Of a DNA stretch of 64,000 nucleotides, positions 1 through 64,000 are shown piece by piece. The stretch covers positions 1,736,001-1,800,000 of the forward strand of contig NZ_CP017718.1 in NCBI RefSeq assembly GCF_001854405.1, given 5' to 3'. The translations under genes and the position numbers were made by a program. This DNA comes from Hyphomonas sp. Mor2 (lineage in GTDB: Bacteria > Pseudomonadota > Alphaproteobacteria > Caulobacterales > Hyphomonadaceae). How positions within the stretch are numbered: the stretch's first letter is position 1; each line of letters begins with the position of its first letter. The notes beneath the pieces are model-generated. The model did not search any database. It saw nothing but the letters and a program-made list of their open reading frames with translations, and was not told where the DNA came from.

Positions 1-1922
1 TGGTTCTCGGCCGCGAAGCACAGGGCTTCTTTGACTTCTTTGATGTGGAAGCGATCGAAATCATCAAGGGCCCTCAGGGAACCCTGTTCGGCAAGAACGC
101 TTCTGCGGGCGTGGTCAATATCCGCACCAAAGATCCAGAATTCAACTTTGGCGGCGGTTTTGACGTGTCTTATGGAAGCTTCAACGAGGTCAAGGCCCGC
201 GGCTCGATCACCGGGCCGATCGTCGAGGACGTGCTCGCCTACCGCCTGAGCGGAACGTATAACAAGCGCGACGGGGTGCTCAATAATACGCTGCCTGGCG
301 AAGACGATATCAACGACAAGGATACCTACTCGCTGCGCGGCAAACTCCTGTTCCAGCCAAATGAAAAGTTCAGCGCGACGATCATCGGCGACTATGTTCA
401 GGAAGACAATCGCTGCTGCCTGCCGACCTACAATGTTGCCGGCGACCCGACTGCCGCGATCTTGTTTGCCCTCAATCCAAATGTGCAGCAGCTCCAGGAT
501 GCGCTGACCGCCGCCGGGATTACACCCGGGCCAGGAAACCGGGACATTGCGGTGTTCGACGAGAATATCCTGCAGGAATCGGAGGCCAGCGGAATTGCCG
601 CCAAGCTGGAATATGAAGTCAATGACAGTTTGACCGTGACCTCCATTACCAGCTGGCGCGACTGGGAAATTGATGAGTTCAACGAAGCGGACGGAATCTC
701 ACTGTCCAACGTGAATGATCGCAACGGCACCGAATCCAATTCCACGCAGTTCAGCCAGGAGTTTCGCCTGAACGGATCGATTGGCGACACTGTCGATTAT
801 GTTGGCGGTCTGTACTATTTCGATCAGGACCTCGATGCCTTTGGCCAGGTCGATATTCAACTGGCCCTACCTTTCCCTCCTTTCTTCAACGTCCGGACTG
901 ATTCAGACCGGAATGTGAAGACGGAGAGTTTTGCGGTCTTCGGCGAAGCCACATTTGATGTCACCGATCGGCTCTCTTTGATCCTCGGCGGCCGCTTCAC
1001 AGATGAAACCGTGGAAGCCACCTATCAAAGAACGGCAACCCCAATCATTGGCGCACTGCCTTTCGGTCCATTCTTCGGCCCCGATTATACCGGCGCTCAG
1101 GAAGTGTCCGAGGATAATTTCTCGGGACGCATCATTGGTCGGTATTTCTGGACCGAAGACTTCATGACCTACCTGTCCTATTCCAAGGGCTATAAAGGCC
1201 CTGGCATTGATGTCGCGGTTTCCGCCTCGGTTGCCAATGTCGCCGAACCCGGTGGCCTCCCGGTTCTCGACGCCGAGATCCCGACGCTCATTGAAGCTGG
1301 GTTTAAGTCCACGCTGCTGGACGACACCCTGCTCGCCAATGTCGTTCTGTTCCATCAGGATGTGGAAAACCTGCAGGCGATCACAACCAATGCCGTGGGC
1401 GTCACCCTCAATGAAGGGTTTGAGAAAGTGAACTCGATCGGGGTCGAGGCAGATGTCATCTATACGCCAAAAGCGATCGATGGCCTGACATTGACCGGCG
1501 GCTTCACATTCAATGAAGTCGATATTGACGAATTCACGGCCAACCCGACTCTTGAAGATCGCCGTTTCCGCGATGCGCCACGTTTCTTCTATTCCCTGAC
1601 CGGCGATTATCGCCGCGAAATCACCAAGTCCGGTTTTGAGGGATTTGTACGCGCAGAATGGGCCTGGCAGTCAGCCAAGAATTCGAACTCCAACCCGACG
1701 CCGTCCACGCAGATCGACTCTTATGGGTTGCTCAACCTGCGGGCCGGCTTCAACAGCCCGGATGACAGCTATGGCCTCACCTTCTCCATCGAGAATGCGA
1801 CGGATGAGGACTATCAGCACTTCCTGTTCGGGTCGTCTTACAATGCGCTCGACGGCATGACCCGGTCGCAGTTCCTGGGTGATCCGATCACCTACACGGT
1901 CACGCTGCGCGCCAACTTTTAG
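1..1922 (+). CDS. TonB-dependent outer-membrane receptor (5' partial)
   Basis: This is the C-terminal part of a TonB-dependent receptor that imports a substrate across the outer membrane using TonB energy. The reading frame is open from base 3, so the start, signal peptide and TonB box lie outside the window; a GTG at 45 is an internal valine codon. The first visible residues are the plug-domain signature (EIIKGPQGTLFGKNASAG). About 550 residues of alternating strands follow, and the chain ends in Asn-Phe, the terminal aromatic expected for barrel insertion. The sequence resembles the broad FecA/CirA-like receptors often found next to catabolic genes. The adjacent transporter and hydrolases suggest an organic substrate rather than iron, but that is inference. 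Confidence 0.93.
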   Translation, partial: VLGREAQGFFDFFDVEAIEIIKGPQGTLFGKNASAGVVNIRTKDPEFNFGGGFDVSYGSFNEVKARGSITGPIVEDVLAYRLSGTYNKRDGVLNNTLPGEDDINDKDTYSLRGKLLFQPNEKFSATIIGDYVQEDNRCCLPTYNVAGDPTAAILFALNPNVQQLQDALTAAGITPGPGNRDIAVFDENILQESEASGIAAKLEYEVNDSLTVTSITSWRDWEIDEFNEADGISLSNVNDRNGTESNSTQFSQEFRLNGSIGDTVDYVGGLYYFDQDLDAFGQVDIQLALPFPPFFNVRTDSDRNVKTESFAVFGEATFDVTDRLSLILGGRFTDETVEATYQRTATPIIGALPFGPFFGPDYTGAQEVSEDNFSGRIIGRYFWTEDFMTYLSYSKGYKGPGIDVAVSASVANVAEPGGLPVLDAEIPTLIEAGFKSTLLDDTLLANVVLFHQDVENLQAITTNAVGVTLNEGFEKVNSIGVEADVIYTPKAIDGLTLTGGFTFNEVDIDEFTANPTLEDRRFRDAPRFFYSLTGDYRREITKSGFEGFVRAEWAWQSAKNSNSNPTPSTQIDSYGLLNLRAGFNSPDDSYGLTFSIENATDEDYQHFLFGSSYNALDGMTRSQFLGDPITYTVTLRANF

Positions 1923-1960
1923 TCGAACGCTTCCTCCTAACTTACGCTTGATAAGCAAAC

Positions 1961-1993
1961 AGCCTGGCCGGATCTGGCCAGGCTGATTTTTTT
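1961..1993 (+). terminator. Rho-independent terminator after the TonB receptor
   Basis: A perfect 9-bp stem (AGCCTGGCC / GGCCAGGCT) with a 6-base loop is followed after GA by seven T residues. It starts 38 bases after the receptor stop codon and points in the receptor's direction. It also separates this unit from the convergent oxidoreductase gene. Confidence 0.9.
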
Positions 1994-2016
1994 AACACAC
2001 TCTGGGATCGCTCCGC

Positions 2017-3012
2017 TCACACCTTGAGCATGAGTTTTCCTGTGTTCTTCCCGGCAAACAGCATTTGCAGAACCTGAGGAAAGGTCTCTATGCCGTCCTC
2101 AATTTGCCGATGAAACTGAATTCGGCCATCTGCATGCCACGCAGCCAGCTCTTTACGCGCCGCAGGAAAATGCTTCGCCCAATGCATGTTGAGCAAGCCC
2201 TGCATGCGCGCGCCCGGTCCGATCAAGTTGAGATAGTTACGGGGGGCGTGAACTTCATCCAGATGATCATACTGGCCGATCGCCCCGCTCACGACAATGC
2301 GAGCCCGCATGGCGAGATGATCCAGGGCGGCTTCAAGAATTTCGCCGCCAACATTGTCGAAATAGAGGTCTATCCCACCCTCGAAGAGGTCTGGTAAGCG
2401 GTCTGCAACGGACTCTGATTTGTAGTCTATGCAGGCATCGGCGCCGAAGGTTTCAACTACGTTTCGGCACTTCGCCTCACCGCCAGCGATACCGACGACA
2501 TAAGCGCCTTTCAGTTTCGCAATTTGGACCGCGATATGCCCAACGGCGCCTGCGGCTGCGGAGATCAGAACCTTGTCGTCCTTTCGCAGATCTCCGACTT
2601 TCAAAAGGCCGAAATAGGCTGCGAGGCCAGTTCCACCTAAGCCGCCCAGATAGGCTTCCATCGGCGCGATCGAGGTATCGATCTTCGTCGCGACCGCCGC
2701 CGGACCGACATAGATGGATTGAGCCCCGAACATGCCCTGCACGGCGTCTCCCACTTCGAAGTCATCGTGCTTTGAAGCTGTGACGATACCGGCGCCTCCT
2801 GCGCGCATGACCGCGCCGATCTCAACCGGTGGCAGATAGTTCGGCTTGTCGTGTACCCATGGGCGCATCGCCGGATCGAGGGAGATGTATTTGACCTCCA
2901 CACGAATATCGCCGTCGCGAAGGTCGGGACTGTCGCGCGTGTCGAGTTCGAATGTCTGGTCGTCAATGCCAGCGATCGGGCGCTGACGCAGAAGAACGGC
3001 ACGGTTGCGCAT
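2017..3012 (-). CDS. NADP-dependent MDR-family oxidoreductase
   Basis: This is a 331-residue zinc-independent medium-chain dehydrogenase/reductase of the leukotriene-B4 dehydrogenase / CurA type, which reduces enones or related double bonds with NADPH. The Rossmann motif AAAGAVGH is near residues 152-159, and the family segment YFDNVGG is present. A longer TTG start at 3045 would overlap the upstream transporter by 4 bp. I prefer the ATG at 3012 because AAGGAG lies 6 bases before it (3019-3024) and the conserved N-terminus (MRNRAVLL) begins there. It follows the MFS gene on the same strand by about 30 bp, so the two are probably co-transcribed. The substrate is unknown. Confidence 0.88.
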   Translation of the reverse strand: MRNRAVLLRQRPIAGIDDQTFELDTRDSPDLRDGDIRVEVKYISLDPAMRPWVHDKPNYLPPVEIGAVMRAGGAGIVTASKHDDFEVGDAVQGMFGAQSIYVGPAAVATKIDTSIAPMEAYLGGLGGTGLAAYFGLLKVGDLRKDDKVLISAAAGAVGHIAVQIAKLKGAYVVGIAGGEAKCRNVVETFGADACIDYKSESVADRLPDLFEGGIDLYFDNVGGEILEAALDHLAMRARIVVSGAIGQYDHLDEVHAPRNYLNLIGPGARMQGLLNMHWAKHFPAARKELAAWHADGRIQFHRQIEDGIETFPQVLQMLFAGKNTGKLMLKV

Positions 3013-3041
3013 TCCAAGCTCCTTTGAATGTGTAGCTATCG

Positions 3042-4556
3042 TCAAGCGGGTTGCGGATCGGCAGCCCGGGCGTCTTCACGCTGATTGTCGCGCGCGTTCA
3101 GAGCGTCGAGTATTTCCGCATGCTCCGAACGGGTCAGGCGATAGCGCGCATAGATCGGAATGGCGATCAGCGCGCCAACACTCATCAGCGGTCCAGCCGC
3201 AAGCCCCATTCGGAAGATCACGTCCTCATCCACTTGCCCCGGCACGGCTTCGAATGGCAGCACAACAAAAACGTCGAGGACGACGCCTGCGATCAGGTGC
3301 CCGGCCGAGTTCGAGGCTTTCGCGAAGAAAGCCCGCGCTGAATAGATCAAGCCCTCCTGGCGAAGCCCATGATTGAGGTCATTCTGATCAGCGACATCGC
3401 CGAGCATGGATAATATCGCCACCGCAGCAATCGCGAGACTGAACATGGATGCGGCCGAGCAGGCCAGCAGGATCGGCAATAATTCCGGCGCGCCATTCGC
3501 CGGCATGAGTCCCAGCAATCTCAAATCGACGGGCAATTGCACGAAAATGACGATCCCGATCAAGGCCCCGATCAAGGCTGGTTTGCGATCAGTGGCCTTC
3601 ATGATGTGGGGGGCGAGGATGGCCCCGACCATGACCGCTGGCGCAACCGCCAATCCGAACCACCGAATTTCGCGCGTTTCAAGCTCCCAGAAATAGGTGT
3701 TCACGAAGACGGAGAAGGTTTCATTCAAACCGACTGACATCATGAAGAAGAAGAAGCCGATGATCAGGAAAGCGTAATTCTTGTTCGCGAAGGCCCCTAT
3801 CAGATCCTTGTAGAAACTCAGAAGATTTATCTTGCCATCGGGCGCCGGCGGGGCGCTGAGATATGGAATTCTGTTCTTGGTGCCATAGGCGCTGAGCAGG
3901 ATCGTGAACAGGACCAGTCCACATGAGGTCAGCACCAGTGGTGGATAGGCTGCGGCATCCAGATGCTTGGGCACGGCAGTGCCATCGGCGAGCACACTCT
4001 CACCGCCGAGGAAAACACCCCAGGCCGTAAACGCAAACAAGGCCCCGGCGACGTAGCCAAAAATGGCGTTCATGCTGAACAGTTTTGAACGATCATTGGG
4101 GTCTTTTGTCAGCTCTCCACCGAGCGCCAGATGCGGAATGACATACAGCGTGAGGAAGATCCGGCTGACGATTGTCCAGAAGGCGAGCCAGGAAAAAACC
4201 AGCCACGTATTGATCCCCTCACCGCTCGCGGTTTGCGTGATGAATTCAGGCGGGCTGAAGATCATGTAAAGACAGATCGCCACCGGCAATGGAGAAAGAA
4301 ACAAGAAAGGGTGTCGTCGTCCCAGGCGCGAGCGCCAGCGATCGGAGATCATTCCAACGACTGGATCGGATACCGCATCTCCGAGCATGGCCAGCATGAT
4401 CGCAACCCCGACCAGGGAGTTCGAAAGACCGATGGCCTGATTGTAGAAGATCCCCATGAACGTATTGACCATGCCGTAGAAGACCAGCTCCCCGACAGAC
4501 CCAATCCCGAATGCGGCTTTGGTGAGAAAGGGGAGTTTTTGGCGAATATCGGACAT
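3042..4556 (-). CDS. MFS transporter, GPH (MelB-like) symporter family
   Basis: This 504-residue integral membrane protein has about 12 hydrophobic segments. Residues 64-81 carry the GPH/MFS_2 signature (DPVVG, then SDRWRSRLGRR) between the second and third helices. Family members are cation symporters for glycosides, hexuronates and, in alphaproteobacteria, often unidentified catabolic substrates. It is the first gene of a two-gene minus-strand unit with the MDR oxidoreductase. It diverges from the lipoprotein-hydrolase operon across a 222-bp intergenic region holding a motif also found at 11482. I infer inner-membrane uptake of the compound brought in by the TonB receptor. Confidence 0.9.
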   Translation of the reverse strand: MSDIRQKLPFLTKAAFGIGSVGELVFYGMVNTFMGIFYNQAIGLSNSLVGVAIMLAMLGDAVSDPVVGMISDRWRSRLGRRHPFLFLSPLPVAICLYMIFSPPEFITQTASGEGINTWLVFSWLAFWTIVSRIFLTLYVIPHLALGGELTKDPNDRSKLFSMNAIFGYVAGALFAFTAWGVFLGGESVLADGTAVPKHLDAAAYPPLVLTSCGLVLFTILLSAYGTKNRIPYLSAPPAPDGKINLLSFYKDLIGAFANKNYAFLIIGFFFFMMSVGLNETFSVFVNTYFWELETREIRWFGLAVAPAVMVGAILAPHIMKATDRKPALIGALIGIVIFVQLPVDLRLLGLMPANGAPELLPILLACSAASMFSLAIAAVAILSMLGDVADQNDLNHGLRQEGLIYSARAFFAKASNSAGHLIAGVVLDVFVVLPFEAVPGQVDEDVIFRMGLAAGPLMSVGALIAIPIYARYRLTRSEHAEILDALNARDNQREDARAADPQPA

Positions 4557-4692
4557 GTCGGACCCTCAGACCTGTTGTGACAAAAACCGAAAAACGCTTC
4601 TTCCGGCTTGTCTCGGCTAGACGGATCAATACAAAAATTATATAAACCGTCAATAAGTTCCGCGTCACAATTGACCATGGCACCGATGGATC

Positions 4693-4715
4693 TTAGTGAC
4701 AAATACAATAATAGC
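4693..4715 (+). promoter_or_regulatory. Shared 23-bp regulatory motif, copy 1
   Basis: The motif reads TTAGTGAC, three free bases, TAC, one free base, ATAATAGC. The same arrangement occurs at 11482-11504, with all 19 fixed positions identical. This copy lies between the divergent MFS gene and the lipoprotein-hydrolase operon, 63 bases before the latter's start. It may be an operator of the TetR regulator encoded at 8324-8932; that link is inference. Confidence 0.5.
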
Positions 4716-4778
4716 ATGATGGCAGCCCTCAAGAATCCGCAAACAGGATGATTGCCAGATCGAATTGGAGGTTTTCGA

Positions 4779-6212
4779 ATGAGGAAAAGCTGGATTTTGG
4801 CCATGGCCTTTGCCGCTGTCTCCGCTTGTCAACAAGCGGATCAGGCGAATGAGATCTCGACCAACGCAATCAACGGGACGACGGCAGACCTGTCTATCGC
4901 CACCACAAAAGTATCCGTCCCCAGCGAAGCCGCGCCTCTATTGGCACAACAAGGCGATCATGCGGTCGGCGTGACCACGATCACACTCACCAATCCTGAA
5001 CAACCTGACATCACGAACTACGATTATGGCGAACAGGAAATGGGGTCTTATGACCGCGAGATTTCCGTTGATGTTTTCTATCCTGCAGAGGTGAGCGCCG
5101 CCGCGACGCCCACAACCTATATCGGCCAATTCGTCAATGCAGAGGATGACCCGGTCGCCGATCTGCCGGATACTTTTACGATCCTGGGAAACGCGTATCG
5201 GGACGCGGTAGCAAAGAGCGGACAAACCTATCCATTGGTGATCGTCTCTCATGGCCTTGGAAACACGCCGGGCGTGCTCGCCAGTCTGACAGAGAACCTG
5301 GCCAGCAAAGGCTACATCGTCGCCGCGATCAATCATGGTGACTATATTCTGGGCGAACCGAGAGAGCCGCTTCGCCTGTTTCAGCGCATTCTCTTGTTTC
5401 GCTCGCTTGACCAACAATTTGTCCTGCAACAGCTCACCGGGACCGCAGACTCGATCGACGCGGATTGGATGGCATCCATCGACCGGTCCAACGTGGCCCT
5501 TATGGGATTTTCCATGGGCGGATATGGGGTCCTCAATCACGCTGGAGCCGGTTACAATTCAAGCGCGATGACCTTCAACATGGTGGCCGGAAACGCTTTG
5601 GCACCAATGGCCGCTGGAAACGAGCAATTTGCCGGCGCGACGCCGGAAAACGTCAAGGCGATCGTCGCGATTTCCCCATGGGGCGCCCAAAGCCAGGTCG
5701 GCATGTGGTCGCACGAGGCCTTTGAAAACATCTCCGCCCCGATGCTTCTCATCGTCGGCAGTCAGGATGACATTGTCGGCTATGAAGACGGCGTTCGGGA
5801 CATCTTTGAGAATGCCACGATGACTGACCGATATATGCTCGTCTTCCAGAACGCGATGCACAATCTGGTTCAGGTGTCCGCGCCGGAGATCGCTTCGTCT
5901 GATGTCCGTATCTGGGCGACGTTTGAGGATCCGGTCTGGCAGCGACAGAAGATTCACGATGTGAACCAACACTTCATCACGGCCTTTCTCGACCTGCATC
6001 TGAAAGGGCAGGAAGATCGCCGGGCCTATCTGGATGTCCCGACGGTTGAATCGAATGATGGTGAATGGCCTCAACCCATGGGCAAGGACTTCTCCGCCAT
6101 GTATGCCGATGGAGAAAACGGCTCAGACGGATACTGGAGAGGCTTCAAGCGACGCCAGGCCATCGGTCTTGAAATGCACTATCTTCCGAAAGCAACGTCC
6201 GAAGGCGAATAG
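4779..6212 (+). CDS. Lipoprotein alpha/beta hydrolase
   Basis: This is a 477-residue alpha/beta-hydrolase of the dienelactone-hydrolase / PAF-acetylhydrolase-like group, probably a periplasmic or outer-membrane-anchored esterase. The ATG at 4779 has TTGGAGG upstream and begins a lipoprotein signal (MRKSWILAM... VSAC) with Cys17 as the lipidation site; an in-frame TTG at 4752 is less likely. The nucleophile elbow GFSMGG places Ser at about residue 245. A later VGSQDD and an AMHN segment supply plausible acid and histidine. The preceding SHGLG is the oxyanion-loop region. It is the first gene of a four-gene operon, and its TAG stop directly abuts the GST ATG. It could make the first extracytoplasmic cut of an esterified substrate. 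Confidence 0.85.
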   Translation: MRKSWILAMAFAAVSACQQADQANEISTNAINGTTADLSIATTKVSVPSEAAPLLAQQGDHAVGVTTITLTNPEQPDITNYDYGEQEMGSYDREISVDVFYPAEVSAAATPTTYIGQFVNAEDDPVADLPDTFTILGNAYRDAVAKSGQTYPLVIVSHGLGNTPGVLASLTENLASKGYIVAAINHGDYILGEPREPLRLFQRILLFRSLDQQFVLQQLTGTADSIDADWMASIDRSNVALMGFSMGGYGVLNHAGAGYNSSAMTFNMVAGNALAPMAAGNEQFAGATPENVKAIVAISPWGAQSQVGMWSHEAFENISAPMLLIVGSQDDIVGYEDGVRDIFENATMTDRYMLVFQNAMHNLVQVSAPEIASSDVRIWATFEDPVWQRQKIHDVNQHFITAFLDLHLKGQEDRRAYLDVPTVESNDGEWPQPMGKDFSAMYADGENGSDGYWRGFKRRQAIGLEMHYLPKATSEGE

Positions 6213-6848
6213 ATGAAACTCTACGATTATCCCGGTGCCCCTAATCCGCGACGCGTCAAAATCTTTGCGGCGGAGAAGGGCATTGAACTCAACCTGGTCC
6301 TTTGCGACATGCGACAACGGGCGCACAAAACCGAGGCCTTCCTGAAGAAGAATCCGAGCGGCAAGATACCCGTGCTCGAATTGGAAGATGGCCGCTGTAT
6401 TCCGGAATCGGTCGCCATTTGCCGCTATCTGGAGGCAATCCAGCCAGAGCCTAATCTGTTCGGCCGTGATGCGTTCGAGCAAGCCTCGATTGAGGCAAGG
6501 CATCGTCATATTGAGCATGAGTTCTGGCGGGAGGTGGGGATCTCCTGGGTTCACGGCCCCATCGTTGCGCAACTCGGCCTGATCAAGACCATTCCTGAAG
6601 CCAAAGTCGCCAGCGACAAGAACCTGGCCAGTTACTATCAACGCCTGGATCAGGAACTCAGCCAAACGCCATTCATTGCCGGCGATCGATTCACGATTGC
6701 TGACATTACCCTTCTCACAGGGGTCGATTTTGCCTCGACCCTGGTTGGCGTGCCACCTGATGAGGGCCTCGCCAATCTGGCGCGCTGGCGCAAAGAGGTC
6801 GGCGATCGGCCGAGTGTAAAAGCGGCGGATGACGCCATCGCCGTGTGA
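6213..6848 (+). CDS. Glutathione S-transferase
   Basis: This 211-residue protein has a thioredoxin-like N-terminal domain with the cis-proline segment KIPVLE at about 51-56 and the glutathione gamma-glutamyl contact ES at 65-66. A helical C-terminal domain follows, with the conserved FTIADITLL N-capping segment. Size and layout are those of soluble bacterial GSTs. The start codon follows the hydrolase stop with no spacing, so translation is likely coupled. In this setting it may open, dehalogenate or isomerise a substrate, or simply detoxify an intermediate; the sequence does not decide. Confidence 0.92.
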   Translation: MKLYDYPGAPNPRRVKIFAAEKGIELNLVLCDMRQRAHKTEAFLKKNPSGKIPVLELEDGRCIPESVAICRYLEAIQPEPNLFGRDAFEQASIEARHRHIEHEFWREVGISWVHGPIVAQLGLIKTIPEAKVASDKNLASYYQRLDQELSQTPFIAGDRFTIADITLLTGVDFASTLVGVPPDEGLANLARWRKEVGDRPSVKAADDAIAV

Positions 6849-6863
6849 TGGAAGGGAAGACAC

Positions 6864-7274
6864 ATGAAACGCCTCGGCACTGAAGCTCAAGTGCAGCTGA
6901 TTGAATCTCTCTATAAGACGTTTAACGCCAAAGACCTGGACGGCTTGCTCCGGCATTATCATCCGGATGTCGAATATGTGAATGAACCCAAGCACATTCA
7001 TCTGAAAAGCCTTCAAGACCTGAGCGCCCAATGGCGCACGCATGCGGGAAAGGTCGGGATTGAACTCACCCCGCAACAGGTGTTTGCCATCCCGGGCGGC
7101 GTGTTCAGCCAGGTCCGGGAAGTCCTTCGGACCCCCGAAGGTGAAGTGTTTTTTGATGGCCTGGTTGGTCATGCCTATCAGATCGAAGGCGACCTCATCC
7201 GCCGATGCGACATCCTCGAACCAGATGCATATGTTGATGGCAAACCGAGCCGTTCTGCGGTCCCAACAGATTGA
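6864..7274 (+). CDS. SnoaL-like / NTF2-fold protein
   Basis: This 136-residue single-domain protein has the NTF2-like pattern: an N-terminal helix with LIESLYKTFNAKDLDGLL, then HPDVEYVNE, then curved sheet strands. Relatives include polyketide cyclases, ketosteroid isomerases and dehydratases, plus many uncharacterised catabolic-cluster proteins. AGGGAAG lies just before the ATG. It is the third gene in the operon, 15 bp after the GST gene. The catalytic residues cannot be assigned by eye, so the reaction is unknown. Confidence 0.8.
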   Translation: MKRLGTEAQVQLIESLYKTFNAKDLDGLLRHYHPDVEYVNEPKHIHLKSLQDLSAQWRTHAGKVGIELTPQQVFAIPGGVFSQVREVLRTPEGEVFFDGLVGHAYQIEGDLIRRCDILEPDAYVDGKPSRSAVPTD

Positions 7275-7284
7275 TCAGAACACC

Positions 7285-8322
7285 ATGGCGAAGCCCAGTG
7301 CATCAAAGGAAACACAGCTTGAATTGGATCCGAGAGCGACAATCTCGGACTCCCCTCACGGGTTTCTAGGCAGCAATGCCATTATCTTGTCCGTATCGGA
7401 CCTCGACGCGATGCTCGCTTTCTATCAGCGCGCAACCGACTTCCGTCTGATATCTACGGAACGCGTGACGGATAACCCCGCCGCAGACCAGCTCTACTGC
7501 GCCGAAAACACGTCGCTTCGGTGCGCCATCTTGCAAGCGCCTAACATGCGACTCGAGTTGGTCGAGTTTGAGGAAAACATAGGTCGTTCAACATCCCGAA
7601 TGCCCGTTCAAGGGCCAGGCATGACCCATACCTGTTATCAAACCCCGTCCTCTCATTCGGGTTACGACAAGTTCGTTCATGCCGGCGCCGCCATACTTTC
7701 GACCGGAGACGAGCCTGTCGACCTTGGCGGGTATGGCGTCACCTACGCTTATGCGCATGACCCGGAAGGCAATATGCTGGAAATGGAGCAGCTCGACCCG
7801 GCGGTGCTGGAGCGTATGGGATACTTCAATTCACCCGTCCTGAACGGCGAAAAAATGTGGTTGTCCCAGATCGCCTTGGTCTCGCATGATCTCGACCGGC
7901 TGATGCGCTTCTATGCGGACCTGTTCGGGATCGCACCTTCGCGACAGGCCGAGATCAAAGGGAACAAGCGCGCCGATGCCATCGCGGGCCTGGAGGACGC
8001 CCATATTCTTGGCGGATGGTTCCAGTTGAACGACAAATCGAAAGTGCTTGAACTCTGGCAATACAAAAGCCCGCAATCTGCACCCATGACAGATCAGCGA
8101 CACCCGCGCTCCCTCGGCTACAGTTTTGTTCTTGAAGTCACTGACATCGAGCGTGCTTGTGCGCACTTGAATCGCGTCGAGGGCGCACACGTTCTGAGCG
8201 ACCCAGTCGAGTTCGGCACCCATCGAGCGGTCTATTGCAAGGACATTGATGGGAACGTGTTCTGCTTGCGCGAAATGATCGGAGAAGGCTTGGCCCAATC
8301 CACCAGAGTATTGGATCGGTAA
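7285..8322 (+). CDS. Two-domain VOC (glyoxalase/extradiol dioxygenase-like) protein
   Basis: This 345-residue protein holds two vicinal-oxygen-chelate modules, roughly residues 25-160 (starting AIILSVSDLDAMLAFYQ) and 190-330 (starting LSQIALVSHDLDRLMRFY). The length and duplicated layout match type I extradiol dioxygenases. However, the position that normally carries the first metal His of the second module reads SQIAL instead of NHVAL, so classical ring-cleaving activity is doubtful. The final acidic ligand may be the Glu in CLREM. I start at the ATG at 7285, because upstream in-frame codons lie inside the SnoaL gene. It is last in the operon and converges tightly with tetR. Confidence 0.8.
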   Translation: MAKPSASKETQLELDPRATISDSPHGFLGSNAIILSVSDLDAMLAFYQRATDFRLISTERVTDNPAADQLYCAENTSLRCAILQAPNMRLELVEFEENIGRSTSRMPVQGPGMTHTCYQTPSSHSGYDKFVHAGAAILSTGDEPVDLGGYGVTYAYAHDPEGNMLEMEQLDPAVLERMGYFNSPVLNGEKMWLSQIALVSHDLDRLMRFYADLFGIAPSRQAEIKGNKRADAIAGLEDAHILGGWFQLNDKSKVLELWQYKSPQSAPMTDQRHPRSLGYSFVLEVTDIERACAHLNRVEGAHVLSDPVEFGTHRAVYCKDIDGNVFCLREMIGEGLAQSTRVLDR

Positions 8323-8323
8323 C

Positions 8324-8932
8324 CTATTTCGCGGTTCCGACCAGGGCGTGGATCCCGCCAAAAATGAAGGCGATCGTCCGTTCAATGGCGTCATCGCGTG
8401 AGCCGCCAAATCGCTTGAATTCCCGGGCGGCCGTCTGCGAAGCGCCAGAGGCAAGAATGATGATGCGCAAGGCATCCCGTTCTGAAATGTCATATGAAGA
8501 CAGCAGGGCTTCCCGAAGAACCCGGCCGCTATTGCGTTGCGCCCGGGCCTCGGCATTTGCGGATGGCGCACGCACATCGACCTGACTGCGCAGAATCTCG
8601 AGAATATTGCCCTGTGCATGTTCCTTGAAATTCAGGGTCACGGCCAGCCGGATAACATCTTCCAGTGTCTCGGTCTGCTCGCTCTGTTCCTGCACCTGGC
8701 GGTGATATCGCTTCAACTCCCGTCGATAGAGCTCCTGAAGCAAAGCCAGGCGCGAACCAAAATACTTGTAGATCAGAGGGTTGCTGACCTCAGCCCGCTC
8801 CGCCACCAGCTCCATGGTAAGGCTCGTCAGGCCTTCCTGTTCGATAATGACTTTGGCACAGTCGAGAAGCTGTGCGCGGCGGACGTCCGGCGCCAGGCGA
8901 GTGCGGGTTTTCTTGGCTTGCAGTTTTGACAC
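8324..8932 (-). CDS. TetR-family transcriptional regulator
   Basis: This 202-residue protein has an N-terminal TetR helix-turn-helix at about 35-65 (TMELVAERAEVSNPLIYKYF) and an all-helical ligand-binding remainder. Translation appears to start at GTG 8932; there is no strong ribosome site and no in-frame ATG nearby. It sits 73 bp after the hydrolase-flavin reductase gene on the same strand, so it may be the last gene of that operon. It is the only regulator in the first 13 kb and the natural candidate to bind the shared motifs at 4693 and 11482. Confidence 0.9.
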   Translation of the reverse strand: MSKLQAKKTRTRLAPDVRRAQLLDCAKVIIEQEGLTSLTMELVAERAEVSNPLIYKYFGSRLALLQELYRRELKRYHRQVQEQSEQTETLEDVIRLAVTLNFKEHAQGNILEILRSQVDVRAPSANAEARAQRNSGRVLREALLSSYDISERDALRIIILASGASQTAAREFKRFGGSRDDAIERTIAFIFGGIHALVGTAK

Positions 8933-9005
8933 GGAGCATATTTCCCATTCGAACTGTCTTTAGTCCCATGATCCGGTAAATATGCAAGTTTCGCGCTACA
9001 GCTGT

Positions 9006-10235
9006 TCAGCCGAAATGCAGGCGTCGATACTGCCCGCCAAAATACAGCAATGGGTCTTTGCGCTTCTCATATCGCGCGCGCACAACCTCGCCGATCAGAA
9101 TGATGTGATCGCCCTGTTCGATCTGGTTCACCCGGTTGCACTCGAAACAAGCCAGCGCGCTCGGGAGTATCGGGACATCCTTTGACCAGGTCTCCCAATC
9201 AAGCCCGCCAAATCGATCCTGCCCCTTGGAAGCGAACAGGTTGGACAAGGGTTGCTGTCCCGTATGAAGAATGTTTACGGCAAACGCAGAGTTGGACTTG
9301 AAGGCGGGCAAGCTTCTGATCGTCTTTGCCAAGCAAACCAGAACCAGCGGTGGATCCAGCGACACCGACGTGAAGGAATTCGCGGTCAGCCCGACCGGAT
9401 CTCCTGTGTCTGTCTTGGTCGTCACAATAGTAATCCCGGACGCAAAACATCCCATCGCGTCGCGCAGGGTTCTGACATCGGACCCCGACTCATATTCCGG
9501 AGGATCGCGAGGCACTTTGCGCTCGAGAAAGGCAAGGAGCACCGCATTGAACTCATCGCTCTTTTCGAACGCCAGATAATGTCCTCCACCTGGCATCGTC
9601 ACCAGCTCGGCATCTGAGACAAGGTTCGCGAGCGACGTCGCCGCCTCATTGGAACTCAATTGGTTATCTTCACCACGGACGATCAAGAAGGGCGTATCCA
9701 GAGTCTGCGCCGCTCGCTTCATTCGAGACTCGAGCTCGGTGAAATCGAAACCGCCCTCATAAATTGCCTCGTCGAAGCCGCCTTTCTCGACATTTTGAGC
9801 AATCTCGGCCCGCGTTTCGCGATCGATCGCCGTGGCTTCCAGTTCGCTCAGATCACGGAATGGATTGGTCAGGACCAGACCGCTCGCAAGCGGACTGCTG
9901 GCTTCCCCAAGTGCGGTGAGCGCAATCCATCCTCCGAATGTCGACCCGACAATCGCGGGGCGGGAGGACAGTTGCGCGAGGACCGCGATCAGGTCCGCCA
10001 CGAATGCATCCAGCGTATAGTTCCCATCACCAGGTCTCTCGCTGTCACCATGTCCGCGCAGGTCGAGACAGATGACATACCGCCCTGCCCCAGCCAGGGC
10101 GCGCGCCGCATCATGCCAGACGTGACGCGTCTGAGTGATCCCCGGCAGCAAAATCACCGCCGGATGATCTACATGACCGTAGGTCTGTGCCGTCAATCGA
10201 AGGCCGCGAAATCCTGTGAAGACAAGCTGACTCAT
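9006..10235 (-). CDS. Alpha/beta hydrolase-flavin reductase fusion
   Basis: This 409-residue protein joins two enzymes. Residues 1-240 form an alpha/beta-hydrolase: oxyanion segment LLPGITQ, LRGHGDSERP, candidate acid Asp190 and His219 in GGGHYLAFE. Residues 255-409 form an FMN-binding flavin reductase of the HpaC/RutF type (MGCFASGITIVTT, then GLTANSFTSVSLDPP). The nucleophile elbow reads G-S-T-F-G, so the catalytic position is Thr99 (codon ACA) instead of Ser; Ser98 is adjacent. Flavin reductases supply reduced flavin to two-component monooxygenases, but no oxygenase partner is visible in the window. The gene follows the amidohydrolase by 34 bp on the same strand. Confidence 0.88.
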   Translation of the reverse strand: MSQLVFTGFRGLRLTAQTYGHVDHPAVILLPGITQTRHVWHDAARALAGAGRYVICLDLRGHGDSERPGDGNYTLDAFVADLIAVLAQLSSRPAIVGSTFGGWIALTALGEASSPLASGLVLTNPFRDLSELEATAIDRETRAEIAQNVEKGGFDEAIYEGGFDFTELESRMKRAAQTLDTPFLIVRGEDNQLSSNEAATSLANLVSDAELVTMPGGGHYLAFEKSDEFNAVLLAFLERKVPRDPPEYESGSDVRTLRDAMGCFASGITIVTTKTDTGDPVGLTANSFTSVSLDPPLVLVCLAKTIRSLPAFKSNSAFAVNILHTGQQPLSNLFASKGQDRFGGLDWETWSKDVPILPSALACFECNRVNQIEQGDHIILIGEVVRARYEKRKDPLLYFGGQYRRLHFG

Positions 10236-10269
10236 GACATCACGCGCCCGGAAGCTTCACCAAGGGCCC

Positions 10270-11451
10270 TTAGCTGAGCCCGAGATAATCCTCGAAATTC
10301 TTGCTGTAGAAATGGTCGAGCTCGTCAGGGGTCGCGTCGACCGCATCCAGACTACGCTCAAAATCTCCGAAAGGATCCGAGCCGCCTTCAGGGTGCGGAT
10401 AATCGGTGTTGAACATCAGAATATCCTTGCCCACATTGCGCAAGATCCACCCGGTATCCTCCATATGGAAAGGCGTCGCGCGAACTTGTCTTTGGACGTA
10501 CTCAGACGGCTTCAGCGACAATTGTTGCAGGGCGACATCTCGCTTGCCCAGCTCTCTCACGCCCATGTCCATATTGTACATGCAGGCCGGCAACCAGTTC
10601 GCGCCCAGTTCGATCAGACCGATCTTCAGCTTCGGGAACCGTTCAAGTACACCGTCATAGATCATGCAGGTCAGCCACCGCTCGGTAGAATGGTGCAACA
10701 CCGGAACGTCCTTGGCGCGCGTCGTTTCAATATTGGTCAGGCTTGGGGTCAGGAGGCGCTCCAATCCGGTATTCATGTAGTCCGGAGGCATGTTCACGCC
10801 GGATCCAATGTGCAGCGTAATCGGAACATTGGCTTCTTCCATCATCGCCCATAGCGGATCATAATCGACATGAGACGGGGCGCGGCCGCGAACCGCGTCA
10901 CTGTGGATCCAGACGGTCTTGATTCCCATGTCGATCGCCTGCTTGAGGGATTTCTGCGCCTCTTCAGGTTCGCGCATCGACACATAACCAACCGGCATGA
11001 GACGCGCATCATCCGAACAGAAGTCGACCATAGCCCGGTTAAGCGCTTCACTTCCGCCATAGACAACTTTCAGGTCTTTGGAGCGCGCGAAGCGGGACAT
11101 CGCAATGCTCGGAAAGACCAATTGTTTGCTGATCCCGGCAATATCGAGCGACTTGCTGCGTTCCTGCTTGTCGAGGGCTCCGTAGGCGGTCCACTGAGAG
11201 TACTTTTCCTTGTGACTGAACAGCTGTGCTTCCAGGGCCGCCGTCGTTTCCGGGTCGTTCCCTGCAAGGCGATCGCGTGCACGCTCATACACAGCAACCA
11301 GTTCCGGCATATCGAGTGGGATCAATCCCGGGTCCAGATTCTCCCGTACATACTCACTTGAGTAGCTCTCCAACCAACCGGGATACTCAATGATATGGCT
11401 GTCGGCATCGTGAATTGTGCGTCCATTCTGATGGCTGCTGAAGTGGGGCAT
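10270..11451 (-). CDS. Amidohydrolase-2 (ACMSD-like) family metal-dependent hydrolase/decarboxylase
   Basis: This 393-residue TIM-barrel protein belongs to the amidohydrolase_2 group, which includes ACMSD and aromatic-acid decarboxylases such as LigW. Visible features are the N-terminal DADSH metal motif (15-19), ITLHIG with a likely metal His, VLHHSTERW, and the C-terminal FNTDYPHPEGG Asp/His segment. The ATG at 11451 is favoured over one at 11472 because GGAGGAG lies 7 bases upstream. It heads a minus-strand unit with the hydrolase-flavin reductase and possibly tetR. Decarboxylation or hydrolysis of a ring-derived acid is plausible, but the substrate is unknown. Confidence 0.88.
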   Translation of the reverse strand: MPHFSSHQNGRTIHDADSHIIEYPGWLESYSSEYVRENLDPGLIPLDMPELVAVYERARDRLAGNDPETTAALEAQLFSHKEKYSQWTAYGALDKQERSKSLDIAGISKQLVFPSIAMSRFARSKDLKVVYGGSEALNRAMVDFCSDDARLMPVGYVSMREPEEAQKSLKQAIDMGIKTVWIHSDAVRGRAPSHVDYDPLWAMMEEANVPITLHIGSGVNMPPDYMNTGLERLLTPSLTNIETTRAKDVPVLHHSTERWLTCMIYDGVLERFPKLKIGLIELGANWLPACMYNMDMGVRELGKRDVALQQLSLKPSEYVQRQVRATPFHMEDTGWILRNVGKDILMFNTDYPHPEGGSDPFGDFERSLDAVDATPDELDHFYSKNFEDYLGLS

Positions 11452-11481
11452 AAGCGTCTCCTCCATACACATAGTATTTGC

Positions 11482-11504
11482 TTAGTGACTTTTACTATAA
11501 TAGC
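11482..11504 (+). promoter_or_regulatory. Shared 23-bp regulatory motif, copy 2
   Basis: This is the second copy of TTAGTGAC-N3-TAC-N-ATAATAGC, identical to the 4693 copy at all 19 fixed positions. It lies between the divergent amidohydrolase and FAD-oxidoreductase genes, 30 bases before the amidohydrolase start. The motif overlaps a short inverted repeat (ATAGTA at 11471, TACTAT at 11493), as expected for a TetR-type operator. Confidence 0.5.
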
Positions 11505-11607
11505 GTTTTTTAAAATTGTCCAGCCGCCCAGGCGGTTTACAGCGCCGCGCAAATCATCGACTTGTGATCTGAGTGGGGAGTCGCTTGATGAAAGTTGCTG
11601 AAACAGC

Positions 11608-12717
11608 ATGACGCCTGATACGGAAGTCGTTGTAATTGGCGCGGGTGTGGTCGGGCTCGCCATCGCGGCTGAGCTCGCGGCGTCCGGCCGCGAAGTCATT
11701 GTGCTGGAACGCGAACTTGCGATTGGCACGCAGACCAGCTCGCGCAATTCCGAAGTCATCCATGGCGGGATCTATTATCAACCCGGATCACTGAAAGCCG
11801 AGCTCTGCGTGCGCGGGAAACACCTGCTCTATGCGTTTTGTGACACTTTCAAGGTCGACCATGCACAGTGCGGGAAGCTCATCGTCGCAACGCGTGAGGA
11901 TGAGGCGGCCAAGCTGGCTTGGCTGCAAAAGAATGCCAGCGCCTCCGGGGTTCAGGATCTGGAAACCTGGGACCAGGTGCGCATTCAGGAGCATGAACCA
12001 GAGCTCAACGTCACCAGCGGTCTGTTCTCTCCCTCGACGGGCATTGTCGACAGTCATGCGCTGATGCTCGCGCTGCAGGGCATTCTCGAGACCCATGGCG
12101 GCGTCATCGCGTTTGGCTCCAGCGCGGAGGCAATACGGGCCGAGGCGGACCTGCTGACGGTCCGCGTCATCGGCGACGAGGCGTATGATCTTTCGGCGCG
12201 CTGGGTGATCAATGCCGCAGGATTTGACGCGCAGACCCTGGCGGGCTCGGTGAACCACCCGTCGGCCGAGACCGTGCCGGACCTGCATCTCGCCAGGGGG
12301 TGCTACTTCTCGCTCACCGGGCGCTCGCCCTTTGAGCGCTTGATCTATCCGGCACCGGTTGATGGCGGCCTCGGCATCCACGCGACCCTGGACCTTGGCG
12401 GCCAATGCCGGTTCGGGCCGGATGTCGAATGGGTGCCTGCGCTCGACTACACCTTTCCCGAGGATCGCGAAGACCCATTCCGCGACGCGATCGCGAGATA
12501 CTGGCCTGGCATTGCCGACCGAGACCTGACGCCTGGCTATACAGGCATTCGTCCCAAACTGGCGGGACCCGGTGCAGGCTTCCAGGATTTCTCCATAGCG
12601 CGCCACACGACGGCGGCGAAATCCGGGATCGTCAACCTGTTCGGCATCGAATCCCCCGGACTGACCGCGGCCCTCGCAATCGGTGAATATGTGCGGGCAC
12701 AGATCGAGACGGATTGA
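11608..12717 (+). CDS. FAD-dependent oxidoreductase, DAO / L-2-hydroxyglutarate oxidase-like
   Basis: This 369-residue flavoprotein has an N-terminal dinucleotide fold (VVVIGAGVVG, residues 7-16, with Glu at the end of the second strand). The segment SSRNSEVIHGGIYY (about 46-59) and the C-terminal NLFGIESPGLTAALAIGEYV are typical of the LhgO/L2HGDH branch of the DAO family. Enzymes of this branch oxidise alpha-hydroxy acids such as L-2-hydroxyglutarate. The gene diverges from the amidohydrolase. Its role may be housekeeping removal of L-2-hydroxyglutarate or oxidation of a hydroxy-acid intermediate of the local pathway. Confidence 0.87.
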   Translation: MTPDTEVVVIGAGVVGLAIAAELAASGREVIVLERELAIGTQTSSRNSEVIHGGIYYQPGSLKAELCVRGKHLLYAFCDTFKVDHAQCGKLIVATREDEAAKLAWLQKNASASGVQDLETWDQVRIQEHEPELNVTSGLFSPSTGIVDSHALMLALQGILETHGGVIAFGSSAEAIRAEADLLTVRVIGDEAYDLSARWVINAAGFDAQTLAGSVNHPSAETVPDLHLARGCYFSLTGRSPFERLIYPAPVDGGLGIHATLDLGGQCRFGPDVEWVPALDYTFPEDREDPFRDAIARYWPGIADRDLTPGYTGIRPKLAGPGAGFQDFSIARHTTAAKSGIVNLFGIESPGLTAALAIGEYVRAQIETD

Positions 12718-12837
12718 GCCTCGGTGACAGAATCGGCATATCGCCGTGCCACCGAGACTTCAAAGATCGGGTCAGCGCCTATAAGAACGATGAAAGCGCG
12801 AAATTGCGCCTGTTTTGCCCCGAACTGGAGAGTTTGA

Positions 12838-13635
12838 ATGTCTGTAATTACCCTCGAAAAGCAGGGCTCGATCGCGATTTTGACGCTGAACCGGCCCGAT
12901 ATGATGAACGCCCTCGGCCAGGACGGTGATGGCGCCGACGTGGCCGCGGCTTGCACAGAGATTGAAGATGATCCGAGCATTCGCTGCGCAGTTCTAACCG
13001 GCGCCGGCCGCGCTTTCTCCGCGGGAGGGGATGTCAAAGCCATGCGCGATCGCGCCGGGTCGTTCGCAGGCTCCCCTTACCAGGTCCGAGAAGGATATCG
13101 CCGAAATATCCATCGCATTGTGAATTCGCTCTACAATCTGGAAGTTCCTTTGATCGCCGCCGTGAATGGCGCCGCGATCGGATTGGGGTGCGATGTCGCC
13201 TGCATGGCGGATGTTCGAATTGCGTCTGACAAGGCGAAGTTTGGCGTCACCTTCCTGAAGCTGGGCCTGATCCCAGGCGATGGCGGTGCCTGGCTGCTGC
13301 CGCGCATTATCGGGGCCAGCCGCGCTGCCGAATTGCTCTTCACGGGCGACGTCATTGATTCCGCTACAGCCGCAGAGTGGGGTCTGATATCCCGCGCCGT
13401 ACCCGGTGAGGCGCTCATGGATGCCGCCATGGAATTGGCGACGCGTATGGCTCAGCAACCGCCGCAAAGCCTGCGTCTCGCCAAGACGCTTTTGCGCCAT
13501 GGCACAACCTCCAACTATGACACGATCATGGAACTGTCTGCGGCGTCGCAATCCATGATGCACTTTACCGAAGACCACATGGAAGGCGTCAACGCCATCC
13601 TGGAAAAACGGGCCCCGACATTCGAAGGCAAATAG
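12838..13635 (+). CDS. Crotonase-superfamily protein (enoyl-CoA hydratase/isomerase-like)
   Basis: This 265-residue crotonase-fold protein has the oxyanion-hole segment FSAGGDVK (60-67) and the GAAIGLGCDVACMAD helix. Neither glutamate of a classical hydratase is present: the first position is Asp119 and the second is Phe139 (AKFGVTFLKLG in place of the usual FGQPEI). It is therefore more likely an isomerase, thioesterase-like or another crotonase reaction than a standard hydratase. GGAGAG precedes the ATG. It lies 120 bp after the FAD oxidoreductase on the same strand; that gap contains a nested inverted repeat (12720-12756) without a T tract. Confidence 0.88.
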   Translation: MSVITLEKQGSIAILTLNRPDMMNALGQDGDGADVAAACTEIEDDPSIRCAVLTGAGRAFSAGGDVKAMRDRAGSFAGSPYQVREGYRRNIHRIVNSLYNLEVPLIAAVNGAAIGLGCDVACMADVRIASDKAKFGVTFLKLGLIPGDGGAWLLPRIIGASRAAELLFTGDVIDSATAAEWGLISRAVPGEALMDAAMELATRMAQQPPQSLRLAKTLLRHGTTSNYDTIMELSAASQSMMHFTEDHMEGVNAILEKRAPTFEGK

Positions 13636-13670
13636 TCGAATACGCGATCCGCAAATCCCACTCCTGATGC

Positions 13671-13703
13671 AACGCCGTCGCAGTCAACGCTGCGGCGGCG
13701 TTT
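13671..13703. terminator. Strong hairpin between convergent genes
   Basis: A 13-bp stem (AACGCCGTCGCAG / CTGCGGCGGCGTT, one G-T wobble) with a 6-base loop sits between the crotonase stop and the convergent BrkB stop. There is only a short T run, so it may work as a bidirectional or Rho-assisted terminator. Confidence 0.5.
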
Positions 13704-13739
13704 CAGCTTCGTCGAAATCAGCGCGTACTGGTTCTGCCC

Positions 13740-14663
13740 CTAATGGACCTGAGCGTCGGGATCGTCCGAGAAGCGCAAGGGTCCACGCTTCAGGCGTGCC
13801 GCGGCATCCCATTGAGTCGCCAGGGCCGCGCCGAGGAGCAATGTGTTGACCGACATGGCGAGCCAGATGAAGCCGACAATGACCGATGCCAGGGCGCCAT
13901 ACAGGGTGCCAAGCACGGAGTATTTCAAGTAAAGCTGGAACAGATAAGTGACGGTCAGCCACGCGATCGCGCTGGCGGCCGCGCCCCCAATCATCGGCCA
14001 TCCCTTTGACACGCGCCCGTTCAGCGACACCGCCAGAATGAGATAGAAAACTGCAAAAACCGCGACCCATTTTGTCAGCCAGATGGTTCCGGCAATGCTG
14101 GCAATCTCGGCCGCAAACTCGGTTGCCACACCGCCTTCCTGATTGCGCACAATCGTCAGCACAATTTGCGACGCGCCGAGCGCCCAGACCACCAGAATCA
14201 GACTGGTCGCAAGCACGAAGGCAATCCCCTGATAGCGCAGGATCCCGGAGGGTCGCGTCGATACCGCGATCATGCGAATGCCGCTAATCATGGCTTTTGT
14301 GCCGGACATCGCGGCCCAGACGACCAGCACCAGAGCACCGCCCACCGTCAGCGTGATATTTTTTGGCGCCAACGCTGCGACCTCATTCATGTCCGTGGCT
14401 GTCAGAGGAACCACATTTGACGCCATGATGCGATTGATCGCCTCGGCCAACTGGCCCGACAGCTCACTGGGCAACAGTGCGAAGACCAGCGTCGTCGTCA
14501 GATAAATGAGCGGAAAAATCGAAAACAGAGCGTAGAACGCTATCCCGCCGGTAATGATCCGGACATCGGGTTGCGACAGCCGGTAGATGGCATCCCAGAT
14601 GGGCAATATGAGTGAATGTCCGAACGGCAATCGATCGATCCAGGCACGTAGCGCTGCGAGCAT
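13740..14663 (-). CDS. YihY/BrkB family inner-membrane protein
   Basis: This 307-residue membrane protein has about six hydrophobic segments and the family pattern: an early GGIAFYALFSIFPLIY helix and a late GTLYGALASVIVGFIWLAMS helix with small residues. Such proteins were once called ribonuclease BN; that enzymatic role is not supported, and the function is unclear. A TTG at 14705 would add 14 residues; I use the ATG at 14663 because the conserved region begins just after it. It lies about 100 bp after the TetR gene on the same strand and may be co-transcribed. A functional link to the atuA operon is not evident. Confidence 0.87.
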   Translation of the reverse strand: MLAALRAWIDRLPFGHSLILPIWDAIYRLSQPDVRIITGGIAFYALFSIFPLIYLTTTLVFALLPSELSGQLAEAINRIMASNVVPLTATDMNEVAALAPKNITLTVGGALVLVVWAAMSGTKAMISGIRMIAVSTRPSGILRYQGIAFVLATSLILVVWALGASQIVLTIVRNQEGGVATEFAAEIASIAGTIWLTKWVAVFAVFYLILAVSLNGRVSKGWPMIGGAAASAIAWLTVTYLFQLYLKYSVLGTLYGALASVIVGFIWLAMSVNTLLLGAALATQWDAAARLKRGPLRFSDDPDAQVH

Positions 14664-14762
14664 TTCGGTGTTCTTTCGAGAGATGAATGATTTGCCCGCG
14701 AACAATGAGGCGCTCGCAGGGATTGGTCAAATACGTCTTGCTTCAGGATCAACAGAAGACGC

Positions 14763-15449
14763 TCACTGGCGCTCCAGCTTCTCGACCGCCCGCTCCAATC
14801 GCTCGAGCAGCGCAACTTCATTGTGTTGCGGCGCAACCTGGTTCCGCGCCTTGCCATGGGTCGCTTTCAGCACATCGATCAATTGATCGACGGCGTCCTC
14901 GAGGCGGCGCTCAGGATGCAGCCGAATGGTGCGCGCCGAATATTCCAATGGCCCGAAAAACAGATCGCGCACCAGCCAGAACTCAACATCATCGCGAACA
15001 TCGCCGCGATCGATGCCCCGGCGCCAGATACTATCGAACACAGAGACATAAACGCGCATGAACGCGCGATTGTCCTGCAGATCCTGACTTTGGACATGCG
15101 CCGATTGGGTCAGAACGACGACATCGAAGCGCTCGATCAGCGAGCTCAGATGGAAGGTGGCCAATTGGCGTAAGGCTTCGAACGTGTCGCTCGTCTCTGA
15201 CACAGCCAGGCGCGCGCTGCGGGTGAGATCATCCCAGAAGTCCGCCACGAAGGCATGCATCAGCTCGTTCTTGGTCTTGTAGTAAAGATAGATCGTGCCT
15301 TCCGCGATCCCGGCCCGGCTGGCAATGTCGGCCATACGCGCGCCCTCATAGCCGAGCTCCAGAAAAGCCTCCCGCGCGGCCGCAAGAATCGTGCGCTCGC
15401 GTTCTTCGACTTTCTGTCGCCGCGTAAGGGAGTCTTGTGGCGCTGGCAT
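14763..15449 (-). CDS. TetR-family regulator of the divergent atuA-type operon
   Basis: This 228-residue protein has a TetR helix-turn-helix at about residues 38-63 (MADIASRAGIAEGTIYLYY) and a helical C-terminal effector domain. It diverges from the six-gene carboxylase operon. A perfect 5-bp-arm palindrome (15579-15593) sits inside its own promoter. By analogy with repressors of acyl-CoA catabolism, it probably represses itself and the divergent operon until an acyl-CoA or acid intermediate binds. The effector is inferred, not seen. Confidence 0.9.
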   Translation of the reverse strand: MPAPQDSLTRRQKVEERERTILAAAREAFLELGYEGARMADIASRAGIAEGTIYLYYKTKNELMHAFVADFWDDLTRSARLAVSETSDTFEALRQLATFHLSSLIERFDVVVLTQSAHVQSQDLQDNRAFMRVYVSVFDSIWRRGIDRGDVRDDVEFWLVRDLFFGPLEYSARTIRLHPERRLEDAVDQLIDVLKATHGKARNQVAPQHNEVALLERLERAVEKLERQ

Positions 15450-15568
15450 GGCCTAATCCTTTGTCTTTGGGACGGTCCGATGCCTCTCATCTGTCCGCGC
15501 GGGAAGCCTCCAATGCGACTTCGCTTCGAGCTTATGACGCCGGGCAAACCAACCCTAACTGAGGTTGA

Positions 15569-15597
15569 CTTATATATTATGAGCGTTACTCATTCAA
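15569..15597 (-). promoter_or_regulatory. tetR promoter with embedded palindromic operator
   Basis: On the minus strand, TTGAAT (15592-15597) and TATAAG (15569-15574) are spaced exactly 17 bp apart, a good sigma-70-type promoter for the tetR gene. The spacer contains the palindrome ATGAG-CGTTA-CTCAT (15579-15593). A repressor bound there would block this promoter and probably the divergent one, for which a TTGACT (15565-15570) is a possible -35 element. Confidence 0.6.
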
Positions 15598-15673
15598 TAA
15601 GAATCTAGACGGCAATACACAGGCCGCGAACACTGGCCGCGAACGCCGGCGAGGCAAGATGGAGGGAATGCGC

Positions 15674-17464
15674 GTGAGCGTCGAAAAGACGATCCGGATT
15701 GGCGGAGCAAGCGGCTTCTGGGGCGAGTCAGATATGGCCCTGCCGCAATTTCTCGCCGCCGGAAATCTCGATTATATCGTGTTCGATTATCTGGCCGAGA
15801 TTACCCTTTCGATCATGGCGCGCGCCCGCGCGAGCGATCCTGAAAGAGGCTATGCGACAGACTTTGTGACGGCCGCGCTGAAGCCCAACCTGGCAGAGAT
15901 CGCGCGTCAAAAGGTCAAGATTATCTCGAACGCAGGCGGTATGAACCCGACGGCCTGCGCCGCCGCAATTGAAGCTTTGATCGCCGAGGCAGGGCTCGAT
16001 TTGAAAGTCGCTGTGGTCACCGGAGATGACCTGGTGTCTCGCGCCACTGAGTTTGCCGGCGAAAGCTATGCCGACATGTTCTCTGCAGAGCCCTTCCCCG
16101 CCGCCGACAAGGTGGCGTCGATCAACGCCTATCTCGGCGCAGCGCCCGTCGCTGAGGCCTTGCGGCGAGGTGCAGACATCATCGTGACCGGGCGCGGTGT
16201 GGACAGTGCCGTGACGCTGGGCGCTTGCCTGCACGCCTTTGACTGGTCGCTGGACGATTGGGACAAGCTCGCCACCGGCAGCCTGGCGGGACACATCATC
16301 GAATGCGGCCCCCAAGCCACCGGCGGAAACTTCACTGACTGGCACACGGTGGCCGACACGCTCGATACGGTCGGCTATCCGATTGCAGAGATAAGTGCAG
16401 ACGGGGCCTGCACCATCACCAAGCCGGATGACACCGGCGGCACGGTCACACCCGCAACGGTTGGTGAGCAGATGCTCTATGAAATCGGTGATCCACAAGC
16501 CTATATTTTGCCGGACGTCGTCTGCGACTTCTCCGAGGTGACGCTGGAACAAGCCGGACCGGACCGGGTTGCGATCAAAGGCACGAAGGGTCGCCCGGCG
16601 CCGGATACGCTGAAAGTCAGCGTCACCTATGCCGATGGCTGGCGCGCCGGTTCAACCTTCTTTTTCATCGGTCGCGACGCGGTCAACAAGGCGAATACAT
16701 TTGCCGAGCTGACTTTGCGTCGATGCCGCAAGAAACTGCAGCGGATGAACGCGCCCGACTTTACCGAGACTCTGATCGAGACGGTCGGTGATGGCAGCGC
16801 GTTCGGTGAGGAGGCCCGGAACCCGCACGCCATGGATGTGACTCTGAAGCTCGCGGTCAAGCATGACGATCCCCGCGGCGCGGGACTGGTCCTGAAAGAA
16901 GCTGTCGGCCTCGCCCTGGCGACACCGCCCGGCCTGACCATGTTTGCCGGGAACCGAGCCAAACCCTCCCCGGTCGTGCGCCTTTTCTCATTCCTATTGC
17001 CGCGCACAGAGGTCGCGCCTGTCGTGCATGTCGGCGGCAAGGAAATCCACGTCACCATGGACGCGGGGACGCCTGTCGAAACGCCCTTGCGCCCGACCCC
17101 GCCTGCGCCATCGGAAGAGGCGACCCGTTCAGTCCCCTTGTATCGGCTCGCCTATGCGCGCTCTGGCGACAAAGGCAACAAAGCCAATATTGGCTTGTTG
17201 CCCCGCGATGCCAGCTATGCCCCATGGATATGGGCGGCGCTCACTGAACCGGAAATCGAGAGCCGCTTTTCGCATTTCCTCGAAGGCCGTGTGGATCGCT
17301 TCTACCTGCCCGGCACCGGCGCGATGAACATCTTGATGCACAAAGTGCTGGGCGGCGGTGGCATGGCCAGTTTGCGCAATGATCCGCAAGGCAAAGCCTA
17401 TGGACAGATTCTGCTGGAAACGCCGATCCCGGTCCCAGCCAAGCTCGTGGAGATGCTGACATGA
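15674..17464 (+). CDS. atuA: AtuA-family acyclic terpene utilization protein (DUF1446)
   Basis: This protein is about 596 residues long. The large N-terminal DUF1446 region (from IRIGGASGFWGES to about residue 460) includes the conserved KIISNAGGMNP and VTGRGVDSA segments. A smaller C-terminal AtuA-like domain starts near LYRLAYARSGDKGNKANIGLL. The family is named for acyclic terpene (citronellol/geraniol) catabolism in Pseudomonas; its exact reaction is unknown to me. Start choice is uncertain: ATG 15659, ATG 15668 and GTG 15674 are in frame. GTG 15674 is favoured because GGAGG (15661-15665) lies 8 bases before it. It is the first gene of the operon and overlaps the carboxylase beta gene by 4 bp. 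Confidence 0.9.
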   Translation: MSVEKTIRIGGASGFWGESDMALPQFLAAGNLDYIVFDYLAEITLSIMARARASDPERGYATDFVTAALKPNLAEIARQKVKIISNAGGMNPTACAAAIEALIAEAGLDLKVAVVTGDDLVSRATEFAGESYADMFSAEPFPAADKVASINAYLGAAPVAEALRRGADIIVTGRGVDSAVTLGACLHAFDWSLDDWDKLATGSLAGHIIECGPQATGGNFTDWHTVADTLDTVGYPIAEISADGACTITKPDDTGGTVTPATVGEQMLYEIGDPQAYILPDVVCDFSEVTLEQAGPDRVAIKGTKGRPAPDTLKVSVTYADGWRAGSTFFFIGRDAVNKANTFAELTLRRCRKKLQRMNAPDFTETLIETVGDGSAFGEEARNPHAMDVTLKLAVKHDDPRGAGLVLKEAVGLALATPPGLTMFAGNRAKPSPVVRLFSFLLPRTEVAPVVHVGGKEIHVTMDAGTPVETPLRPTPPAPSEEATRSVPLYRLAYARSGDKGNKANIGLLPRDASYAPWIWAALTEPEIESRFSHFLEGRVDRFYLPGTGAMNILMHKVLGGGGMASLRNDPQGKAYGQILLETPIPVPAKLVEMLT

Positions 17465-19083
17465 CGGTCATACAATCGCGTATCTCAACTTCGTCGGAAG
17501 CCTTTCAGAACAATCGACGCGATATGCTGGCACTGATCGAGCGGATGGAAGAGCTCAATGCCCGCGCCGGATTGATCTCCGAGAAGCGAAAACCCCGGTT
17601 TGAGCAGCGCGGACAGCTCACCCCTCGCGAGCGTTTGTCCAGATTGATCGATCCCGGCATGCCGTGGCTCTCAATCGGCAATATTAGCGGCTACCTCGCT
17701 GACACCAAGGATGAAGCCAAATCGATCCCGGGCTCGACCATGCTTTGCGGCATCGGCTTTATTCGCGGCGTCCGCTGCATCGTTCTTGTCGACGATAGCG
17801 GCATCAAGGGCGGCACACTGACCACTGCCACCGGGTACAAGATCCAGCGCGCCGAGCGGATCGCGCTGGAACAAAAACTGCCCTTCGTCCACCTTGTCGA
17901 AAGCGGTGGCGCAGATCTCTACAACTACACGGTGGAAGGATTTGTCAGCGGCGGCGGCCTGTTCTCCGGACAGGCCAAATTGTCAAAAGCGGGCATTCCC
18001 GTGATCACGGTCTTGCACGGATCCTCCACAGCCGGCGGGGCCTATATGCCTGGCATGAGCGACTATGTGGTCGGCGTGAAGAAGAACGGCAAAGCCTTCC
18101 TTGCCGGGCCACCTCTTCTCAAGGCCGCGACGGGCGAGATCGCAACGGACTCCGAACTTGGCGGCGCAGAGATGCACGCCACAGTTTCTGGCCTGATTGA
18201 ATATCTCGCTGAGAATGACAGCGACGCGATGATCCTGGCGCGCGAAGTCGTCAATCGCCTGCAGTGGAACCGGCGGTGCCCGCCTGTGCCCACCGTTGCC
18301 GCGCGACCCCCTGTCTACGACCCGGGCGAAATTGCCGGCGTCGTTCCGGTCGACTATCGCATTCCCTACGATGTTCGCGAAGTTATCGCGCGCGTCGTCG
18401 ATGGCTCTGAGTTTCTCGAATTCAAGCCCGGTTATGGCGCCTCGACCGTCTGCGGCCAGGCCGAGGTCATGGGGTTCGGGTTCGGCATCGTCGGCAATAA
18501 TGGTCCGATCGATCCGGATGGCGCGACCAAGACCGCGCAATTCCTGCAACTCATGGATCAATCGGATCTTCCGGTCGTCTTCCTGTCCAATACGACCGGT
18601 TACATGGTTGGCACCCAATATGAGCAAGGCGGCATGATCAAGCATGGCTCGAAGATGATCCAGGCGGTGACCAATATCGAAGTGCCGCGCCTCACGTTCC
18701 AGATTGGTGCGAGCTATGGCGCCGGAAATTACGGCATGTGTGGCCGCGGCTTCGAGCCGGACTTTCTCTATATCTGGCCGAACGCCTCCACCGGCGTGAT
18801 GGGCGGCGAGCAAGCCGCGACCGTGATGCGCATCGTCGCTGAGGGGCGGGCCAAGGCGCTGGGCCAGGAACCGGATGAGGCCGCGCTGAAGAAACAGGAC
18901 GCCGTGCTGACTGAGATCTTTGATGGCCAGGCGTCCAGCTTCTACACGTCCGGTCACAATCTCGATGATGGCATGATTGATCCGCGCGACACACGCAAGG
19001 CGCTGGGCTTCTTGCTCAGTACGGTCTGGGAAGCAAGAAACCGCGATGTGCGAACGAACTCGTTCGGCATCGCCCGGATGTGA
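17461..19083 (+). CDS. Acyl-CoA carboxylase carboxyltransferase (beta) subunit
   Basis: This 540-residue carboxyltransferase is of the methylcrotonyl-/geranyl-CoA carboxylase beta type. It contains the N-terminal crotonase-fold half (LVDDSGIKGGTL, GGAYMPGMSDY, GPPLLKAATGE) and the C-terminal half (LSNTTGYMVGTQYEQGG, GAGNYGMCGRGFEPDF, ASTGVMGGEQAA). It transfers CO2 from biotin on the alpha subunit (19909) to the gamma carbon of a beta-methyl-branched enoyl-CoA. The AtuA neighbour favours a geranyl-CoA-like substrate, but 3-methylcrotonyl-CoA from leucine is possible. ATG overlaps the previous TGA, implying translational coupling. Confidence 0.93.
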   Translation: MTVIQSRISTSSEAFQNNRRDMLALIERMEELNARAGLISEKRKPRFEQRGQLTPRERLSRLIDPGMPWLSIGNISGYLADTKDEAKSIPGSTMLCGIGFIRGVRCIVLVDDSGIKGGTLTTATGYKIQRAERIALEQKLPFVHLVESGGADLYNYTVEGFVSGGGLFSGQAKLSKAGIPVITVLHGSSTAGGAYMPGMSDYVVGVKKNGKAFLAGPPLLKAATGEIATDSELGGAEMHATVSGLIEYLAENDSDAMILAREVVNRLQWNRRCPPVPTVAARPPVYDPGEIAGVVPVDYRIPYDVREVIARVVDGSEFLEFKPGYGASTVCGQAEVMGFGFGIVGNNGPIDPDGATKTAQFLQLMDQSDLPVVFLSNTTGYMVGTQYEQGGMIKHGSKMIQAVTNIEVPRLTFQIGASYGAGNYGMCGRGFEPDFLYIWPNASTGVMGGEQAATVMRIVAEGRAKALGQEPDEAALKKQDAVLTEIFDGQASSFYTSGHNLDDGMIDPRDTRKALGFLLSTVWEARNRDVRTNSFGIARM

Positions 19084-19090
19084 GGCGGTC

Positions 19091-19906
19091 ATGACCAAAC
19101 TACCCGACACCACAGCAATTGAACTCGACCTGGAGGCTGGCTGGCTGACCCTCTGGTTCAATCAGCCAGACACACGCAACGCGCTGACGACGGAGCTGAC
19201 GACCGACCTGATGGCGACGCTCGAAGCGGTTCTTGATGATCGCAGCGTACGCGGCATCACTCTGCGCGGACGGGGCGGCATTTTCTGCGCGGGCGGCGAT
19301 CTGAAATCCTTCAAGAGCATGGGCAGCGGCACAGGCAAATCGACACGTGCAGATATTGCCGAGATGTCCAAGGGCGGGGCAGCTATGTTCGAGATGGTCA
19401 ATACGATGCCACAAGTCGTCGTCGCGCTTGTCGAAGGCGCGGCCATGGCGGGTGGCCTGGGCATGGCCTGCTGCGCCGACGTGATGATTGTCGAGAAAGA
19501 GGCGCGGTTTGCCTTCACCGAGACGGCCATCGGTCTGACGCCAGCCCAGATCTCACCCTATGTGCTGCAAAAGGTTGGCTACGCGACCGGGCGGCGCCTG
19601 ATGCTGACAGCGGCGCGCTTCAAGGGCGAGGAAGCGGCACGCCTTGGCCTCGCGGATGAGTGCGTGACAGGTGCCGAAGGCCTGGAGGCCGCCGAAGCGA
19701 AGATCCGCAAACAAGTCCTGAACTGTGCCCCCGGTGCGGTCGCCGACATCAAGAGCCTGATCCTGCAATTGCCCACGCTCTCTCCGGACGAGCGCGTGGC
19801 GGCTGCGGCGGACAATTTTGCCGGACGCATCATCAGCGACGAGGGCAAGGAAGGCCTCGCCTCCTTTGCTGAGAAGCGCAAACCAAAATGGGCGGAGGGC
19901 GCTTGA
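19091..19906 (+). CDS. Enoyl-CoA hydratase (methylglutaconyl-/isohexenylglutaconyl-CoA hydratase-like)
   Basis: This 271-residue crotonase sits between the carboxylase beta and alpha genes, as in Liu and Atu operons, where it hydrates the glutaconyl-CoA product. The oxyanion segment IFCAGGDLKSF (64-74) is present. The second catalytic glutamate is retained as Glu144 (FAFTETAIGL), while the first position is occupied by Gly/Met (AGGLGMACCAD). The ATG at 19091 is preceded by GAGG and lies 7 bp after the previous stop; longer in-frame starts would lie inside the beta-subunit gene. Confidence 0.9.
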   Translation: MTKLPDTTAIELDLEAGWLTLWFNQPDTRNALTTELTTDLMATLEAVLDDRSVRGITLRGRGGIFCAGGDLKSFKSMGSGTGKSTRADIAEMSKGGAAMFEMVNTMPQVVVALVEGAAMAGGLGMACCADVMIVEKEARFAFTETAIGLTPAQISPYVLQKVGYATGRRLMLTAARFKGEEAARLGLADECVTGAEGLEAAEAKIRKQVLNCAPGAVADIKSLILQLPTLSPDERVAAAADNFAGRIISDEGKEGLASFAEKRKPKWAEGA

Positions 19907-19908
19907 GG

Positions 19909-21897
19909 ATGAACCGGATCAACACGCTCCTCATCGCCAATCGCGGCGAAATCGCCCTTCGCGTTATGCGCACGGCCAAGGCCATGGGCATACGCACGGT
20001 CGCTGTCTATTCCGATGCCGACCAGAACAGTCCGCATGTGACATTCGCAGATGCGGCCATCCATATCGGGCCAGCTCCAGTCTCGGACAGCTATCTGAAC
20101 GCCGACGCGGTATTGGACGCCGCTCAGGTTTCTGGCGCGGATGCCATTCACCCCGGCTATGGATTTCTGTCCGAGAATGCCGCCTTCGCCAAACGGGTTG
20201 AGAAAGCCGGACTTATCTTTGTCGGCCCGCCCGCCAAGGCGATTGATGCCATGGGCGACAAGGCCCGGGCCAAGCGCATGATGATCAAGGCGAAGGTCCC
20301 CTGCATTCCGGGCTATGAGGATGAAGATCAGAGCCAGAAGAACTTTACTGCCGCGGCCAAGGAGATCGGCTTCCCGGTCATGGTCAAGGCATCTGCCGGT
20401 GGCGGCGGGCGCGGCATGCGTTTGGTCGAGACCGCCAAGGATTTGCCGGAAGCCCTCAAACTCGCCCGGTCGGAGGCTGAAAACGCGTTTGGCTCCGGCG
20501 ACCTGATCCTGGAAAAGGCAATCGTCGAACCGCGGCATGTCGAGATCCAGGTGTTCGCGGATGCGCACGGCCATACGATCCATCTTGGTGAGCGCGATTG
20601 CTCCGTACAAAGACGACATCAGAAAGTGCTCGAGGAATCCCCCTGCCCGGTCATGACTCCGGACTTGCGGGCTCGAATGGGCGCCGCCGCCGTCGCAGCT
20701 GCTGAAGCGGTTGACTATCGCGGCGCAGGCACGGTCGAGTTCCTGCTCGACAAGGATGGGAATTTCTACTTCCTCGAAATGAATACGCGTTTGCAGGTCG
20801 AACACCCCGTCACCGAGCTGGTGACAGGACTGGATCTGGTCGCCCTGCAGCTGAAAGTCGCTCAGGGAGAGCCTTTGGGCGTTTCTCAGGCTGAGGTAGA
20901 ATTGCGTGGGCACGCGATCGAGGCGCGGCTCTATGCCGAAGATCCGGCCGAGGATTTTCAACCCGCCACGGGCCCGATCCTGCTCTGGCAACGTCCGGAC
21001 GGCGAAGGCGTGCGCTGCGATGACGGGATTGCAACGGGTGGCGCGGTATCGCCTTTCTATGATGCCATGGTCGCCAAGATCATGGCCTGGGGCGAGACCC
21101 GGGCGGAGGCGCTGCATCGCCTGTCCAACGCTTTGAACAAGACCACCCTGTTCGGGGTGCAGACCAATCAGACTTTCCTCGCCGAAGCGATTGCCAAACC
21201 GGCTTTCGCTGAGGGGCAGGCGACAACGGCATTCATTGCCGAAAATTTCGACGGCGAAGGCTTTTCTGATCCTGAGATTACCGCTAAGGACAAAGCGGCT
21301 GCGGCTGTTCTGCTTTATCGTTCGGCGCGGGATGCAGCGATGGCGCAATCCCTGAACGTCCCCGCTGAGTTGATCGAATGGTCGAGTTCCCTGCCGCGTC
21401 CGGCAACCGCAGTCTTCGGGGAAGAAACGGTCCTGACCCGGGCCGTCGCAAAAGACCAGTTCGAAGTGTCGGGCCTTGGCGAAAAAGCGATCTTGGTTGC
21501 GGTCGAAGCCTTGACCGAGCATCATGTCAGTCTGCTGATTGATGGCGAACCGCTGGACTATGCATGGATGGCGCATGGCAATGGCGAAGTGTTCCTTCGC
21601 CGCGATTCAATGACCTGGCACCTGTCCGACAGCTCTGCACGCCTCAGCACGACCGAAGACGCTGGCGGCGGCGGTCGGATTGTCGCCAATATGCACGGCA
21701 TGCTGATCGATGTGTTTGTCAAAGCTGGCGATCAGGTCGAAGCGGGCGACCGCGTTGCTGTGCTGGAGGCGATGAAAATGCAGCATCAGTTACACGCTGA
21801 AGTCAGCGGAACAGTAAAAGAGGTTCGGGCCGAAGCGGGCGCGCAGCTCGCTTCCGGGGATCTGATCCTCGAAATCACGCCAGATGACGGAGAATAG
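19909..21897 (+). CDS. Acyl-CoA carboxylase alpha subunit (biotin carboxylase + BCCP)
   Basis: This 662-residue protein has the biotin-carboxylase domain (LIANRGEIALRV near the start, ATP-grasp KASAGGGGRGMR, catalytic-loop EMNTRLQVEHPVTE) and a C-terminal biotinyl domain with EAMKMQ, the biotinylated Lys being about residue 623. It carboxylates its own biotin with ATP and bicarbonate and passes CO2 to the beta subunit at 17461. The ATG at 19909 has GGAGG at 19894-19898 and starts 2 bases after the hydratase stop. Length matches methylcrotonyl-/geranyl-CoA carboxylase alpha subunits. Confidence 0.94.
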   Translation: MNRINTLLIANRGEIALRVMRTAKAMGIRTVAVYSDADQNSPHVTFADAAIHIGPAPVSDSYLNADAVLDAAQVSGADAIHPGYGFLSENAAFAKRVEKAGLIFVGPPAKAIDAMGDKARAKRMMIKAKVPCIPGYEDEDQSQKNFTAAAKEIGFPVMVKASAGGGGRGMRLVETAKDLPEALKLARSEAENAFGSGDLILEKAIVEPRHVEIQVFADAHGHTIHLGERDCSVQRRHQKVLEESPCPVMTPDLRARMGAAAVAAAEAVDYRGAGTVEFLLDKDGNFYFLEMNTRLQVEHPVTELVTGLDLVALQLKVAQGEPLGVSQAEVELRGHAIEARLYAEDPAEDFQPATGPILLWQRPDGEGVRCDDGIATGGAVSPFYDAMVAKIMAWGETRAEALHRLSNALNKTTLFGVQTNQTFLAEAIAKPAFAEGQATTAFIAENFDGEGFSDPEITAKDKAAAAVLLYRSARDAAMAQSLNVPAELIEWSSSLPRPATAVFGEETVLTRAVAKDQFEVSGLGEKAILVAVEALTEHHVSLLIDGEPLDYAWMAHGNGEVFLRRDSMTWHLSDSSARLSTTEDAGGGGRIVANMHGMLIDVFVKAGDQVEAGDRVAVLEAMKMQHQLHAEVSGTVKEVRAEAGAQLASGDLILEITPDDGE

Positions 21898-21900
21898 ACC

Positions 21901-23049
21901 ATGATGAAATCGCCGATTCGCGAAATGCTCGACATTGAGTTTCCACTGCTCGCCTTCACGCATTGCCGGGACGTGGTTGTCGCGGTCTCGAAAGCCGGCG
22001 GCATGGGCGTGTTCGGCGCGGTGAACCTGCCGCCAGACCGCCTGAAGGAAGAGCTCGATTGGATCGTGGCAAACATCGATGGCAAACCCTTCGGCGTCGA
22101 CCTGATCGTACCGAACAAGTTTGAAGGTAAATCCGAGGGCTTCGATGGCGATCGCCTCCTCAACGCCGTGCCGGAGGAGCACAAGAAGTTTGCCGCAGGC
22201 ATCATGCGCGATCACGGGATTGACGAGGTGGATCTCGAAACCCAGCGCAGCAACTCACTCAACTTTGCCCGCAACCTTGGCGACGATGGCGCCGCCTCCT
22301 CGATGGAAGTTGCGTTTCAGTATCCAATCAAGCTGATCGTCAACGCCCTCGGCGTGCCCCCCAAGTCCATGCTGGAAATGGCCGCCAAGCATGGCGTCGC
22401 CACGGGTGCCCTGGTCGGCGCGAAGGAACATGCGGTCAATCAGGTCAATGCCGGGGTCGACGTGCTGATCGTCGCGGGCGGAGAAGCGGGCGGACATTGC
22501 GGCGACGTCTCGACCATGGTGCTGATCCCGGAAGTCGCCCGCGCCGTGCGCGATATGGGCGAGACCACCCCCATTCTCGCAGCCGGAGGGATTACCACGG
22601 GCGAGCAGATGGCCGCCTCCATGGCCATGGGGGCCGCTGGCGCCTGGTGCGGATCTGTCTGGCTGACGACCAGCGAAGCTGAGACCAATCCGATCGTCAA
22701 AGACAAGATGCTGGAAGCCTCTTCGCGCGACACCGTGCGGTCGCGGTCGCGGACCGGCAAGCATTCGCGGCAATTGCGCTCGCCCTGGACAGATGCCTGG
22801 GAGGCAGAGGACGCGCCAACACCTTTGCCAATGCCCCTGCAGTCTCTGATCTCCGAGCCGGCCCTGTCGCATATCGACAAGCTGAGCCAGGGCGGCCATG
22901 AAGGGGCCAAGGAACTGGCCACCTATTGGGTTGGCCAAGGCGTTGGCCTGATGAACCAGTCCATGTCCGCAGGGCAAGTCGTCCAGCAATTCAAGGAAGA
23001 CTATTTGACCGCGTATGAGCGCCTGATGCAGACCATGGATATGAACTGA
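21901..23049 (+). CDS. Nitronate monooxygenase (2-nitropropane dioxygenase-like) family protein
   Basis: This 382-residue FMN-dependent TIM-barrel protein carries the family segment GGEAGGHCGD, preceded by VNAGVDVLIVA and followed by PILAAGGITTGEQMAASMAMGA, which bind the flavin phosphate. Known members oxidise nitronates, but many homologues sit in acyl-CoA catabolic operons with no proven substrate. It starts 3 bp after the carboxylase alpha gene. The C-terminal extension after about residue 300 carries unusual polar segments (RSRSRTGKHSRQ). Its part in the AtuA-type pathway is unknown. Confidence 0.9.
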   Translation: MMKSPIREMLDIEFPLLAFTHCRDVVVAVSKAGGMGVFGAVNLPPDRLKEELDWIVANIDGKPFGVDLIVPNKFEGKSEGFDGDRLLNAVPEEHKKFAAGIMRDHGIDEVDLETQRSNSLNFARNLGDDGAASSMEVAFQYPIKLIVNALGVPPKSMLEMAAKHGVATGALVGAKEHAVNQVNAGVDVLIVAGGEAGGHCGDVSTMVLIPEVARAVRDMGETTPILAAGGITTGEQMAASMAMGAAGAWCGSVWLTTSEAETNPIVKDKMLEASSRDTVRSRSRTGKHSRQLRSPWTDAWEAEDAPTPLPMPLQSLISEPALSHIDKLSQGGHEGAKELATYWVGQGVGLMNQSMSAGQVVQQFKEDYLTAYERLMQTMDMN

Positions 23050-23060
23050 GGAGACGCTGC

Positions 23061-23852
23061 ATGCAACAGGCTGAAGACTTTCGTGCCGAGAGCAAGGCGC
23101 TCTACGGGCTCCTCGACGGCGCCGATACGGAGGCTTTCGACCAGCCGACCCAGTTCAAGGACTGGACGATCAACGCCGTACTGCAGCATCTTTTCTTCTG
23201 GAACCAGATGGCCGGGTTGCAACTGACGGATGAAGCTGAACTGTCCCGGCGTCTGAACGCACTCTTTGCGCATGATGGCGGTATGCGCGGATTTGAACGC
23301 GCCCATTTCAATGGCCTGAGCGGACGCGACCTGCTGGAGCAATGGAATGCAGACGTGGATCGTACCGCGGATCTTTTCGCCGACGCCGATCCGAAAGCGC
23401 GCCTGAAATGGGCCGGTCCCGAGATGAGCGCGCGCTCGTCCATCACCGCGCGCCTCATGGAGACCTGGGCGCACGGTCAGGAAGCCTATGACCATCTCGG
23501 CGTCGATCGGCAGAATGAGGACCGGATCCAGAACATCGTCGTGCTCGGCGTCAATACGTTCGGGTGGACCTACAAGACGCGCAAGGAAACTCCGCCGGGG
23601 CCTATGCCCTATCTAGAACTGACGGCGCCATCAGGGGCGATCTGGACCTATGGCGAAGACAATGGGGCCGACCGGATCACCGGCGCTGCAGAAGAGTTCT
23701 GCCAGGTGGTGACACAGACGCGCAATATTGCAGACACGCAGCTTTCCGTTTCGGGGCCGGTGGCCACGGACTGGATGTCCAAAGCCCAGTGCTTTGCCGG
23801 AGCGCCGGAGACGCCGCCTGCCCCTGGCACGCGGTTTCGCGCTCAGTCATAG
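23061..23852 (+). CDS. TIGR03084-like DinB/maleylpyruvate-isomerase-fold protein
   Basis: This 263-residue protein has the four-helix DinB/mycothiol-dependent metalloenzyme-like pattern: FKDWTINAVLQHLFFWNQMA early, and METWAHGQEAYDHLGV about 130 residues in, whose histidines are plausible metal ligands. It resembles the TIGR03084 family, which I recall as often co-occurring with carboxylase and AtuA genes. AGGAGA precedes the ATG. It is the last gene of the operon. The biochemical role is not established. Confidence 0.8.
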   Translation: MQQAEDFRAESKALYGLLDGADTEAFDQPTQFKDWTINAVLQHLFFWNQMAGLQLTDEAELSRRLNALFAHDGGMRGFERAHFNGLSGRDLLEQWNADVDRTADLFADADPKARLKWAGPEMSARSSITARLMETWAHGQEAYDHLGVDRQNEDRIQNIVVLGVNTFGWTYKTRKETPPGPMPYLELTAPSGAIWTYGEDNGADRITGAAEEFCQVVTQTRNIADTQLSVSGPVATDWMSKAQCFAGAPETPPAPGTRFRAQS

Positions 23853-23963
23853 GCACCAGCCGACGTCCGAAGCCTTCGGCGAAAACCAAGTACTTTCATT
23901 CAGAACCGGCGCAATACGATAAAAACAACACAACAGGATTAAGGGTAACTCAACTTTAAGTAG

Positions 23964-23969
23964 TATAAT
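23964..23969 (+). promoter_or_regulatory. Possible -10 element for the GGDEF gene
   Basis: A perfect TATAAT lies 36 bases before the ATG at 24005, in an A/T-rich stretch after the operon end. No convincing -35 hexamer is visible 16-18 bp upstream, so an activator or another sigma factor may be involved. Confidence 0.35.
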
Positions 23970-24004
23970 TGGGATCTAGACTGAATAATACGGATCCCAT
24001 CCAG

Positions 24005-25132
24005 ATGTCAGACACCGCCGATACAAAGACCGAGACCGAGACCGAAACCAAGCCGAAACACGCTTACGCGAAATCGTGGGACACGGCTCAAACGGTTTTC
24101 AAGCTGATTTCCAAGCACCGCACATCCGCTGACCCGATCTCCTATGCGGTCTGGTTCAGTTACGCCGCCGGACGGCAGCCTGAGCTGAACGCGGCCCTGG
24201 ACGCCGTGCTCGAAGAGAGCGGCGGGATCAGCCTCGCCGAGATGCAACATCTGCACACGCAGTTCGTCGCCGCGGACGCTCAGACGGATGAAGATCTGGA
24301 CGATATCAGCCGCGCCATTCGAGACGAGGTCGCTGATGCGCAGTCGCTGGTGACCGACATTATTTCAAACACGGATGATTACGTCTCTTCCATGGACAAG
24401 GCGAAGAACATGTTGCCTGCCAATGCCTCCCAGGAGGAGCTTTCCAGCGCAATTGGCGGGATCATCGAGCAGACCGAGTCTTCCAAGGCGTCCGCCCAGA
24501 GCATTCAGGTGGCTTTGAAAAGCAAGCATGATGAGATCACGCAGCTCAGCTCGAAGATCATCACGTTCAGAGAGAATCTGATGCGCGACAACCTGACGGA
24601 GCTGGTCAATCAGCAACGGTTCGAGGCCTTGCTCGGCGAACACGCAGCAGATGCGCTGGCGAATGGTTACTCCCTCACCGTCCTCGCCGCCAGCATCAAG
24701 AACATTCAGGACCTGAACCAGACCGCGAACATGGACATCTCCGAGTTCATCCTGAAATCCTTCTCCGACATTACCCGCCGTGTGGTCGGTGATCAGGGGG
24801 TTTGCGGACGTTTCTCCAGCAGCTTCTTCGGCATCATGTTGCCGCGCGCCGCGTATGCCGACGCTGGCAAGGTCGCCAATGCGATCATCGAAGAGCTGGA
24901 CCTGTTCAAGATCGTCAAGAAGCCCAGCGACCAACTGGTCGGTTATATCGACGCCGCGTTCGGCGGCACGTCCTTGCGGGTCGGGTCCAGCCCGCGCGAG
25001 CTGGTCGCGCAGGCTATTGCCCAAGCCCAAAAGGCGAAGCTCTCCGAGCGCAGCACGATTAAGTTTGACCTGGCGCCTCAGATGGCGGCTGAAGAAGGCG
25101 AACAAGCGCCGGATCTGGCTGTCGGCCAATAA
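24005..25132 (+). CDS. Degenerate GGDEF-domain protein
   Basis: This is a 375-residue cytoplasmic protein. The N-terminal about 200 residues are helical (AYAKSWDTAQTVFKLISKH...), with a predicted coiled region before the catalytic-type domain. The C-terminal domain begins with DNLTELVNQQRFEALL, matching the GGDEF-domain start DxLTxLxNRRxF. The active-site loop is altered: R-F-S-S-S-F-F (about 269-275) stands where R-x-G-G-D-E-F is required. It therefore probably cannot make c-di-GMP and may act as a GTP/c-di-GMP sensor or scaffold. I use the ATG at 24005 instead of an in-frame TTG at 23969. It converges with the RND operon. Confidence 0.85.
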   Translation: MSDTADTKTETETETKPKHAYAKSWDTAQTVFKLISKHRTSADPISYAVWFSYAAGRQPELNAALDAVLEESGGISLAEMQHLHTQFVAADAQTDEDLDDISRAIRDEVADAQSLVTDIISNTDDYVSSMDKAKNMLPANASQEELSSAIGGIIEQTESSKASAQSIQVALKSKHDEITQLSSKIITFRENLMRDNLTELVNQQRFEALLGEHAADALANGYSLTVLAASIKNIQDLNQTANMDISEFILKSFSDITRRVVGDQGVCGRFSSSFFGIMLPRAAYADAGKVANAIIEELDLFKIVKKPSDQLVGYIDAAFGGTSLRVGSSPRELVAQAIAQAQKAKLSERSTIKFDLAPQMAAEEGEQAPDLAVGQ

Positions 25133-25148
25133 GCCAGCGCGGGCATCG

Positions 25149-28100
25149 TCATTCCGCGGGCACCGCGTCCTGCGCCGCTTCGAGCTCCAGTCTGCGGGCC
25201 ACATCGCCCGGCGATCCTGAGCCTCGAGCAATCAGCGCATAGGCCGTGGGGACGAATAGTACTGTGACCAGAACCGCGGCGACCACGCCAAACAGGATCA
25301 CCACACCGATCGCTGCACGCGTTTCCGCGCCTGCCCCGGTCGAAAGGATCAGCGGCGCGGTACCGGCCGCCGTTGTCAAACCGGTCATCACGATTGGTCG
25401 CAGGCGCGCCATGGCCGCATCCTTCAGAGCCACCCGGAATTCCATGCCTTGGTCGCGCAGCTGATTGGCGAACTCGACGATCAGGATCCCGTTCTTGGCC
25501 GCCAGACCGACCAGCATGATGAGTCCGATCTGGGTATAGATGTTGAGGCTATTGCCCGTCAGCGACAGCCCCCATAAGCCACCGGCCAATGTCGCCGGAA
25601 CACAGAGCATGATGATAATCGGGTGGCGGTAACTCTCAAATTGCGCCGCAAGCACCAGGAAGACGATGATGATGCCGATCGCAAACACGAACAGGATCGA
25701 CGAGCCGGACGTTTTGAAATCCAGAGACTGGCCCTTGAAGTCGATCGTTGCCTCGTCCGGAAGGACATCGCGTGCGATGATCTGCATCCTGTCGAGTACC
25801 TCCCCGAGCGACGCATCAGGCAGCAGCCCGGCCTCAACCGTAATCGCGCGGACTCGGTTATAGCGGTTCAGGGTCGGACTATCCGCCATCGCCTCGACGC
25901 TGATCAGACTCGAAAGCGGAATGAGATTGCCGGACCTGGATGAGCGAACATAGATATTCTCAATATCGTTCGGATTGTTCTGATCGGAGCGCAATCCTTC
26001 AAGAATGACATCATACTCTTCGCCATTCTCAATGTAGGTTGTAACCCGTCGCGAGCCGAGCATGGTCTGAAGGGTGACGCCAATATCGGCGACGGTCACG
26101 CCGAGATCGGCGGCCCGGTCATAGTCGACCTGGATGCGGTATTGCGGCTGTGTCTCCTTATAGTCCCAATCAATATCAACCAGCCCCAGATCGCTGTCCT
26201 CAACCGCGTTGACGAAGGTTTCGCGCCATTCGGTCAAGGCTTCATAGGTTGGCCCGCCGATCACAAACTGGACCGGTTTTCCGGTACCGCCGCCGAGCCC
26301 TTGCCGCATGCGCGCAAACACTCTGACACCCGGTAAGTCGGCAAGCTTTCGATTGACTTCCGAGACAATCGTGTCGGCGTGGCGTCTCTGACTCCAATCG
26401 TTGAGAACGACGATGATGAAGGCCTGGTTGAAGGCCGATGAACCGAAGCCAGGCGCTCGGAACAAGAGACGGCGCACCTCCGGCGGCGCACCTTCCTGGC
26501 TCTCAGTGTAGGGTAGCAAGCGCCGCTCGATCTCATCGATATAGCGCTCCATAAAGCTGAAGGAGGCGCCTTCCGGCCCACGCACCGCCACAAAGAATGC
26601 CCCGCGATCCTCTCGCGGGACATATTCTTCGGTCACTGTTTGAGACAGGTGATACGTCGCTCCAAACAGGCCTGAGAGCGCGATCGCCACGAGCAGAGGG
26701 CGCGGGATCAAGATGTTGAGTATCCAGCCATAGCCTCGGCGCACGAGCCCGAATGCGCCATCTACGATCTTCGGCAACGCAGTCATAATCGTCCAGCGTT
26801 CGCTTGGCCGAGAGAGCAGTTTTGACGCCATCATCGGCGTCAGCGTCAAAGCCAAAAGGCTTGAGAAAATGACCGCCGCCGATATGGCCAGCGAGAACTC
26901 TGTGAACAGTCGTCCAATATCGCCTTGCAGAAAGGTGATTGGAACAAAGACTGCGACCAGCACCATCGTGGTCGCGATCACCGCAAAGCCCACCTGGCGT
27001 GTGCCTCTGAACGCGGCCACCAACGGGGTTTCACGATGCTCCTTCATTCGGCGAGATACATTCTCAAGCACCACGATCGCATCATCCACGACAAGGCCGA
27101 TCGCCAAAACCATGGCCAGAAGGGTCAGCAAATTGATCGAAAAGCCGAGGGCGTAAAGCACGATGCAGGTCGCGATGATCGAAATCGGAACGGTGATCGC
27201 CGGAATGATGGTCGCGCGGAGGCTGCCGAGGAACAGAAAAATGACCAGCGTCACCAGACCAACTGCGATGGCGAGGGTTGTGTACACCTCTCGAATGGAC
27301 GCTGAAATGAATACAGAGCTGTCAAAGCTGCGTGCGATCTCCATGCCTTCAGGCAGGGTCTTGTTCAATTGGTCCGCCAGGGTCTTGGCTGCGCTCGCGA
27401 CCTCAACCGTGTTCGCGGTCGATTGCTTGATGATCCCGAGCCCGACCATGGGCACGCCATTGCCTCGGAACATGTTTCGATCTTCAACCGTGCCCCGTTC
27501 CACCCGGGCAACATCGCCCAGCCGGACCAGATATCCGTCCGTGCCTTCCGCAACCACGAGACCGGAAAAGTCTTCTGGCGTCTGAAACGCGCGATCGATG
27601 CGAACCGTATAGGACCGCATATCGGATTCGATGCTGCCGGCCGGGGCTTCAATATTCTCGCGGCGCAAGGCCTGTTCCAGGTCATTCACCGTCAGATTGC
27701 GGGCCGCGAGCGCCCGTCGGTCGATCCAGATGCGAAGGGCGTAGTCACGCGCCCCCCCGACCCGCACCCGCGCAACGCCATCGAGTGCAGAGAAGCGGTC
27801 GACGAGATTGCGTTGGGCATATTCAGAAATTTCTGGCGTCGTCAGATTTTCCGCCGCCAGGTTCAGCCAGATAATGACATCATCATTGGAGTCCGCTTTC
27901 TCTACCTCGGGTGGATCGGCATCCTCGGGAAGATTGTCGAGCACACCCGATATCCGGTCGCGGATATCATTCGCCGCGACATCAATGTCCTGATTGACGC
28001 CAAACTCAATCGAAATTCGGGAGCGACCATCGCTCGAACTCGAGTTGATGAAACGAATCCCTTCGACCCCCGCGATCCGATCCTCGATGATCTGTGTGAT

Positions 28101-28286
28101 CCGCGTCTCGACCACACTGGCTGAGGCGCCGGCATAACGCGTGTCGATGGTCACGATGGGCGCATCAATATCCGGATACTCGCGCAGTGACAGCCGATCG
28201 AATGCGACGACGCCGAGAATGACCAGGATCAACGCGATCACAGACGCGAAGACCGGTCGCTTTACGGCAGTATCGGATAACAGCAT
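25149..28286 (-). CDS. RND efflux pump inner-membrane permease (system 1)
   Basis: This 1045-residue HAE-1/AcrB-type transporter has 12 membrane segments and two large periplasmic loops. TM4 carries the two proton-relay aspartates (GLVVDDAIVVLENV) and TM10 the lysine (LAAKNGILIVEF), so the proton pathway looks intact. It is the last gene of a minus-strand operon OMF-MFP-RND, starting 9 bp after the adaptor gene. It should work with the adaptor (28296) and outer-membrane channel (29401) to export hydrophobic or amphipathic compounds. The substrate is unknown. Confidence 0.95.
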   Translation of the reverse strand: MLLSDTAVKRPVFASVIALILVILGVVAFDRLSLREYPDIDAPIVTIDTRYAGASASVVETRITQIIEDRIAGVEGIRFINSSSSDGRSRISIEFGVNQDIDVAANDIRDRISGVLDNLPEDADPPEVEKADSNDDVIIWLNLAAENLTTPEISEYAQRNLVDRFSALDGVARVRVGGARDYALRIWIDRRALAARNLTVNDLEQALRRENIEAPAGSIESDMRSYTVRIDRAFQTPEDFSGLVVAEGTDGYLVRLGDVARVERGTVEDRNMFRGNGVPMVGLGIIKQSTANTVEVASAAKTLADQLNKTLPEGMEIARSFDSSVFISASIREVYTTLAIAVGLVTLVIFLFLGSLRATIIPAITVPISIIATCIVLYALGFSINLLTLLAMVLAIGLVVDDAIVVLENVSRRMKEHRETPLVAAFRGTRQVGFAVIATTMVLVAVFVPITFLQGDIGRLFTEFSLAISAAVIFSSLLALTLTPMMASKLLSRPSERWTIMTALPKIVDGAFGLVRRGYGWILNILIPRPLLVAIALSGLFGATYHLSQTVTEEYVPREDRGAFFVAVRGPEGASFSFMERYIDEIERRLLPYTESQEGAPPEVRRLLFRAPGFGSSAFNQAFIIVVLNDWSQRRHADTIVSEVNRKLADLPGVRVFARMRQGLGGGTGKPVQFVIGGPTYEALTEWRETFVNAVEDSDLGLVDIDWDYKETQPQYRIQVDYDRAADLGVTVADIGVTLQTMLGSRRVTTYIENGEEYDVILEGLRSDQNNPNDIENIYVRSSRSGNLIPLSSLISVEAMADSPTLNRYNRVRAITVEAGLLPDASLGEVLDRMQIIARDVLPDEATIDFKGQSLDFKTSGSSILFVFAIGIIIVFLVLAAQFESYRHPIIIMLCVPATLAGGLWGLSLTGNSLNIYTQIGLIMLVGLAAKNGILIVEFANQLRDQGMEFRVALKDAAMARLRPIVMTGLTTAAGTAPLILSTGAGAETRAAIGVVILFGVVAAVLVTVLFVPTAYALIARGSGSPGDVARRLELEAAQDAVPAE

Positions 28287-28295
28287 GACGCGTCC

Positions 28296-29393
28296 CTAGT
28301 TCGCCGTGCTGCCCGAAGACGCCCCCGAACTCGGGCCTCCACCGGTCAGTGGGCCGCCAGGATCGAGCATGCGGCGATCCTGCATTTTGACTTCGGAGCC
28401 TTCCCGAATCCGAATGATCCCCTCAGTGATAACGAGATCGCCAAGCGCGAGCCCGGACACGACTTCAATGTAACCGTCGGCGCGCTGTCCGAGCTGAACT
28501 TCGGTCCGCCGGGCCTTCCAGGCATTATTCTCCAGCAGGACGCGCCAGACAAAGGTTCGCGGTCCCACGGGCTGCACTGCAGATTCGGGAATGGCGAGAC
28601 TGGTGCGCGGATCGGCCGTGACCGTGACACGCATGAACATGCCAGACCGCAAGAGACGCTCGGGATTGGGAAGACTCGCGCGCGCCCGAATGGACCGCGT
28701 GATCGGGTCAATGCGATTGTCGAGCGTTTCGATCTCGCCGCTGAATTGCGCGCCTAGCAGATCATCGGTTTCCGCGACAATCGCCGTTCCAGGCTGGATC
28801 GAACGTGTGAAGATGGACGGTACGTCGAAATCCAGGTTCATCTCGCTATCGTCGATCAGGGTTGCAACCACGTCCCCCGGGCGCACAAAGGAGCCGACGC
28901 TGACCCGCCGAAATCCGAGCACACCGTCGAACGGGGCCACCAGCACCCGGTCTTTTTGCCGTGATTGCAGGGCGCGTAGATTCGCCTCAGCGCTATCAAG
29001 ATCACGTTGCGCGCTATCCAGTTCGGATTGCGACACAGCCTCAGCGACCGCCAGCCGCGCCACACGCTCCAGCTGTCTTGCGGCTTCCTCGACATCCGCC
29101 TCGGCCGATTCCACCAGGGCCAACTGCTCACGCTGGGCCAGCGACAGGAGCGTCTTGCCTTCCCGCACGCGTTCGCCATCATCGAAATACAGCGCGGTGA
29201 TCCGGTCCGACGCATTCAAGGACAGGTCGACCTGTTCATTCGGCTCCAAAGTCCCGAGCGCTTCGATGTCTCGCGAAAACGCGCGTTCGGTGACGGGTTC
29301 AGCAAACACACTGGCCGGGCCACCGCGTTGCGCCACAGCAGGCATGGCGAGAACAAAGCTCGCGACTGCCAAACTCACAAGAGCGCGTACCAT
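28296..29393 (-). CDS. RND efflux periplasmic adaptor (MFP, system 1)
   Basis: This 365-residue adaptor has an N-terminal signal sequence (VRALVSLAVASFVLAMPAVAQ). It has a barrel-lipoyl-hairpin-lipoyl-barrel layout: LEPNEQVDLSLNASDRI, a heptad-like helical hairpin (about 80-150), then VLVAPFDGVLGFRRVSVG. The ATG at 29393 is chosen over a TTG/GTG-type start at 29435 inside the upstream gene; it lies 7 bases after the OMF stop. The C-terminus ends in a Gly/Ser-rich tail. Signal type I cleavage is more likely than lipidation because no cysteine follows the signal. Confidence 0.92.
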   Translation of the reverse strand: MVRALVSLAVASFVLAMPAVAQRGGPASVFAEPVTERAFSRDIEALGTLEPNEQVDLSLNASDRITALYFDDGERVREGKTLLSLAQREQLALVESAEADVEEAARQLERVARLAVAEAVSQSELDSAQRDLDSAEANLRALQSRQKDRVLVAPFDGVLGFRRVSVGSFVRPGDVVATLIDDSEMNLDFDVPSIFTRSIQPGTAIVAETDDLLGAQFSGEIETLDNRIDPITRSIRARASLPNPERLLRSGMFMRVTVTADPRTSLAIPESAVQPVGPRTFVWRVLLENNAWKARRTEVQLGQRADGYIEVVSGLALGDLVITEGIIRIREGSEVKMQDRRMLDPGGPLTGGGPSSGASSGSTAN

Positions 29394-29400
29394 ATTGATT

Positions 29401-30834
29401 CTACTCACTTTCCGAGACCGCTCGCACAATCTCATCGGTCTGCCATATGCCGCCTAGTACTCTATACGTGGCAATTGCCTGTCTGGTTGTCGACAAGCGA
29501 TTGCTCTCCAGCCGGTCTTGCGCATCCAGAAGCGTGCGCTGGGCATCAATTACATCTAGGAAATCATCCAGCCCTTCGTCAAATCGCAAACGTGCAAGCT
29601 CCAGCGCGCGTGACGCAGATTCAGCCGCGGCTTCGAGATTGTCGCGTCGGGCGCGTTCCTGCGTGTAGGCCGCCAGCGCGAGTTCGACCTCTCCCAAGGC
29701 ATCTACGACTGCGCGTTCATAAGCAGCATAGGCTGCGCGGGTTTCGGCATCGGCAATATCAATATCCGCCCCGACACGCCTGAGGTCCGGGCCGTCCCAA
29801 CGAATGGCAGGGCCGACGCCGAAGCCAAAACTGTCGGAACCGGCATTATCTTCCGTGAACAGCGAGAGCAGGTTGGCGTTGAATGTGATGGTCGGGAATA
29901 GGCGCGCGCGCTCCACCTGCCCCAGGGCCAGACGCCGGGAAATTTCCGCTTCCGCAGCCCGAATGTCCGGCCGGCGGCGCACCAAATCCTGCGGAGTGCC
30001 GATGCCGAGCGATGTCGGCGGGCTGGGAATACGTGCGGGCTCACTTGAGTCAGGCCCGATCAGGTCGCTCATATTCATGTCCGTGCGCCCCGTCAGGACC
30101 GCCATGCGGATGCGCGCAGAGAGAATATTCAACTCGAGCAAAGGCAAGGATGCCAGGGTCGTTCGATACTGCGCTTCCGCGCGTTCCAGATCGAGCCGGG
30201 TCGCGCGTCCATTGTCGAAGAGGACTTTGAGCAAATCGACGCTCTCGCCCTGCAATTCAGCATTCGCGCGCGCGACGTCCAGGCGGACCTGATTGCCGCG
30301 ATAGTCGACATAGGCGAGCGCCGTTTCCGCCGCCACGGTCACCGCCACGTCTCGTTGGATCTCTTCCAATTGCTCAACCTGAAACGCCGCGCTTTCGATC
30401 GCCGCTGAGATTCGGTCGAACGCGTCCAGTTCCCAACTCGCGCCTAACTGTCCTGATCCGGTCAGTTCTGTGTCCGCGCCATCTCGCGCAGCCCGACCAA
30501 GGTCAGCACTGGCCGACGAGCTGGTCGAGAAGGATTGATTGAGGCGCTGACGATCCTGAATCGATCTTGCCGTTTCGATATTCGCCGCTGCCAGCGCCAG
30601 ATCCTTGTTCTCGGAAAGTGCCGTCTCGACCAGCAGAACCAATTGTGAATCCTCGAACCGTTGCCACCAGTCAGCGGATATCGCGACCGATGCCAGGGCC
30701 TCGGGGTCGGAAATCGAGAACGAATCCGTGAGATCCGGTGCATCCGGTCGTTCCGGAGCCGGTGGCGCCGTCGCGCAGGCAAACGTGGACAGCGCGAGCA
30801 ACAGCATGCCGAATATTTGGCCAGTGGTGTTCAT
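29401..30834 (-). CDS. RND efflux outer-membrane channel (OMF, system 1)
   Basis: This 477-residue TolC/OprM-family protein carries two OEP repeats with long helices (for example RLDLERAEAQYRTTLASLP and RARLFPTITFN). The N-terminus (ALSTFACATAPP) looks like a lipoprotein signal with Cys near residue 20, although Thr at -3 is atypical. GGGGGG immediately precedes the ATG. It is first in the system 1 operon, about 110 bp after the second system's OMF. It forms the exit duct for the pump at 25149. Confidence 0.92.
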   Translation of the reverse strand: MNTTGQIFGMLLLALSTFACATAPPAPERPDAPDLTDSFSISDPEALASVAISADWWQRFEDSQLVLLVETALSENKDLALAAANIETARSIQDRQRLNQSFSTSSSASADLGRAARDGADTELTGSGQLGASWELDAFDRISAAIESAAFQVEQLEEIQRDVAVTVAAETALAYVDYRGNQVRLDVARANAELQGESVDLLKVLFDNGRATRLDLERAEAQYRTTLASLPLLELNILSARIRMAVLTGRTDMNMSDLIGPDSSEPARIPSPPTSLGIGTPQDLVRRRPDIRAAEAEISRRLALGQVERARLFPTITFNANLLSLFTEDNAGSDSFGFGVGPAIRWDGPDLRRVGADIDIADAETRAAYAAYERAVVDALGEVELALAAYTQERARRDNLEAAAESASRALELARLRFDEGLDDFLDVIDAQRTLLDAQDRLESNRLSTTRQAIATYRVLGGIWQTDEIVRAVSESE

Positions 30835-30879
30835 CCCCCCGGACTTAATACAGTCGGGGTGAAAGTCAGCTCCAAAAGG

Positions 30880-30913
30880 AAAAAAAGCTCCGGTTGCGAC
30901 ACGGCGATAACCG
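30880..30913 (-). terminator. Probable terminator between the two RND operons
   Basis: On the minus strand, CGGTT pairs with AACCG around an imperfect CG-rich inner stem. GAGC and seven T residues follow (30880-30886). It lies just after the system 2 OMF stop, so the two pump operons are probably separate transcripts. Confidence 0.55.
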
Positions 30914-30943
30914 CGGCTTTAACGTCTCATCGTCCAGAAGCAA

Positions 30944-32317
30944 TTAGTCCCAGCTGCCGCCAAGTGCCAGGTTCAGAGCGACCCATTCGTCCAGCTGCGC
31001 GCGTTCAATACTGACCACATCCCCCTCATTGGACAGCACGCGTTGCTGGATGGTCAAGACGTCGAGCAGGTCGGTCTCGCCCTCTTCGTAGCGCAGGTTG
31101 ACGATACGAAGGGCATTGTTCGCCTCCGCGGCGGCTTGTTCGAGCTGCACCGCTCGATCCTTCAGCACGACATTCTGATCGAGTGAGCTTTCGACTTCCT
31201 GGAACGCGACTAGGACAGCGTCGGCATAGCTTGCAATCGCTTGCTGTTGCTCAGCGCTTGCCTGCTCCACCTGCGACTCTCTCAAGCCGCCATCGATCAG
31301 CGGCGCGACCAGACTGGTGGCGGCCTGCCAGGCCACATTGGTCGGGTTTAACAGATTGGTGAGATCCCCGGAGGACCCGCCCAGGCTCCCGGTCAGACTG
31401 ATTGACGGCATCCGCGCCGCCTTGGCCTGATCGAGGCTGTTGAACGCGGCAGCAACCCGGCGCTCGGAGGCGATAATGTCGGGGCGACGCTCCAGGATCT
31501 CCGATGGCAGACCTGACGGCGGCGGCGCCGGAACCTGCGGCAGATCCCGTCGCAATTCCAGATCCGCAGCCGGATAACGCCCCAGCAGCACTTCCAGCGA
31601 CCGCAGCGCGTCGCGCTGTGATCCTTGAGCGGCGATCAGTGAGGCTTTCGTGCGGGCCAGATCAGAGCGGGACAGGGCAACATCCTGTGACGTCGCCAAC
31701 CCGAACTCAAACTGGACGCCAACGATACGATCCGTCTCATTCAGGGCGTCGAGCGTGTTCTGGACCGTTTCGGCCTGTCGCCCGGCTTCAATGGCAAGAA
31801 AATACCCCCGCGCCACCGCTGCGGCGAGAGAATACTGGCTGTACACATAATCCGCTTCGGCCGCTTCAGCGCTGAGCACTGCGGCTTGGTTGCCCGCGCG
31901 AATGCGCCCCCATAGGTCAAGTTCCCAGCTCGCCTGGCCTGTCAGGGAATAACTGTCGCCACCGCTGTCTTCGATATTGCCGCTGCGCGTGGCACCGGAC
32001 GACAAGCTGACGGAGGGCGAAAGTCCTGCGCCCGCCTGACCAGCCAGCGCCCACGAGCGTTGAACATTCGCGGCTGCCGCTTGCAGGTTTCTATTGTTCG
32101 CCAATGCTTCTTCGACCAGCGCCGAGAGAACCGGATCATCAAGCTTGGCGACCCAGCCCGCTTCGACCGTCCCCAACCGCTCACCGGCCATAGCCCAGGC
32201 GTCCGGCGCATCCGGCAGAGTCGCCCGCGCCGCCCGGGCCGCGTCACCCGGTAATGTGATGTTTGCGCAAGCGCTCAAGGCGAGCACTGAAAGTCCGAAG
32301 AGCACGTGTTTGATCAT
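30944..32317 (-). CDS. RND efflux outer-membrane lipoprotein channel (OMF, system 2)
   Basis: This 457-residue OprM-type channel has a clear lipoprotein signal (MIKHVLFGLSVLALSAC, Cys17 after L-S-A) and two OEP repeats (RSWALAGQAGAGLSPSVSLS early, RMPSISLTGSLGG late). Its ATG overlaps the TGA of the system 2 permease by 4 bp, indicating coupled translation. The last residues (LALGGSWD) are family typical. It is the third gene of MFP-RND-OMF system 2. Confidence 0.93.
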   Translation of the reverse strand: MIKHVLFGLSVLALSACANITLPGDAARAARATLPDAPDAWAMAGERLGTVEAGWVAKLDDPVLSALVEEALANNRNLQAAAANVQRSWALAGQAGAGLSPSVSLSSGATRSGNIEDSGGDSYSLTGQASWELDLWGRIRAGNQAAVLSAEAAEADYVYSQYSLAAAVARGYFLAIEAGRQAETVQNTLDALNETDRIVGVQFEFGLATSQDVALSRSDLARTKASLIAAQGSQRDALRSLEVLLGRYPAADLELRRDLPQVPAPPPSGLPSEILERRPDIIASERRVAAAFNSLDQAKAARMPSISLTGSLGGSSGDLTNLLNPTNVAWQAATSLVAPLIDGGLRESQVEQASAEQQQAIASYADAVLVAFQEVESSLDQNVVLKDRAVQLEQAAAEANNALRIVNLRYEEGETDLLDVLTIQQRVLSNEGDVVSIERAQLDEWVALNLALGGSWD

Positions 32318-35300
32318 GCGGGGGCGAGCTCCTCTGAGTCTGGCTCAACCGCAGGCGGCGGCGCCGCGGTCTCGTCTTTGTGGATCCCAAACAGCAAAGC
32401 GTAAAGGACCGGCGTGACGAGCAGCGTAATCAGGGTCGCGAATGACAGACCAAAGGCGAGGACCACCGTCATCGATTTGAAGAAGGCGTCAAAATAGAGC
32501 GGCAGAATGCCAAGCACGGTCGTGAACGCGCCCATGGTCACCGGTCGCAGCCGGCTCGCAGCGGATTCCACCAGCGCATCAAAGCGCGGCATCCCAGAAG
32601 CGATCAGTTCGTCCGTCGAGTCGACGAGAACAAGCGAGTTCTGAATCAACAAACCGGAGAGCGATAGCAGACCAAGAATGCCCATGAACTCGAGCGGCGT
32701 CTGGGTAATCGACAGCCCGAAGACGACGCCGACAAGCGCGAGCGGGACGATCGACCAGATCACGATAGGCTGGCGGATCGCATTGAACAGCACGACCACA
32801 ACCAGGACCATGGCCAGCAAGCCGAGCGGGATCGTACTCGCCAGATTGGATTGCGCCTCGCTCGAGGAGCCGAATTCGCCATCCCATTTGAAAGTATATC
32901 CGGGCGGCAGCTCGATCGCCTCAATCTGAGGGCGCAGGCGGGAGAACAAGGCATCAGCCAATTCGCCAACCGCCGGATCGGCCTGCGCCTTGATCGATAG
33001 AACCCGATCGGTCCGCAATAGCCGTGCGTCGCGCCAGATCACCTCACCATCATCAATGACCTGCGCCAGTGGGACGGGTTGCTGCGTAGTGGGACTGAGG
33101 ATCTGAATTGAGACGAGATCCCAGGTATCGGTTCGCTCATCCTTGGGCGCGCGTGAAATGATCGGGATCAGCGTGTCGCCTTCGCGATAAACTCCGCGCT
33201 GCAGGCCGCTGAAATTCTCAGCCAGCGCATCGGCGACATCCTTTCTCGAAATCCCCACACGCTCCCCTTTGTTCTGGGAATATATGGGTTGCAGAATCGG
33301 CACCGGGCGGCGCCAGTCATCCTTGATCAAAACCGCTCTGGTGTCGGAGGCCATGATCCGCTTGGCCTGATCGGCGAGGTCCCGAAGCACGGCTGGATCG
33401 GGCCCGGAGAAGGTTGCTTCGATTTTCGAACCGCCGCCTGGGCCAAGTCTGAACTTCCACACCTTGGATTGCGCATCTGGATAGTTATCGTCTGCGAAGG
33501 CCTGGATTTGCGCAATCAGTTCATCATTGCGGCGATAGTCAGAGGTGCGCATCAAGAGCTGACCATAGGCCGGATTGTTGGAACCGACTTCATAGGTCAG
33601 CATGTATCGCAGCGTGCCGCCACCAACCGTGGTCTGTACGTGCTCAATGCCGTCTATACCGCTGACATACTCTTCAAGCGACAGCATATCGGCGCGCGTT
33701 CGCTCGATATCGGTCCCTTCGGGCAGGAAGTAATCGAGCACGATTTGCGGCGAGGTCGAGGCTGGGAAAAAGCCCGACTGCACAAAACGGAATCCCCAGA
33801 TGGCGAGCGCGAACACACCGACGGTTGCGATCAGAGACAACGTTTTCTGACTGAGCACAGCTCGGATCAGGCTCTTGTACCAGACCATGAAGCGCCCCTC
33901 GGGCTGGTCTTTGTCGGCATTCGAACCTGTCGCTTCAGGAAATGCCCAATAGCAGAAGAGCGGCGTCAGCGTGAAGGCCAATACCCAGCTCAAGCCGAGG
34001 GCGATCAGGACGACCCAGAACAGGGAATTGGTAAACTCAGCCGTATCACCGGGCGCGAAGCCAATGGGTGCAAAAGCGATGATGCCGACAAGAGTTCCCC
34101 CCAGCAGCGGTTTGAGATTCTTCCGTGTGACCTCGACGGCCACATCGATTTTCTTGCGCCCCTTTTGAATGCCGACCAGAATGCCATCGGTAATCACAAC
34201 CCCATTATCGACCAGCATGCCCAGCGAAATGACCAGTGCGCCGAGCGAGATCCGGTGCATGGGAATCCCTGCCACCCACATGATCAGCAATGTCGCCGCC
34301 ATGGTCAGCAACACGGTTGCCCCCATGACCAGACCGGATCGAAAGCCCATGAAGATGAGCAAGGTCACAAAGACGATGGCCAGCGCTGAAATGACATTCC
34401 AGGCGAACGCCACAATGGACGCATCGACCACTTTGCCCTGGTGATAATACTCGTGCAGGATCATTCCACCCGGGCGCAAGGATTCCAGCTCCGCCAGCTT
34501 GGCGTCGACCGCCTCCCCCATTTTCACGACATTCACACCGGAAAGATTCGAAATGGCGATGCCGAGAGCCGGTTCGCCGTCAAACCGCAGGTAAAGCGGA
34601 ACCGGATCGCGATAGCCGCGCGTCACATCGGCAATGTCGCCGAGCCGCGCGACCCCGCCTGTTCGCTGGTCACCAATATACAACGCCTGGATCGCTTCGA
34701 CGGATCTGATGTCTCCGGTGGGGTGGACCTCGATGCGCTCATCGCCGATCAGCACATCTCCGGCGCTGGCCACCGTGTTCTGTTGAGACAGCGTGTCATA
34801 GACCTGGTTCAGAGACACGCCGAGGGACGCCGCGCGCTCGCGAGAGATCTCGACATAGATGACCTCCTCCTGCTCGCCCACAATTCCGACCTTCGCCACG
34901 CCATCCACCAAGAGCAGATCGCGGCGCAATTCCTTGGCGTATTCATACAAGTCTGTCGGCGTGTATCCTTCGCCGGTCAGCAGATAGTAGATGCCATAGA
35001 CGTCGCCGAAATCATCATTGACCACGGGCGTGCTGGCTCCCGGCGGCAGATCGCGTTCGGCGTCCTTGATCTTATTCCGAACTTTGGTCCAGACCACCTG
35101 CAGGTCTGACTTTGTCGTTGAATAGGCATAGCGAATTTCGACGTTGATATCGGATACGCCAGCAGAGGAGACCGAGTTGACTGATTCAACCTCCGGCAAT
35201 TGCTGCAAGGCCGTTTCGAGCGGCTCGGTTACCTCATTCATCACCTCTTCAGGCGACGCACCCGGATAATTCGTGATCACTTTCGCCACCCGGATGGTGA

Positions 35301-35418
35301 ATTCCGGATCTTCAAAACGCGCCATATTCTCGAAGGCGAGCCATCCGCCCAAGAGCGCAATAATCATCGCGATGCTGCACAGCATCGGATTCCGAATGGA
35401 CCATTCTGCAACGTTCAT
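32314..35418 (-). CDS. RND efflux pump inner-membrane permease (system 2, altered proton relay)
   Basis: This 1034-residue RND transporter has the full 12-TM, two-loop layout. TM4 reads SLGMLVDNGVVITDG, keeping the first relay aspartate but replacing the second with Asn. TM10 reads SGLLIQNSLVLVDS, with Gln (codon CAG) where AcrB-type pumps have Lys. A VDN motif is common in some HAE-1 subgroups, but loss of the lysine is unusual. GAGGGGG lies before the ATG. It should pair with the adaptor at 35429 and channel at 30944. The coupling ion or mechanism may differ from AcrB. Confidence 0.93.
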   Translation of the reverse strand: MNVAEWSIRNPMLCSIAMIIALLGGWLAFENMARFEDPEFTIRVAKVITNYPGASPEEVMNEVTEPLETALQQLPEVESVNSVSSAGVSDINVEIRYAYSTTKSDLQVVWTKVRNKIKDAERDLPPGASTPVVNDDFGDVYGIYYLLTGEGYTPTDLYEYAKELRRDLLLVDGVAKVGIVGEQEEVIYVEISRERAASLGVSLNQVYDTLSQQNTVASAGDVLIGDERIEVHPTGDIRSVEAIQALYIGDQRTGGVARLGDIADVTRGYRDPVPLYLRFDGEPALGIAISNLSGVNVVKMGEAVDAKLAELESLRPGGMILHEYYHQGKVVDASIVAFAWNVISALAIVFVTLLIFMGFRSGLVMGATVLLTMAATLLIMWVAGIPMHRISLGALVISLGMLVDNGVVITDGILVGIQKGRKKIDVAVEVTRKNLKPLLGGTLVGIIAFAPIGFAPGDTAEFTNSLFWVVLIALGLSWVLAFTLTPLFCYWAFPEATGSNADKDQPEGRFMVWYKSLIRAVLSQKTLSLIATVGVFALAIWGFRFVQSGFFPASTSPQIVLDYFLPEGTDIERTRADMLSLEEYVSGIDGIEHVQTTVGGGTLRYMLTYEVGSNNPAYGQLLMRTSDYRRNDELIAQIQAFADDNYPDAQSKVWKFRLGPGGGSKIEATFSGPDPAVLRDLADQAKRIMASDTRAVLIKDDWRRPVPILQPIYSQNKGERVGISRKDVADALAENFSGLQRGVYREGDTLIPIISRAPKDERTDTWDLVSIQILSPTTQQPVPLAQVIDDGEVIWRDARLLRTDRVLSIKAQADPAVGELADALFSRLRPQIEAIELPPGYTFKWDGEFGSSSEAQSNLASTIPLGLLAMVLVVVVLFNAIRQPIVIWSIVPLALVGVVFGLSITQTPLEFMGILGLLSLSGLLIQNSLVLVDSTDELIASGMPRFDALVESAASRLRPVTMGAFTTVLGILPLYFDAFFKSMTVVLAFGLSFATLITLLVTPVLYALLFGIHKDETAAPPPAVEPDSEELAPA

Positions 35419-35428
35419 GATGGCCCCC

Positions 35429-36493
35429 TCAGCGCGGTTGCCAGGGGCGAACGGTCATCCCTTCATTGAAGAAGGTCACGCCAGCCGCGATGACAAGTTC
35501 GCCGCCCTGCAGGCCTTCGACAACCGTGACCGTCTCGGCACCTTCCGTGCTGAGCGAGACCCGCTGCTTGGAGATTTCGTAGCTGTCAGGATCCACAACC
35601 CAGACGAACGTTTCGCCACCTTCTGCAAGGATGGCCGTCAAAGGCACGGATATGCCTTGCTCAAAAATATCGGTTGCGCCGCTGAAATCGAGTTCGGTAT
35701 CTACGGTCGCCGTCATCCCCGGCAATGTGAGCAACCCCTCTGGCGGAGAGAAGGAAAAACTCACTTCATAGGTTTGTGTTTCTGGATCCGCGGTACCCGC
35801 GGCTTCGCGGAACTCCGCCTGAATCGGCGTGTTCGGGGCGCCATCGAGTCGGACATTGACGCCGACCGGGATCAGTTGCGGGATCCGCGCAATGATCGTG
35901 CTGGGCATGTTCACCACCGCTTCGACCTCCTGGGTCTGGATGGTCGCAATAGATTCCTTGGCCTGGACATTCTGAAAGCGCCGCGCCGAGACCAGCGAAA
36001 TCGAGCCATCGAATGGCGCGCGCAGAACGGTGTCGCTGAGGCTTTTTCTGGCATTATCCAGCGCCGCCGCGGCGATATCGCGCGTGGTGCGGCGGGTTTC
36101 CAGGACGCTGCGGGAAATGGCGTCCTGTTCGGCCAGCCGCTCGGCCCGTTCGAACTCAGCCACGGCATTGTTGTATTCAGCTTGTGCCTGGGCAACCTGA
36201 TTCTGATTGTTTCGGCTATCCAGCCGCGCGATCACATCACCGCGTTCGACGATTTGTCCTTCCAGGACATTCAGTTCCTGGATCTCGCCAGCGATCTGAA
36301 AGGTCAGATCAGCTGATTCAACCGCCCGAATGACAGCTGGGAAAGTCAAATTCCGCTGCATCGTGGCCTGCGTGGCGACCGTGAGTTTGGCCGGGCGTTC
36401 CTTGATCGTCTCTTCGACCTCTGGAGTGGGTCCGGAACAGGCATTCAGCGCCATCGCGCCCAACAAAGCGCCAATAAAGTAGGTTCGTTTCAT
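35429..36493 (-). CDS. RND efflux periplasmic adaptor lipoprotein (MFP, system 2)
   Basis: This 354-residue adaptor has a lipoprotein signal ending ALNAC (Cys near residue 19), a short hairpin (AQAEYNNAVAEFERAERLAE) and the lipoyl segment VLRAPFDGSISLVSARR. The ATG at 36493 is preferred over the in-frame start at 36535, since the signal sequence begins at MKRTYFIG. It is the first gene of the system 2 operon and is preceded by a palindrome at 36520-36533. It links the permease at 32314 to its outer-membrane channel. Confidence 0.92.
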   Translation of the reverse strand: MKRTYFIGALLGAMALNACSGPTPEVEETIKERPAKLTVATQATMQRNLTFPAVIRAVESADLTFQIAGEIQELNVLEGQIVERGDVIARLDSRNNQNQVAQAQAEYNNAVAEFERAERLAEQDAISRSVLETRRTTRDIAAAALDNARKSLSDTVLRAPFDGSISLVSARRFQNVQAKESIATIQTQEVEAVVNMPSTIIARIPQLIPVGVNVRLDGAPNTPIQAEFREAAGTADPETQTYEVSFSFSPPEGLLTLPGMTATVDTELDFSGATDIFEQGISVPLTAILAEGGETFVWVVDPDSYEISKQRVSLSTEGAETVTVVEGLQGGELVIAAGVTFFNEGMTVRPWQPR

Positions 36494-36519
36494 TTTCTGA
36501 TCCACACAACACACCCTTT

Positions 36520-36533
36520 GCTGACGTATCAGC
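36520..36533. promoter_or_regulatory. Palindrome upstream of RND system 2
   Basis: GCTGA-CGTA-TCAGC is a perfect 5-bp-arm inverted repeat 27 bases before the adaptor start codon, and a related TTATCAG follows it at 36536. This position suits an operator for the pump operon. The 274-bp gap (36494-36767) shows no credible gene; no pump regulator gene is adjacent. Confidence 0.4.
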
Positions 36534-36767
36534 ACTTATCAGAGGCCAAGTCACTCGGTTTCTTATCACGTACATGCTAATCTTAACGGGCGGTCGTGGC
36601 TTAATCAGAGACGATCGGAAAAAGAAGCTCACATTCGGAAGAAACCGAACCGATCCCGTTACCATTGAAAAAACGCCAGGCCTGAGTCTGCACGGTGCCC
36701 CCGGTGTATCGCAGGATACGCGCTTCGTGGAAATGCACGCGCATGCTGCAAATGCCGGTCACCTCAT

Positions 36768-37595
36768 TCAGGCAAAGGTGCGCACGCCGCTGCAGATCAC
36801 AAACTCGCCCGGGATCCGATATCCGTGAGGGGACCGAAATTGTTCGATCGAGTCCAGATACTCCGCATGGGCGGACGCGCGGGTGTCGGCATCGAACCGG
36901 TCATAGGCGAGCGCCACCGGACCACCGACAAAAGCCGCTTCCACGGCCGCTTGTTCGGTCGCGTAGGGCAGATCGGTCTGAAAACGCACCTCCTCGATAG
37001 AGGACAAGCCAGCCTGTTGCATTTCCATGGCCATGACGCTGCCTGTACCAAGGCGGAAGAACATCGGACAGACATCCGTCTCGACCCGCGCATCGACGAT
37101 CGGGAAGATATCGGCCCAGCCGCAATTCTTGCGCGCGCCCCAGACGGCAAAGACGGCACGTCCGCCGGGCTTGAGCAAACGGGTCACCTGCTTCATCGCA
37201 GCGAGCGGTTCGGGCACATACATCAAGCCGAGCGCGCAGGTGATGAGATCAAACTGGCCGTCCTCCAGCACGTCCAGGGATTCCGCATCGGCCCGAAAAG
37301 CTTCAATCTGCGTGTAGCCTCTCTGGCTTGCGCCCTGGGTCACGTGATCGATCATCTTTTGCGAGATATCCGTGGCGACGACGCGGCCCGCCGTGCCGAC
37401 GGCATCCGCCAGAGGGAACGTGACCAGCCCAGTGCCACAAGCAATATCGAGCACGTGCTCACCCAGTTTTGCTTTCGACATGGCCAGGAGCTTGTCTTGC
37501 GCCGCGCGCAGGCTGTCGCGCCAGCCGATATCATAATAGTCCACGGCCTTGTCCCAGCCATAGCGTTGAATGCGTCTTTGAAGATTGGCTTTCAT
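36768..37595 (-). CDS. SAM-dependent class I methyltransferase
   Basis: This 275-residue Rossmann-fold methyltransferase has motif I VLDIACGTGLV (about 48-58), the acidic strand-2 end VVATDIS and post-motif LLKPGGRAVFAVWG. It resembles UbiE/Methyltransf_11-type enzymes; the C-terminal substrate part is not diagnostic. AAGGATC precedes the ATG. It is the last gene of the four-gene minus-strand operon OsmC-FMO-OsmC-methyltransferase, 24 bp after the second OsmC gene. Within that operon it might methylate an oxidised or thiol substrate, but this is inference. Confidence 0.88.
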   Translation of the reverse strand: MKANLQRRIQRYGWDKAVDYYDIGWRDSLRAAQDKLLAMSKAKLGEHVLDIACGTGLVTFPLADAVGTAGRVVATDISQKMIDHVTQGASQRGYTQIEAFRADAESLDVLEDGQFDLITCALGLMYVPEPLAAMKQVTRLLKPGGRAVFAVWGARKNCGWADIFPIVDARVETDVCPMFFRLGTGSVMAMEMQQAGLSSIEEVRFQTDLPYATEQAAVEAAFVGGPVALAYDRFDADTRASAHAEYLDSIEQFRSPHGYRIPGEFVICSGVRTFA

Positions 37596-37619
37596 GATCT
37601 TGATCCTTTTTGAAGGGGG

Positions 37620-38144
37620 TTAGGCCGCGATGGGGGCATTGATGGTGATCGCTGTTTCGACCGCCTGCGGTTTGCAGAACACGTCCAACAAGGTGCTGTA
37701 TCGAAAGGATTTCTCGATCACGCGCTCGATCGCATCCGCCTCTGCGTCAGACTCCACCGAGATCGCGATTGAAATCGCGCCAAAGCCCGGCGTGACGTCG
37801 TCGCTGACGGCGAGGATGCCCCGCGCGTCTACATCGGTGTCGACCGCCACGGTGATCTTGTCGATCAGCACGTCTTCGCGCGATGCCCAGAGTTTGATCC
37901 CTATGGCGATGCAGCTGCTCAAGGCGGTCCGCAAGAGGGTGCTCGGGGTCGGTCCAGCATCCTGTCCGCCCATGCCCTTACCGACATCGACGGTGATCTC
38001 CTGATCCTTTTCGACCGTCCGGCAGATCGTGCCGTGTTCGACCGTGGCGATGTTGGTATAGACGCGCTGGCCGAGAGCAGGCTTCAACGAAACAGCTTGA
38101 ACAGAGCGTTCGAGCGCTGATTTGATGTGGGTTTGTGTGGTCAT
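37620..38144 (-). CDS. OsmC-family protein (second copy in operon)
   Basis: This 174-residue OsmC/Ohr-fold protein has the central helix segment TPSTLLRTALSSCIAIGIKLWA with a family-type cysteine. The second reactive cysteine is not at its usual place in the C-terminal helix (RYSTLLDVF). Classical OsmC proteins reduce organic hydroperoxides with two cysteines, so this one may act differently. The ATG at 38144, with CGGAGA upstream, is chosen over an in-frame start 105 bases earlier inside the monooxygenase gene. It lies 25 bp after that gene. Confidence 0.85.
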   Translation of the reverse strand: MTTQTHIKSALERSVQAVSLKPALGQRVYTNIATVEHGTICRTVEKDQEITVDVGKGMGGQDAGPTPSTLLRTALSSCIAIGIKLWASREDVLIDKITVAVDTDVDARGILAVSDDVTPGFGAISIAISVESDAEADAIERVIEKSFRYSTLLDVFCKPQAVETAITINAPIAA

Positions 38145-38169
38145 GATAGGTCTCCGATTGAGGGTTGAA

Positions 38170-39420
38170 TCAGGCGGCTTCTGCGAGCACACCGTTGAGA
38201 TAGGCAGAAAGGTGAATAGCGAGATCGCGGGCATCATCGCCGACGCCATCGATCAGGCTGGACTTGCGGCGACGCAGGAAGGGCAAGCCGAGGACATACA
38301 TTCCGGGCGCGTCGACGACGCCGCCTTGATGGCGAAGCTCTCCGCGCGGTGTGACGACCGGGACGTTGAGCCAGGAATAGTCCGGCTTGAACCCGGTCGC
38401 CCAGATAACCGTCTCGATACCGGCCTCTTTCAGGTCAAGCTGCAGGAGCGGATCACGCGGCACGCGCGTTTCCCGCAGGCGATAGCTCGGTTCTGTGACG
38501 CCGTCAGGCGCCACCGCCTCGATCCATTCATCTATCTGTTTCAGCAAGCGGTTCATCTTCAGATCCGCGAGGCTGCAGACATTTGGCAGCGAGCCGGAGA
38601 ACTGAACCTTGTCACCCGACAGGCCCATAACGCGTCCGGCGATCTGAACGCCGATGGATTGCAGGGAATTGAGGCTGATCGTCTCGTGCGTGGGGCTGCC
38701 GATCAGTTGCAGGGAGGGCACGTGTCTGGCGCGTCTGACATCGTCGACTTCGGCCAGCGTCATGTCCATGATGCCGGTTTGATCCATCCACCATTTGATA
38801 TCGCGGCCGCGATAGGTACGCGGCACGCGGACATGTTCGCCAGTGGCAAGCGTGACCTGTCGGCCAGAACGTTGCAGTTCACTGGCCAGCTGAACACCCG
38901 TTGCTGAGGCGCCCACGACGAGAACATTGCCCCCGGGCAGCTGGTCTGGATTGCGATAGGTGAGCGGGGTGATGGAGGTGATATCCGCGGGCAACTCCGC
39001 AGCGCAGGCCGGAACCCGGGCGATATTGCAGGCGCCGGAAGCGATGACGACGGATCGGCAGGTCCAGTCTCCGCGATTGGTTTTGACGAGATAGCCGTTT
39101 GCGATCGCGTCGACGCTGAGGACCGTGGTCTCGGTTTCAATCGGCGCCGCAATCTGCTGCGCATAACCAGACAGGAAATCTATTGTTTGCGGCATCGAGC
39201 GGAAGCCGTCAGGCTGGTCGCCTGTATAGGTGTAGCCCGGCAACCGGCTCTGCCAGTTTGGGGTCAAAAGGCGGAGCGAGTCCCAGCGCTCGGTTCTCCA
39301 GGAATTTGCCACCTGGCCGCGCTCGAGCAGGACATGCTCGATAGACCGTTGGCTGAGGCAGTGGCTCATGGCCAGGCCTGCCTGTCCTGCTCCGATGATG
39401 AGGGTAGAAATGTCACGCAT
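38170..39420 (-). CDS. FMO-like flavin-dependent monooxygenase
   Basis: This 416-residue flavoprotein of the FMO/Baeyer-Villiger/YUCCA-like group has an FAD fold at the N-terminus (LIIGAGQAGLAMS, residues 7-19). An NADPH fold lies in the middle (NVLVVGASATGVQLASEL), and the segment IWATGFKPDY is near residue 330. Such enzymes oxygenate N, S or carbonyl groups. The ATG at 39420 has GGAGTGAG upstream; a GTG 9 bases earlier is unlikely. It is the second gene of the operon, between two OsmC genes, which suggests a joint role in handling peroxides, sulfur compounds or electrophiles. Confidence 0.9.
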   Translation of the reverse strand: MRDISTLIIGAGQAGLAMSHCLSQRSIEHVLLERGQVANSWRTERWDSLRLLTPNWQSRLPGYTYTGDQPDGFRSMPQTIDFLSGYAQQIAAPIETETTVLSVDAIANGYLVKTNRGDWTCRSVVIASGACNIARVPACAAELPADITSITPLTYRNPDQLPGGNVLVVGASATGVQLASELQRSGRQVTLATGEHVRVPRTYRGRDIKWWMDQTGIMDMTLAEVDDVRRARHVPSLQLIGSPTHETISLNSLQSIGVQIAGRVMGLSGDKVQFSGSLPNVCSLADLKMNRLLKQIDEWIEAVAPDGVTEPSYRLRETRVPRDPLLQLDLKEAGIETVIWATGFKPDYSWLNVPVVTPRGELRHQGGVVDAPGMYVLGLPFLRRRKSSLIDGVGDDARDLAIHLSAYLNGVLAEAA

Positions 39421-39450
39421 GGGACTCACTCCAAGTTTGGGGAGGAAAAA

Positions 39451-40017
39451 TCAGGCCACCGTCACGAAGACGTTGGTTGGGTTGGTGATGATGTCGAAAA
39501 CGGCCGACCGCTTCTGTGATTGCGCCACCAGAGCGGCGATATCGTCATCACTGGCATCCGCATCGATTTCATAGCTGACGCGAACCGCGTTGAAGCCGTT
39601 GCGGACATTGCTGTCGACGCCGAGAATGCCATACAGGTTCATGTCGCCTTCAAGCGAGGCTTTGACAGAACGCAGCTTGATGCCGCGATTTTCAGCGACA
39701 GATGCGATACCGGCCGTCAGGCAGCCGGCCAGGCCGGACAAGACGATCTCGACAGGAGTTGGCGCGACATCGGTGGCCGCGAACACTTCCGGATGGTCGG
39801 AATCGATGGTGAACGTCTTGCTGCGTGCATGGTCTTCGCCGAGGCCGAAGAAGCCGTTCATTTCCATTCTTGTATGCGCGCCATCTTTCCATTCACTGGT
39901 CGCTTTCCAGGTGAACGCGGCGGCTTCCGGGGCGTTTTCGAGGGCCTCGCGGGCGCCAAGAAGGGCGGCGACGTTGACGCCGTTCAGTTGCTCAGGGGCG
40001 GTTTGTGTCTGTGTCAT
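39451..40017 (-). CDS. OsmC-family protein (first gene of operon)
   Basis: This 188-residue OsmC-fold protein has the central helix VEIVLSGLAGCLTAGIASVA with one cysteine, the only one in the chain. The C-terminal helix reads KRSAVFDIITNPTNV, where a second cysteine would be needed for standard two-cysteine hydroperoxide reduction. Its start is an ATG with CGGAGA-like spacing. It lies 77 bp downstream of a 33-bp triple-repeat element, so it is the leader gene of the OsmC-FMO-OsmC-methyltransferase operon probably governed by the neighbouring winged-helix regulator. Confidence 0.88.
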   Translation of the reverse strand: MTQTQTAPEQLNGVNVAALLGAREALENAPEAAAFTWKATSEWKDGAHTRMEMNGFFGLGEDHARSKTFTIDSDHPEVFAATDVAPTPVEIVLSGLAGCLTAGIASVAENRGIKLRSVKASLEGDMNLYGILGVDSNVRNGFNAVRVSYEIDADASDDDIAALVAQSQKRSAVFDIITNPTNVFVTVA

Positions 40018-40093
40018 GTGTGTCTCCGTAAGTTGAATTCAGACAGGGTGTCGGTTGCGACGAAGACAGATCTAGCCGGGCCTGAAATTTCAC

Positions 40094-40126
40094 GCTTGAA
40101 GACAGTTTGGAGAAAGTCTGAAGATT
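40094..40126 (-). promoter_or_regulatory. Triple direct-repeat operator, copy 1 (before OsmC operon)
   Basis: On the minus strand this 33-bp element has TCTTCA, TCTCCA and TCTTCA beginning at offsets 3, 14 and 25, an exact 11-bp period. The sequence matches copy 2 (41466-41498) at 29 of 33 positions. Direct repeats with an 11-bp step are the typical binding pattern of OmpR/PhoB-type winged-helix proteins, and a gene for such a protein lies between the two copies. It ends 77 bases before the OsmC start. Confidence 0.72.
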
Positions 40127-40225
40127 GTTTGGATTCACACATCCGGCGCTCTAGGCGCCGGTTTTTAAACAGTAATTTTTGAGACGGTTTTTGGCTAAAT
40201 CTCTATAATGCGCGCCAGATTTAAC

Positions 40226-41428
40226 TTATTGGCTCAGAAAAGCGTTCATCGCCGAGGAGAATTTCGCCCAGGCCGGATCGGATTCGGGCATAACATGATT
40301 GTTGCTCTCCAGGGTCATGAACCTGGCCCCCGGTATACCGGCAGCAAGCTCCTGCCCGGACGCGAGCGGCACCCGCATGTCACCGCGGCAATGCACCACC
40401 AAGGTTTGCGCTTGGACATCTTTCAGCAAGGACCGCACATCGACATTGCCAAGTGCGTCCAACAAGTTCGCCGCGTTCTCCGGCGATGTCGTCATGCGCT
40501 GAAGCTCATTAAACCAATCCTGGTTCTGAGGCGGCGCATCCGGCATGAATAATGTGGTGAACATCTGCCTGAAGGCAGGATTGTTTCGTCCCCAACCGGA
40601 GCGAATGAGCGTTCCCATCGCCTCGGTTTCTTCCAGCATCTTCGCGGAGTCTGCGAGCCGCCAGCCGCGCGCATAACCGCCGAGCAGCACAAGCTTAGTG
40701 ACGCGTTCGGGATGGCGCACGGCATACGCAACACTGACGGCGCACCCTTGGGAAATCCCGAACAATGGAAAACGATCCACACCCGTCGCGTCGATAACAG
40801 CTTCTAGATCCTCAACCTGGCGTTCGAACGAGAAGTCGCTGACATCCCAGTCAGACAATCCATTCCCACGCGCATCATAGCGTAGCAAAGTCCGCCCTTT
40901 CATCATGTCGGTGAAGACATGATTCCAAACGGGGCTCTGCCAGTCATATTCGAGATGATTGAGCCAATTGGCTGTCTTGATCAAAGGCGGCCCCTCGCCT
41001 GAGCGGGCAAATGCGATCTTCGTCCCGTCATGGCTATGACAGAAGCGAATGTCCTGAAACACGAATTCGTCTCCGCGGACCGGCTCGGTCGTCGCAGCGG
41101 GCGCATCGTCGCTTGCTGTTGAGGCCGTCACATTCGCGACGAACCGAACGCCACGCCCGTGCAAGGTCTTTATATACTTTTGCGCCTGACCATCATCGCC
41201 CAGCGCCTTGCGCGCAGACTTGATACGGCTTGATACAGCCGAGTCCGATACAAATCGGCCGTCCCAGATGGCTTCGATCAATTCGTCCTTGGAAATCACT
41301 CGGTCACGATGCTCAACCAGATGCACGAGAAGATTGAACACCTGCGGTTCGATTGAGACCAATCCTGTAGAATTGCGCAATTCGAGCGTCTCAACGCACA
41401 GGTCAAACTCGTCAAATTGGTATCGCAT
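40226..41428 (-). CDS. Winged-helix regulator fused to alpha/beta hydrolase
   Basis: This 400-residue protein has an OmpR/CadC-type winged-helix domain at residues 1-98 (SIEPQVFNLLVHLVEHRDRV, SSRIKSARKALGDDG, TLHGRGVRFVA). After an Ala/Thr-rich linker, a complete alpha/beta hydrolase occupies about 125-400. The nucleophile elbow is G-I-S-Q-G (Ser226), with candidate Asp near 350 and His378. No membrane segment is visible, so it acts in the cytoplasm. It may sense or hydrolyse a ligand and so control DNA binding. The 33-bp triple repeats on both sides of the gene are its likely targets: the OsmC operon on one side, the small peptide gene on the other. The start codon is directly next to a TATTAT element, so the mRNA may be leaderless. 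Confidence 0.9.
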   Translation of the reverse strand: MRYQFDEFDLCVETLELRNSTGLVSIEPQVFNLLVHLVEHRDRVISKDELIEAIWDGRFVSDSAVSSRIKSARKALGDDGQAQKYIKTLHGRGVRFVANVTASTASDDAPAATTEPVRGDEFVFQDIRFCHSHDGTKIAFARSGEGPPLIKTANWLNHLEYDWQSPVWNHVFTDMMKGRTLLRYDARGNGLSDWDVSDFSFERQVEDLEAVIDATGVDRFPLFGISQGCAVSVAYAVRHPERVTKLVLLGGYARGWRLADSAKMLEETEAMGTLIRSGWGRNNPAFRQMFTTLFMPDAPPQNQDWFNELQRMTTSPENAANLLDALGNVDVRSLLKDVQAQTLVVHCRGDMRVPLASGQELAAGIPGARFMTLESNNHVMPESDPAWAKFSSAMNAFLSQ

Positions 41429-41445
41429 CCCGTTATAATATCGGG
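41429..41445. promoter_or_regulatory. Inverted repeat with TATAAT-like core at the regulator start
   Basis: CCCG-N9-CGGG flanks TTATAATAT. The minus-strand TATTAT lies only 6 bases before the regulator ATG, which would place transcription initiation at or near that codon. The flanking arms could let the regulator or another protein control this promoter. Confidence 0.35.
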
Positions 41446-41465
41446 AGATTTTGATTTGTCCCGAA

Positions 41466-41498
41466 AATCTTCAGAACATCTCCAAGCTGTCTTCAAGC
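41466..41498 (+). promoter_or_regulatory. Triple direct-repeat operator, copy 2 (before small peptide gene)
   Basis: This is the plus-strand copy of the 33-bp element with TCTTCA, TCTCCA and TCTTCA at an 11-bp period; it differs from copy 1 at four positions. It ends 81 bases before the ATG of the 33-residue peptide gene, almost the same distance as copy 1 from OsmC (77). Both copies keep the same orientation relative to the downstream gene. Confidence 0.7.
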
Positions 41499-41579
41499 AT
41501 TCAGATCAAGCTTACGGCATTGTTGGTTCATCGCCGGGGGCAAGAGCCGTCGTCGAAACTCATAACCAAGGAGATGAAC

Positions 41580-41681
41580 ATGCAAACCTTTCGTACTACT
41601 TTTCAAGCGATCTATCTGATGGCTTTCGTGACGATCGCTTTTGTTGGGCCAAGCGCTTATGCGGCCATCGCGATATGCTAA
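41580..41681 (+). CDS. Small hydrophobic peptide, 33 residues
   Basis: The gene starts at an ATG preceded by a perfect AAGGAG with a 6-base gap (41568-41573). The peptide is a short basic N-terminus (MQTFRTTFQ), a hydrophobic stretch (AIYLMAFVTIAFVG) and PSAYAAIAIC. It looks like a signal peptide with possible cleavage after AYA, or a single-pass membrane peptide with a C-terminal cysteine. A strong terminator begins 9 bases after the stop, and a triple-repeat operator lies 81 bases upstream, so it has all parts of an independent transcription unit. I do not recognise a family. An in-frame ATG at 41574 is too close to the ribosome site. Confidence 0.65.
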   Translation: MQTFRTTFQAIYLMAFVTIAFVGPSAYAAIAIC

Positions 41682-41690
41682 CGACACAGA

Positions 41691-41731
41691 ATACGGGCGA
41701 TTAACCCGCAATCGCCCGTATCATCCTTTTT
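41691..41731 (+). terminator. Rho-independent terminator after the small peptide gene
   Basis: A perfect 12-bp stem (ATACGGGCGATT / AATCGCCCGTAT) with a 7-base loop is followed by CATCC and five T residues. It lies 9 bases after the peptide stop codon and is one of the strongest hairpins in the window. Confidence 0.85.
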
Positions 41732-41742
41732 CGACATTCTAC

Positions 41743-41773
41743 CCTGCATTGAATTGGAAAATGCAGGTTTTTT
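41743..41773 (+). terminator. Second tandem terminator / possible attenuator
   Basis: A perfect 8-bp stem (CCTGCATT / AATGCAGG) with a 9-base loop is followed directly by six T residues. It lies just 12 bases after the first terminator and ends 18 bases before the ATG of the next regulator. It could back up the first terminator, or attenuate read-through into the regulator gene. Confidence 0.8.
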
Positions 41774-41790
41774 CGTATAAGTTCCCGACA

Positions 41791-43272
41791 ATGATACAGA
41801 GATTTTCCGATTTCGAGCTGGACCGGAATTGCCGCGAATTGCGGCAATCCGGCATGATGGTGCCAGTTGAACCGCAAGTCTTCGATCTGCTGCACCTGCT
41901 CATCGAACATAATGACCGCGTGGTGTCGAAAGACGAAATCATCGAACAGGTCTGGAATGGTCGGATCGTTTCAGAGTCCGCCATCTCGAGCCGGGTCAAG
42001 GATGCGCGCAAGGCGCTCGGCGACGATGGCCGACGGCAGGCCTTTATCAAGACTGTGCATGGGATCGGATTTCGCTTTGTCGGCGAGCTCGCCGCCAATG
42101 CGGAGGCCGCGGAGTCGCAGTTTCTCGAACCTGACAATCGGCCCGGCCTGGTGGTTCGCGATCAGCATCCGCAGACATCGATCATGATCCTGCCGTTTCG
42201 CAGCCTGGACACCAATCCGGACGGGCTCATTCTGTGCGATGCCATCCACGAGGACCTGACCAGTCACCTCGCCCGTATGCCGGGCTTCGAAGTCATTTCC
42301 CGCCTCGGGGCTTTGAAACAGCCATCGAGCCCGGAGAATCCCGAATTGCTGGGCCAGAATGTCGGCGTTGGCTACGTCATCGCAGGGTCGGTAAGACCCT
42401 CAGGTGACATGCTGCGGATCTCGGCGAGAATCATCGACAGCGCATCCGGATTGGTGATCGGCGCATTGACCTTTGATCGACCCCGTTCCGAACTGCTCGA
42501 TTTGCAAAACCTGTTGATTTTCGAGATCGCCAATGCCCTCGGCTCGGAAATCGATCTGGCCGAGGTGCGTCGACTCGAGCAGGACGCCGCGACCGATCCG
42601 AGCGCCTATTTCCATTTCAAGCAGTCTCATATCCTGATGGAGCGCCGCGGATGGAACCGATCCACCATGTCCCGGGTGATTGGCCACCTGGAGACCGCCC
42701 GCAAAATCGATCCGGATTTTGCGCCTGCGATCAGCATGCAAGCCCTGGTCAAGGGCCTGGTTGCGCCCTGGGGCCTGCTCGACAAATCGCCCGAAGAAGT
42801 CAAGCCCGAGGTCATGGATCTCGCCGCAGAAGGGCTGGAAAAAGACCCACATCGCTCTTCCGTTCTGGGATGGTCAGGGTGTGCGTATAGTGACATTGGC
42901 GAACCCGCGGTCGGCAAGCCGCATCTCGAGCGCGCCCTGGAGCTCGATCCCTCCAATGCCCAGGCCCTGGCGGCGCTGGCCTGGTCTCACACGCAACTTG
43001 GAGAGCCTGATCTCGGCCTGCCCCTCATCGACAAGGCGATACGGATCACACCAAACTATCCCGGCCACGCAATCTGGCTCTTCCTCAGATCCATTGTTTG
43101 CATGGCCCAGGGCGATGATGTCGGCGCCCGCGACGCCTGCGAGACATCCATTCGCCTCGACCCCAAACTGGCCCTGCCCTACACAACGCTTGCGCAGCTC
43201 GAAATGAAGGCCGGCAACCGCGCACAAGCTCGCGCGTATCAGGACACCGCGGATACGCTCATATCAGCTTGA
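41791..43272 (+). CDS. Winged-helix regulator with TolB/FlgO-like and TPR domains
   Basis: This 493-residue cytoplasmic protein has three parts. Residues 1-95 are an OmpR/CadC-type winged helix, strongly similar to the regulator at 40226 (both contain EPQVF, VVSKDE/VISKDE and SSRxKxARKALGDDG). Residues about 130-260 resemble the domain seen in CadC-like and adenylate-cyclase-like proteins (IMILPFRSLDTNPDG, VIAGSVRPSGDMLRISARIID). Residues about 290-490 are TPR-like repeats. I choose the ATG at 41791 because an in-frame ATG at 41761 lies inside a terminator hairpin and the winged-helix homology begins after 41791. A TATAAG lies 10 bases upstream, so the message may have almost no leader. Targets are unknown. 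Confidence 0.88.
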   Translation: MIQRFSDFELDRNCRELRQSGMMVPVEPQVFDLLHLLIEHNDRVVSKDEIIEQVWNGRIVSESAISSRVKDARKALGDDGRRQAFIKTVHGIGFRFVGELAANAEAAESQFLEPDNRPGLVVRDQHPQTSIMILPFRSLDTNPDGLILCDAIHEDLTSHLARMPGFEVISRLGALKQPSSPENPELLGQNVGVGYVIAGSVRPSGDMLRISARIIDSASGLVIGALTFDRPRSELLDLQNLLIFEIANALGSEIDLAEVRRLEQDAATDPSAYFHFKQSHILMERRGWNRSTMSRVIGHLETARKIDPDFAPAISMQALVKGLVAPWGLLDKSPEEVKPEVMDLAAEGLEKDPHRSSVLGWSGCAYSDIGEPAVGKPHLERALELDPSNAQALAALAWSHTQLGEPDLGLPLIDKAIRITPNYPGHAIWLFLRSIVCMAQGDDVGARDACETSIRLDPKLALPYTTLAQLEMKAGNRAQARAYQDTADTLISA

Positions 43273-43347
43273 GTCATCGGCTTCCGTTCAAGATGAAGCG
43301 CCACAACTAGAAATAGTAAATTAACCAAAGCCGCGCATATCCAAGCG

Positions 43348-44637
43348 ATGATTATGCGATCGTCCGTCCTTGGAATCTTGCTGCTGAGCGCTTCGACCCT
43401 GCAGGTTTCGGCGCAAACCGTCGAGGATGCGATTCAGGCCGCCCTGCGCCACAGTCCACAGATCACCATCGGTGAAGCCGATACCGATGCCGCTGCAGCC
43501 AATCAGTTCGGCGCCCTCGGTGAGTTTCTGCCCTCCGTATCCGCCACGATCAGTGCCGGTGAAGAACGTTGGCGCAGCGATGAGCTTGAGCGCCTTCGCG
43601 CCGAAGATGGCATGACTTACTCGCTGGAATTCTCGCAGCCGGTCTTTCAAGGCGGGTCTGCCTATTACGGCCTCAAAGATGCGCGCGCCTCGACCCAGGC
43701 GCAACGCTTGCTTGAACGTGAGAACCGACAAGTCGTGGCGCAAGTCGCGGCGACCGCACATGCTGCGCTGATCCTCAATCGGGAGATTGTCGGCCATCGC
43801 ACCCAGAGCCTCGACCTCTTGCTGCAACAAGTCACGATCACGGATCGTCGGCGCGAAGCAGGGGCAGAAAGTCTGATCGCGGTTTCTCAGGCGCGCTCGC
43901 GCATGGAGCAGGAACGCGCTGAACTGGTTCGCGCCGAAGCCGGTCTGGCGGTGGCTGAAGCCAATTACCTCAGACAGACCGGTGAAGTGCCGGGCGCGGT
44001 CATGGTTCCGGATACCCAGCGTATGGGCGACGAGATGATCAGCGCAGCCGATGCCATCGCACAGGCGCTGCAGACCAATCCAGGTTTACTGGCGCGGGAT
44101 GACTTCGTTTCCGCCGCGCGCCATGGCCGGAACTCTGCGCGCGGCAAACTGGGCCCGACCCTGTCGCTGGACGGGCAGTACAATGCCTATGATCTTGCCT
44201 CTTCTGCGGCCACGCCCGGTGTGCGACAGGAAGCCAATGAGTTTCAACTGGTCGCCCGTCTGCGTATCCCGATCTTCCAACAAGGTCAGAACTATTCCGG
44301 TCTGAAGTCAGCGAGTGCCCGCCTGGAACGCGAGAACGCGGCGCGCCGCGATGCGAGGCTGGCGGTCGAGGAAGCCGTAACCGCCAACTGGAACACCTTG
44401 CAATCGGCTGCGGAAGCGATCGCCGCCGCCGAGTCCGCCGTCGAGGCCAGCGAGATTGTCGTCGAAGGCCAGCAAGCCGAGTACAGCGCCGGGCGCATTG
44501 GCATTCAGGATGTCCTCGACGGACAACGCGACCTGGTCTTTGCGCGCATCACCCTGTCGCAGGCAGAATTTGACTATCGTCAGGCCCGATACGGCCTGCT
44601 TGCCCTGGTCGATCGTCTGGCGCCGCCGGAAGGCTAG
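43348..44637 (+). CDS. TolC-family outer-membrane channel, probably for type I secretion
   Basis: This 429-residue protein has a Sec signal (MIMRSSVLGILLLSASTLQVSA, cleavage before QTVEDA) and two OEP repeats with long helical hairpins. TVEDAIQAALRHSPQI at the mature N-terminus is typical of T1SS TolC proteins, and EYSAGRIGIQDVLDGQRDLV lies near the end. No lipobox is present, unlike the RND channels at 29401 and 30944. It converges with the giant adhesin gene, and the two share a CTAG at their stop codons. With the ABC and HlyD genes at 53377-58666 it completes a secretion path. Confidence 0.92.
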   Translation: MIMRSSVLGILLLSASTLQVSAQTVEDAIQAALRHSPQITIGEADTDAAAANQFGALGEFLPSVSATISAGEERWRSDELERLRAEDGMTYSLEFSQPVFQGGSAYYGLKDARASTQAQRLLERENRQVVAQVAATAHAALILNREIVGHRTQSLDLLLQQVTITDRRREAGAESLIAVSQARSRMEQERAELVRAEAGLAVAEANYLRQTGEVPGAVMVPDTQRMGDEMISAADAIAQALQTNPGLLARDDFVSAARHGRNSARGKLGPTLSLDGQYNAYDLASSAATPGVRQEANEFQLVARLRIPIFQQGQNYSGLKSASARLERENAARRDARLAVEEAVTANWNTLQSAAEAIAAAESAVEASEIVVEGQQAEYSAGRIGIQDVLDGQRDLVFARITLSQAEFDYRQARYGLLALVDRLAPPEG

Positions 44638-47600
44638 AAGCCAATCTGCTCCACATTGGAGAAGTCAATCGTCTCGCCATTGTCGAGCGTGATGACCCCT
44701 GCCGCATCGTCGGAGAGCTCGATGGAGTCGGCGTCTTCGCTGACAATCTCACCTTCGGTCAGCGTGATGGTCCAGTCTTCGCCGTAAACCGCGTCAGCCG
44801 CGAGTGCATCGGAGAGATCGATCGTGTCAGTCCACCCTGCCCCGCCATCAAACGTATCGGACCCGCCATCTTGGCCATAGATGAAGAGATCATTGCCCTC
44901 TCCACCAGCGAAAGTGTCGTCGCCCGCGCCGCCAGTCATCACGTCATTACCGTCGCCGCCGGTCACCGAGGCTTCGGCCTTGCCGCTTTCCGTATAGGTC
45001 TCGCCGCCGTCGCCGAGCTCCAGGTCTTCGGCGAGGTCGAGCACGTCGATTGAAATCGTTTCCGACGTTTCCAGACCGCCTGTATCGGTGGCGGTGACGG
45101 TCACATCGACAGAGGACTCGGTCTCGTAATCAAGACTGACGCCATCTTTCAGACGAAGCTGGCCATCGACGACCTCGAACCGATCGTCCGAGACCGAATA
45201 GGTCACGACATCACCCGCATCGGGATCGTAGGATGACAGCGTCGCGACCACCGCTCCGGCATCATTCTCGACCACGGTCAGCGGCACTTCGACCAGAGAA
45301 ATATTGTCCAGATGCGCGCCCAGGCTATCGCTTTCACCCGCCGCTTCGCGGAATTCAAGGACGTCGCCTGCGCCTGTGCCTGTCACCTCAAAACTGACCT
45401 CTTCCCAATTCGTGGAGGCCGGATCAAAGGCCCCGACCAGTTCGCCGTTCCAATAGACTTCAATCGTATCGGTCGTGTTCGATCCGCGCGCGCGCATGTC
45501 AAAAGAGACGGTATAGGTCTGACCAGCTTCGGTGTTGACGGTCTGAGAGATCGCGTCAGCCGCATTGGTGTAATCCAGCTCGAGGAATTGATTGCCCTCG
45601 GACGCCGCGACGCCACCAAGATTATCCCAAACCTCGATGCCGTTGGCGGAGTCCCAGTTGCCACTGGCATCTTCGCTGAAGCCGCGCCAGCCGCCGGACC
45701 TGACATCCTGCTCCTCAAAGCTGCCGCCTGTGATCAGGTTTTCAGAATTCGGTGTGATCTCGAGCATGGTCGGGGCTTCGTTCTGGTCGACGACTTCGAT
45801 CGTGAACGTCTCCGTCGAAGACAAGCCCCCACTGTCTGTCGCGGTCACCGCCACATCAAGGCTGCTCGCAGCTTCATGGTCCAGGCTCACGCCTTCAGCC
45901 AGACGCAAGACGCCATCGACCACTTCGAACCGGTCATCAGAAACGGAATAGGACACGACATCGCCAGCATCCGGATCGCTCGATGTGAGAGTCCCGATCA
46001 CAGCTCCTGGTGTGTTTTCCAGAACCGCTGGTGCACCCGACTCCGCGACCTGGGTGATGTCAGCCCCGTTTTCTAGGACGAGATCATTGTTCCCGGCCGA
46101 GTCAGACACGACGCCGTCCGTGGCGCTGTTCATCTGCCAATGCGTGACGAGGCCATCCTGCGTTGTCTGCCCCGCTGCATTGTTCTCAATGTCGCCTGGC
46201 GACAGTGCTTCATCATAGATCCGCACCTCGGCAATCTCGCCTTCAAAGATCTGCCGGGAATCATATCCGCCACCAATGCTGTCCTGCTCCTGGCCGAGCG
46301 AGACCGTGCCGTCGGATGGCAGGTCTGAGACACTGACCGTTCGCGAGTACGCCTCGTCACCATCGACATAGACGATCAGCTCACCTGACTCCTGATCCCA
46401 GGTGAAAGAGACCGTGTGCTCCTCGCCATCGAAAAGATCAGCGTTCGAGATATTCGTTCGGAATTGCTGTCCGCCCAGGAAGACGCTGAGATTGCCGGAG
46501 CCGGTTTCGGCCCATAGCAGGACGTCATTCCCCCAATTGCCACCCCCGGCATAGGAAAAGAGCGGTGCGCCGCTGCCCGCCGGCATCGCGTCTGCGGTAA
46601 ATGTCACTTCAACCGTAATCGCGTCGGTCGGGAAGTCCGTCATGTTGGCCGAGACAGCATTGTCATCGGTTCCGCCATCCTGGTTCAGGCTCAAGACGCC
46701 GCCAACAGGAGTCAGAACGATGTCACCTGGGGCTTCATTCACATCGGTAACGTCGATGGTGAACGTCTCGGTCGTGCTGAGCCCTGCGCCATCCGTCGCC
46801 GTGACGGTGACATCCAGGCTGTCGACCTCTTCGTGATTGAGGCTCACGCCATCCGCGAGTTGCAGCTGACCATCGACGACCTCAAAGCGCGCGTCCGAGA
46901 CGGTATATGTGATCGCATCGCCGGCATCGGGATCGACCGTGGTCAGGGTTCCGACAGTTGCGCCGGTCTCATTCTCGGCAACAGTTGTATTGTCGAGGGC
47001 CAGATTGCTCGGCGCTTCGTTCACATCCGTGACGCTGATCGTAAACGTCTCCTCCGTGGAGAGGCCATTCTCGTCTGTCGCAGTGACCGTGAGATCGATT
47101 GTTTCTTCCGCTTCATGGTCGAGGCTCACACCGTCGACCAAACGCACTTCGCCATTGACGACTTCAAACCGGTCATCCGAGAGGGAATAGGTCAGAGAGT
47201 CGCCGTCGTCCGGATCAATGGCGCTGAGTGTTCCAACCACAGCGCCCGCATCATTCTCGGCCACGGCCTGTGAACTGAGCGTCAAATCCATCGGCGCTTC
47301 GTTCAGGTCAGCCACATTGATCGTAAACGTCTGCTCGCTGCTCAGACCGCCCGCATCGGTGGCGGTGATGGTAATCTCGACGGTCTCGGCGACTTCGTGA
47401 TCGAGGCTCACCCCGTCAACAAGTTGCAACTGGCCATCCACCACTTCGAAGCGATTGTCCGAAACCGCGTAGCTGAGAGTGTCCCCCGCATCCGGGTCAG
47501 TCGCAGACACAGATCCGATCACGGCGGCACTTGCGTTCTCGTCGACCGTGTTGCCATCAAGTGTGACCTCGCCTGGCGCTTCATTGAGGTCATTCACGTT

Positions 47601-50600
47601 GAGGGTGATGATCTCTTCATAGCTTTCGCCAGCAGCATCGGTGACCTGCACGGTCAAATCATAGCTGTCGCGGGTTTCGAAATCCAGGTCAGGCGCGATG
47701 TCGCGGAAGTCCATATCGATGCCTGCCACTTCGGCACTCGAGAGGGCATCATTGAACACCGCGAACTCGCCAATACTGCCTTCGAAATAGTAACCTTCAT
47801 TGGCCGAGCTTGAACCGTCATGGAAGACCGTGTGCTGGGCGATGCCGCCAAGTCCGATATTGCCACTATGCGCAGCCATGGCATCGCCAACCTCAACCGA
47901 GCCGACATTCTCGCCATTCACATAGGCGGTGTACGTGTTGCTGGCCCCGTCAAATACCGTGACGATGCTATAGGACTCACCCGGCTCGACATCGATCGAG
48001 ATGGCTTCGAAACTCCAGCCATTGCTGTCGCTCCAGGCGCCCATATAGAGCTGACCACCATCAATGTAGAAATTGAATCCATTGACCGTGCCGCCTTCTT
48101 CGAAGATGACCTGACGACTGTCGACGTCGTCGCCGGTGCGAATGGTGAGCGCGAAGGAGCGCTCTGTCTGGCTCGACAGATTGAGCGTGCGGTCATCGGA
48201 AATGTCGAGGCGATCATTGACCCCGTCAAACTCCAGGCCAGGGCCGCCGAACGGCCCATCATCGGTCAGGCCAGGACGCTCATCGGCATCCGTTTGCTGG
48301 ATCGTGTTGCCCTCTCCGGACAGGTCCTGAATGCTGCGCACGCCGCTATCTTCAGTGATGCTGTCAGCGTCCGAGGCGTCTATTCGCAACACACTATCGT
48401 CCGGTATTCCCGGCGCGACCAGGCTGATCTCGCCTGTATTCGGATCGATTGAGAATGGGCCGCCATCGCCATCAACCAGATGGAATGTGTGCGTATCGCC
48501 GGCATCCGGATCCGACACGCTAAGCGTCCCGACCACACCCTCCGTGGTGTTTTCGTCAATCGTGTTATTGTCAATGCTCAGGTCGGTCGGCGCTTCGTTC
48601 AGGTCATTGACGTTGACCGTGAACGTCTCCGACGTGGACAGTCCGCCAATATCCGTGGCGGTGACCGTGACATCGATCGTGCTCGCCTCTTCATGGTCAA
48701 GCGTCACGCCATCAGCGAGGCGAAGCTCGCCATCAACGACTTCGAAGCGATCATCAGAAACGGTGTAGGTGATTGAGTCACCGGCATCAGGATCCGAGAC
48801 CGACAGCGTGCCGACAACCGCACTTTCGGTATTCTCGTCGAGACCATTCTCAGTGAAGACATCTGAGAGCGTGGAGTCGGAGAAAATCTGCAGCCCCGGC
48901 TCGGCAATCTCTCCCAGGAAATCTCCGCCAGTGTTACCTTGTGACGAGTTCCCGCCGACGCGGCCAACGCCCATCTGATTGCCACCTGTATAGTCCCGGT
49001 CGGTCCAATCGGTCATGGACGCGACAAGGGAATTGTCGGCATTCATCTGATCGAGCGGCAATTCATCGGACAACAGAACCCGAATGGTGTTGCTGTCCTT
49101 ATCAAGCTCGAGCGCGAAATTGTACGCGGTGTCGCCATTGATCGGAACGCTGAGCTCCAGATCGTTACCCTCCCCGGCATAGATGAGCAGCATGCCATCT
49201 TCGATCACGACATTGGTGCCGTAAAGACTGCCGCCGGTTTCGAACAGGGTCTGGGTCGAGCTGACATCATCAGCGGTGGTGAAGGACATGGTGAAGACAA
49301 TTGCATCGGTCTCCAGGCCAAGCCGTTCGACACTGTTGCCGACATGCCCGTCACTCGCGGAGAAGTCAGCTTCCGCAACCCCTGTCTCACGCGTAAGAGT
49401 CAGGTTGAACGGCGCCTCGTTCACGTCTTCGACGCTGATCGTGAAGATTTCGGAGATGCTCGCGCCCTCACTGTCGGTCGCAGTGACGGTGACATCGATG
49501 CTGTCCGTTTCCTCGTGGTTCAGGCTGATGCCTTCGGCGAGTTGCAGCCGACCCTCAACGACTTCAAAACGATCGTCGGAGACGGTGTAAGTGACGCTGT
49601 CGCCAGCGTCCGGGTCGAAGGATGAAAGCGTGCCGATAACCGCGCCGGCATCATTTTCGGCGACCGAAGAATTATCCAGTGCCAGATCACTCGGGCCTTC
49701 ATTCACATCGAGGACGTCGATTGTGAACGTCTCTGTCGTGCTCAAGCCGCCGGTATCGGTGGCCGTCACAGTCAGTTCGATGGACGCCGCTTCTTCATGA
49801 TCCAGACTAACGCCATCGACAAGACGCACGTGCCCATCAACGACCTCAAAGCGATCATCGGAGACCGTATAGGTGACGCTGTCACCATCATCAGGATCAT
49901 AGGCAGAAAGGGTGCCGACGACTGCGCCGGTCTCATTTTCCGCGACCGTCGCTCCGTCGAGCGCGAGATCGCTCGGCCCCTCATTCACATCCAGGATGTC
50001 GATCGTGAACGTTTCAGTCGTGCTCAAGCCGCCGCTATCCGTGGCGGTGATGGTCAGCTCTATCGATGCGGCCTCTTCATGATCGAGGCTGACGCCATCG
50101 ACAAGTCGCACTTGCCCATCAACGACCTCGAAGCGGTCATCGGAGACGTTGTACGTAACCGTATCGCCGTCATCCGGATCGAAGGATGACAGCGTGCCGA
50201 TGACGGCGCCTGCATCATTCTCGGAGACAGACGTCCCATCCAATGCCAGATCACGCGGGCCTTCATTCACATCGAGGACGTCGATTGTGAACGTCTCTGT
50301 CGTGCTCAAGCCGCCGGTATCGGTGGCCGTCACCGTGAGCTCAATTGTGGCGGCTTCCTCATGATCCAGGCTGACCCCATCGATGAGACGAACCTGTCCA
50401 TCGACCACCTCAAAGCGATCATCTGAAAGCGTGTAAGTTATAGAGTCACCATCGTCAGGATCAAAGGAAGTCAGCGTGCCGACAACGACGCCTGCATCAT
50501 TCTCAGAAACAGACGTCCCATCCAACGACAGATCACGCGGGCCTTCATTCACATCGAGGACGTCGATCGTGAATGTTTCGGTCGTGCTCAAGCCGCCACT

Positions 50601-53051
50601 GTCGGTGGCGGTAACCGTTAGCTCGAGGGTCGCCGCCTCTTCGTGATCGAGGCTGACGCCATCGACCAGGCGAACCTGATCATCGACCACCTCAAAGCGA
50701 TCGTCTGATACGGTGTACGTAACCGTATCAGCGTCATCCGGATCGAACGATGACAGGGTACCGACGATCGCGCCGGTATCATTCTCGAGGACAGACGTCC
50801 CATCCAAAGCCAGATCACTCGGCCCTTCATTGACGTCCAGAACGTCGATGACAAACGTTTCGGTCGTGCTCAAGCCGCCCGTATCGGTGGCCGTCACAGT
50901 CAGCTCGAGAGAAGCCACCTCTTCATGATCCAGGCTGATGCCATCGACAAGGCGAACCTGTCCATCGACCACCTCAAAACGGTCATCAGAGACCGTGTAA
51001 GTTACCGTATCAGCGTCATCCGGGTCGAACGATGACAGGGTACCGACGATCGCACCTTCGTCATTCTCGAGGACAGACGTTCCATCCAAGGACAGATCAC
51101 TCGGCCCCTCATTCACATCCACCACGTCGATCGTGAACGTCTCTGTCGTGCTCAAACCGCCCGTATCGGTGGCCGTTACAGTCAGCTCGAGAGAAGCCGC
51201 CTCTTCATGATCGAGGCTGACGCCATCGACAAGACGGACTTCACCATCAACCACTTCAAAACGATCGTCTGAGACCGTATAGGTGACGCTGTCGCCAGCG
51301 TCCGGGTCGAAGGATGAAAGCGTGCCGATAACCGCGCCAGCATTGTTCTCAGAGACAGACGTCCCATCCAACGACAGATCACGCGGGCCTTCATTGACGT
51401 CCAGGACGTCGATCGTGAACGTTTCGGTCGTGCTCAAACCGCCCGTATCGGTGGCCGTCACAGTCAGCTCGAGAGAAGCCACCTCTTCATGATCCAGGCT
51501 GATGCCATCGACAAGGCGAACCTGTCCATCCACGACTTCAAAACGATCGTCTGAGACGGTGTACGTAACCGTATCAGCGTCGTCTGGGTCGAAAGAAGAA
51601 AGCGTGCCGATAACCGCACCAGCATCATTCTCGGAGACAGACGTCCCATCCAACGACAGATCACGCGGGCCTTCATTGACGTCCAGAACGTCGATGACAA
51701 ACGTTTCCGTCGTGCTCAAGCCGCCACTGTCCGTCGCCGTCACAGTAAGCTCGATCGACGCCGCCTCTTCGTGATCCAGTCTGACGCCATCGACAAGGCG
51801 AACCTGTCCATCGACCACCTCGAAGCGGTCATCGGAGACCGTGTACGTTACCGAATCCCCGGCATCCGGATCGGACGATGACAGGGTACCGACGATCGCA
51901 CCTTCGTCGTTTTCAGAAACAGACGTGCCATCCAAAGTCAGATCGCTCGGGCCTTCATTCACGTCCATCACATCGATCGTGAACGTCTCGGTCGTGCTCA
52001 AACCGCCGCTATCCGTGGCCGTGACCGTCAGCTCGATGGTCGCCGCCTCTTCATGATCCAGGCTGACGCCATCGATGAGGCGAACCTGTCCATCGACCAC
52101 CTCGAAACGGTCATCTGAGACCGTGTACGCAACCGTGTCGCCAGCGTCCGGGTCGAAGGAAGAAAGTGTGCCAATGACGGCACCCGCCTCATTTTCGGCG
52201 ACCGAAGCATTGTCCAGAGACAGGTCAGTCGGGCCCTCATTGACGTCCAGAACGTCGATGACGAACGTCTCTGTCGTGCTCAAGCCGCCACTGTCCGTGG
52301 CCGTGACGGTCAGCTCGATGGACGCCGCCTCTTCGTGATCCAGGCTCACCCCGTCTGCCAGTTGCAGGGTTCCATCGATGATTTCGAACCGGTCATCAGA
52401 TACGGTGTAGGTCACGCCTTCGTCGCCATCGGCATCGAAGGAAGACAGGGTACCGATCACCGCGCCTGGGCTGTTCTCGGCCACGCTCGTGCCATCGAGC
52501 GCGAGGTCGGTCGGGGCATCATTTGTATCGATCACATCGATGTTGAACGTCTCTGTCGTGGAGACGCCATCGCTGGTCGTGGACGTCACGGTGACTTCGA
52601 GAGCGGGCTCCGTCTCGAAATCCAGGCTCACGCCGTCCGCAAGGACCAGACGACCGTCCACGACTTCAAAGCGCGCATCAGAGACCGCATAATCCGTTTC
52701 CGCATCGGACTCTGATCCGGCTGCCGCATTCAGGCTGCCGATCACGGCGCCTTCGAGATTTTCCTCAATGGAGACCGACACCCGATTGGCCGCATCAGCC
52801 TTGCCGGAGCTTGTGGCGTCTGCCGAGCTTTCTTCCTGCTCGGACGCGGTGTGCAGGAACTCGGCGTCAGGCGTTGTGCCGAAATGCAGGTTGGCCAGCG
52901 CCATTTCGCCGGAATCGCTCACCAGGTCAGCATCGCCCTCGCCTTCCCAGGCGTCGATCTTCTTTTTCGCCGGAGCATCTCCGTAGACGAAACCCGGATC
53001 CTGATTTTGCGACTGATCGCCCGCTTTCGTTTCCGTCTTCTTGTCGGCCAC
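44634..53051 (-). CDS. Giant cadherin-repeat / LamG / RTX adhesin, type I secreted
   Basis: This is a 2805-residue surface or secreted protein. Residues 1-90 are charged and low-complexity. About 19 cadherin-like repeats follow; numbers 2-12 (residues 184-1217) are contiguous 94-residue units sharing SVxEN, FDPD, YTVSDDRFEVVDG and DHEE, typical calcium-binding positions. Three LamG/concanavalin-like modules and one jelly-roll module (NLITGGSFEEQ) are interspersed; one LamG interrupts a cadherin unit. RTX nonapeptides (GGDGNDVMTGGAGDDTF, about 2697-2722) and an aliphatic C-terminus (SNVEQIGF) form the type I secretion signal. GTG start with GAGGT upstream. No N-terminal signal peptide is present, as expected for type I export. 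It is a likely biofilm or attachment protein. Confidence 0.95.
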   Translation of the reverse strand: MADKKTETKAGDQSQNQDPGFVYGDAPAKKKIDAWEGEGDADLVSDSGEMALANLHFGTTPDAEFLHTASEQEESSADATSSGKADAANRVSVSIEENLEGAVIGSLNAAAGSESDAETDYAVSDARFEVVDGRLVLADGVSLDFETEPALEVTVTSTTSDGVSTTETFNIDVIDTNDAPTDLALDGTSVAENSPGAVIGTLSSFDADGDEGVTYTVSDDRFEIIDGTLQLADGVSLDHEEAASIELTVTATDSGGLSTTETFVIDVLDVNEGPTDLSLDNASVAENEAGAVIGTLSSFDPDAGDTVAYTVSDDRFEVVDGQVRLIDGVSLDHEEAATIELTVTATDSGGLSTTETFTIDVMDVNEGPSDLTLDGTSVSENDEGAIVGTLSSSDPDAGDSVTYTVSDDRFEVVDGQVRLVDGVRLDHEEAASIELTVTATDSGGLSTTETFVIDVLDVNEGPRDLSLDGTSVSENDAGAVIGTLSSFDPDDADTVTYTVSDDRFEVVDGQVRLVDGISLDHEEVASLELTVTATDTGGLSTTETFTIDVLDVNEGPRDLSLDGTSVSENNAGAVIGTLSSFDPDAGDSVTYTVSDDRFEVVDGEVRLVDGVSLDHEEAASLELTVTATDTGGLSTTETFTIDVVDVNEGPSDLSLDGTSVLENDEGAIVGTLSSFDPDDADTVTYTVSDDRFEVVDGQVRLVDGISLDHEEVASLELTVTATDTGGLSTTETFVIDVLDVNEGPSDLALDGTSVLENDTGAIVGTLSSFDPDDADTVTYTVSDDRFEVVDDQVRLVDGVSLDHEEAATLELTVTATDSGGLSTTETFTIDVLDVNEGPRDLSLDGTSVSENDAGVVVGTLTSFDPDDGDSITYTLSDDRFEVVDGQVRLIDGVSLDHEEAATIELTVTATDTGGLSTTETFTIDVLDVNEGPRDLALDGTSVSENDAGAVIGTLSSFDPDDGDTVTYNVSDDRFEVVDGQVRLVDGVSLDHEEAASIELTITATDSGGLSTTETFTIDILDVNEGPSDLALDGATVAENETGAVVGTLSAYDPDDGDSVTYTVSDDRFEVVDGHVRLVDGVSLDHEEAASIELTVTATDTGGLSTTETFTIDVLDVNEGPSDLALDNSSVAENDAGAVIGTLSSFDPDAGDSVTYTVSDDRFEVVEGRLQLAEGISLNHEETDSIDVTVTATDSEGASISEIFTISVEDVNEAPFNLTLTRETGVAEADFSASDGHVGNSVERLGLETDAIVFTMSFTTADDVSSTQTLFETGGSLYGTNVVIEDGMLLIYAGEGNDLELSVPINGDTAYNFALELDKDSNTIRVLLSDELPLDQMNADNSLVASMTDWTDRDYTGGNQMGVGRVGGNSSQGNTGGDFLGEIAEPGLQIFSDSTLSDVFTENGLDENTESAVVGTLSVSDPDAGDSITYTVSDDRFEVVDGELRLADGVTLDHEEASTIDVTVTATDIGGLSTSETFTVNVNDLNEAPTDLSIDNNTIDENTTEGVVGTLSVSDPDAGDTHTFHLVDGDGGPFSIDPNTGEISLVAPGIPDDSVLRIDASDADSITEDSGVRSIQDLSGEGNTIQQTDADERPGLTDDGPFGGPGLEFDGVNDRLDISDDRTLNLSSQTERSFALTIRTGDDVDSRQVIFEEGGTVNGFNFYIDGGQLYMGAWSDSNGWSFEAISIDVEPGESYSIVTVFDGASNTYTAYVNGENVGSVEVGDAMAAHSGNIGLGGIAQHTVFHDGSSSANEGYYFEGSIGEFAVFNDALSSAEVAGIDMDFRDIAPDLDFETRDSYDLTVQVTDAAGESYEEIITLNVNDLNEAPGEVTLDGNTVDENASAAVIGSVSATDPDAGDTLSYAVSDNRFEVVDGQLQLVDGVSLDHEVAETVEITITATDAGGLSSEQTFTINVADLNEAPMDLTLSSQAVAENDAGAVVGTLSAIDPDDGDSLTYSLSDDRFEVVNGEVRLVDGVSLDHEAEETIDLTVTATDENGLSTEETFTISVTDVNEAPSNLALDNTTVAENETGATVGTLTTVDPDAGDAITYTVSDARFEVVDGQLQLADGVSLNHEEVDSLDVTVTATDGAGLSTTETFTIDVTDVNEAPGDIVLTPVGGVLSLNQDGGTDDNAVSANMTDFPTDAITVEVTFTADAMPAGSGAPLFSYAGGGNWGNDVLLWAETGSGNLSVFLGGQQFRTNISNADLFDGEEHTVSFTWDQESGELIVYVDGDEAYSRTVSVSDLPSDGTVSLGQEQDSIGGGYDSRQIFEGEIAEVRIYDEALSPGDIENNAAGQTTQDGLVTHWQMNSATDGVVSDSAGNNDLVLENGADITQVAESGAPAVLENTPGAVIGTLTSSDPDAGDVVSYSVSDDRFEVVDGVLRLAEGVSLDHEAASSLDVAVTATDSGGLSSTETFTIEVVDQNEAPTMLEITPNSENLITGGSFEEQDVRSGGWRGFSEDASGNWDSANGIEVWDNLGGVAASEGNQFLELDYTNAADAISQTVNTEAGQTYTVSFDMRARGSNTTDTIEVYWNGELVGAFDPASTNWEEVSFEVTGTGAGDVLEFREAAGESDSLGAHLDNISLVEVPLTVVENDAGAVVATLSSYDPDAGDVVTYSVSDDRFEVVDGQLRLKDGVSLDYETESSVDVTVTATDTGGLETSETISIDVLDLAEDLELGDGGETYTESGKAEASVTGGDGNDVMTGGAGDDTFAGGEGNDLFIYGQDGGSDTFDGGAGWTDTIDLSDALAADAVYGEDWTITLTEGEIVSEDADSIELSDDAAGVITLDNGETIDFSNVEQIGF
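49401..52502 (-). repeat. Eleven tandem 282-bp cadherin-coding repeats
   Basis: Cadherin units 2-12 of the adhesin are exactly 94 codons each, giving 11 head-to-tail units of 282 bp. Several neighbouring units are nearly identical in DNA as well as protein, and blocks around the FEVVDGQVRLVDG and ETFTIDVLDVNEGP codons recur verbatim. This suggests recent duplication or gene conversion, and the unit number may vary between strains or be mis-assembled. Confidence 0.9.
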
Positions 53052-53376
53052 GATTTACCTCATGAGTGTTAACACCGAGGCTTTATACGCGAGAGTCCCG
53101 TATTTATCGGAAACCCCAGCCTTCAAATACAACTTAAAGTTTTAATCCTTGATACACCAATTCGAGTGACCGCTAGTAGCGCGCAATTGCCTTTATTTTC
53201 TAGCGAATTTGGCTCTGCCCACGCCGACAATGAAGGTCGCTCCCGGTCGTCTGGATCTTGATGTCGAAAAATCAGCACAGATTGATGCAACTGCAGATTT
53301 AATCTTAACCATAATTAGAAGATTAAACTCTAAGTAGATTTCTCCAAAACAATGTCTGCAAGAGAGCAAAGATCGC
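53052..53376. promoter_or_regulatory. Divergent control region of the adhesin and its exporter, with inverted repeat
   Basis: This 325-bp gap between the adhesin (minus) and the first ABC gene (plus) contains no credible gene. It is A/T-richer than its surroundings. At 53298-53327 a perfect 9-bp inverted repeat (TTTAATCTT / AAGATTAAA) brackets a 12-base centre starting AACCAT. The overlapping TTAACCAT resembles a CtrA half-site, but the second half at the proper spacing is absent. A TATAAA on the minus strand near 53080 could be the adhesin -10. Confidence 0.5.
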
Positions 53377-55110
53377 ATGAAAATCAACCCATCCCGTCTT
53401 TTCGGATCGGTTCGGACTCTTGCGTCTGATTCAAAGCCTTCATTCATGATCAAATCGTCCCACCTACCGGTTTCAGTCTATGTCAGCTCCGCCCTGGTAA
53501 ACCTGCTGGGTCTGGCTCTGCCGCTGACGATTTTGCATGTCTATGACCGGGTCCTGCCCAATCAGGCTTTCAGCACCCTGACCATGCTGGTGTTCGGTCT
53601 GATCGGCGTCGTGCTGCTCGACTGTGCTTTGCGGATCGCGCGCGGTGCCATCATGGGTTGGCGCGCCGCTTCATTCGGGCACCAGCAGTCGATGGACGCC
53701 ATAGCGAGATTGATGTCTGCCAGCCCCAGCGAATTGCAAAACACCAAAGGCAGTTCGATCATCTCTCAACTGCAAGCGCTGACGGACATGGCTGAGTATC
53801 AAGGGAGCACAGCCCGTCTGCTGCTCATTGATATTGTCTGGGTACCGATCTTTGCGATTGTGATCACCGTGATTGCGGGTCCGCTGATCGCGGTTCCAGT
53901 GGCGTTCCTGATCGCCTTTGTCGCCTATATCTCGTTTCAAACCCGGCGCTTGCGTCAGATTATCGACACACGCGAAGAAGTCGAAGAGCGCAAGTATGAT
54001 TTCATGCTGGAAACACTCCAGACCATGCAGACCGTCAAGTCGCATGCGATGGAACCCCTGATGATGCGCCGTTTCGAGCGTCTGCAATCGGCCAGCAGTC
54101 TCGAACTGAAAAAGAACGTCCTCTCCTCCCAGACCATTGCCCAGGCCGCAGGTCTGTTTGCGCTACTGATGACCATGGGCGTCGTCTTCTTCGGGGCACT
54201 GATGGTCATCGGCGGATCCTTGACCATTGGCGCTCTCGCCGCCTGCATGCTTCTGTCGTCCCAGATGATGCAGCCGATCATGCGCTCCCTGCAATCCTGG
54301 ACCCAGATCGTTCGCAATGACCACAAGATCGCCGAGGTTGAAAAGCTCTATGCTCAAATCTCCGATCAGGCACCAGTGATCGAACCGGTCGTGCGGCATC
54401 AGCCTGAATTCGCGCCGGCGGCCATTCAGATCCGTGATCTCAAGTTTCAGGGCGCAAATGACCGGGTCGTTTTCGAAGGCTTGAACCTCGACATCGCCGC
54501 CGGACAGTTTGTCGGCCTCAAAGGCATTGATGGCAGCGGTCGAAGCGTTCTCTTGCGCAGCATCATGGGGGAACTGATCCCCTCGCATGGAGACATCACG
54601 ATCGAGGGCGCAAGTCCGCGCGAGGCCCGCAACAAGGTGTCCTATGTCGGTCAGGTTCCGCAGGTCTTCCGTGGCAGCATCCTGGATAACCTGACGCTGT
54701 TCGGGACCTATACCGCCGAAGACGCCAAATGGGTCGCGGACCTGACCGGACTTTCGTCGGAGATTCACAGGCTTCCGGACGGCTTTGATACGCAGCTTCT
54801 TGGCAGTTCAAATCCGGAACTTTCGACCGCATTTTCGCAGCTGATCTGCATCGCCCGCGCGGTTGTAAGCAAGCCTGCCGTTCTGCTTCTGGATGCCTCC
54901 AATAACGGTCTGGACGCCAAAACGGAACACGCCTTCTCGCAGATGTTGCAGCATCTGACCGGCAAGGTGACGATGGTTCTGGCCACCCAGAGACCGTCTC
55001 TGCTCCGCCGTGCCGATGTCATTTTCGAACTCTCCAACAAGTCCGGACAGATTGTGACACCGACACCTGCTGCGTCGCCGGACCTGCTGATTCATGGGAG
55101 AGCTTCCTGA
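53377..55110 (+). CDS. Type I secretion ABC exporter subunit with degenerate ATPase
   Basis: This 577-residue half-transporter has a six-helix ABC membrane domain (about 25-310) and a C-terminal NBD (about 345-577). Every key ATPase motif is changed. Walker A is G-I-D-G-S-G-R-S with Arg389 for Lys, and the signature is LSTAF (482-486) for LSGGQ. Walker B is LLLDAS with Ala507 for the catalytic Glu, and the H-loop is TQRP with Gln538 for His. The membrane part resembles T1SS exporters for large RTX proteins. It overlaps the next ABC gene by 1 bp and probably forms a heterodimer with it. On its own it should not hydrolyse ATP. Confidence 0.9.
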   Translation: MKINPSRLFGSVRTLASDSKPSFMIKSSHLPVSVYVSSALVNLLGLALPLTILHVYDRVLPNQAFSTLTMLVFGLIGVVLLDCALRIARGAIMGWRAASFGHQQSMDAIARLMSASPSELQNTKGSSIISQLQALTDMAEYQGSTARLLLIDIVWVPIFAIVITVIAGPLIAVPVAFLIAFVAYISFQTRRLRQIIDTREEVEERKYDFMLETLQTMQTVKSHAMEPLMMRRFERLQSASSLELKKNVLSSQTIAQAAGLFALLMTMGVVFFGALMVIGGSLTIGALAACMLLSSQMMQPIMRSLQSWTQIVRNDHKIAEVEKLYAQISDQAPVIEPVVRHQPEFAPAAIQIRDLKFQGANDRVVFEGLNLDIAAGQFVGLKGIDGSGRSVLLRSIMGELIPSHGDITIEGASPREARNKVSYVGQVPQVFRGSILDNLTLFGTYTAEDAKWVADLTGLSSEIHRLPDGFDTQLLGSSNPELSTAFSQLICIARAVVSKPAVLLLDASNNGLDAKTEHAFSQMLQHLTGKVTMVLATQRPSLLRRADVIFELSNKSGQIVTPTPAASPDLLIHGRAS

Positions 55111-57341
55111 TGTCGATGCCCCATCCTCCAGCCGCAAATACCAACGAGCCGAGCCCGTTCGAAACCTGGCGCAAACGCATCGAATCCGAACTCGGGTTGG
55201 AGGAGCGCCAGTCCAAGGCGATTGCAGGTGACGATAGCCTGACAAGCGTGCGCCACTTCCTCGACTCGATTGGATGGTCCGGGTCCGATCGCAGATTCTT
55301 CGAAGCGCAGCCCTATATCGACGCGCTCAATGAATTGAATGCGTTGCGGACCTTCCTGTTCAATCTCGGCTTCACGACAACCCTCGCGGATGCGGGCGCA
55401 ACACCCCTGCGGCCAGCCTTCCTGCCTTGCTTCCTGCTCGATGAGACGCAGCGGCTGAAAGTGATCCGCGAGATTGACGAAGCCGGATACTGCCGCGTCT
55501 TCGATCCGGAAACAGGTCTGTTGACCACTGGCTTGCAAGCTGAGTTGCAGGGGACCTTGATCTTCCCGGAGCAAAAGTCGGATGACGACAAACCCAGCCA
55601 GCGCCGCAAGTGGACCCAAATCGCGCTGAGCGCCTTCCGCAAGGATTTGCGGATGATCTTTGCTGCCAGCTTCCTGGTCAACATGTTCCTTCTGGCCCTG
55701 CCGCTCTACATCATGAGCGTTTATGACAAGGCGATCGGAACCGGTGCGACGGATATCCTGGTCTGGCTCAGCGTCGGGATTGGCTTGATCATCTGCGCCG
55801 ACCTTGGCCTGAAAGTCATCAAGACGCGGCTTCAGGCCCGGCTGGCGGCGCGGCTCGACCAACAGGCGAGTACGGCGATCTTCCGCCAGCTCATGTTCCT
55901 ACCCCTGCCCTTTGTCGAAAACTCCGCGATTGGCGATCAGATGACCCGCATTCGTCAGATGGGCGCGTTCCGCGACGCCTTTACCGGCGCACTGGTCAAT
56001 GCGGTGTTCGATCTGCCCTTCCTGGTCCTGTTCCTGCTCGCCATCTATTTCGTGGCTGGGCCACTGGTGCTGGTTCCGGTGATCCTGATTGCCCTGTTCG
56101 CTGTACTCGCCGCCTGGTCGGTGCCTGCCAGCAATCGCGCTGTGAGCGAGGTGGGACGCGCCCGCATCGCCTTGCAGAACCTGTCCATCGAGATGGTCAC
56201 CAACCATAATCAGATCCAGAATCTGGGCTGCCAGCCCGTCTTCCTGGGCCAGTACCGGGAAGCCAGCGCAAATGCCGCCGCGGCGTCTCACAAGATGCGC
56301 CAATTCAATCTGATCAGTGAAACACTTGCCCAGGCGCTCGTGACCATTGCTGGCGTCGCAACCTTGTCCATCGGTGCGATGATGGCGGCGAGCGGGGCTC
56401 TCAGCATGGGCGGGCTCATCGCCTGTATGGCTCTGGCCTGGAAAGTCTTGAACCCGATCCGCGGGATGTTCCTGTCCGGACTGGTTCTGGGGCAGACGAT
56501 TCAGAGCTTCCAGCACATTGACCGCCTGATGGGGATCAAGCCGGAACGTGAGCCGGAAAAGGCCCCCGTCATCGCGCAGGATTTTGCCGGACAGATCGAG
56601 TTTGATCGCGTCGCCTTCCGCTTCAACAATAAGCGCCAACCAGCTCTCCGCCAGCTCTCGTTCAAGATTGAGCCGGGTGAGTTTGTCGCCATTTGCGGCC
56701 CCAGCGGCGCTGGCAAGACCACAGCGATCAAGACGCTTCTCGGCCTCTACCAGCCGCAATCCGGGCTCGTGCGGGTGGATGGGGTCAACCTACGACAGAT
56801 CAATCTCGGGGCCTGGCGGCAGAGCACTGGCACCGCCCTGGAAGTTGCTGATTTCTATCATGGCAGCATCGCCCAGAACATTCGCCTGGCCTGCCCGGAA
56901 GCGACGGACGCCGAGATCGAAGCCATCGCCCAACGGTTCGGTCTGGACGCCTATTATGGCGACGCCTTGCCGCATCGTCTCGACACGCCGATGAGCCACC
57001 AGAACCTGGTGTCCTGGCCGGACGCTCTGACCAGTCGCATTTCGCTTTGCCGGGCCTTCATCAAGGCTTCTGCGATCCGTGTTCTCGACAATCCGGCGGA
57101 CACGTTGGATGCCAATGGTGAGGCCGCGTTGATCGCGGAACTCGAACGCGCACGCGGCGCATCGACCATCATCATGACCACCCATCGCCCCAGCCTGATG
57201 CGCCTCGCCGACAAGGTGCTGTGGATCGAGGACGGCATGGTGGTCGGCTTCGATACACCGGATCTTATCGTGCCAAAATTCTTGGCGACCTACACTTCAG
57301 ACCATTCTGCACAATCCGCCCATGCAGGGAGTAAAGTATGA
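55110..57341 (+). CDS. Second type I secretion ABC exporter subunit, partly degenerate
   Basis: This 743-residue protein has an N-terminal region (about 80-165, LPCFLLDETQRLKVIREID...) resembling the non-catalytic C39-like domain of RTX exporters. A six-helix ABC membrane domain (about 185-460) and an NBD (about 500-730) follow. Walker A is intact (GPSGAGKTT, Lys536) and the H-loop His692 is present (TTHRPS). The signature is replaced by WPDAL (636-640), and Walker B reads VLDNP with Asn661 for the catalytic Glu. The usual Q-loop Gln appears as Glu (TALEVADF). Its stop overlaps the HlyD start by 4 bp. It probably pairs with the ABC protein at 53377. Confidence 0.92.
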   Translation: MSMPHPPAANTNEPSPFETWRKRIESELGLEERQSKAIAGDDSLTSVRHFLDSIGWSGSDRRFFEAQPYIDALNELNALRTFLFNLGFTTTLADAGATPLRPAFLPCFLLDETQRLKVIREIDEAGYCRVFDPETGLLTTGLQAELQGTLIFPEQKSDDDKPSQRRKWTQIALSAFRKDLRMIFAASFLVNMFLLALPLYIMSVYDKAIGTGATDILVWLSVGIGLIICADLGLKVIKTRLQARLAARLDQQASTAIFRQLMFLPLPFVENSAIGDQMTRIRQMGAFRDAFTGALVNAVFDLPFLVLFLLAIYFVAGPLVLVPVILIALFAVLAAWSVPASNRAVSEVGRARIALQNLSIEMVTNHNQIQNLGCQPVFLGQYREASANAAAASHKMRQFNLISETLAQALVTIAGVATLSIGAMMAASGALSMGGLIACMALAWKVLNPIRGMFLSGLVLGQTIQSFQHIDRLMGIKPEREPEKAPVIAQDFAGQIEFDRVAFRFNNKRQPALRQLSFKIEPGEFVAICGPSGAGKTTAIKTLLGLYQPQSGLVRVDGVNLRQINLGAWRQSTGTALEVADFYHGSIAQNIRLACPEATDAEIEAIAQRFGLDAYYGDALPHRLDTPMSHQNLVSWPDALTSRISLCRAFIKASAIRVLDNPADTLDANGEAALIAELERARGASTIIMTTHRPSLMRLADKVLWIEDGMVVGFDTPDLIVPKFLATYTSDHSAQSAHAGSKV

Positions 57342-58666
57342 CACAGGAAAAGCTTGAAACGATCAGCAAGCGCACACGGCTTGCGCTCCCGATTGAGCTC
57401 GAGGAAGGACCGGACCCGATCTATTCCCGCGCCCTGATTTTTACCATCAGCGCCCTGATTGTCGCGCTTCTGGTCTGGGCCAATTTTGCCAAGGTGCGTG
57501 AGCTTTCAGTGGCCGCCGGTGAAATCGTGCCGAGCGCGCCGATCTATGAGATGTCGCACATTGAGGGCGGCATTGTCGAAACGGTGTTCGTCACCGAAGG
57601 ACAAACGGTTTCCGCTGGCGATCCCTTGCTCAAACTTCGCCCAGAGACGTCGCGCGGCGAATTGCAGCAACTGACAGCACAAAACGTGGCGCTGGAGATT
57701 GCGGCTGAGCGTCTGGACGCGATCCTGCAGAACCGCCAACCCGATTTCGATCGGTTCACGCCGACCTGGCAGACATTGGTTGAAGAGGAACAGAACCTCT
57801 ACACCCAATCCATCGCTGAACATGCCGCGGGCCGCCGTGCCCTCGAGCAACAATTGCGTGTCGCCACAACCGAGCGTGACACCGCGACCAGCAGCATTGC
57901 TTCCAAGCGGCAACAAGCCCGCGCGGCGAAAGAGCAATTTGAAATTCAGGAAACGCTGTTCGCGCAAGAATTTACGTCTCGCCTGCAATATCTGGACGCC
58001 GAGTCGCGCTGGTTGAGCGCCGAGGAAGACCTGAACGAAGCCCGCGCCCGTGCCGAACAATCAGACGCGGAAATCACAAGGCTTGAATCTGAACTCAGAA
58101 AGATGCGCGCCGGCTTCCGCCGAGACGCCTCGACCAAGCGGACCGAGATCGCGGCGCAGCTGGCAGAGCTTCAAAAGCCACTCGAATCCCTGAACTTCAT
58201 CGCCGACAATATGACCGTCACGGCACCGACCGATGGGCGGATCAAGAAGATCCACGTCGCCGGCATGGGCAGCGTGGTGGGGCGCGGTGAAATCCTGTTT
58301 GATATTCTTCCGGCGGACGCACCTTTGATCGCCGAGGTGCAGATCAAACCGCAGGACATCGCCAATGTCTCGATCGGTCAGGAAACCGATCTGGTCATCT
58401 CCAGCTATGATCCAAATCGCTTTGGCAAAGTGGCGGGCGAGATTGCCTTTATCTCTCCCGGCTCGTTCGTCGATGAGGTGACCGGCGAGGTCTACTTCCT
58501 GGCCCGGGTCAAGTTTGACGCCCCGACCATCGGAACAGGTCGCTATGTCGGCCAGCTCGCCACCGGGATGACCGTGTCGGCTGAGATCGTCACCCAGCGG
58601 CGGTCAATCATGGAATACTTCCTGAAGCCCGTCTCTCGCTCTGTCGATATGGCCTTCGCCAACTAG
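57338..58666 (+). CDS. HlyD-family type I secretion periplasmic adaptor
   Basis: This 442-residue adaptor has one N-terminal membrane helix (about 30-50, IFTISALIVALLVWANFA). It has the HlyD segments PSAPIYEMSHIEGGIVETVFV and VTAPTDGRIKKIHVAGMGSVV, and a long coiled coil between them (about 105-290, rich in Glu, Gln and Arg heptads). The C-terminal half carries the beta-barrel LVISSYDPNRFGKVAGEIAFIS. It bridges the ABC pair and the TolC protein at 43348. It is translationally coupled to the second ABC gene and ends the secretion operon. Confidence 0.94.
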   Translation: MTQEKLETISKRTRLALPIELEEGPDPIYSRALIFTISALIVALLVWANFAKVRELSVAAGEIVPSAPIYEMSHIEGGIVETVFVTEGQTVSAGDPLLKLRPETSRGELQQLTAQNVALEIAAERLDAILQNRQPDFDRFTPTWQTLVEEEQNLYTQSIAEHAAGRRALEQQLRVATTERDTATSSIASKRQQARAAKEQFEIQETLFAQEFTSRLQYLDAESRWLSAEEDLNEARARAEQSDAEITRLESELRKMRAGFRRDASTKRTEIAAQLAELQKPLESLNFIADNMTVTAPTDGRIKKIHVAGMGSVVGRGEILFDILPADAPLIAEVQIKPQDIANVSIGQETDLVISSYDPNRFGKVAGEIAFISPGSFVDEVTGEVYFLARVKFDAPTIGTGRYVGQLATGMTVSAEIVTQRRSIMEYFLKPVSRSVDMAFAN

Positions 58667-58693
58667 GCTGAACCCGCTGGGTCGCAGCCCGGC

Positions 58694-60259
58694 CTAATAC
58701 CGCTCGGCGATCTCAAGCAGTGTCGCCTGGATCGCCGGCATTGCAGACGGCGAAGACAGAGGGCGATCATTGATGATGATCGAAAAGACCAGGGTCTTCC
58801 CGCTGCGCGCCTGCATATAGCCGGACAAGGCGTCGACATGGTTCAGCGTGCCCGTCTTGGCGAAGACTTTTCCGTCCAGCGCCGTCCCGCGGAAACGGTA
58901 TTTCAGCGTGCCGTCCTGAGCGCCCCCAACGGGCAGACTCGCCTTGTACGCGTCCCCCCAGGGCGCAGCCGCGGCATAGCGCAAAAGCGCCGTCATCGTC
59001 GCCGGCGTGGCCCGATTATAGTTGGAGAGGCCTGAACCATCCGCAATGTCATAGGACGCCCGGTCGACCCCGACCTCGTCGAGAAACGTCTCAATCTGCA
59101 ACACGCCGCAAAAGGTCGACCCCGTGCCCGCGGCCCGGCCGAGCTGGCGCAGCAGGACCTCAGCATACATGTTGTGACTGTCGCGATTGATCTCGGTAAC
59201 AATGTCCTGCAACGGCGCCGGATCCAACGCGGTGAGCACGGGCGTCTCCGGAACAGAGTCGATCTGCTGCGCGCATTGTCGGGGCGCCTCCGGATCGTCC
59301 GGGTCGGTCGATATCGGCTCATCCACATATTGCAACGGACGATGCTGGGTCTTGAGCGCGCCAGAGACAGTTACGCCTTCCGCTTCCAGGGCCTGTTTAA
59401 AGTGCCACACGGCCAGGTGCGCCGGGTCGTCCACCGCCAGATCGAGTGTAAACGATCGCGCTCCGGCGACGAGTTGGCCGTAAAGCCGCGCCTTGCGGTT
59501 CCCCATTCGCCGCTCCAGGCGTAGCGCACTGATGCCCTCCGGGTCGCTGGTTTCAACTTGATTGTGGAGATCGAAATAGGCTGGGCCGGGGTCGATCCAC
59601 GCGGCGCCGACGCTCGCTCCGGCTTCTCTTGCCGGGGTTATTCTGAGGGGTACCAGATTGTCATTGACGGCCAGCGCTGAAATCGCCGTGCCATGGCGAA
59701 ACTTTAGATCGTCCCAGCTCCAGCCAAGCGGTCGACGTTCGTCGGCAAACCAACGAGCATCGCCCGTCAGGTCACCAACTTCCGTAATCCCCGCCTCCGC
59801 AACGACCGCCGCCAGGGTCTCCAGGCATCGCTCCGTACACTCTGGACCGAACCTCAAAGTGGGATCTCCGCGCCCGATCAAGGCCAGGTTTGGCGGACCT
59901 GAGCTTGTCGATTGCAAGACGAGCTGCGTGCCAGGCGCTAATGCAGACAGGTCCGTCTCCGCCGCCAGCGCGGCTGCCGTGACGAACAGTTTGTTGTTTG
60001 ACGCTGGCATGAACCGCTCATCCGCGCGATGCGCTTCAAGCACGTTGCCTTCAAGGTCTGTCACGGAAAGCCCGAACCGTAAGTCGGACAAGGCGGGATA
60101 GGCGTCAATTTCGGGCGCGTCACGGCTGTGAACGGGTCCGGCGGCAAATGCTGTGACGACCCCTGCCAGCAGGACCGCGCGCCAATACCGCCGCGCAGGG
60201 CGAAGCGCCGATGCAAGCCGATTTGCAATCTGACTCATGAATGGACGCCCCTGCTCCAT
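58694..60259 (-). CDS. dacB: D-alanyl-D-alanine carboxypeptidase/endopeptidase, PBP4 type
   Basis: This 521-residue class C penicillin-binding protein (S13 family) acts in the periplasm to trim or cleave peptidoglycan cross-links. The three active-site motifs are visible: SNNK within FMPASNNKLF (about 85-90), SHN within RDSHNMYAEVLL, and KTG within VFAKTGTLNHV. The inserted domain between the first two motifs is typical of PBP4. The N-terminus has a twin basic stretch and hydrophobic core ending VHS-RDAPE, a signal peptide. AGGGG lies 8 bases before the ATG at 60259; an ATG at 60238 is an alternative. It stands alone between convergent hlyD and a divergent gene. Confidence 0.93.
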   Translation of the reverse strand: MEQGRPFMSQIANRLASALRPARRYWRAVLLAGVVTAFAAGPVHSRDAPEIDAYPALSDLRFGLSVTDLEGNVLEAHRADERFMPASNNKLFVTAAALAAETDLSALAPGTQLVLQSTSSGPPNLALIGRGDPTLRFGPECTERCLETLAAVVAEAGITEVGDLTGDARWFADERRPLGWSWDDLKFRHGTAISALAVNDNLVPLRITPAREAGASVGAAWIDPGPAYFDLHNQVETSDPEGISALRLERRMGNRKARLYGQLVAGARSFTLDLAVDDPAHLAVWHFKQALEAEGVTVSGALKTQHRPLQYVDEPISTDPDDPEAPRQCAQQIDSVPETPVLTALDPAPLQDIVTEINRDSHNMYAEVLLRQLGRAAGTGSTFCGVLQIETFLDEVGVDRASYDIADGSGLSNYNRATPATMTALLRYAAAAPWGDAYKASLPVGGAQDGTLKYRFRGTALDGKVFAKTGTLNHVDALSGYMQARSGKTLVFSIIINDRPLSSPSAMPAIQATLLEIAERY

Positions 60260-60293
60260 ACGTGCGACCCCTTTATGTGATTCTCCAGACTCA

Positions 60294-60321
60294 GCCTTAG
60301 AGGATGCCGCCCGACTAAGGC
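60294..60321. promoter_or_regulatory. Inverted repeat between divergent dacB and BNR genes
   Basis: GCCTTAG and CTAAGGC form a perfect 7-bp inverted repeat separated by 14 bases, 35 bases before the dacB start and about 120 before the BNR gene. The spacing is suitable for a dimeric repressor. No further support is visible. Confidence 0.3.
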
Positions 60322-60442
60322 AAACCCATGTCCGCCCTCACACCAGACACGCGAAAATATTCTGGCCCTGCACCAATCAGCAGTTGCAATTTCAACAAAC
60401 ATCCCCGAAGCTCGATCGCAAAGAATTCTTTTGGGGTGAAAA

Positions 60443-63400
60443 ATGGCTATTATTCATAGACTTGCGCTTGCTCTTATTGGGCTGACACTGCTGGTATTCG
60501 GCATCGGTTGGGGTCCGGCGGCGAGCGCGCAATCAGAGGATGAAGTCTCCCCAAGTCCGCTCGCCTCTTTGCCCTTGCGCTTAATCGGCCCGGCCTACCC
60601 ATCCGGGCGCATTTCGGACTTCGCCTTTTTCTCTGGCGGGCATCATGACTATCTCGTCGGTGTCGCTTCGGGCGGACTGTGGCGAACGAAGGACGCGGGA
60701 ACGACCTGGACCCCTATCTTCGACAATGAAGGCACCTATGCGATCGGTGTGGTCGAAATCGCGCCGTCAGACGAGAACATCATCTGGGTCGGCACCGGCG
60801 AAAACAATGCCCAACGCTCGGTCGCCTTCGGGGACGGCGTCTACAAGTCGACCGATGGTGGCAAGACCTGGACCAATATGGGGCTGAAGGATTCCGGGCA
60901 TATCAGCCAGATCTGGATCCACCCCGACGATGCCGAGACCGTCCTGGTCGCGGCCCAGGGACCCCTCTGGTCCGAAGGCGGTGATCGCGGCCTGTACAAG
61001 ACCACGGATGGCGGTGCCACCTGGACCGCGATCCTGACCGTGGATGAGCATACCGGGATCAATGAGTTCATCGTCGACCCGAACGATTTCGATAAGATTG
61101 TCGCCTCCAGCTATCAGCGGCGCCGGCATGTCTGGGTGCTGATCAATGGTGGACCCGGCTCCGGCATTCACCGCACCACGGATGGCGGTGCCACCTGGAC
61201 CGAGATCAAGGCCGGCCTGCCCAAAGACGATATGGGCCGCATCGGCCTGGCGGGCGCGCCGTCCCGTCCAGACATGATCTACGCCATCATCGAAGGACAG
61301 ACGGACGAGCAAGGGGTGTATCGCTCAACCGATTTCGGCCAGAACTGGGAGAAGCGCTCTGGTCACATGACCACAAGCCCGCAATATTATAATGAGATCG
61401 TCGTCGACCCGAAGAATGAAGACATTCTCTATTCCTTGGACACATTCTCCAAGCGTTCAGTCGATGGCGGCAAGACCTTCTCCGATATTGGGGCCGCGCA
61501 CCGGCACGTCGATGACCACGCCCTGTGGATCGATCCAGGCAATACGGATCACCTGATCATTGGCGGCGATGGCGGCATCTATGAAAGCTGGGATGGGGGC
61601 ACGCTATGGAAGCACACAAACAACCTGCCCATTGTGCAGTTCTACCGCGTCCAGCCCGACAATGCCGAACCGTTCTACAATGTCTGCGGCGGCACGCAGG
61701 ACAATAACTCGCTGTGTGGCCCATCGCGGACGGATCTGGTTCACGGCATCACCAATTCAGACTGGCACATTGTCCTTGGCGGCGATGGCTACAAGCCGCA
61801 AATCGATCCGCGCGATCCGGACATTGTCTATGCGCAGTATCAATATGGCGGCCTGGTTCGTTATGACCGCCGCACGCATGAGCGTGTCTTCCTGACCCCA
61901 CAGCCTCCGGCCGGACAACCGGCCTATAAGTGGAACTGGAACACGCCGCTGCTGATCAGCCCGCACAATCCGGACCGCATCTATTATGCGGCTGAATATC
62001 TCTTCGCCTCGAATGACCGGGGCGACAATTGGGAGATTATCAGCCCGGACCTGACCAGCGGCGTCGACCGCAATGCGCTGGAGGTGATGGGCCGCGTCTG
62101 GAGCGTCGATGCGATCGCCAAGAATGACTCCACATCGATCTATGGTGCGGCGATCGCGCTCAGCGAAAGCCCATTGGTGGAAGGCCTGCTCTATGTCGGC
62201 ACCGATGATGGCGTTATCTCGGTGACTGAAGACAATGGCGCCACCTGGCGTCGCAGCGAGCGCACGCGCGGCGTACCGACCATGACCCTGGTCGAGGACA
62301 TCATCACCTCCTCGCATGATGGCGATGTCGCCTATGCCGTGTTCGACAATCACAAGCGCAATGATCACAAGCCTTATGTCTTCCGCACCGACAATCGCGG
62401 TCAGTCCTGGCGAGACATTTCAGGCGACCTGCCCGAATGGGGCTCGGTGCACACGATCGCGGAAGATCATGTCGACCCGAACCTGCTCTTTGTCGGCACC
62501 GAATTCGGCCTGTTTTACAGCCAGAATGGCGGCCGCAACTGGACGCAGCTGAAAACCGGCTTCCCGACCATTGATGTCCGCGACATCGAGATCCAGAAGC
62601 GGGAGAATGATCTCGTCGTCGGCACGTTTGGGCGCGGGATCTATATCCTTGATGACTATTCACCGCTGCGTGCGGACGCTGACACGCTGGCGCAATCGGA
62701 AGCCACCCTCTTCCCGGTTCGGGACAGCTGGATCTATATTGAAGGCGACCTCTGGGGTCCAGCGGGCGGTGCGCAAGCCTTTAATGGCGACAATTTCTGG
62801 TTCGCTGAGAACCCGCCATTTGGCGCCGTCTTCTCCTATGTGCTGCGAGATGGCTTCAAGACGCAGGCCAAGGCCCGCCGTGAGCGAGAAATCGAGATTG
62901 AGAAAGACGGCGGCGACACACCATATCCGTCCTGGGAGACGTTGCGCGCCGAGGATCGCGAAGACGAGCCCGCGATTGTCTTCATCATCCAGGACGCCGC
63001 CGGCAATGTCGTGCGTCGTCTGACAGGACCGACTGGGAAAGGCCTGCACCGCGTCGCCTGGGATCTGCGATACCCGGCGCCAGACGCGGTTCGTTTGACG
63101 CCGCCTCCGGTGTCGCCATTTGCCAATCCACCCGTCGGCCCTCTGGTCGTACCGGGTCAGTACAGCGTCACCCTGGCCAAGCGGATCAATGGCGTGGTGA
63201 CGACTCTATCCGAGCCGCAATCCTTCACCCTGAAGCCTCTGCATGACACGCCTGAAGCGGCAGGCGATCGCGATCAGTTGCTGGCCTTCCAGCAGGACAC
63301 GGCTGAGCTGGCCCGCGTGGTGGCCGGCGCAACGGACACAGCGGCGGAGCTGCGCAACCGGCTCGCGTACTTGAAGCTGGGGGTCGAAACCATCGGGTCA

Positions 63401-63745
63401 GACAACGCGTCACTGCGGGCGCAGATCCAATCGCTTGAGTCCCAGCTCGACACGGTCGATGTCGCCCTGTCCGGCGATGCCACAGTCTCGGGTCGCAATG
63501 AACCGGCGCCCTGGTCCATTCGAGCCCGCGTTTCGCAGATCCGTGGCTGGGGCTGGTATTCCCAGGCGCCGACAACCGGCTCTAATGTGGAGGCCCTCGC
63601 CATCGTCAAAACGGAGCTGGATATAGTTCTCGGCCAGATGCGCACGGTTGACGCCGGGCTCCGGCAACTGGAACAGACGCTGGCCGACCGGGGAGCCCCG
63701 TTCACGCCGGGCAGCGGCGTACCGGACTGGAGACCGGGCGATTGA
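60443..63745 (+). CDS. Secreted BNR/sortilin-like beta-propeller protein
   Basis: This 1100-residue exported protein has a signal peptide (LALALIGLTLLVFGIGWGPAASA, cleavage before QSEDE). Many Asp-box/BNR repeats follow (for example STDGGKTWT, TTDGGATWT, STDFGQNWE, TEDNGATWR, SQNGGRNWT), forming one or two beta-propellers as in VPS10/sortilin-like and glycoside-hydrolase-74-like proteins. The last about 250 residues are non-propeller, with helical segments (RDQLLAFQQDTAELARVV). GGGGTG precedes the ATG. Catalytic aspartates of a true glycosidase cannot be assigned. Homologues are common in marine bacteria as periplasmic or secreted proteins of unknown function. Confidence 0.88.
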   Translation: MAIIHRLALALIGLTLLVFGIGWGPAASAQSEDEVSPSPLASLPLRLIGPAYPSGRISDFAFFSGGHHDYLVGVASGGLWRTKDAGTTWTPIFDNEGTYAIGVVEIAPSDENIIWVGTGENNAQRSVAFGDGVYKSTDGGKTWTNMGLKDSGHISQIWIHPDDAETVLVAAQGPLWSEGGDRGLYKTTDGGATWTAILTVDEHTGINEFIVDPNDFDKIVASSYQRRRHVWVLINGGPGSGIHRTTDGGATWTEIKAGLPKDDMGRIGLAGAPSRPDMIYAIIEGQTDEQGVYRSTDFGQNWEKRSGHMTTSPQYYNEIVVDPKNEDILYSLDTFSKRSVDGGKTFSDIGAAHRHVDDHALWIDPGNTDHLIIGGDGGIYESWDGGTLWKHTNNLPIVQFYRVQPDNAEPFYNVCGGTQDNNSLCGPSRTDLVHGITNSDWHIVLGGDGYKPQIDPRDPDIVYAQYQYGGLVRYDRRTHERVFLTPQPPAGQPAYKWNWNTPLLISPHNPDRIYYAAEYLFASNDRGDNWEIISPDLTSGVDRNALEVMGRVWSVDAIAKNDSTSIYGAAIALSESPLVEGLLYVGTDDGVISVTEDNGATWRRSERTRGVPTMTLVEDIITSSHDGDVAYAVFDNHKRNDHKPYVFRTDNRGQSWRDISGDLPEWGSVHTIAEDHVDPNLLFVGTEFGLFYSQNGGRNWTQLKTGFPTIDVRDIEIQKRENDLVVGTFGRGIYILDDYSPLRADADTLAQSEATLFPVRDSWIYIEGDLWGPAGGAQAFNGDNFWFAENPPFGAVFSYVLRDGFKTQAKARREREIEIEKDGGDTPYPSWETLRAEDREDEPAIVFIIQDAAGNVVRRLTGPTGKGLHRVAWDLRYPAPDAVRLTPPPVSPFANPPVGPLVVPGQYSVTLAKRINGVVTTLSEPQSFTLKPLHDTPEAAGDRDQLLAFQQDTAELARVVAGATDTAAELRNRLAYLKLGVETIGSDNASLRAQIQSLESQLDTVDVALSGDATVSGRNEPAPWSIRARVSQIRGWGWYSQAPTTGSNVEALAIVKTELDIVLGQMRTVDAGLRQLEQTLADRGAPFTPGSGVPDWRPGD

Positions 63746-63779
63746 TCCGGTTTCCTGATCGAGGGCGCACCTGATCCGC

Positions 63780-64000
63780 ATGGCGAAACGTCTCGTATTG
63801 TCTCAGCGCGGCGCGCTGCTCTGCGCCGTCGCGGTGATGCCAGCAGGTCATGCAGCGGCGCAAGGCACTGGCACGGTCAGCAGTCCGGTGATCAAGCCGG
63901 GATCGTCGATCAGCGTCGCCGCCGGTCTCGCCTTCGAGGACGAGGATGAGGGTTTCGCGCATCGAATGGACTATCGCCATGCGGTCTCCGACCGGTGGCG
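63780..64000 (+). CDS. Exported protein of unknown function (3' partial)
   Basis: An open frame begins at the ATG at 63780, 34 bases after the BNR stop, and runs off the window without a stop (73 codons seen). The N-terminus is a signal peptide: MAKRLVLSQRGALLCAVAV, cleaved near AAA-QGTGTV. The mature start is Ser/Gly-rich with an acidic FEDEDEG and an aromatic YRHAVSDRW, possibly the first strand of a barrel or beta protein. Proximity suggests co-transcription with the BNR gene. No family can be assigned from this fragment. Confidence 0.6.
   Translation, partial: MAKRLVLSQRGALLCAVAVMPAGHAAAQGTGTVSSPVIKPGSSISVAAGLAFEDEDEGFAHRMDYRHAVSDRW

Follow-up and report, generated by a model that had tools for sequence, protein, structure and literature searches.

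Polar triple repeats at 11-bp steps beside a putative winged-helix/alpha-beta-hydrolase activator in Hyphomonas sp. Mor2 and its relatives

Background

CadC, which is membrane-bound, and HilA, which binds hexamers with 5-bp gaps, both have an OmpR-type winged helix at the N-terminus. PhoB carries its winged helix at the C-terminus, behind a receiver domain, and the pho box consists of 11-bp tandem repeats near -35. The nearest structural precedent that we looked up is AfsR of Streptomyces, whose SARP domain sits on two 11-bp repeats that overlap -35 and makes contact with sigma region 4 (PMC10936776). The same paper places the last (3') repeat of SARP promoters 8 bp from the -10 and describes their -10 and -35 elements as poor (PMC10936776).

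Here we describe a locus of Hyphomonas sp. Mor2 at which two elements, each with three TCTYCA hexamers, accompany a gene for a winged-helix protein. Like the SARP operators, these elements are tandem direct repeats in 11-bp steps, and they would abut or overlap -35; the SARP repeats enter the spacer and end 8 bp from the -10, whereas here the last hexamer stops 22 bp short and the array lies upstream. A BTA domain follows the winged helix of SARPs, whereas here a hydrolase does. The regulator shares the N-terminal OmpR-type winged helix of CadC and HilA. Read by eye, its sequence has no evident hydrophobic stretch, and it carries a hydrolase where HilA has TPRs. With PhoB it has in common the OmpR-type winged helix and 11-bp tandem repeats near -35; it differs in the N-terminal position of that domain and in lacking a receiver. 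The hydrolase domain resembles enol-lactonases, aryl esterases and D14 in its profile matches and in its catalytic Ser and His, but is fused to a DNA-binding domain. We conclude that the regulator belongs to the known N-terminal OmpR-type one-component regulators and is set apart by the hydrolase in the sensor position and by a promoter geometry that is not that of SARPs. A literature search, whose coverage mostly excluded subscription papers and which is weak evidence of absence, returned no characterised winged-helix/alpha-beta-hydrolase regulator and no 22-bp layout.

Results and discussion

Two triple-repeat elements in one genome

The window, by which we mean the whole stretch of DNA analysed, comprises 64,000 nt (GCF_001854405.1, NZ_CP017718.1, positions 1,736,001-1,800,000, forward strand). 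The initial annotation had reported a double occurrence of triple hexamers at an 11-bp period, and both were found where it had placed them, with zero mismatches to TCTYCA-N5 taken three times. Site 1 is TCTTCAGACTTTCTCCAAACTGTCTTCA and site 2 is TCTTCAGAACATCTCCAAGCTGTCTTCA. The features of the locus are as follows.

36768..37595, minus strand: methyltransferase (PF13649)
37620..38249, minus strand: OsmC-family protein 2 (PF02566)
38170..39429, minus strand: FMO-like flavoprotein (PF13738; nearest NCBIfam model TIGR04046, below its cut-off)
39451..40017, minus strand: OsmC-family protein 1 (PF02566), first gene of the candidate target operon
40097..40124, minus strand: site 1, three TCTYCA hexamers at an 11-bp period, toward the OsmC operon (pattern search, conservation in a congener)
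40226..41428, minus strand: regulator, 400 aa, OmpR-type winged helix at 24-96 and alpha/beta hydrolase at 177-381 (PF00486, PF00561)
41468..41495, plus strand: site 2, three TCTYCA hexamers at an 11-bp period, toward the peptide gene (pattern search, exact in the congener)
41580..41681, plus strand: gene for a 33-aa peptide, with AAGGAG ahead of it (ORF list, sequence)
41691..41721, plus strand: terminator-like perfect inverted repeat followed by a T run, behind the peptide gene
41791..43272, plus strand: second N-terminal winged-helix protein, with TPRs (PF00486 and TPR families), a possible partner or rival binder

The final TCTYCA ends 79 bp ahead of the OsmC ATG (40017) at site 1 and 84 bp ahead of the peptide ATG (41580) at site 2, in agreement with the 77 and 81 bp given previously once the delimitation of the elements is allowed for. 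The 28-mer of site 2 also fronts the regulator on the other strand, starting 39 bp upstream of the ATG at 41428. A degenerate fourth unit lies ahead of each triple (at 40125-40135 for site 1).

With up to three mismatches allowed, the window holds four matches to the triple, all of them registers of sites 1 and 2, whereas shuffles of the window average 0.21 matches and none of 100 reached four. In a repeat search, 40-nt inverted arms at 40094-40133 and 41459-41498, 83% complementary, correspond to the two sites. Across the 3,628,091-base genome the exact TCTYCA-N5-TCTYCA-N5-TCTYCA pattern occurs at sites 1 and 2 only; allowing two mismatches adds one match, at the 3' end of an ORF, and a reversed-pattern control gave none genome-wide. 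Numerous unrelated copies, which the initial annotation had named as an argument against its proposal, are thus absent from the genome. The compact local regulon that it envisaged is favoured by the comparative data below and by the position of both exact sites at the locus.

A wide regulon of the exact triple was considered and rejected. Exact matches were found in 6 of 150 relatives (reversed-pattern control, 0) and in 3 of 385 genomes of the class (control, 1, in G395), both counts including the genome under study. Of the class-genome matches, that in G239 adjoins a winged-helix gene and has a -10 in phase (L157), and that in G301 is AT-rich, has no -10-like hexamer in phase and looks like chance.

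In a congener (G008) the regulator is 83% identical to that of the window. Both sites lie at matching places on its contig (L122), site 2 exact and site 1 with one mismatch; the order OsmC, FMO, OsmC, methyltransferase is kept, and so are the winged-helix/TPR gene and, at 94% identity, the peptide gene. When the two loci are aligned, the sequence upstream of site 1 is strongly diverged and the repeats and a TAG[AG]TC hexamer are retained, as are the leader behind this hexamer and the flanks of site 2.

Two short elements, taken alone, could arise by duplication, and shuffle expectation is compatible with such an origin, in which case they might be products of chance or duplication with no regulatory role. 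We consider this exceedingly improbable, since the sites persist in the congener despite divergence upstream of site 1, and since their period, polarity and phase recur in other loci. A chance origin was rejected on the shuffle, whole-genome and period tests.

The regulator and its hydrolase domain

The gene between the elements had been described as a winged helix fused to an alpha/beta hydrolase, a description borne out by matches to PF00486 at the N-terminus (59.7 bits over residues 24-96; cut-off, 26.2 bits) and to PF00561. CadC (5ju7) is the best solved match to the winged helix, PhoB chains match too, and the CadC and HilA/EilA family models match below cut-off. PF03704, the BTA domain, gave no match in the regulator at E <= 0.001, the winged helix being followed by hydrolase families; no receiver domain was matched either, the winged helix already starting at residue 24. 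Profile matches to the hydrolase domain include 3-oxoadipate enol-lactonase, aryl esterases and the plant D14 strigolactone receptors. Among 24 aligned relatives, Ser226 is kept in 23 and His378 in all 24, and position 350, as read from the alignment, is Asp in 21 and Asn or Glu in three. Proteins of this kind are very common: of 8000 candidates scored, 7967 match at E <= 0.001, and PF00486 is present in 114 of the 120 that were listed.

The same genome holds a paralogue of the hydrolase (L034, G000:C1:943179-944018) that is 49% identical over this domain. Derivation of the paralogue from a winged-helix protein was considered and rejected, as its N-terminus reads SARP-like and gave no PF00486 match. 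At another locus (L056), close homologues of the OsmC (63%) and FMO (58%) proteins adjoin a hydrolase whose N-terminus also reads SARP-like and gave no PF00486 match. This one strong case suggests, from gene neighbourhood, that the hydrolase part rather than this winged helix is tied to, and accompanies, OsmC-FMO function; L057, L104, L106 and L114 have only remote OsmC relatives nearby.

A possible promoter element of the regulator itself lies a few bases ahead of its ATG.

41435..41440, minus strand: possible regulator -10, TATTAT, the same in the congener (read from the sequence)

Given this short distance, the regulator mRNA would be leaderless. Beside this hexamer, between site 2 and the regulator start, there is a spaced inverted repeat, TCGGGA/TCCCGA (41425-41475), that is kept in the congener and may be another operator.

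Recurrence of the 11-bp period beside relatives

Period was examined in 72 full-length winged-helix/hydrolase genes, namely 59 loci (those of 80 in which the match starts near the N-terminus and upstream sequence is present), 11 added loci, the window and G008. For each gene the best triple repeat in 200 bp upstream was compared with 100 dinucleotide shuffles, no motif being supplied. At p <= 0.01, a period of 11 was found in 13 of the 72 upstreams, and periods of 8, 9, 10, 12, 13, 14 and 15 in 1, 2, 1, 1, 1, 0 and 1; at p <= 0.05 the figures are 23 for period 11 versus 1-3 for the others. The 13 triples of period 11 begin 54-129 bp upstream of the start codon. The window's own site reached p = 0.03.

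In a held-out test, a matrix built from 39 upstreams outside Actinomycetota was run on 33 actinomycete loci, each 13 kb long at most, and in 18 of the 19 mycobacterial loci its best match falls 4-74 bp behind the regulator gene, with TCTYCA pointing toward the next gene (the exception is L086, at 581 bp). At 20 bits or more, matches were obtained in 16 of the 33 loci with a period of 11 and in none with periods of 9, 10, 12 or 13. The 14 non-mycobacterial actinomycete loci are mostly weak in this test: the best match lies no more than 250 bp upstream of the regulator in 6 of them (scores 9.0-22.3; L113 alone passes 17 bits) and is not near the regulator in the remaining 8.

Over 59 loci, matches of at least 17 bits form 31 clusters in the 29.5 kb within 250 bp of a regulator gene, against 8 in 598.5 kb elsewhere, a count that is partly circular in that training upstreams are included. 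The full matrix (33 of 72 upstreams) was trained on the same upstreams that it counted, and the independent evidence therefore consists of the period test, the held-out test and the -10 phase count in the further set described below. Many loci are close kin (the mycobacteria; L043, L044 and L134; L052 and L053), so that none of these counts is a count of independent events. Elements with 11-bp steps, polar toward their candidate targets, recur beside relatives, in keeping with the earlier suggestion that step and orientation would suit winged-helix binding to tandem repeats.

Second strong sites, distant from the regulator's own start, were noted in L048 (5284), L052 (4156) and L053 (4080), that in L048 facing a gene for an ECF-type sigma factor. 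Within the window a weak matrix match (5648-5680, minus strand, 14.9 bits) lies far from the regulator and is probably due to chance.

Polarity and phase relative to the -10

Each site of the window is followed by a -10-like hexamer on the strand of its TCTYCA units.

40069..40074, minus strand: TAGATC, beginning 22 bp past the final TCTYCA of site 1; TAGGTC at the same offset in G008
41518..41523, plus strand: CATTGT, beginning 22 bp past the final TCTYCA of site 2; identical in G008

Of 24 sites examined elsewhere, 11 have a coding-like ORF that begins 68-138 bp further along the TCTYCA strand; in L043 and L051, for instance, this ORF is OsmC. Offsets were counted at 25 non-mycobacterial and 19 mycobacterial sites chosen by hand, mostly from full-matrix matches and usually one per locus; left out were L044, L053, L134, L085, L058 and L061, the 11 added loci, and the second site at each of L048 and L051. 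YANNNT stands at offset 22 in 11 of the 25 non-mycobacterial sites, and no other offset between 2 and 49 has it in more than 2. For YA alone the count at offset 22 is 16, versus at most 5 at other offsets except 33, where it is 10; nine sites have no YA at 22. By eye, we read the YA at offset 33, which is also seen in 7 of the 15 sites of the further set, as marking sites whose last repeat sits one unit further on. Mycobacterial sites have YANNNT at 22 in 17 of 19 cases, usually as CATGCT or CATCCT about 6 bp ahead of the ATG, a distance that suggests leaderless mRNAs.

The further set consists mostly of winged-helix genes with other C-terminal parts, together with four loci found with the TCTYCA pattern (L036, L038, L039 and L040). 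Four of its 19 loci (L020, L035, L132 and L157) scored below 17 and were dropped before counting. YA occurs at offset 22 in 14 of the 15 sites scoring at least 17, and the full YANNNT in 3; the probability of 14 in 15 is 1.7e-12 at an assumed background of 0.12 if the sites are independent, which they are not fully.

With the first base of the -10 placed at -12, the last hexamer covers -40 to -35. A YA at a fixed 22 bp past the last repeat is as expected if an activator binds at a site that overlaps the -35 region, and an array that is polar, covers that region and keeps a fixed phase to the -10 has the layout of an activator. At the level of sequence, then, the repeats, their 11-bp period, their polarity and their fixed phase to a -10-like hexamer recur beside relatives in two phyla.

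We infer that the regulator would bind the repeats and activate rather than repress, and the 40226-41428 protein is probably a cytoplasmic one-component activator of the OmpR/CadC/SARP kind with a putative hydrolase sensor. Its winged helices would occupy three, perhaps four, 11-bp units in head-to-tail order, each at one TCTYCA and all on the same DNA face. The unit nearest the promoter would abut or overlap the -35 region and the -10 hexamer would begin 22 bp beyond, a placement from which the bound array could recruit RNA polymerase despite a poor -35. Site 1 would activate the OsmC-FMO-OsmC-methyltransferase operon, and site 2 the 33-aa peptide gene; the promoter of the regulator gene may be modulated from site 2 as well.

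The regulator might instead be a repressor, or site 2 might serve mainly for its autoregulation, as the 39 bp between site 2 and the regulator ATG and the presence of a site upstream of the regulator itself in many relatives would allow. We judge this improbable: the in-phase -10-like hexamer lies on the opposite side, toward the target, the mycobacterial site stands behind the regulator gene and not ahead of it, and site 1 is far from the regulator start.

The winged-helix/TPR neighbour

A different protein could also occupy the sites. The TPR protein encoded next to site 2 (41791-43272), in the window as in the congener, has a recognition helix very similar to that of the hydrolase regulator. 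Triple 11-bp sites were found upstream of other winged-helix genes of its type at 11 of 15 loci scanned (L022-L032), and a matrix scan detected no separate site in front of the TPR gene. The similar helix and the 11 loci indicate that both proteins may use both operators, and the TPR protein might be the binder, either by itself or jointly with the hydrolase protein on a common three-site operator. We nevertheless think this unlikely, because most of the site-bearing winged-helix/hydrolase loci were picked by the identity of the hydrolase fusion, the mycobacterial site lies directly behind the hydrolase-type regulator, and the OsmC site of L042 and L043 adjoins a winged-helix/hydrolase gene, with no full-length relative of the TPR protein seen there.

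Across L022-L032 the site lies about 28-97 bp before the start of the winged-helix gene, whose C-terminal part is not a hydrolase and in several cases contains TPRs. At several of these loci the product of the gene behind the site opens with MPLVTID, as in a tautomerase.

To return to the hydrolase regulator as the activator, we infer also a sensory part for its hydrolase domain and the kind of ligand: the domain would bind, or slowly hydrolyse, a small ester, lactone or organosulfur-type compound, and this event would alter winged-helix activity. More tentatively, the locus may exemplify a large undescribed class of cytoplasmic activators in Alphaproteobacteria and part of Actinomycetota, with three or four 11-bp units set two helical turns (22 bp) from the -10 whatever the sensor (hydrolase or TPR). 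In its hydrolase branch the enzyme-like domain might then be the bacterial equivalent of D14 wired directly to DNA, a hydrolytic receptor whose signal is a small ester, lactone or organosulfur compound. Should the hydrolase domain indeed read its ligand, bacteria would be recognised to use a very common enzyme fold as a signal receptor.

Candidate target genes

By the operator/promoter rule, candidate targets can be predicted from sequence; examples are the OsmC/FMO cassettes of Alphaproteobacteria and mycobacterial operons of the alkanesulfonate type. ORFs in the relatives were called mechanically. In the window, G008, L042, L043 and L051, the gene that comes first behind the site is OsmC; the first target is less clear in L071, where AzlD lies between the site and OsmC, in L113, where 1.3 kb separates OsmC from the site, and in L047, where there is an intervening small ORF. 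OsmC-FMO as a universal target was rejected: of 61 winged-helix loci, many with short flanks, 8 have OsmC and 6 have FMO. An OsmC gene at only 8 of 61 loci implies that targets vary.

The sulfonate reading rests on the two mycobacterial loci scanned for families, L068 and L072. Behind the site in these there is a member of the SsuA family above cut-off, accompanied by proteins for which SsuC, SsuB and alkanesulfonate monooxygenase (SsuD) are the nearest models, all below curated cut-offs. The first gene behind the site had no family match at either locus.

The 33-aa peptide (41580-41681) resembles a signal peptide with nothing attached, has an AYA-A end and Cys as its terminal residue, and may be a secreted signal or a small membrane protein. 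It was rejected as a family-wide target, being present, among the loci compared, only in the genome under study and G008. Export-type genes flank the locus at 30944-36535 and 43348-44637, including an HlyD-like adaptor (35429-36535) next to a 1034-aa ORF and an outer-membrane efflux protein (43348-44637).

In three other loci the first gene behind the site encodes a small protein in which an RPDGSIDxxYY-like motif was read by eye (L087, 3829-4083; L107, 5622-5852; L116, start 5910). Those of L087 and L107 have no Pfam match, and these proteins are possibly a recurrent small target.
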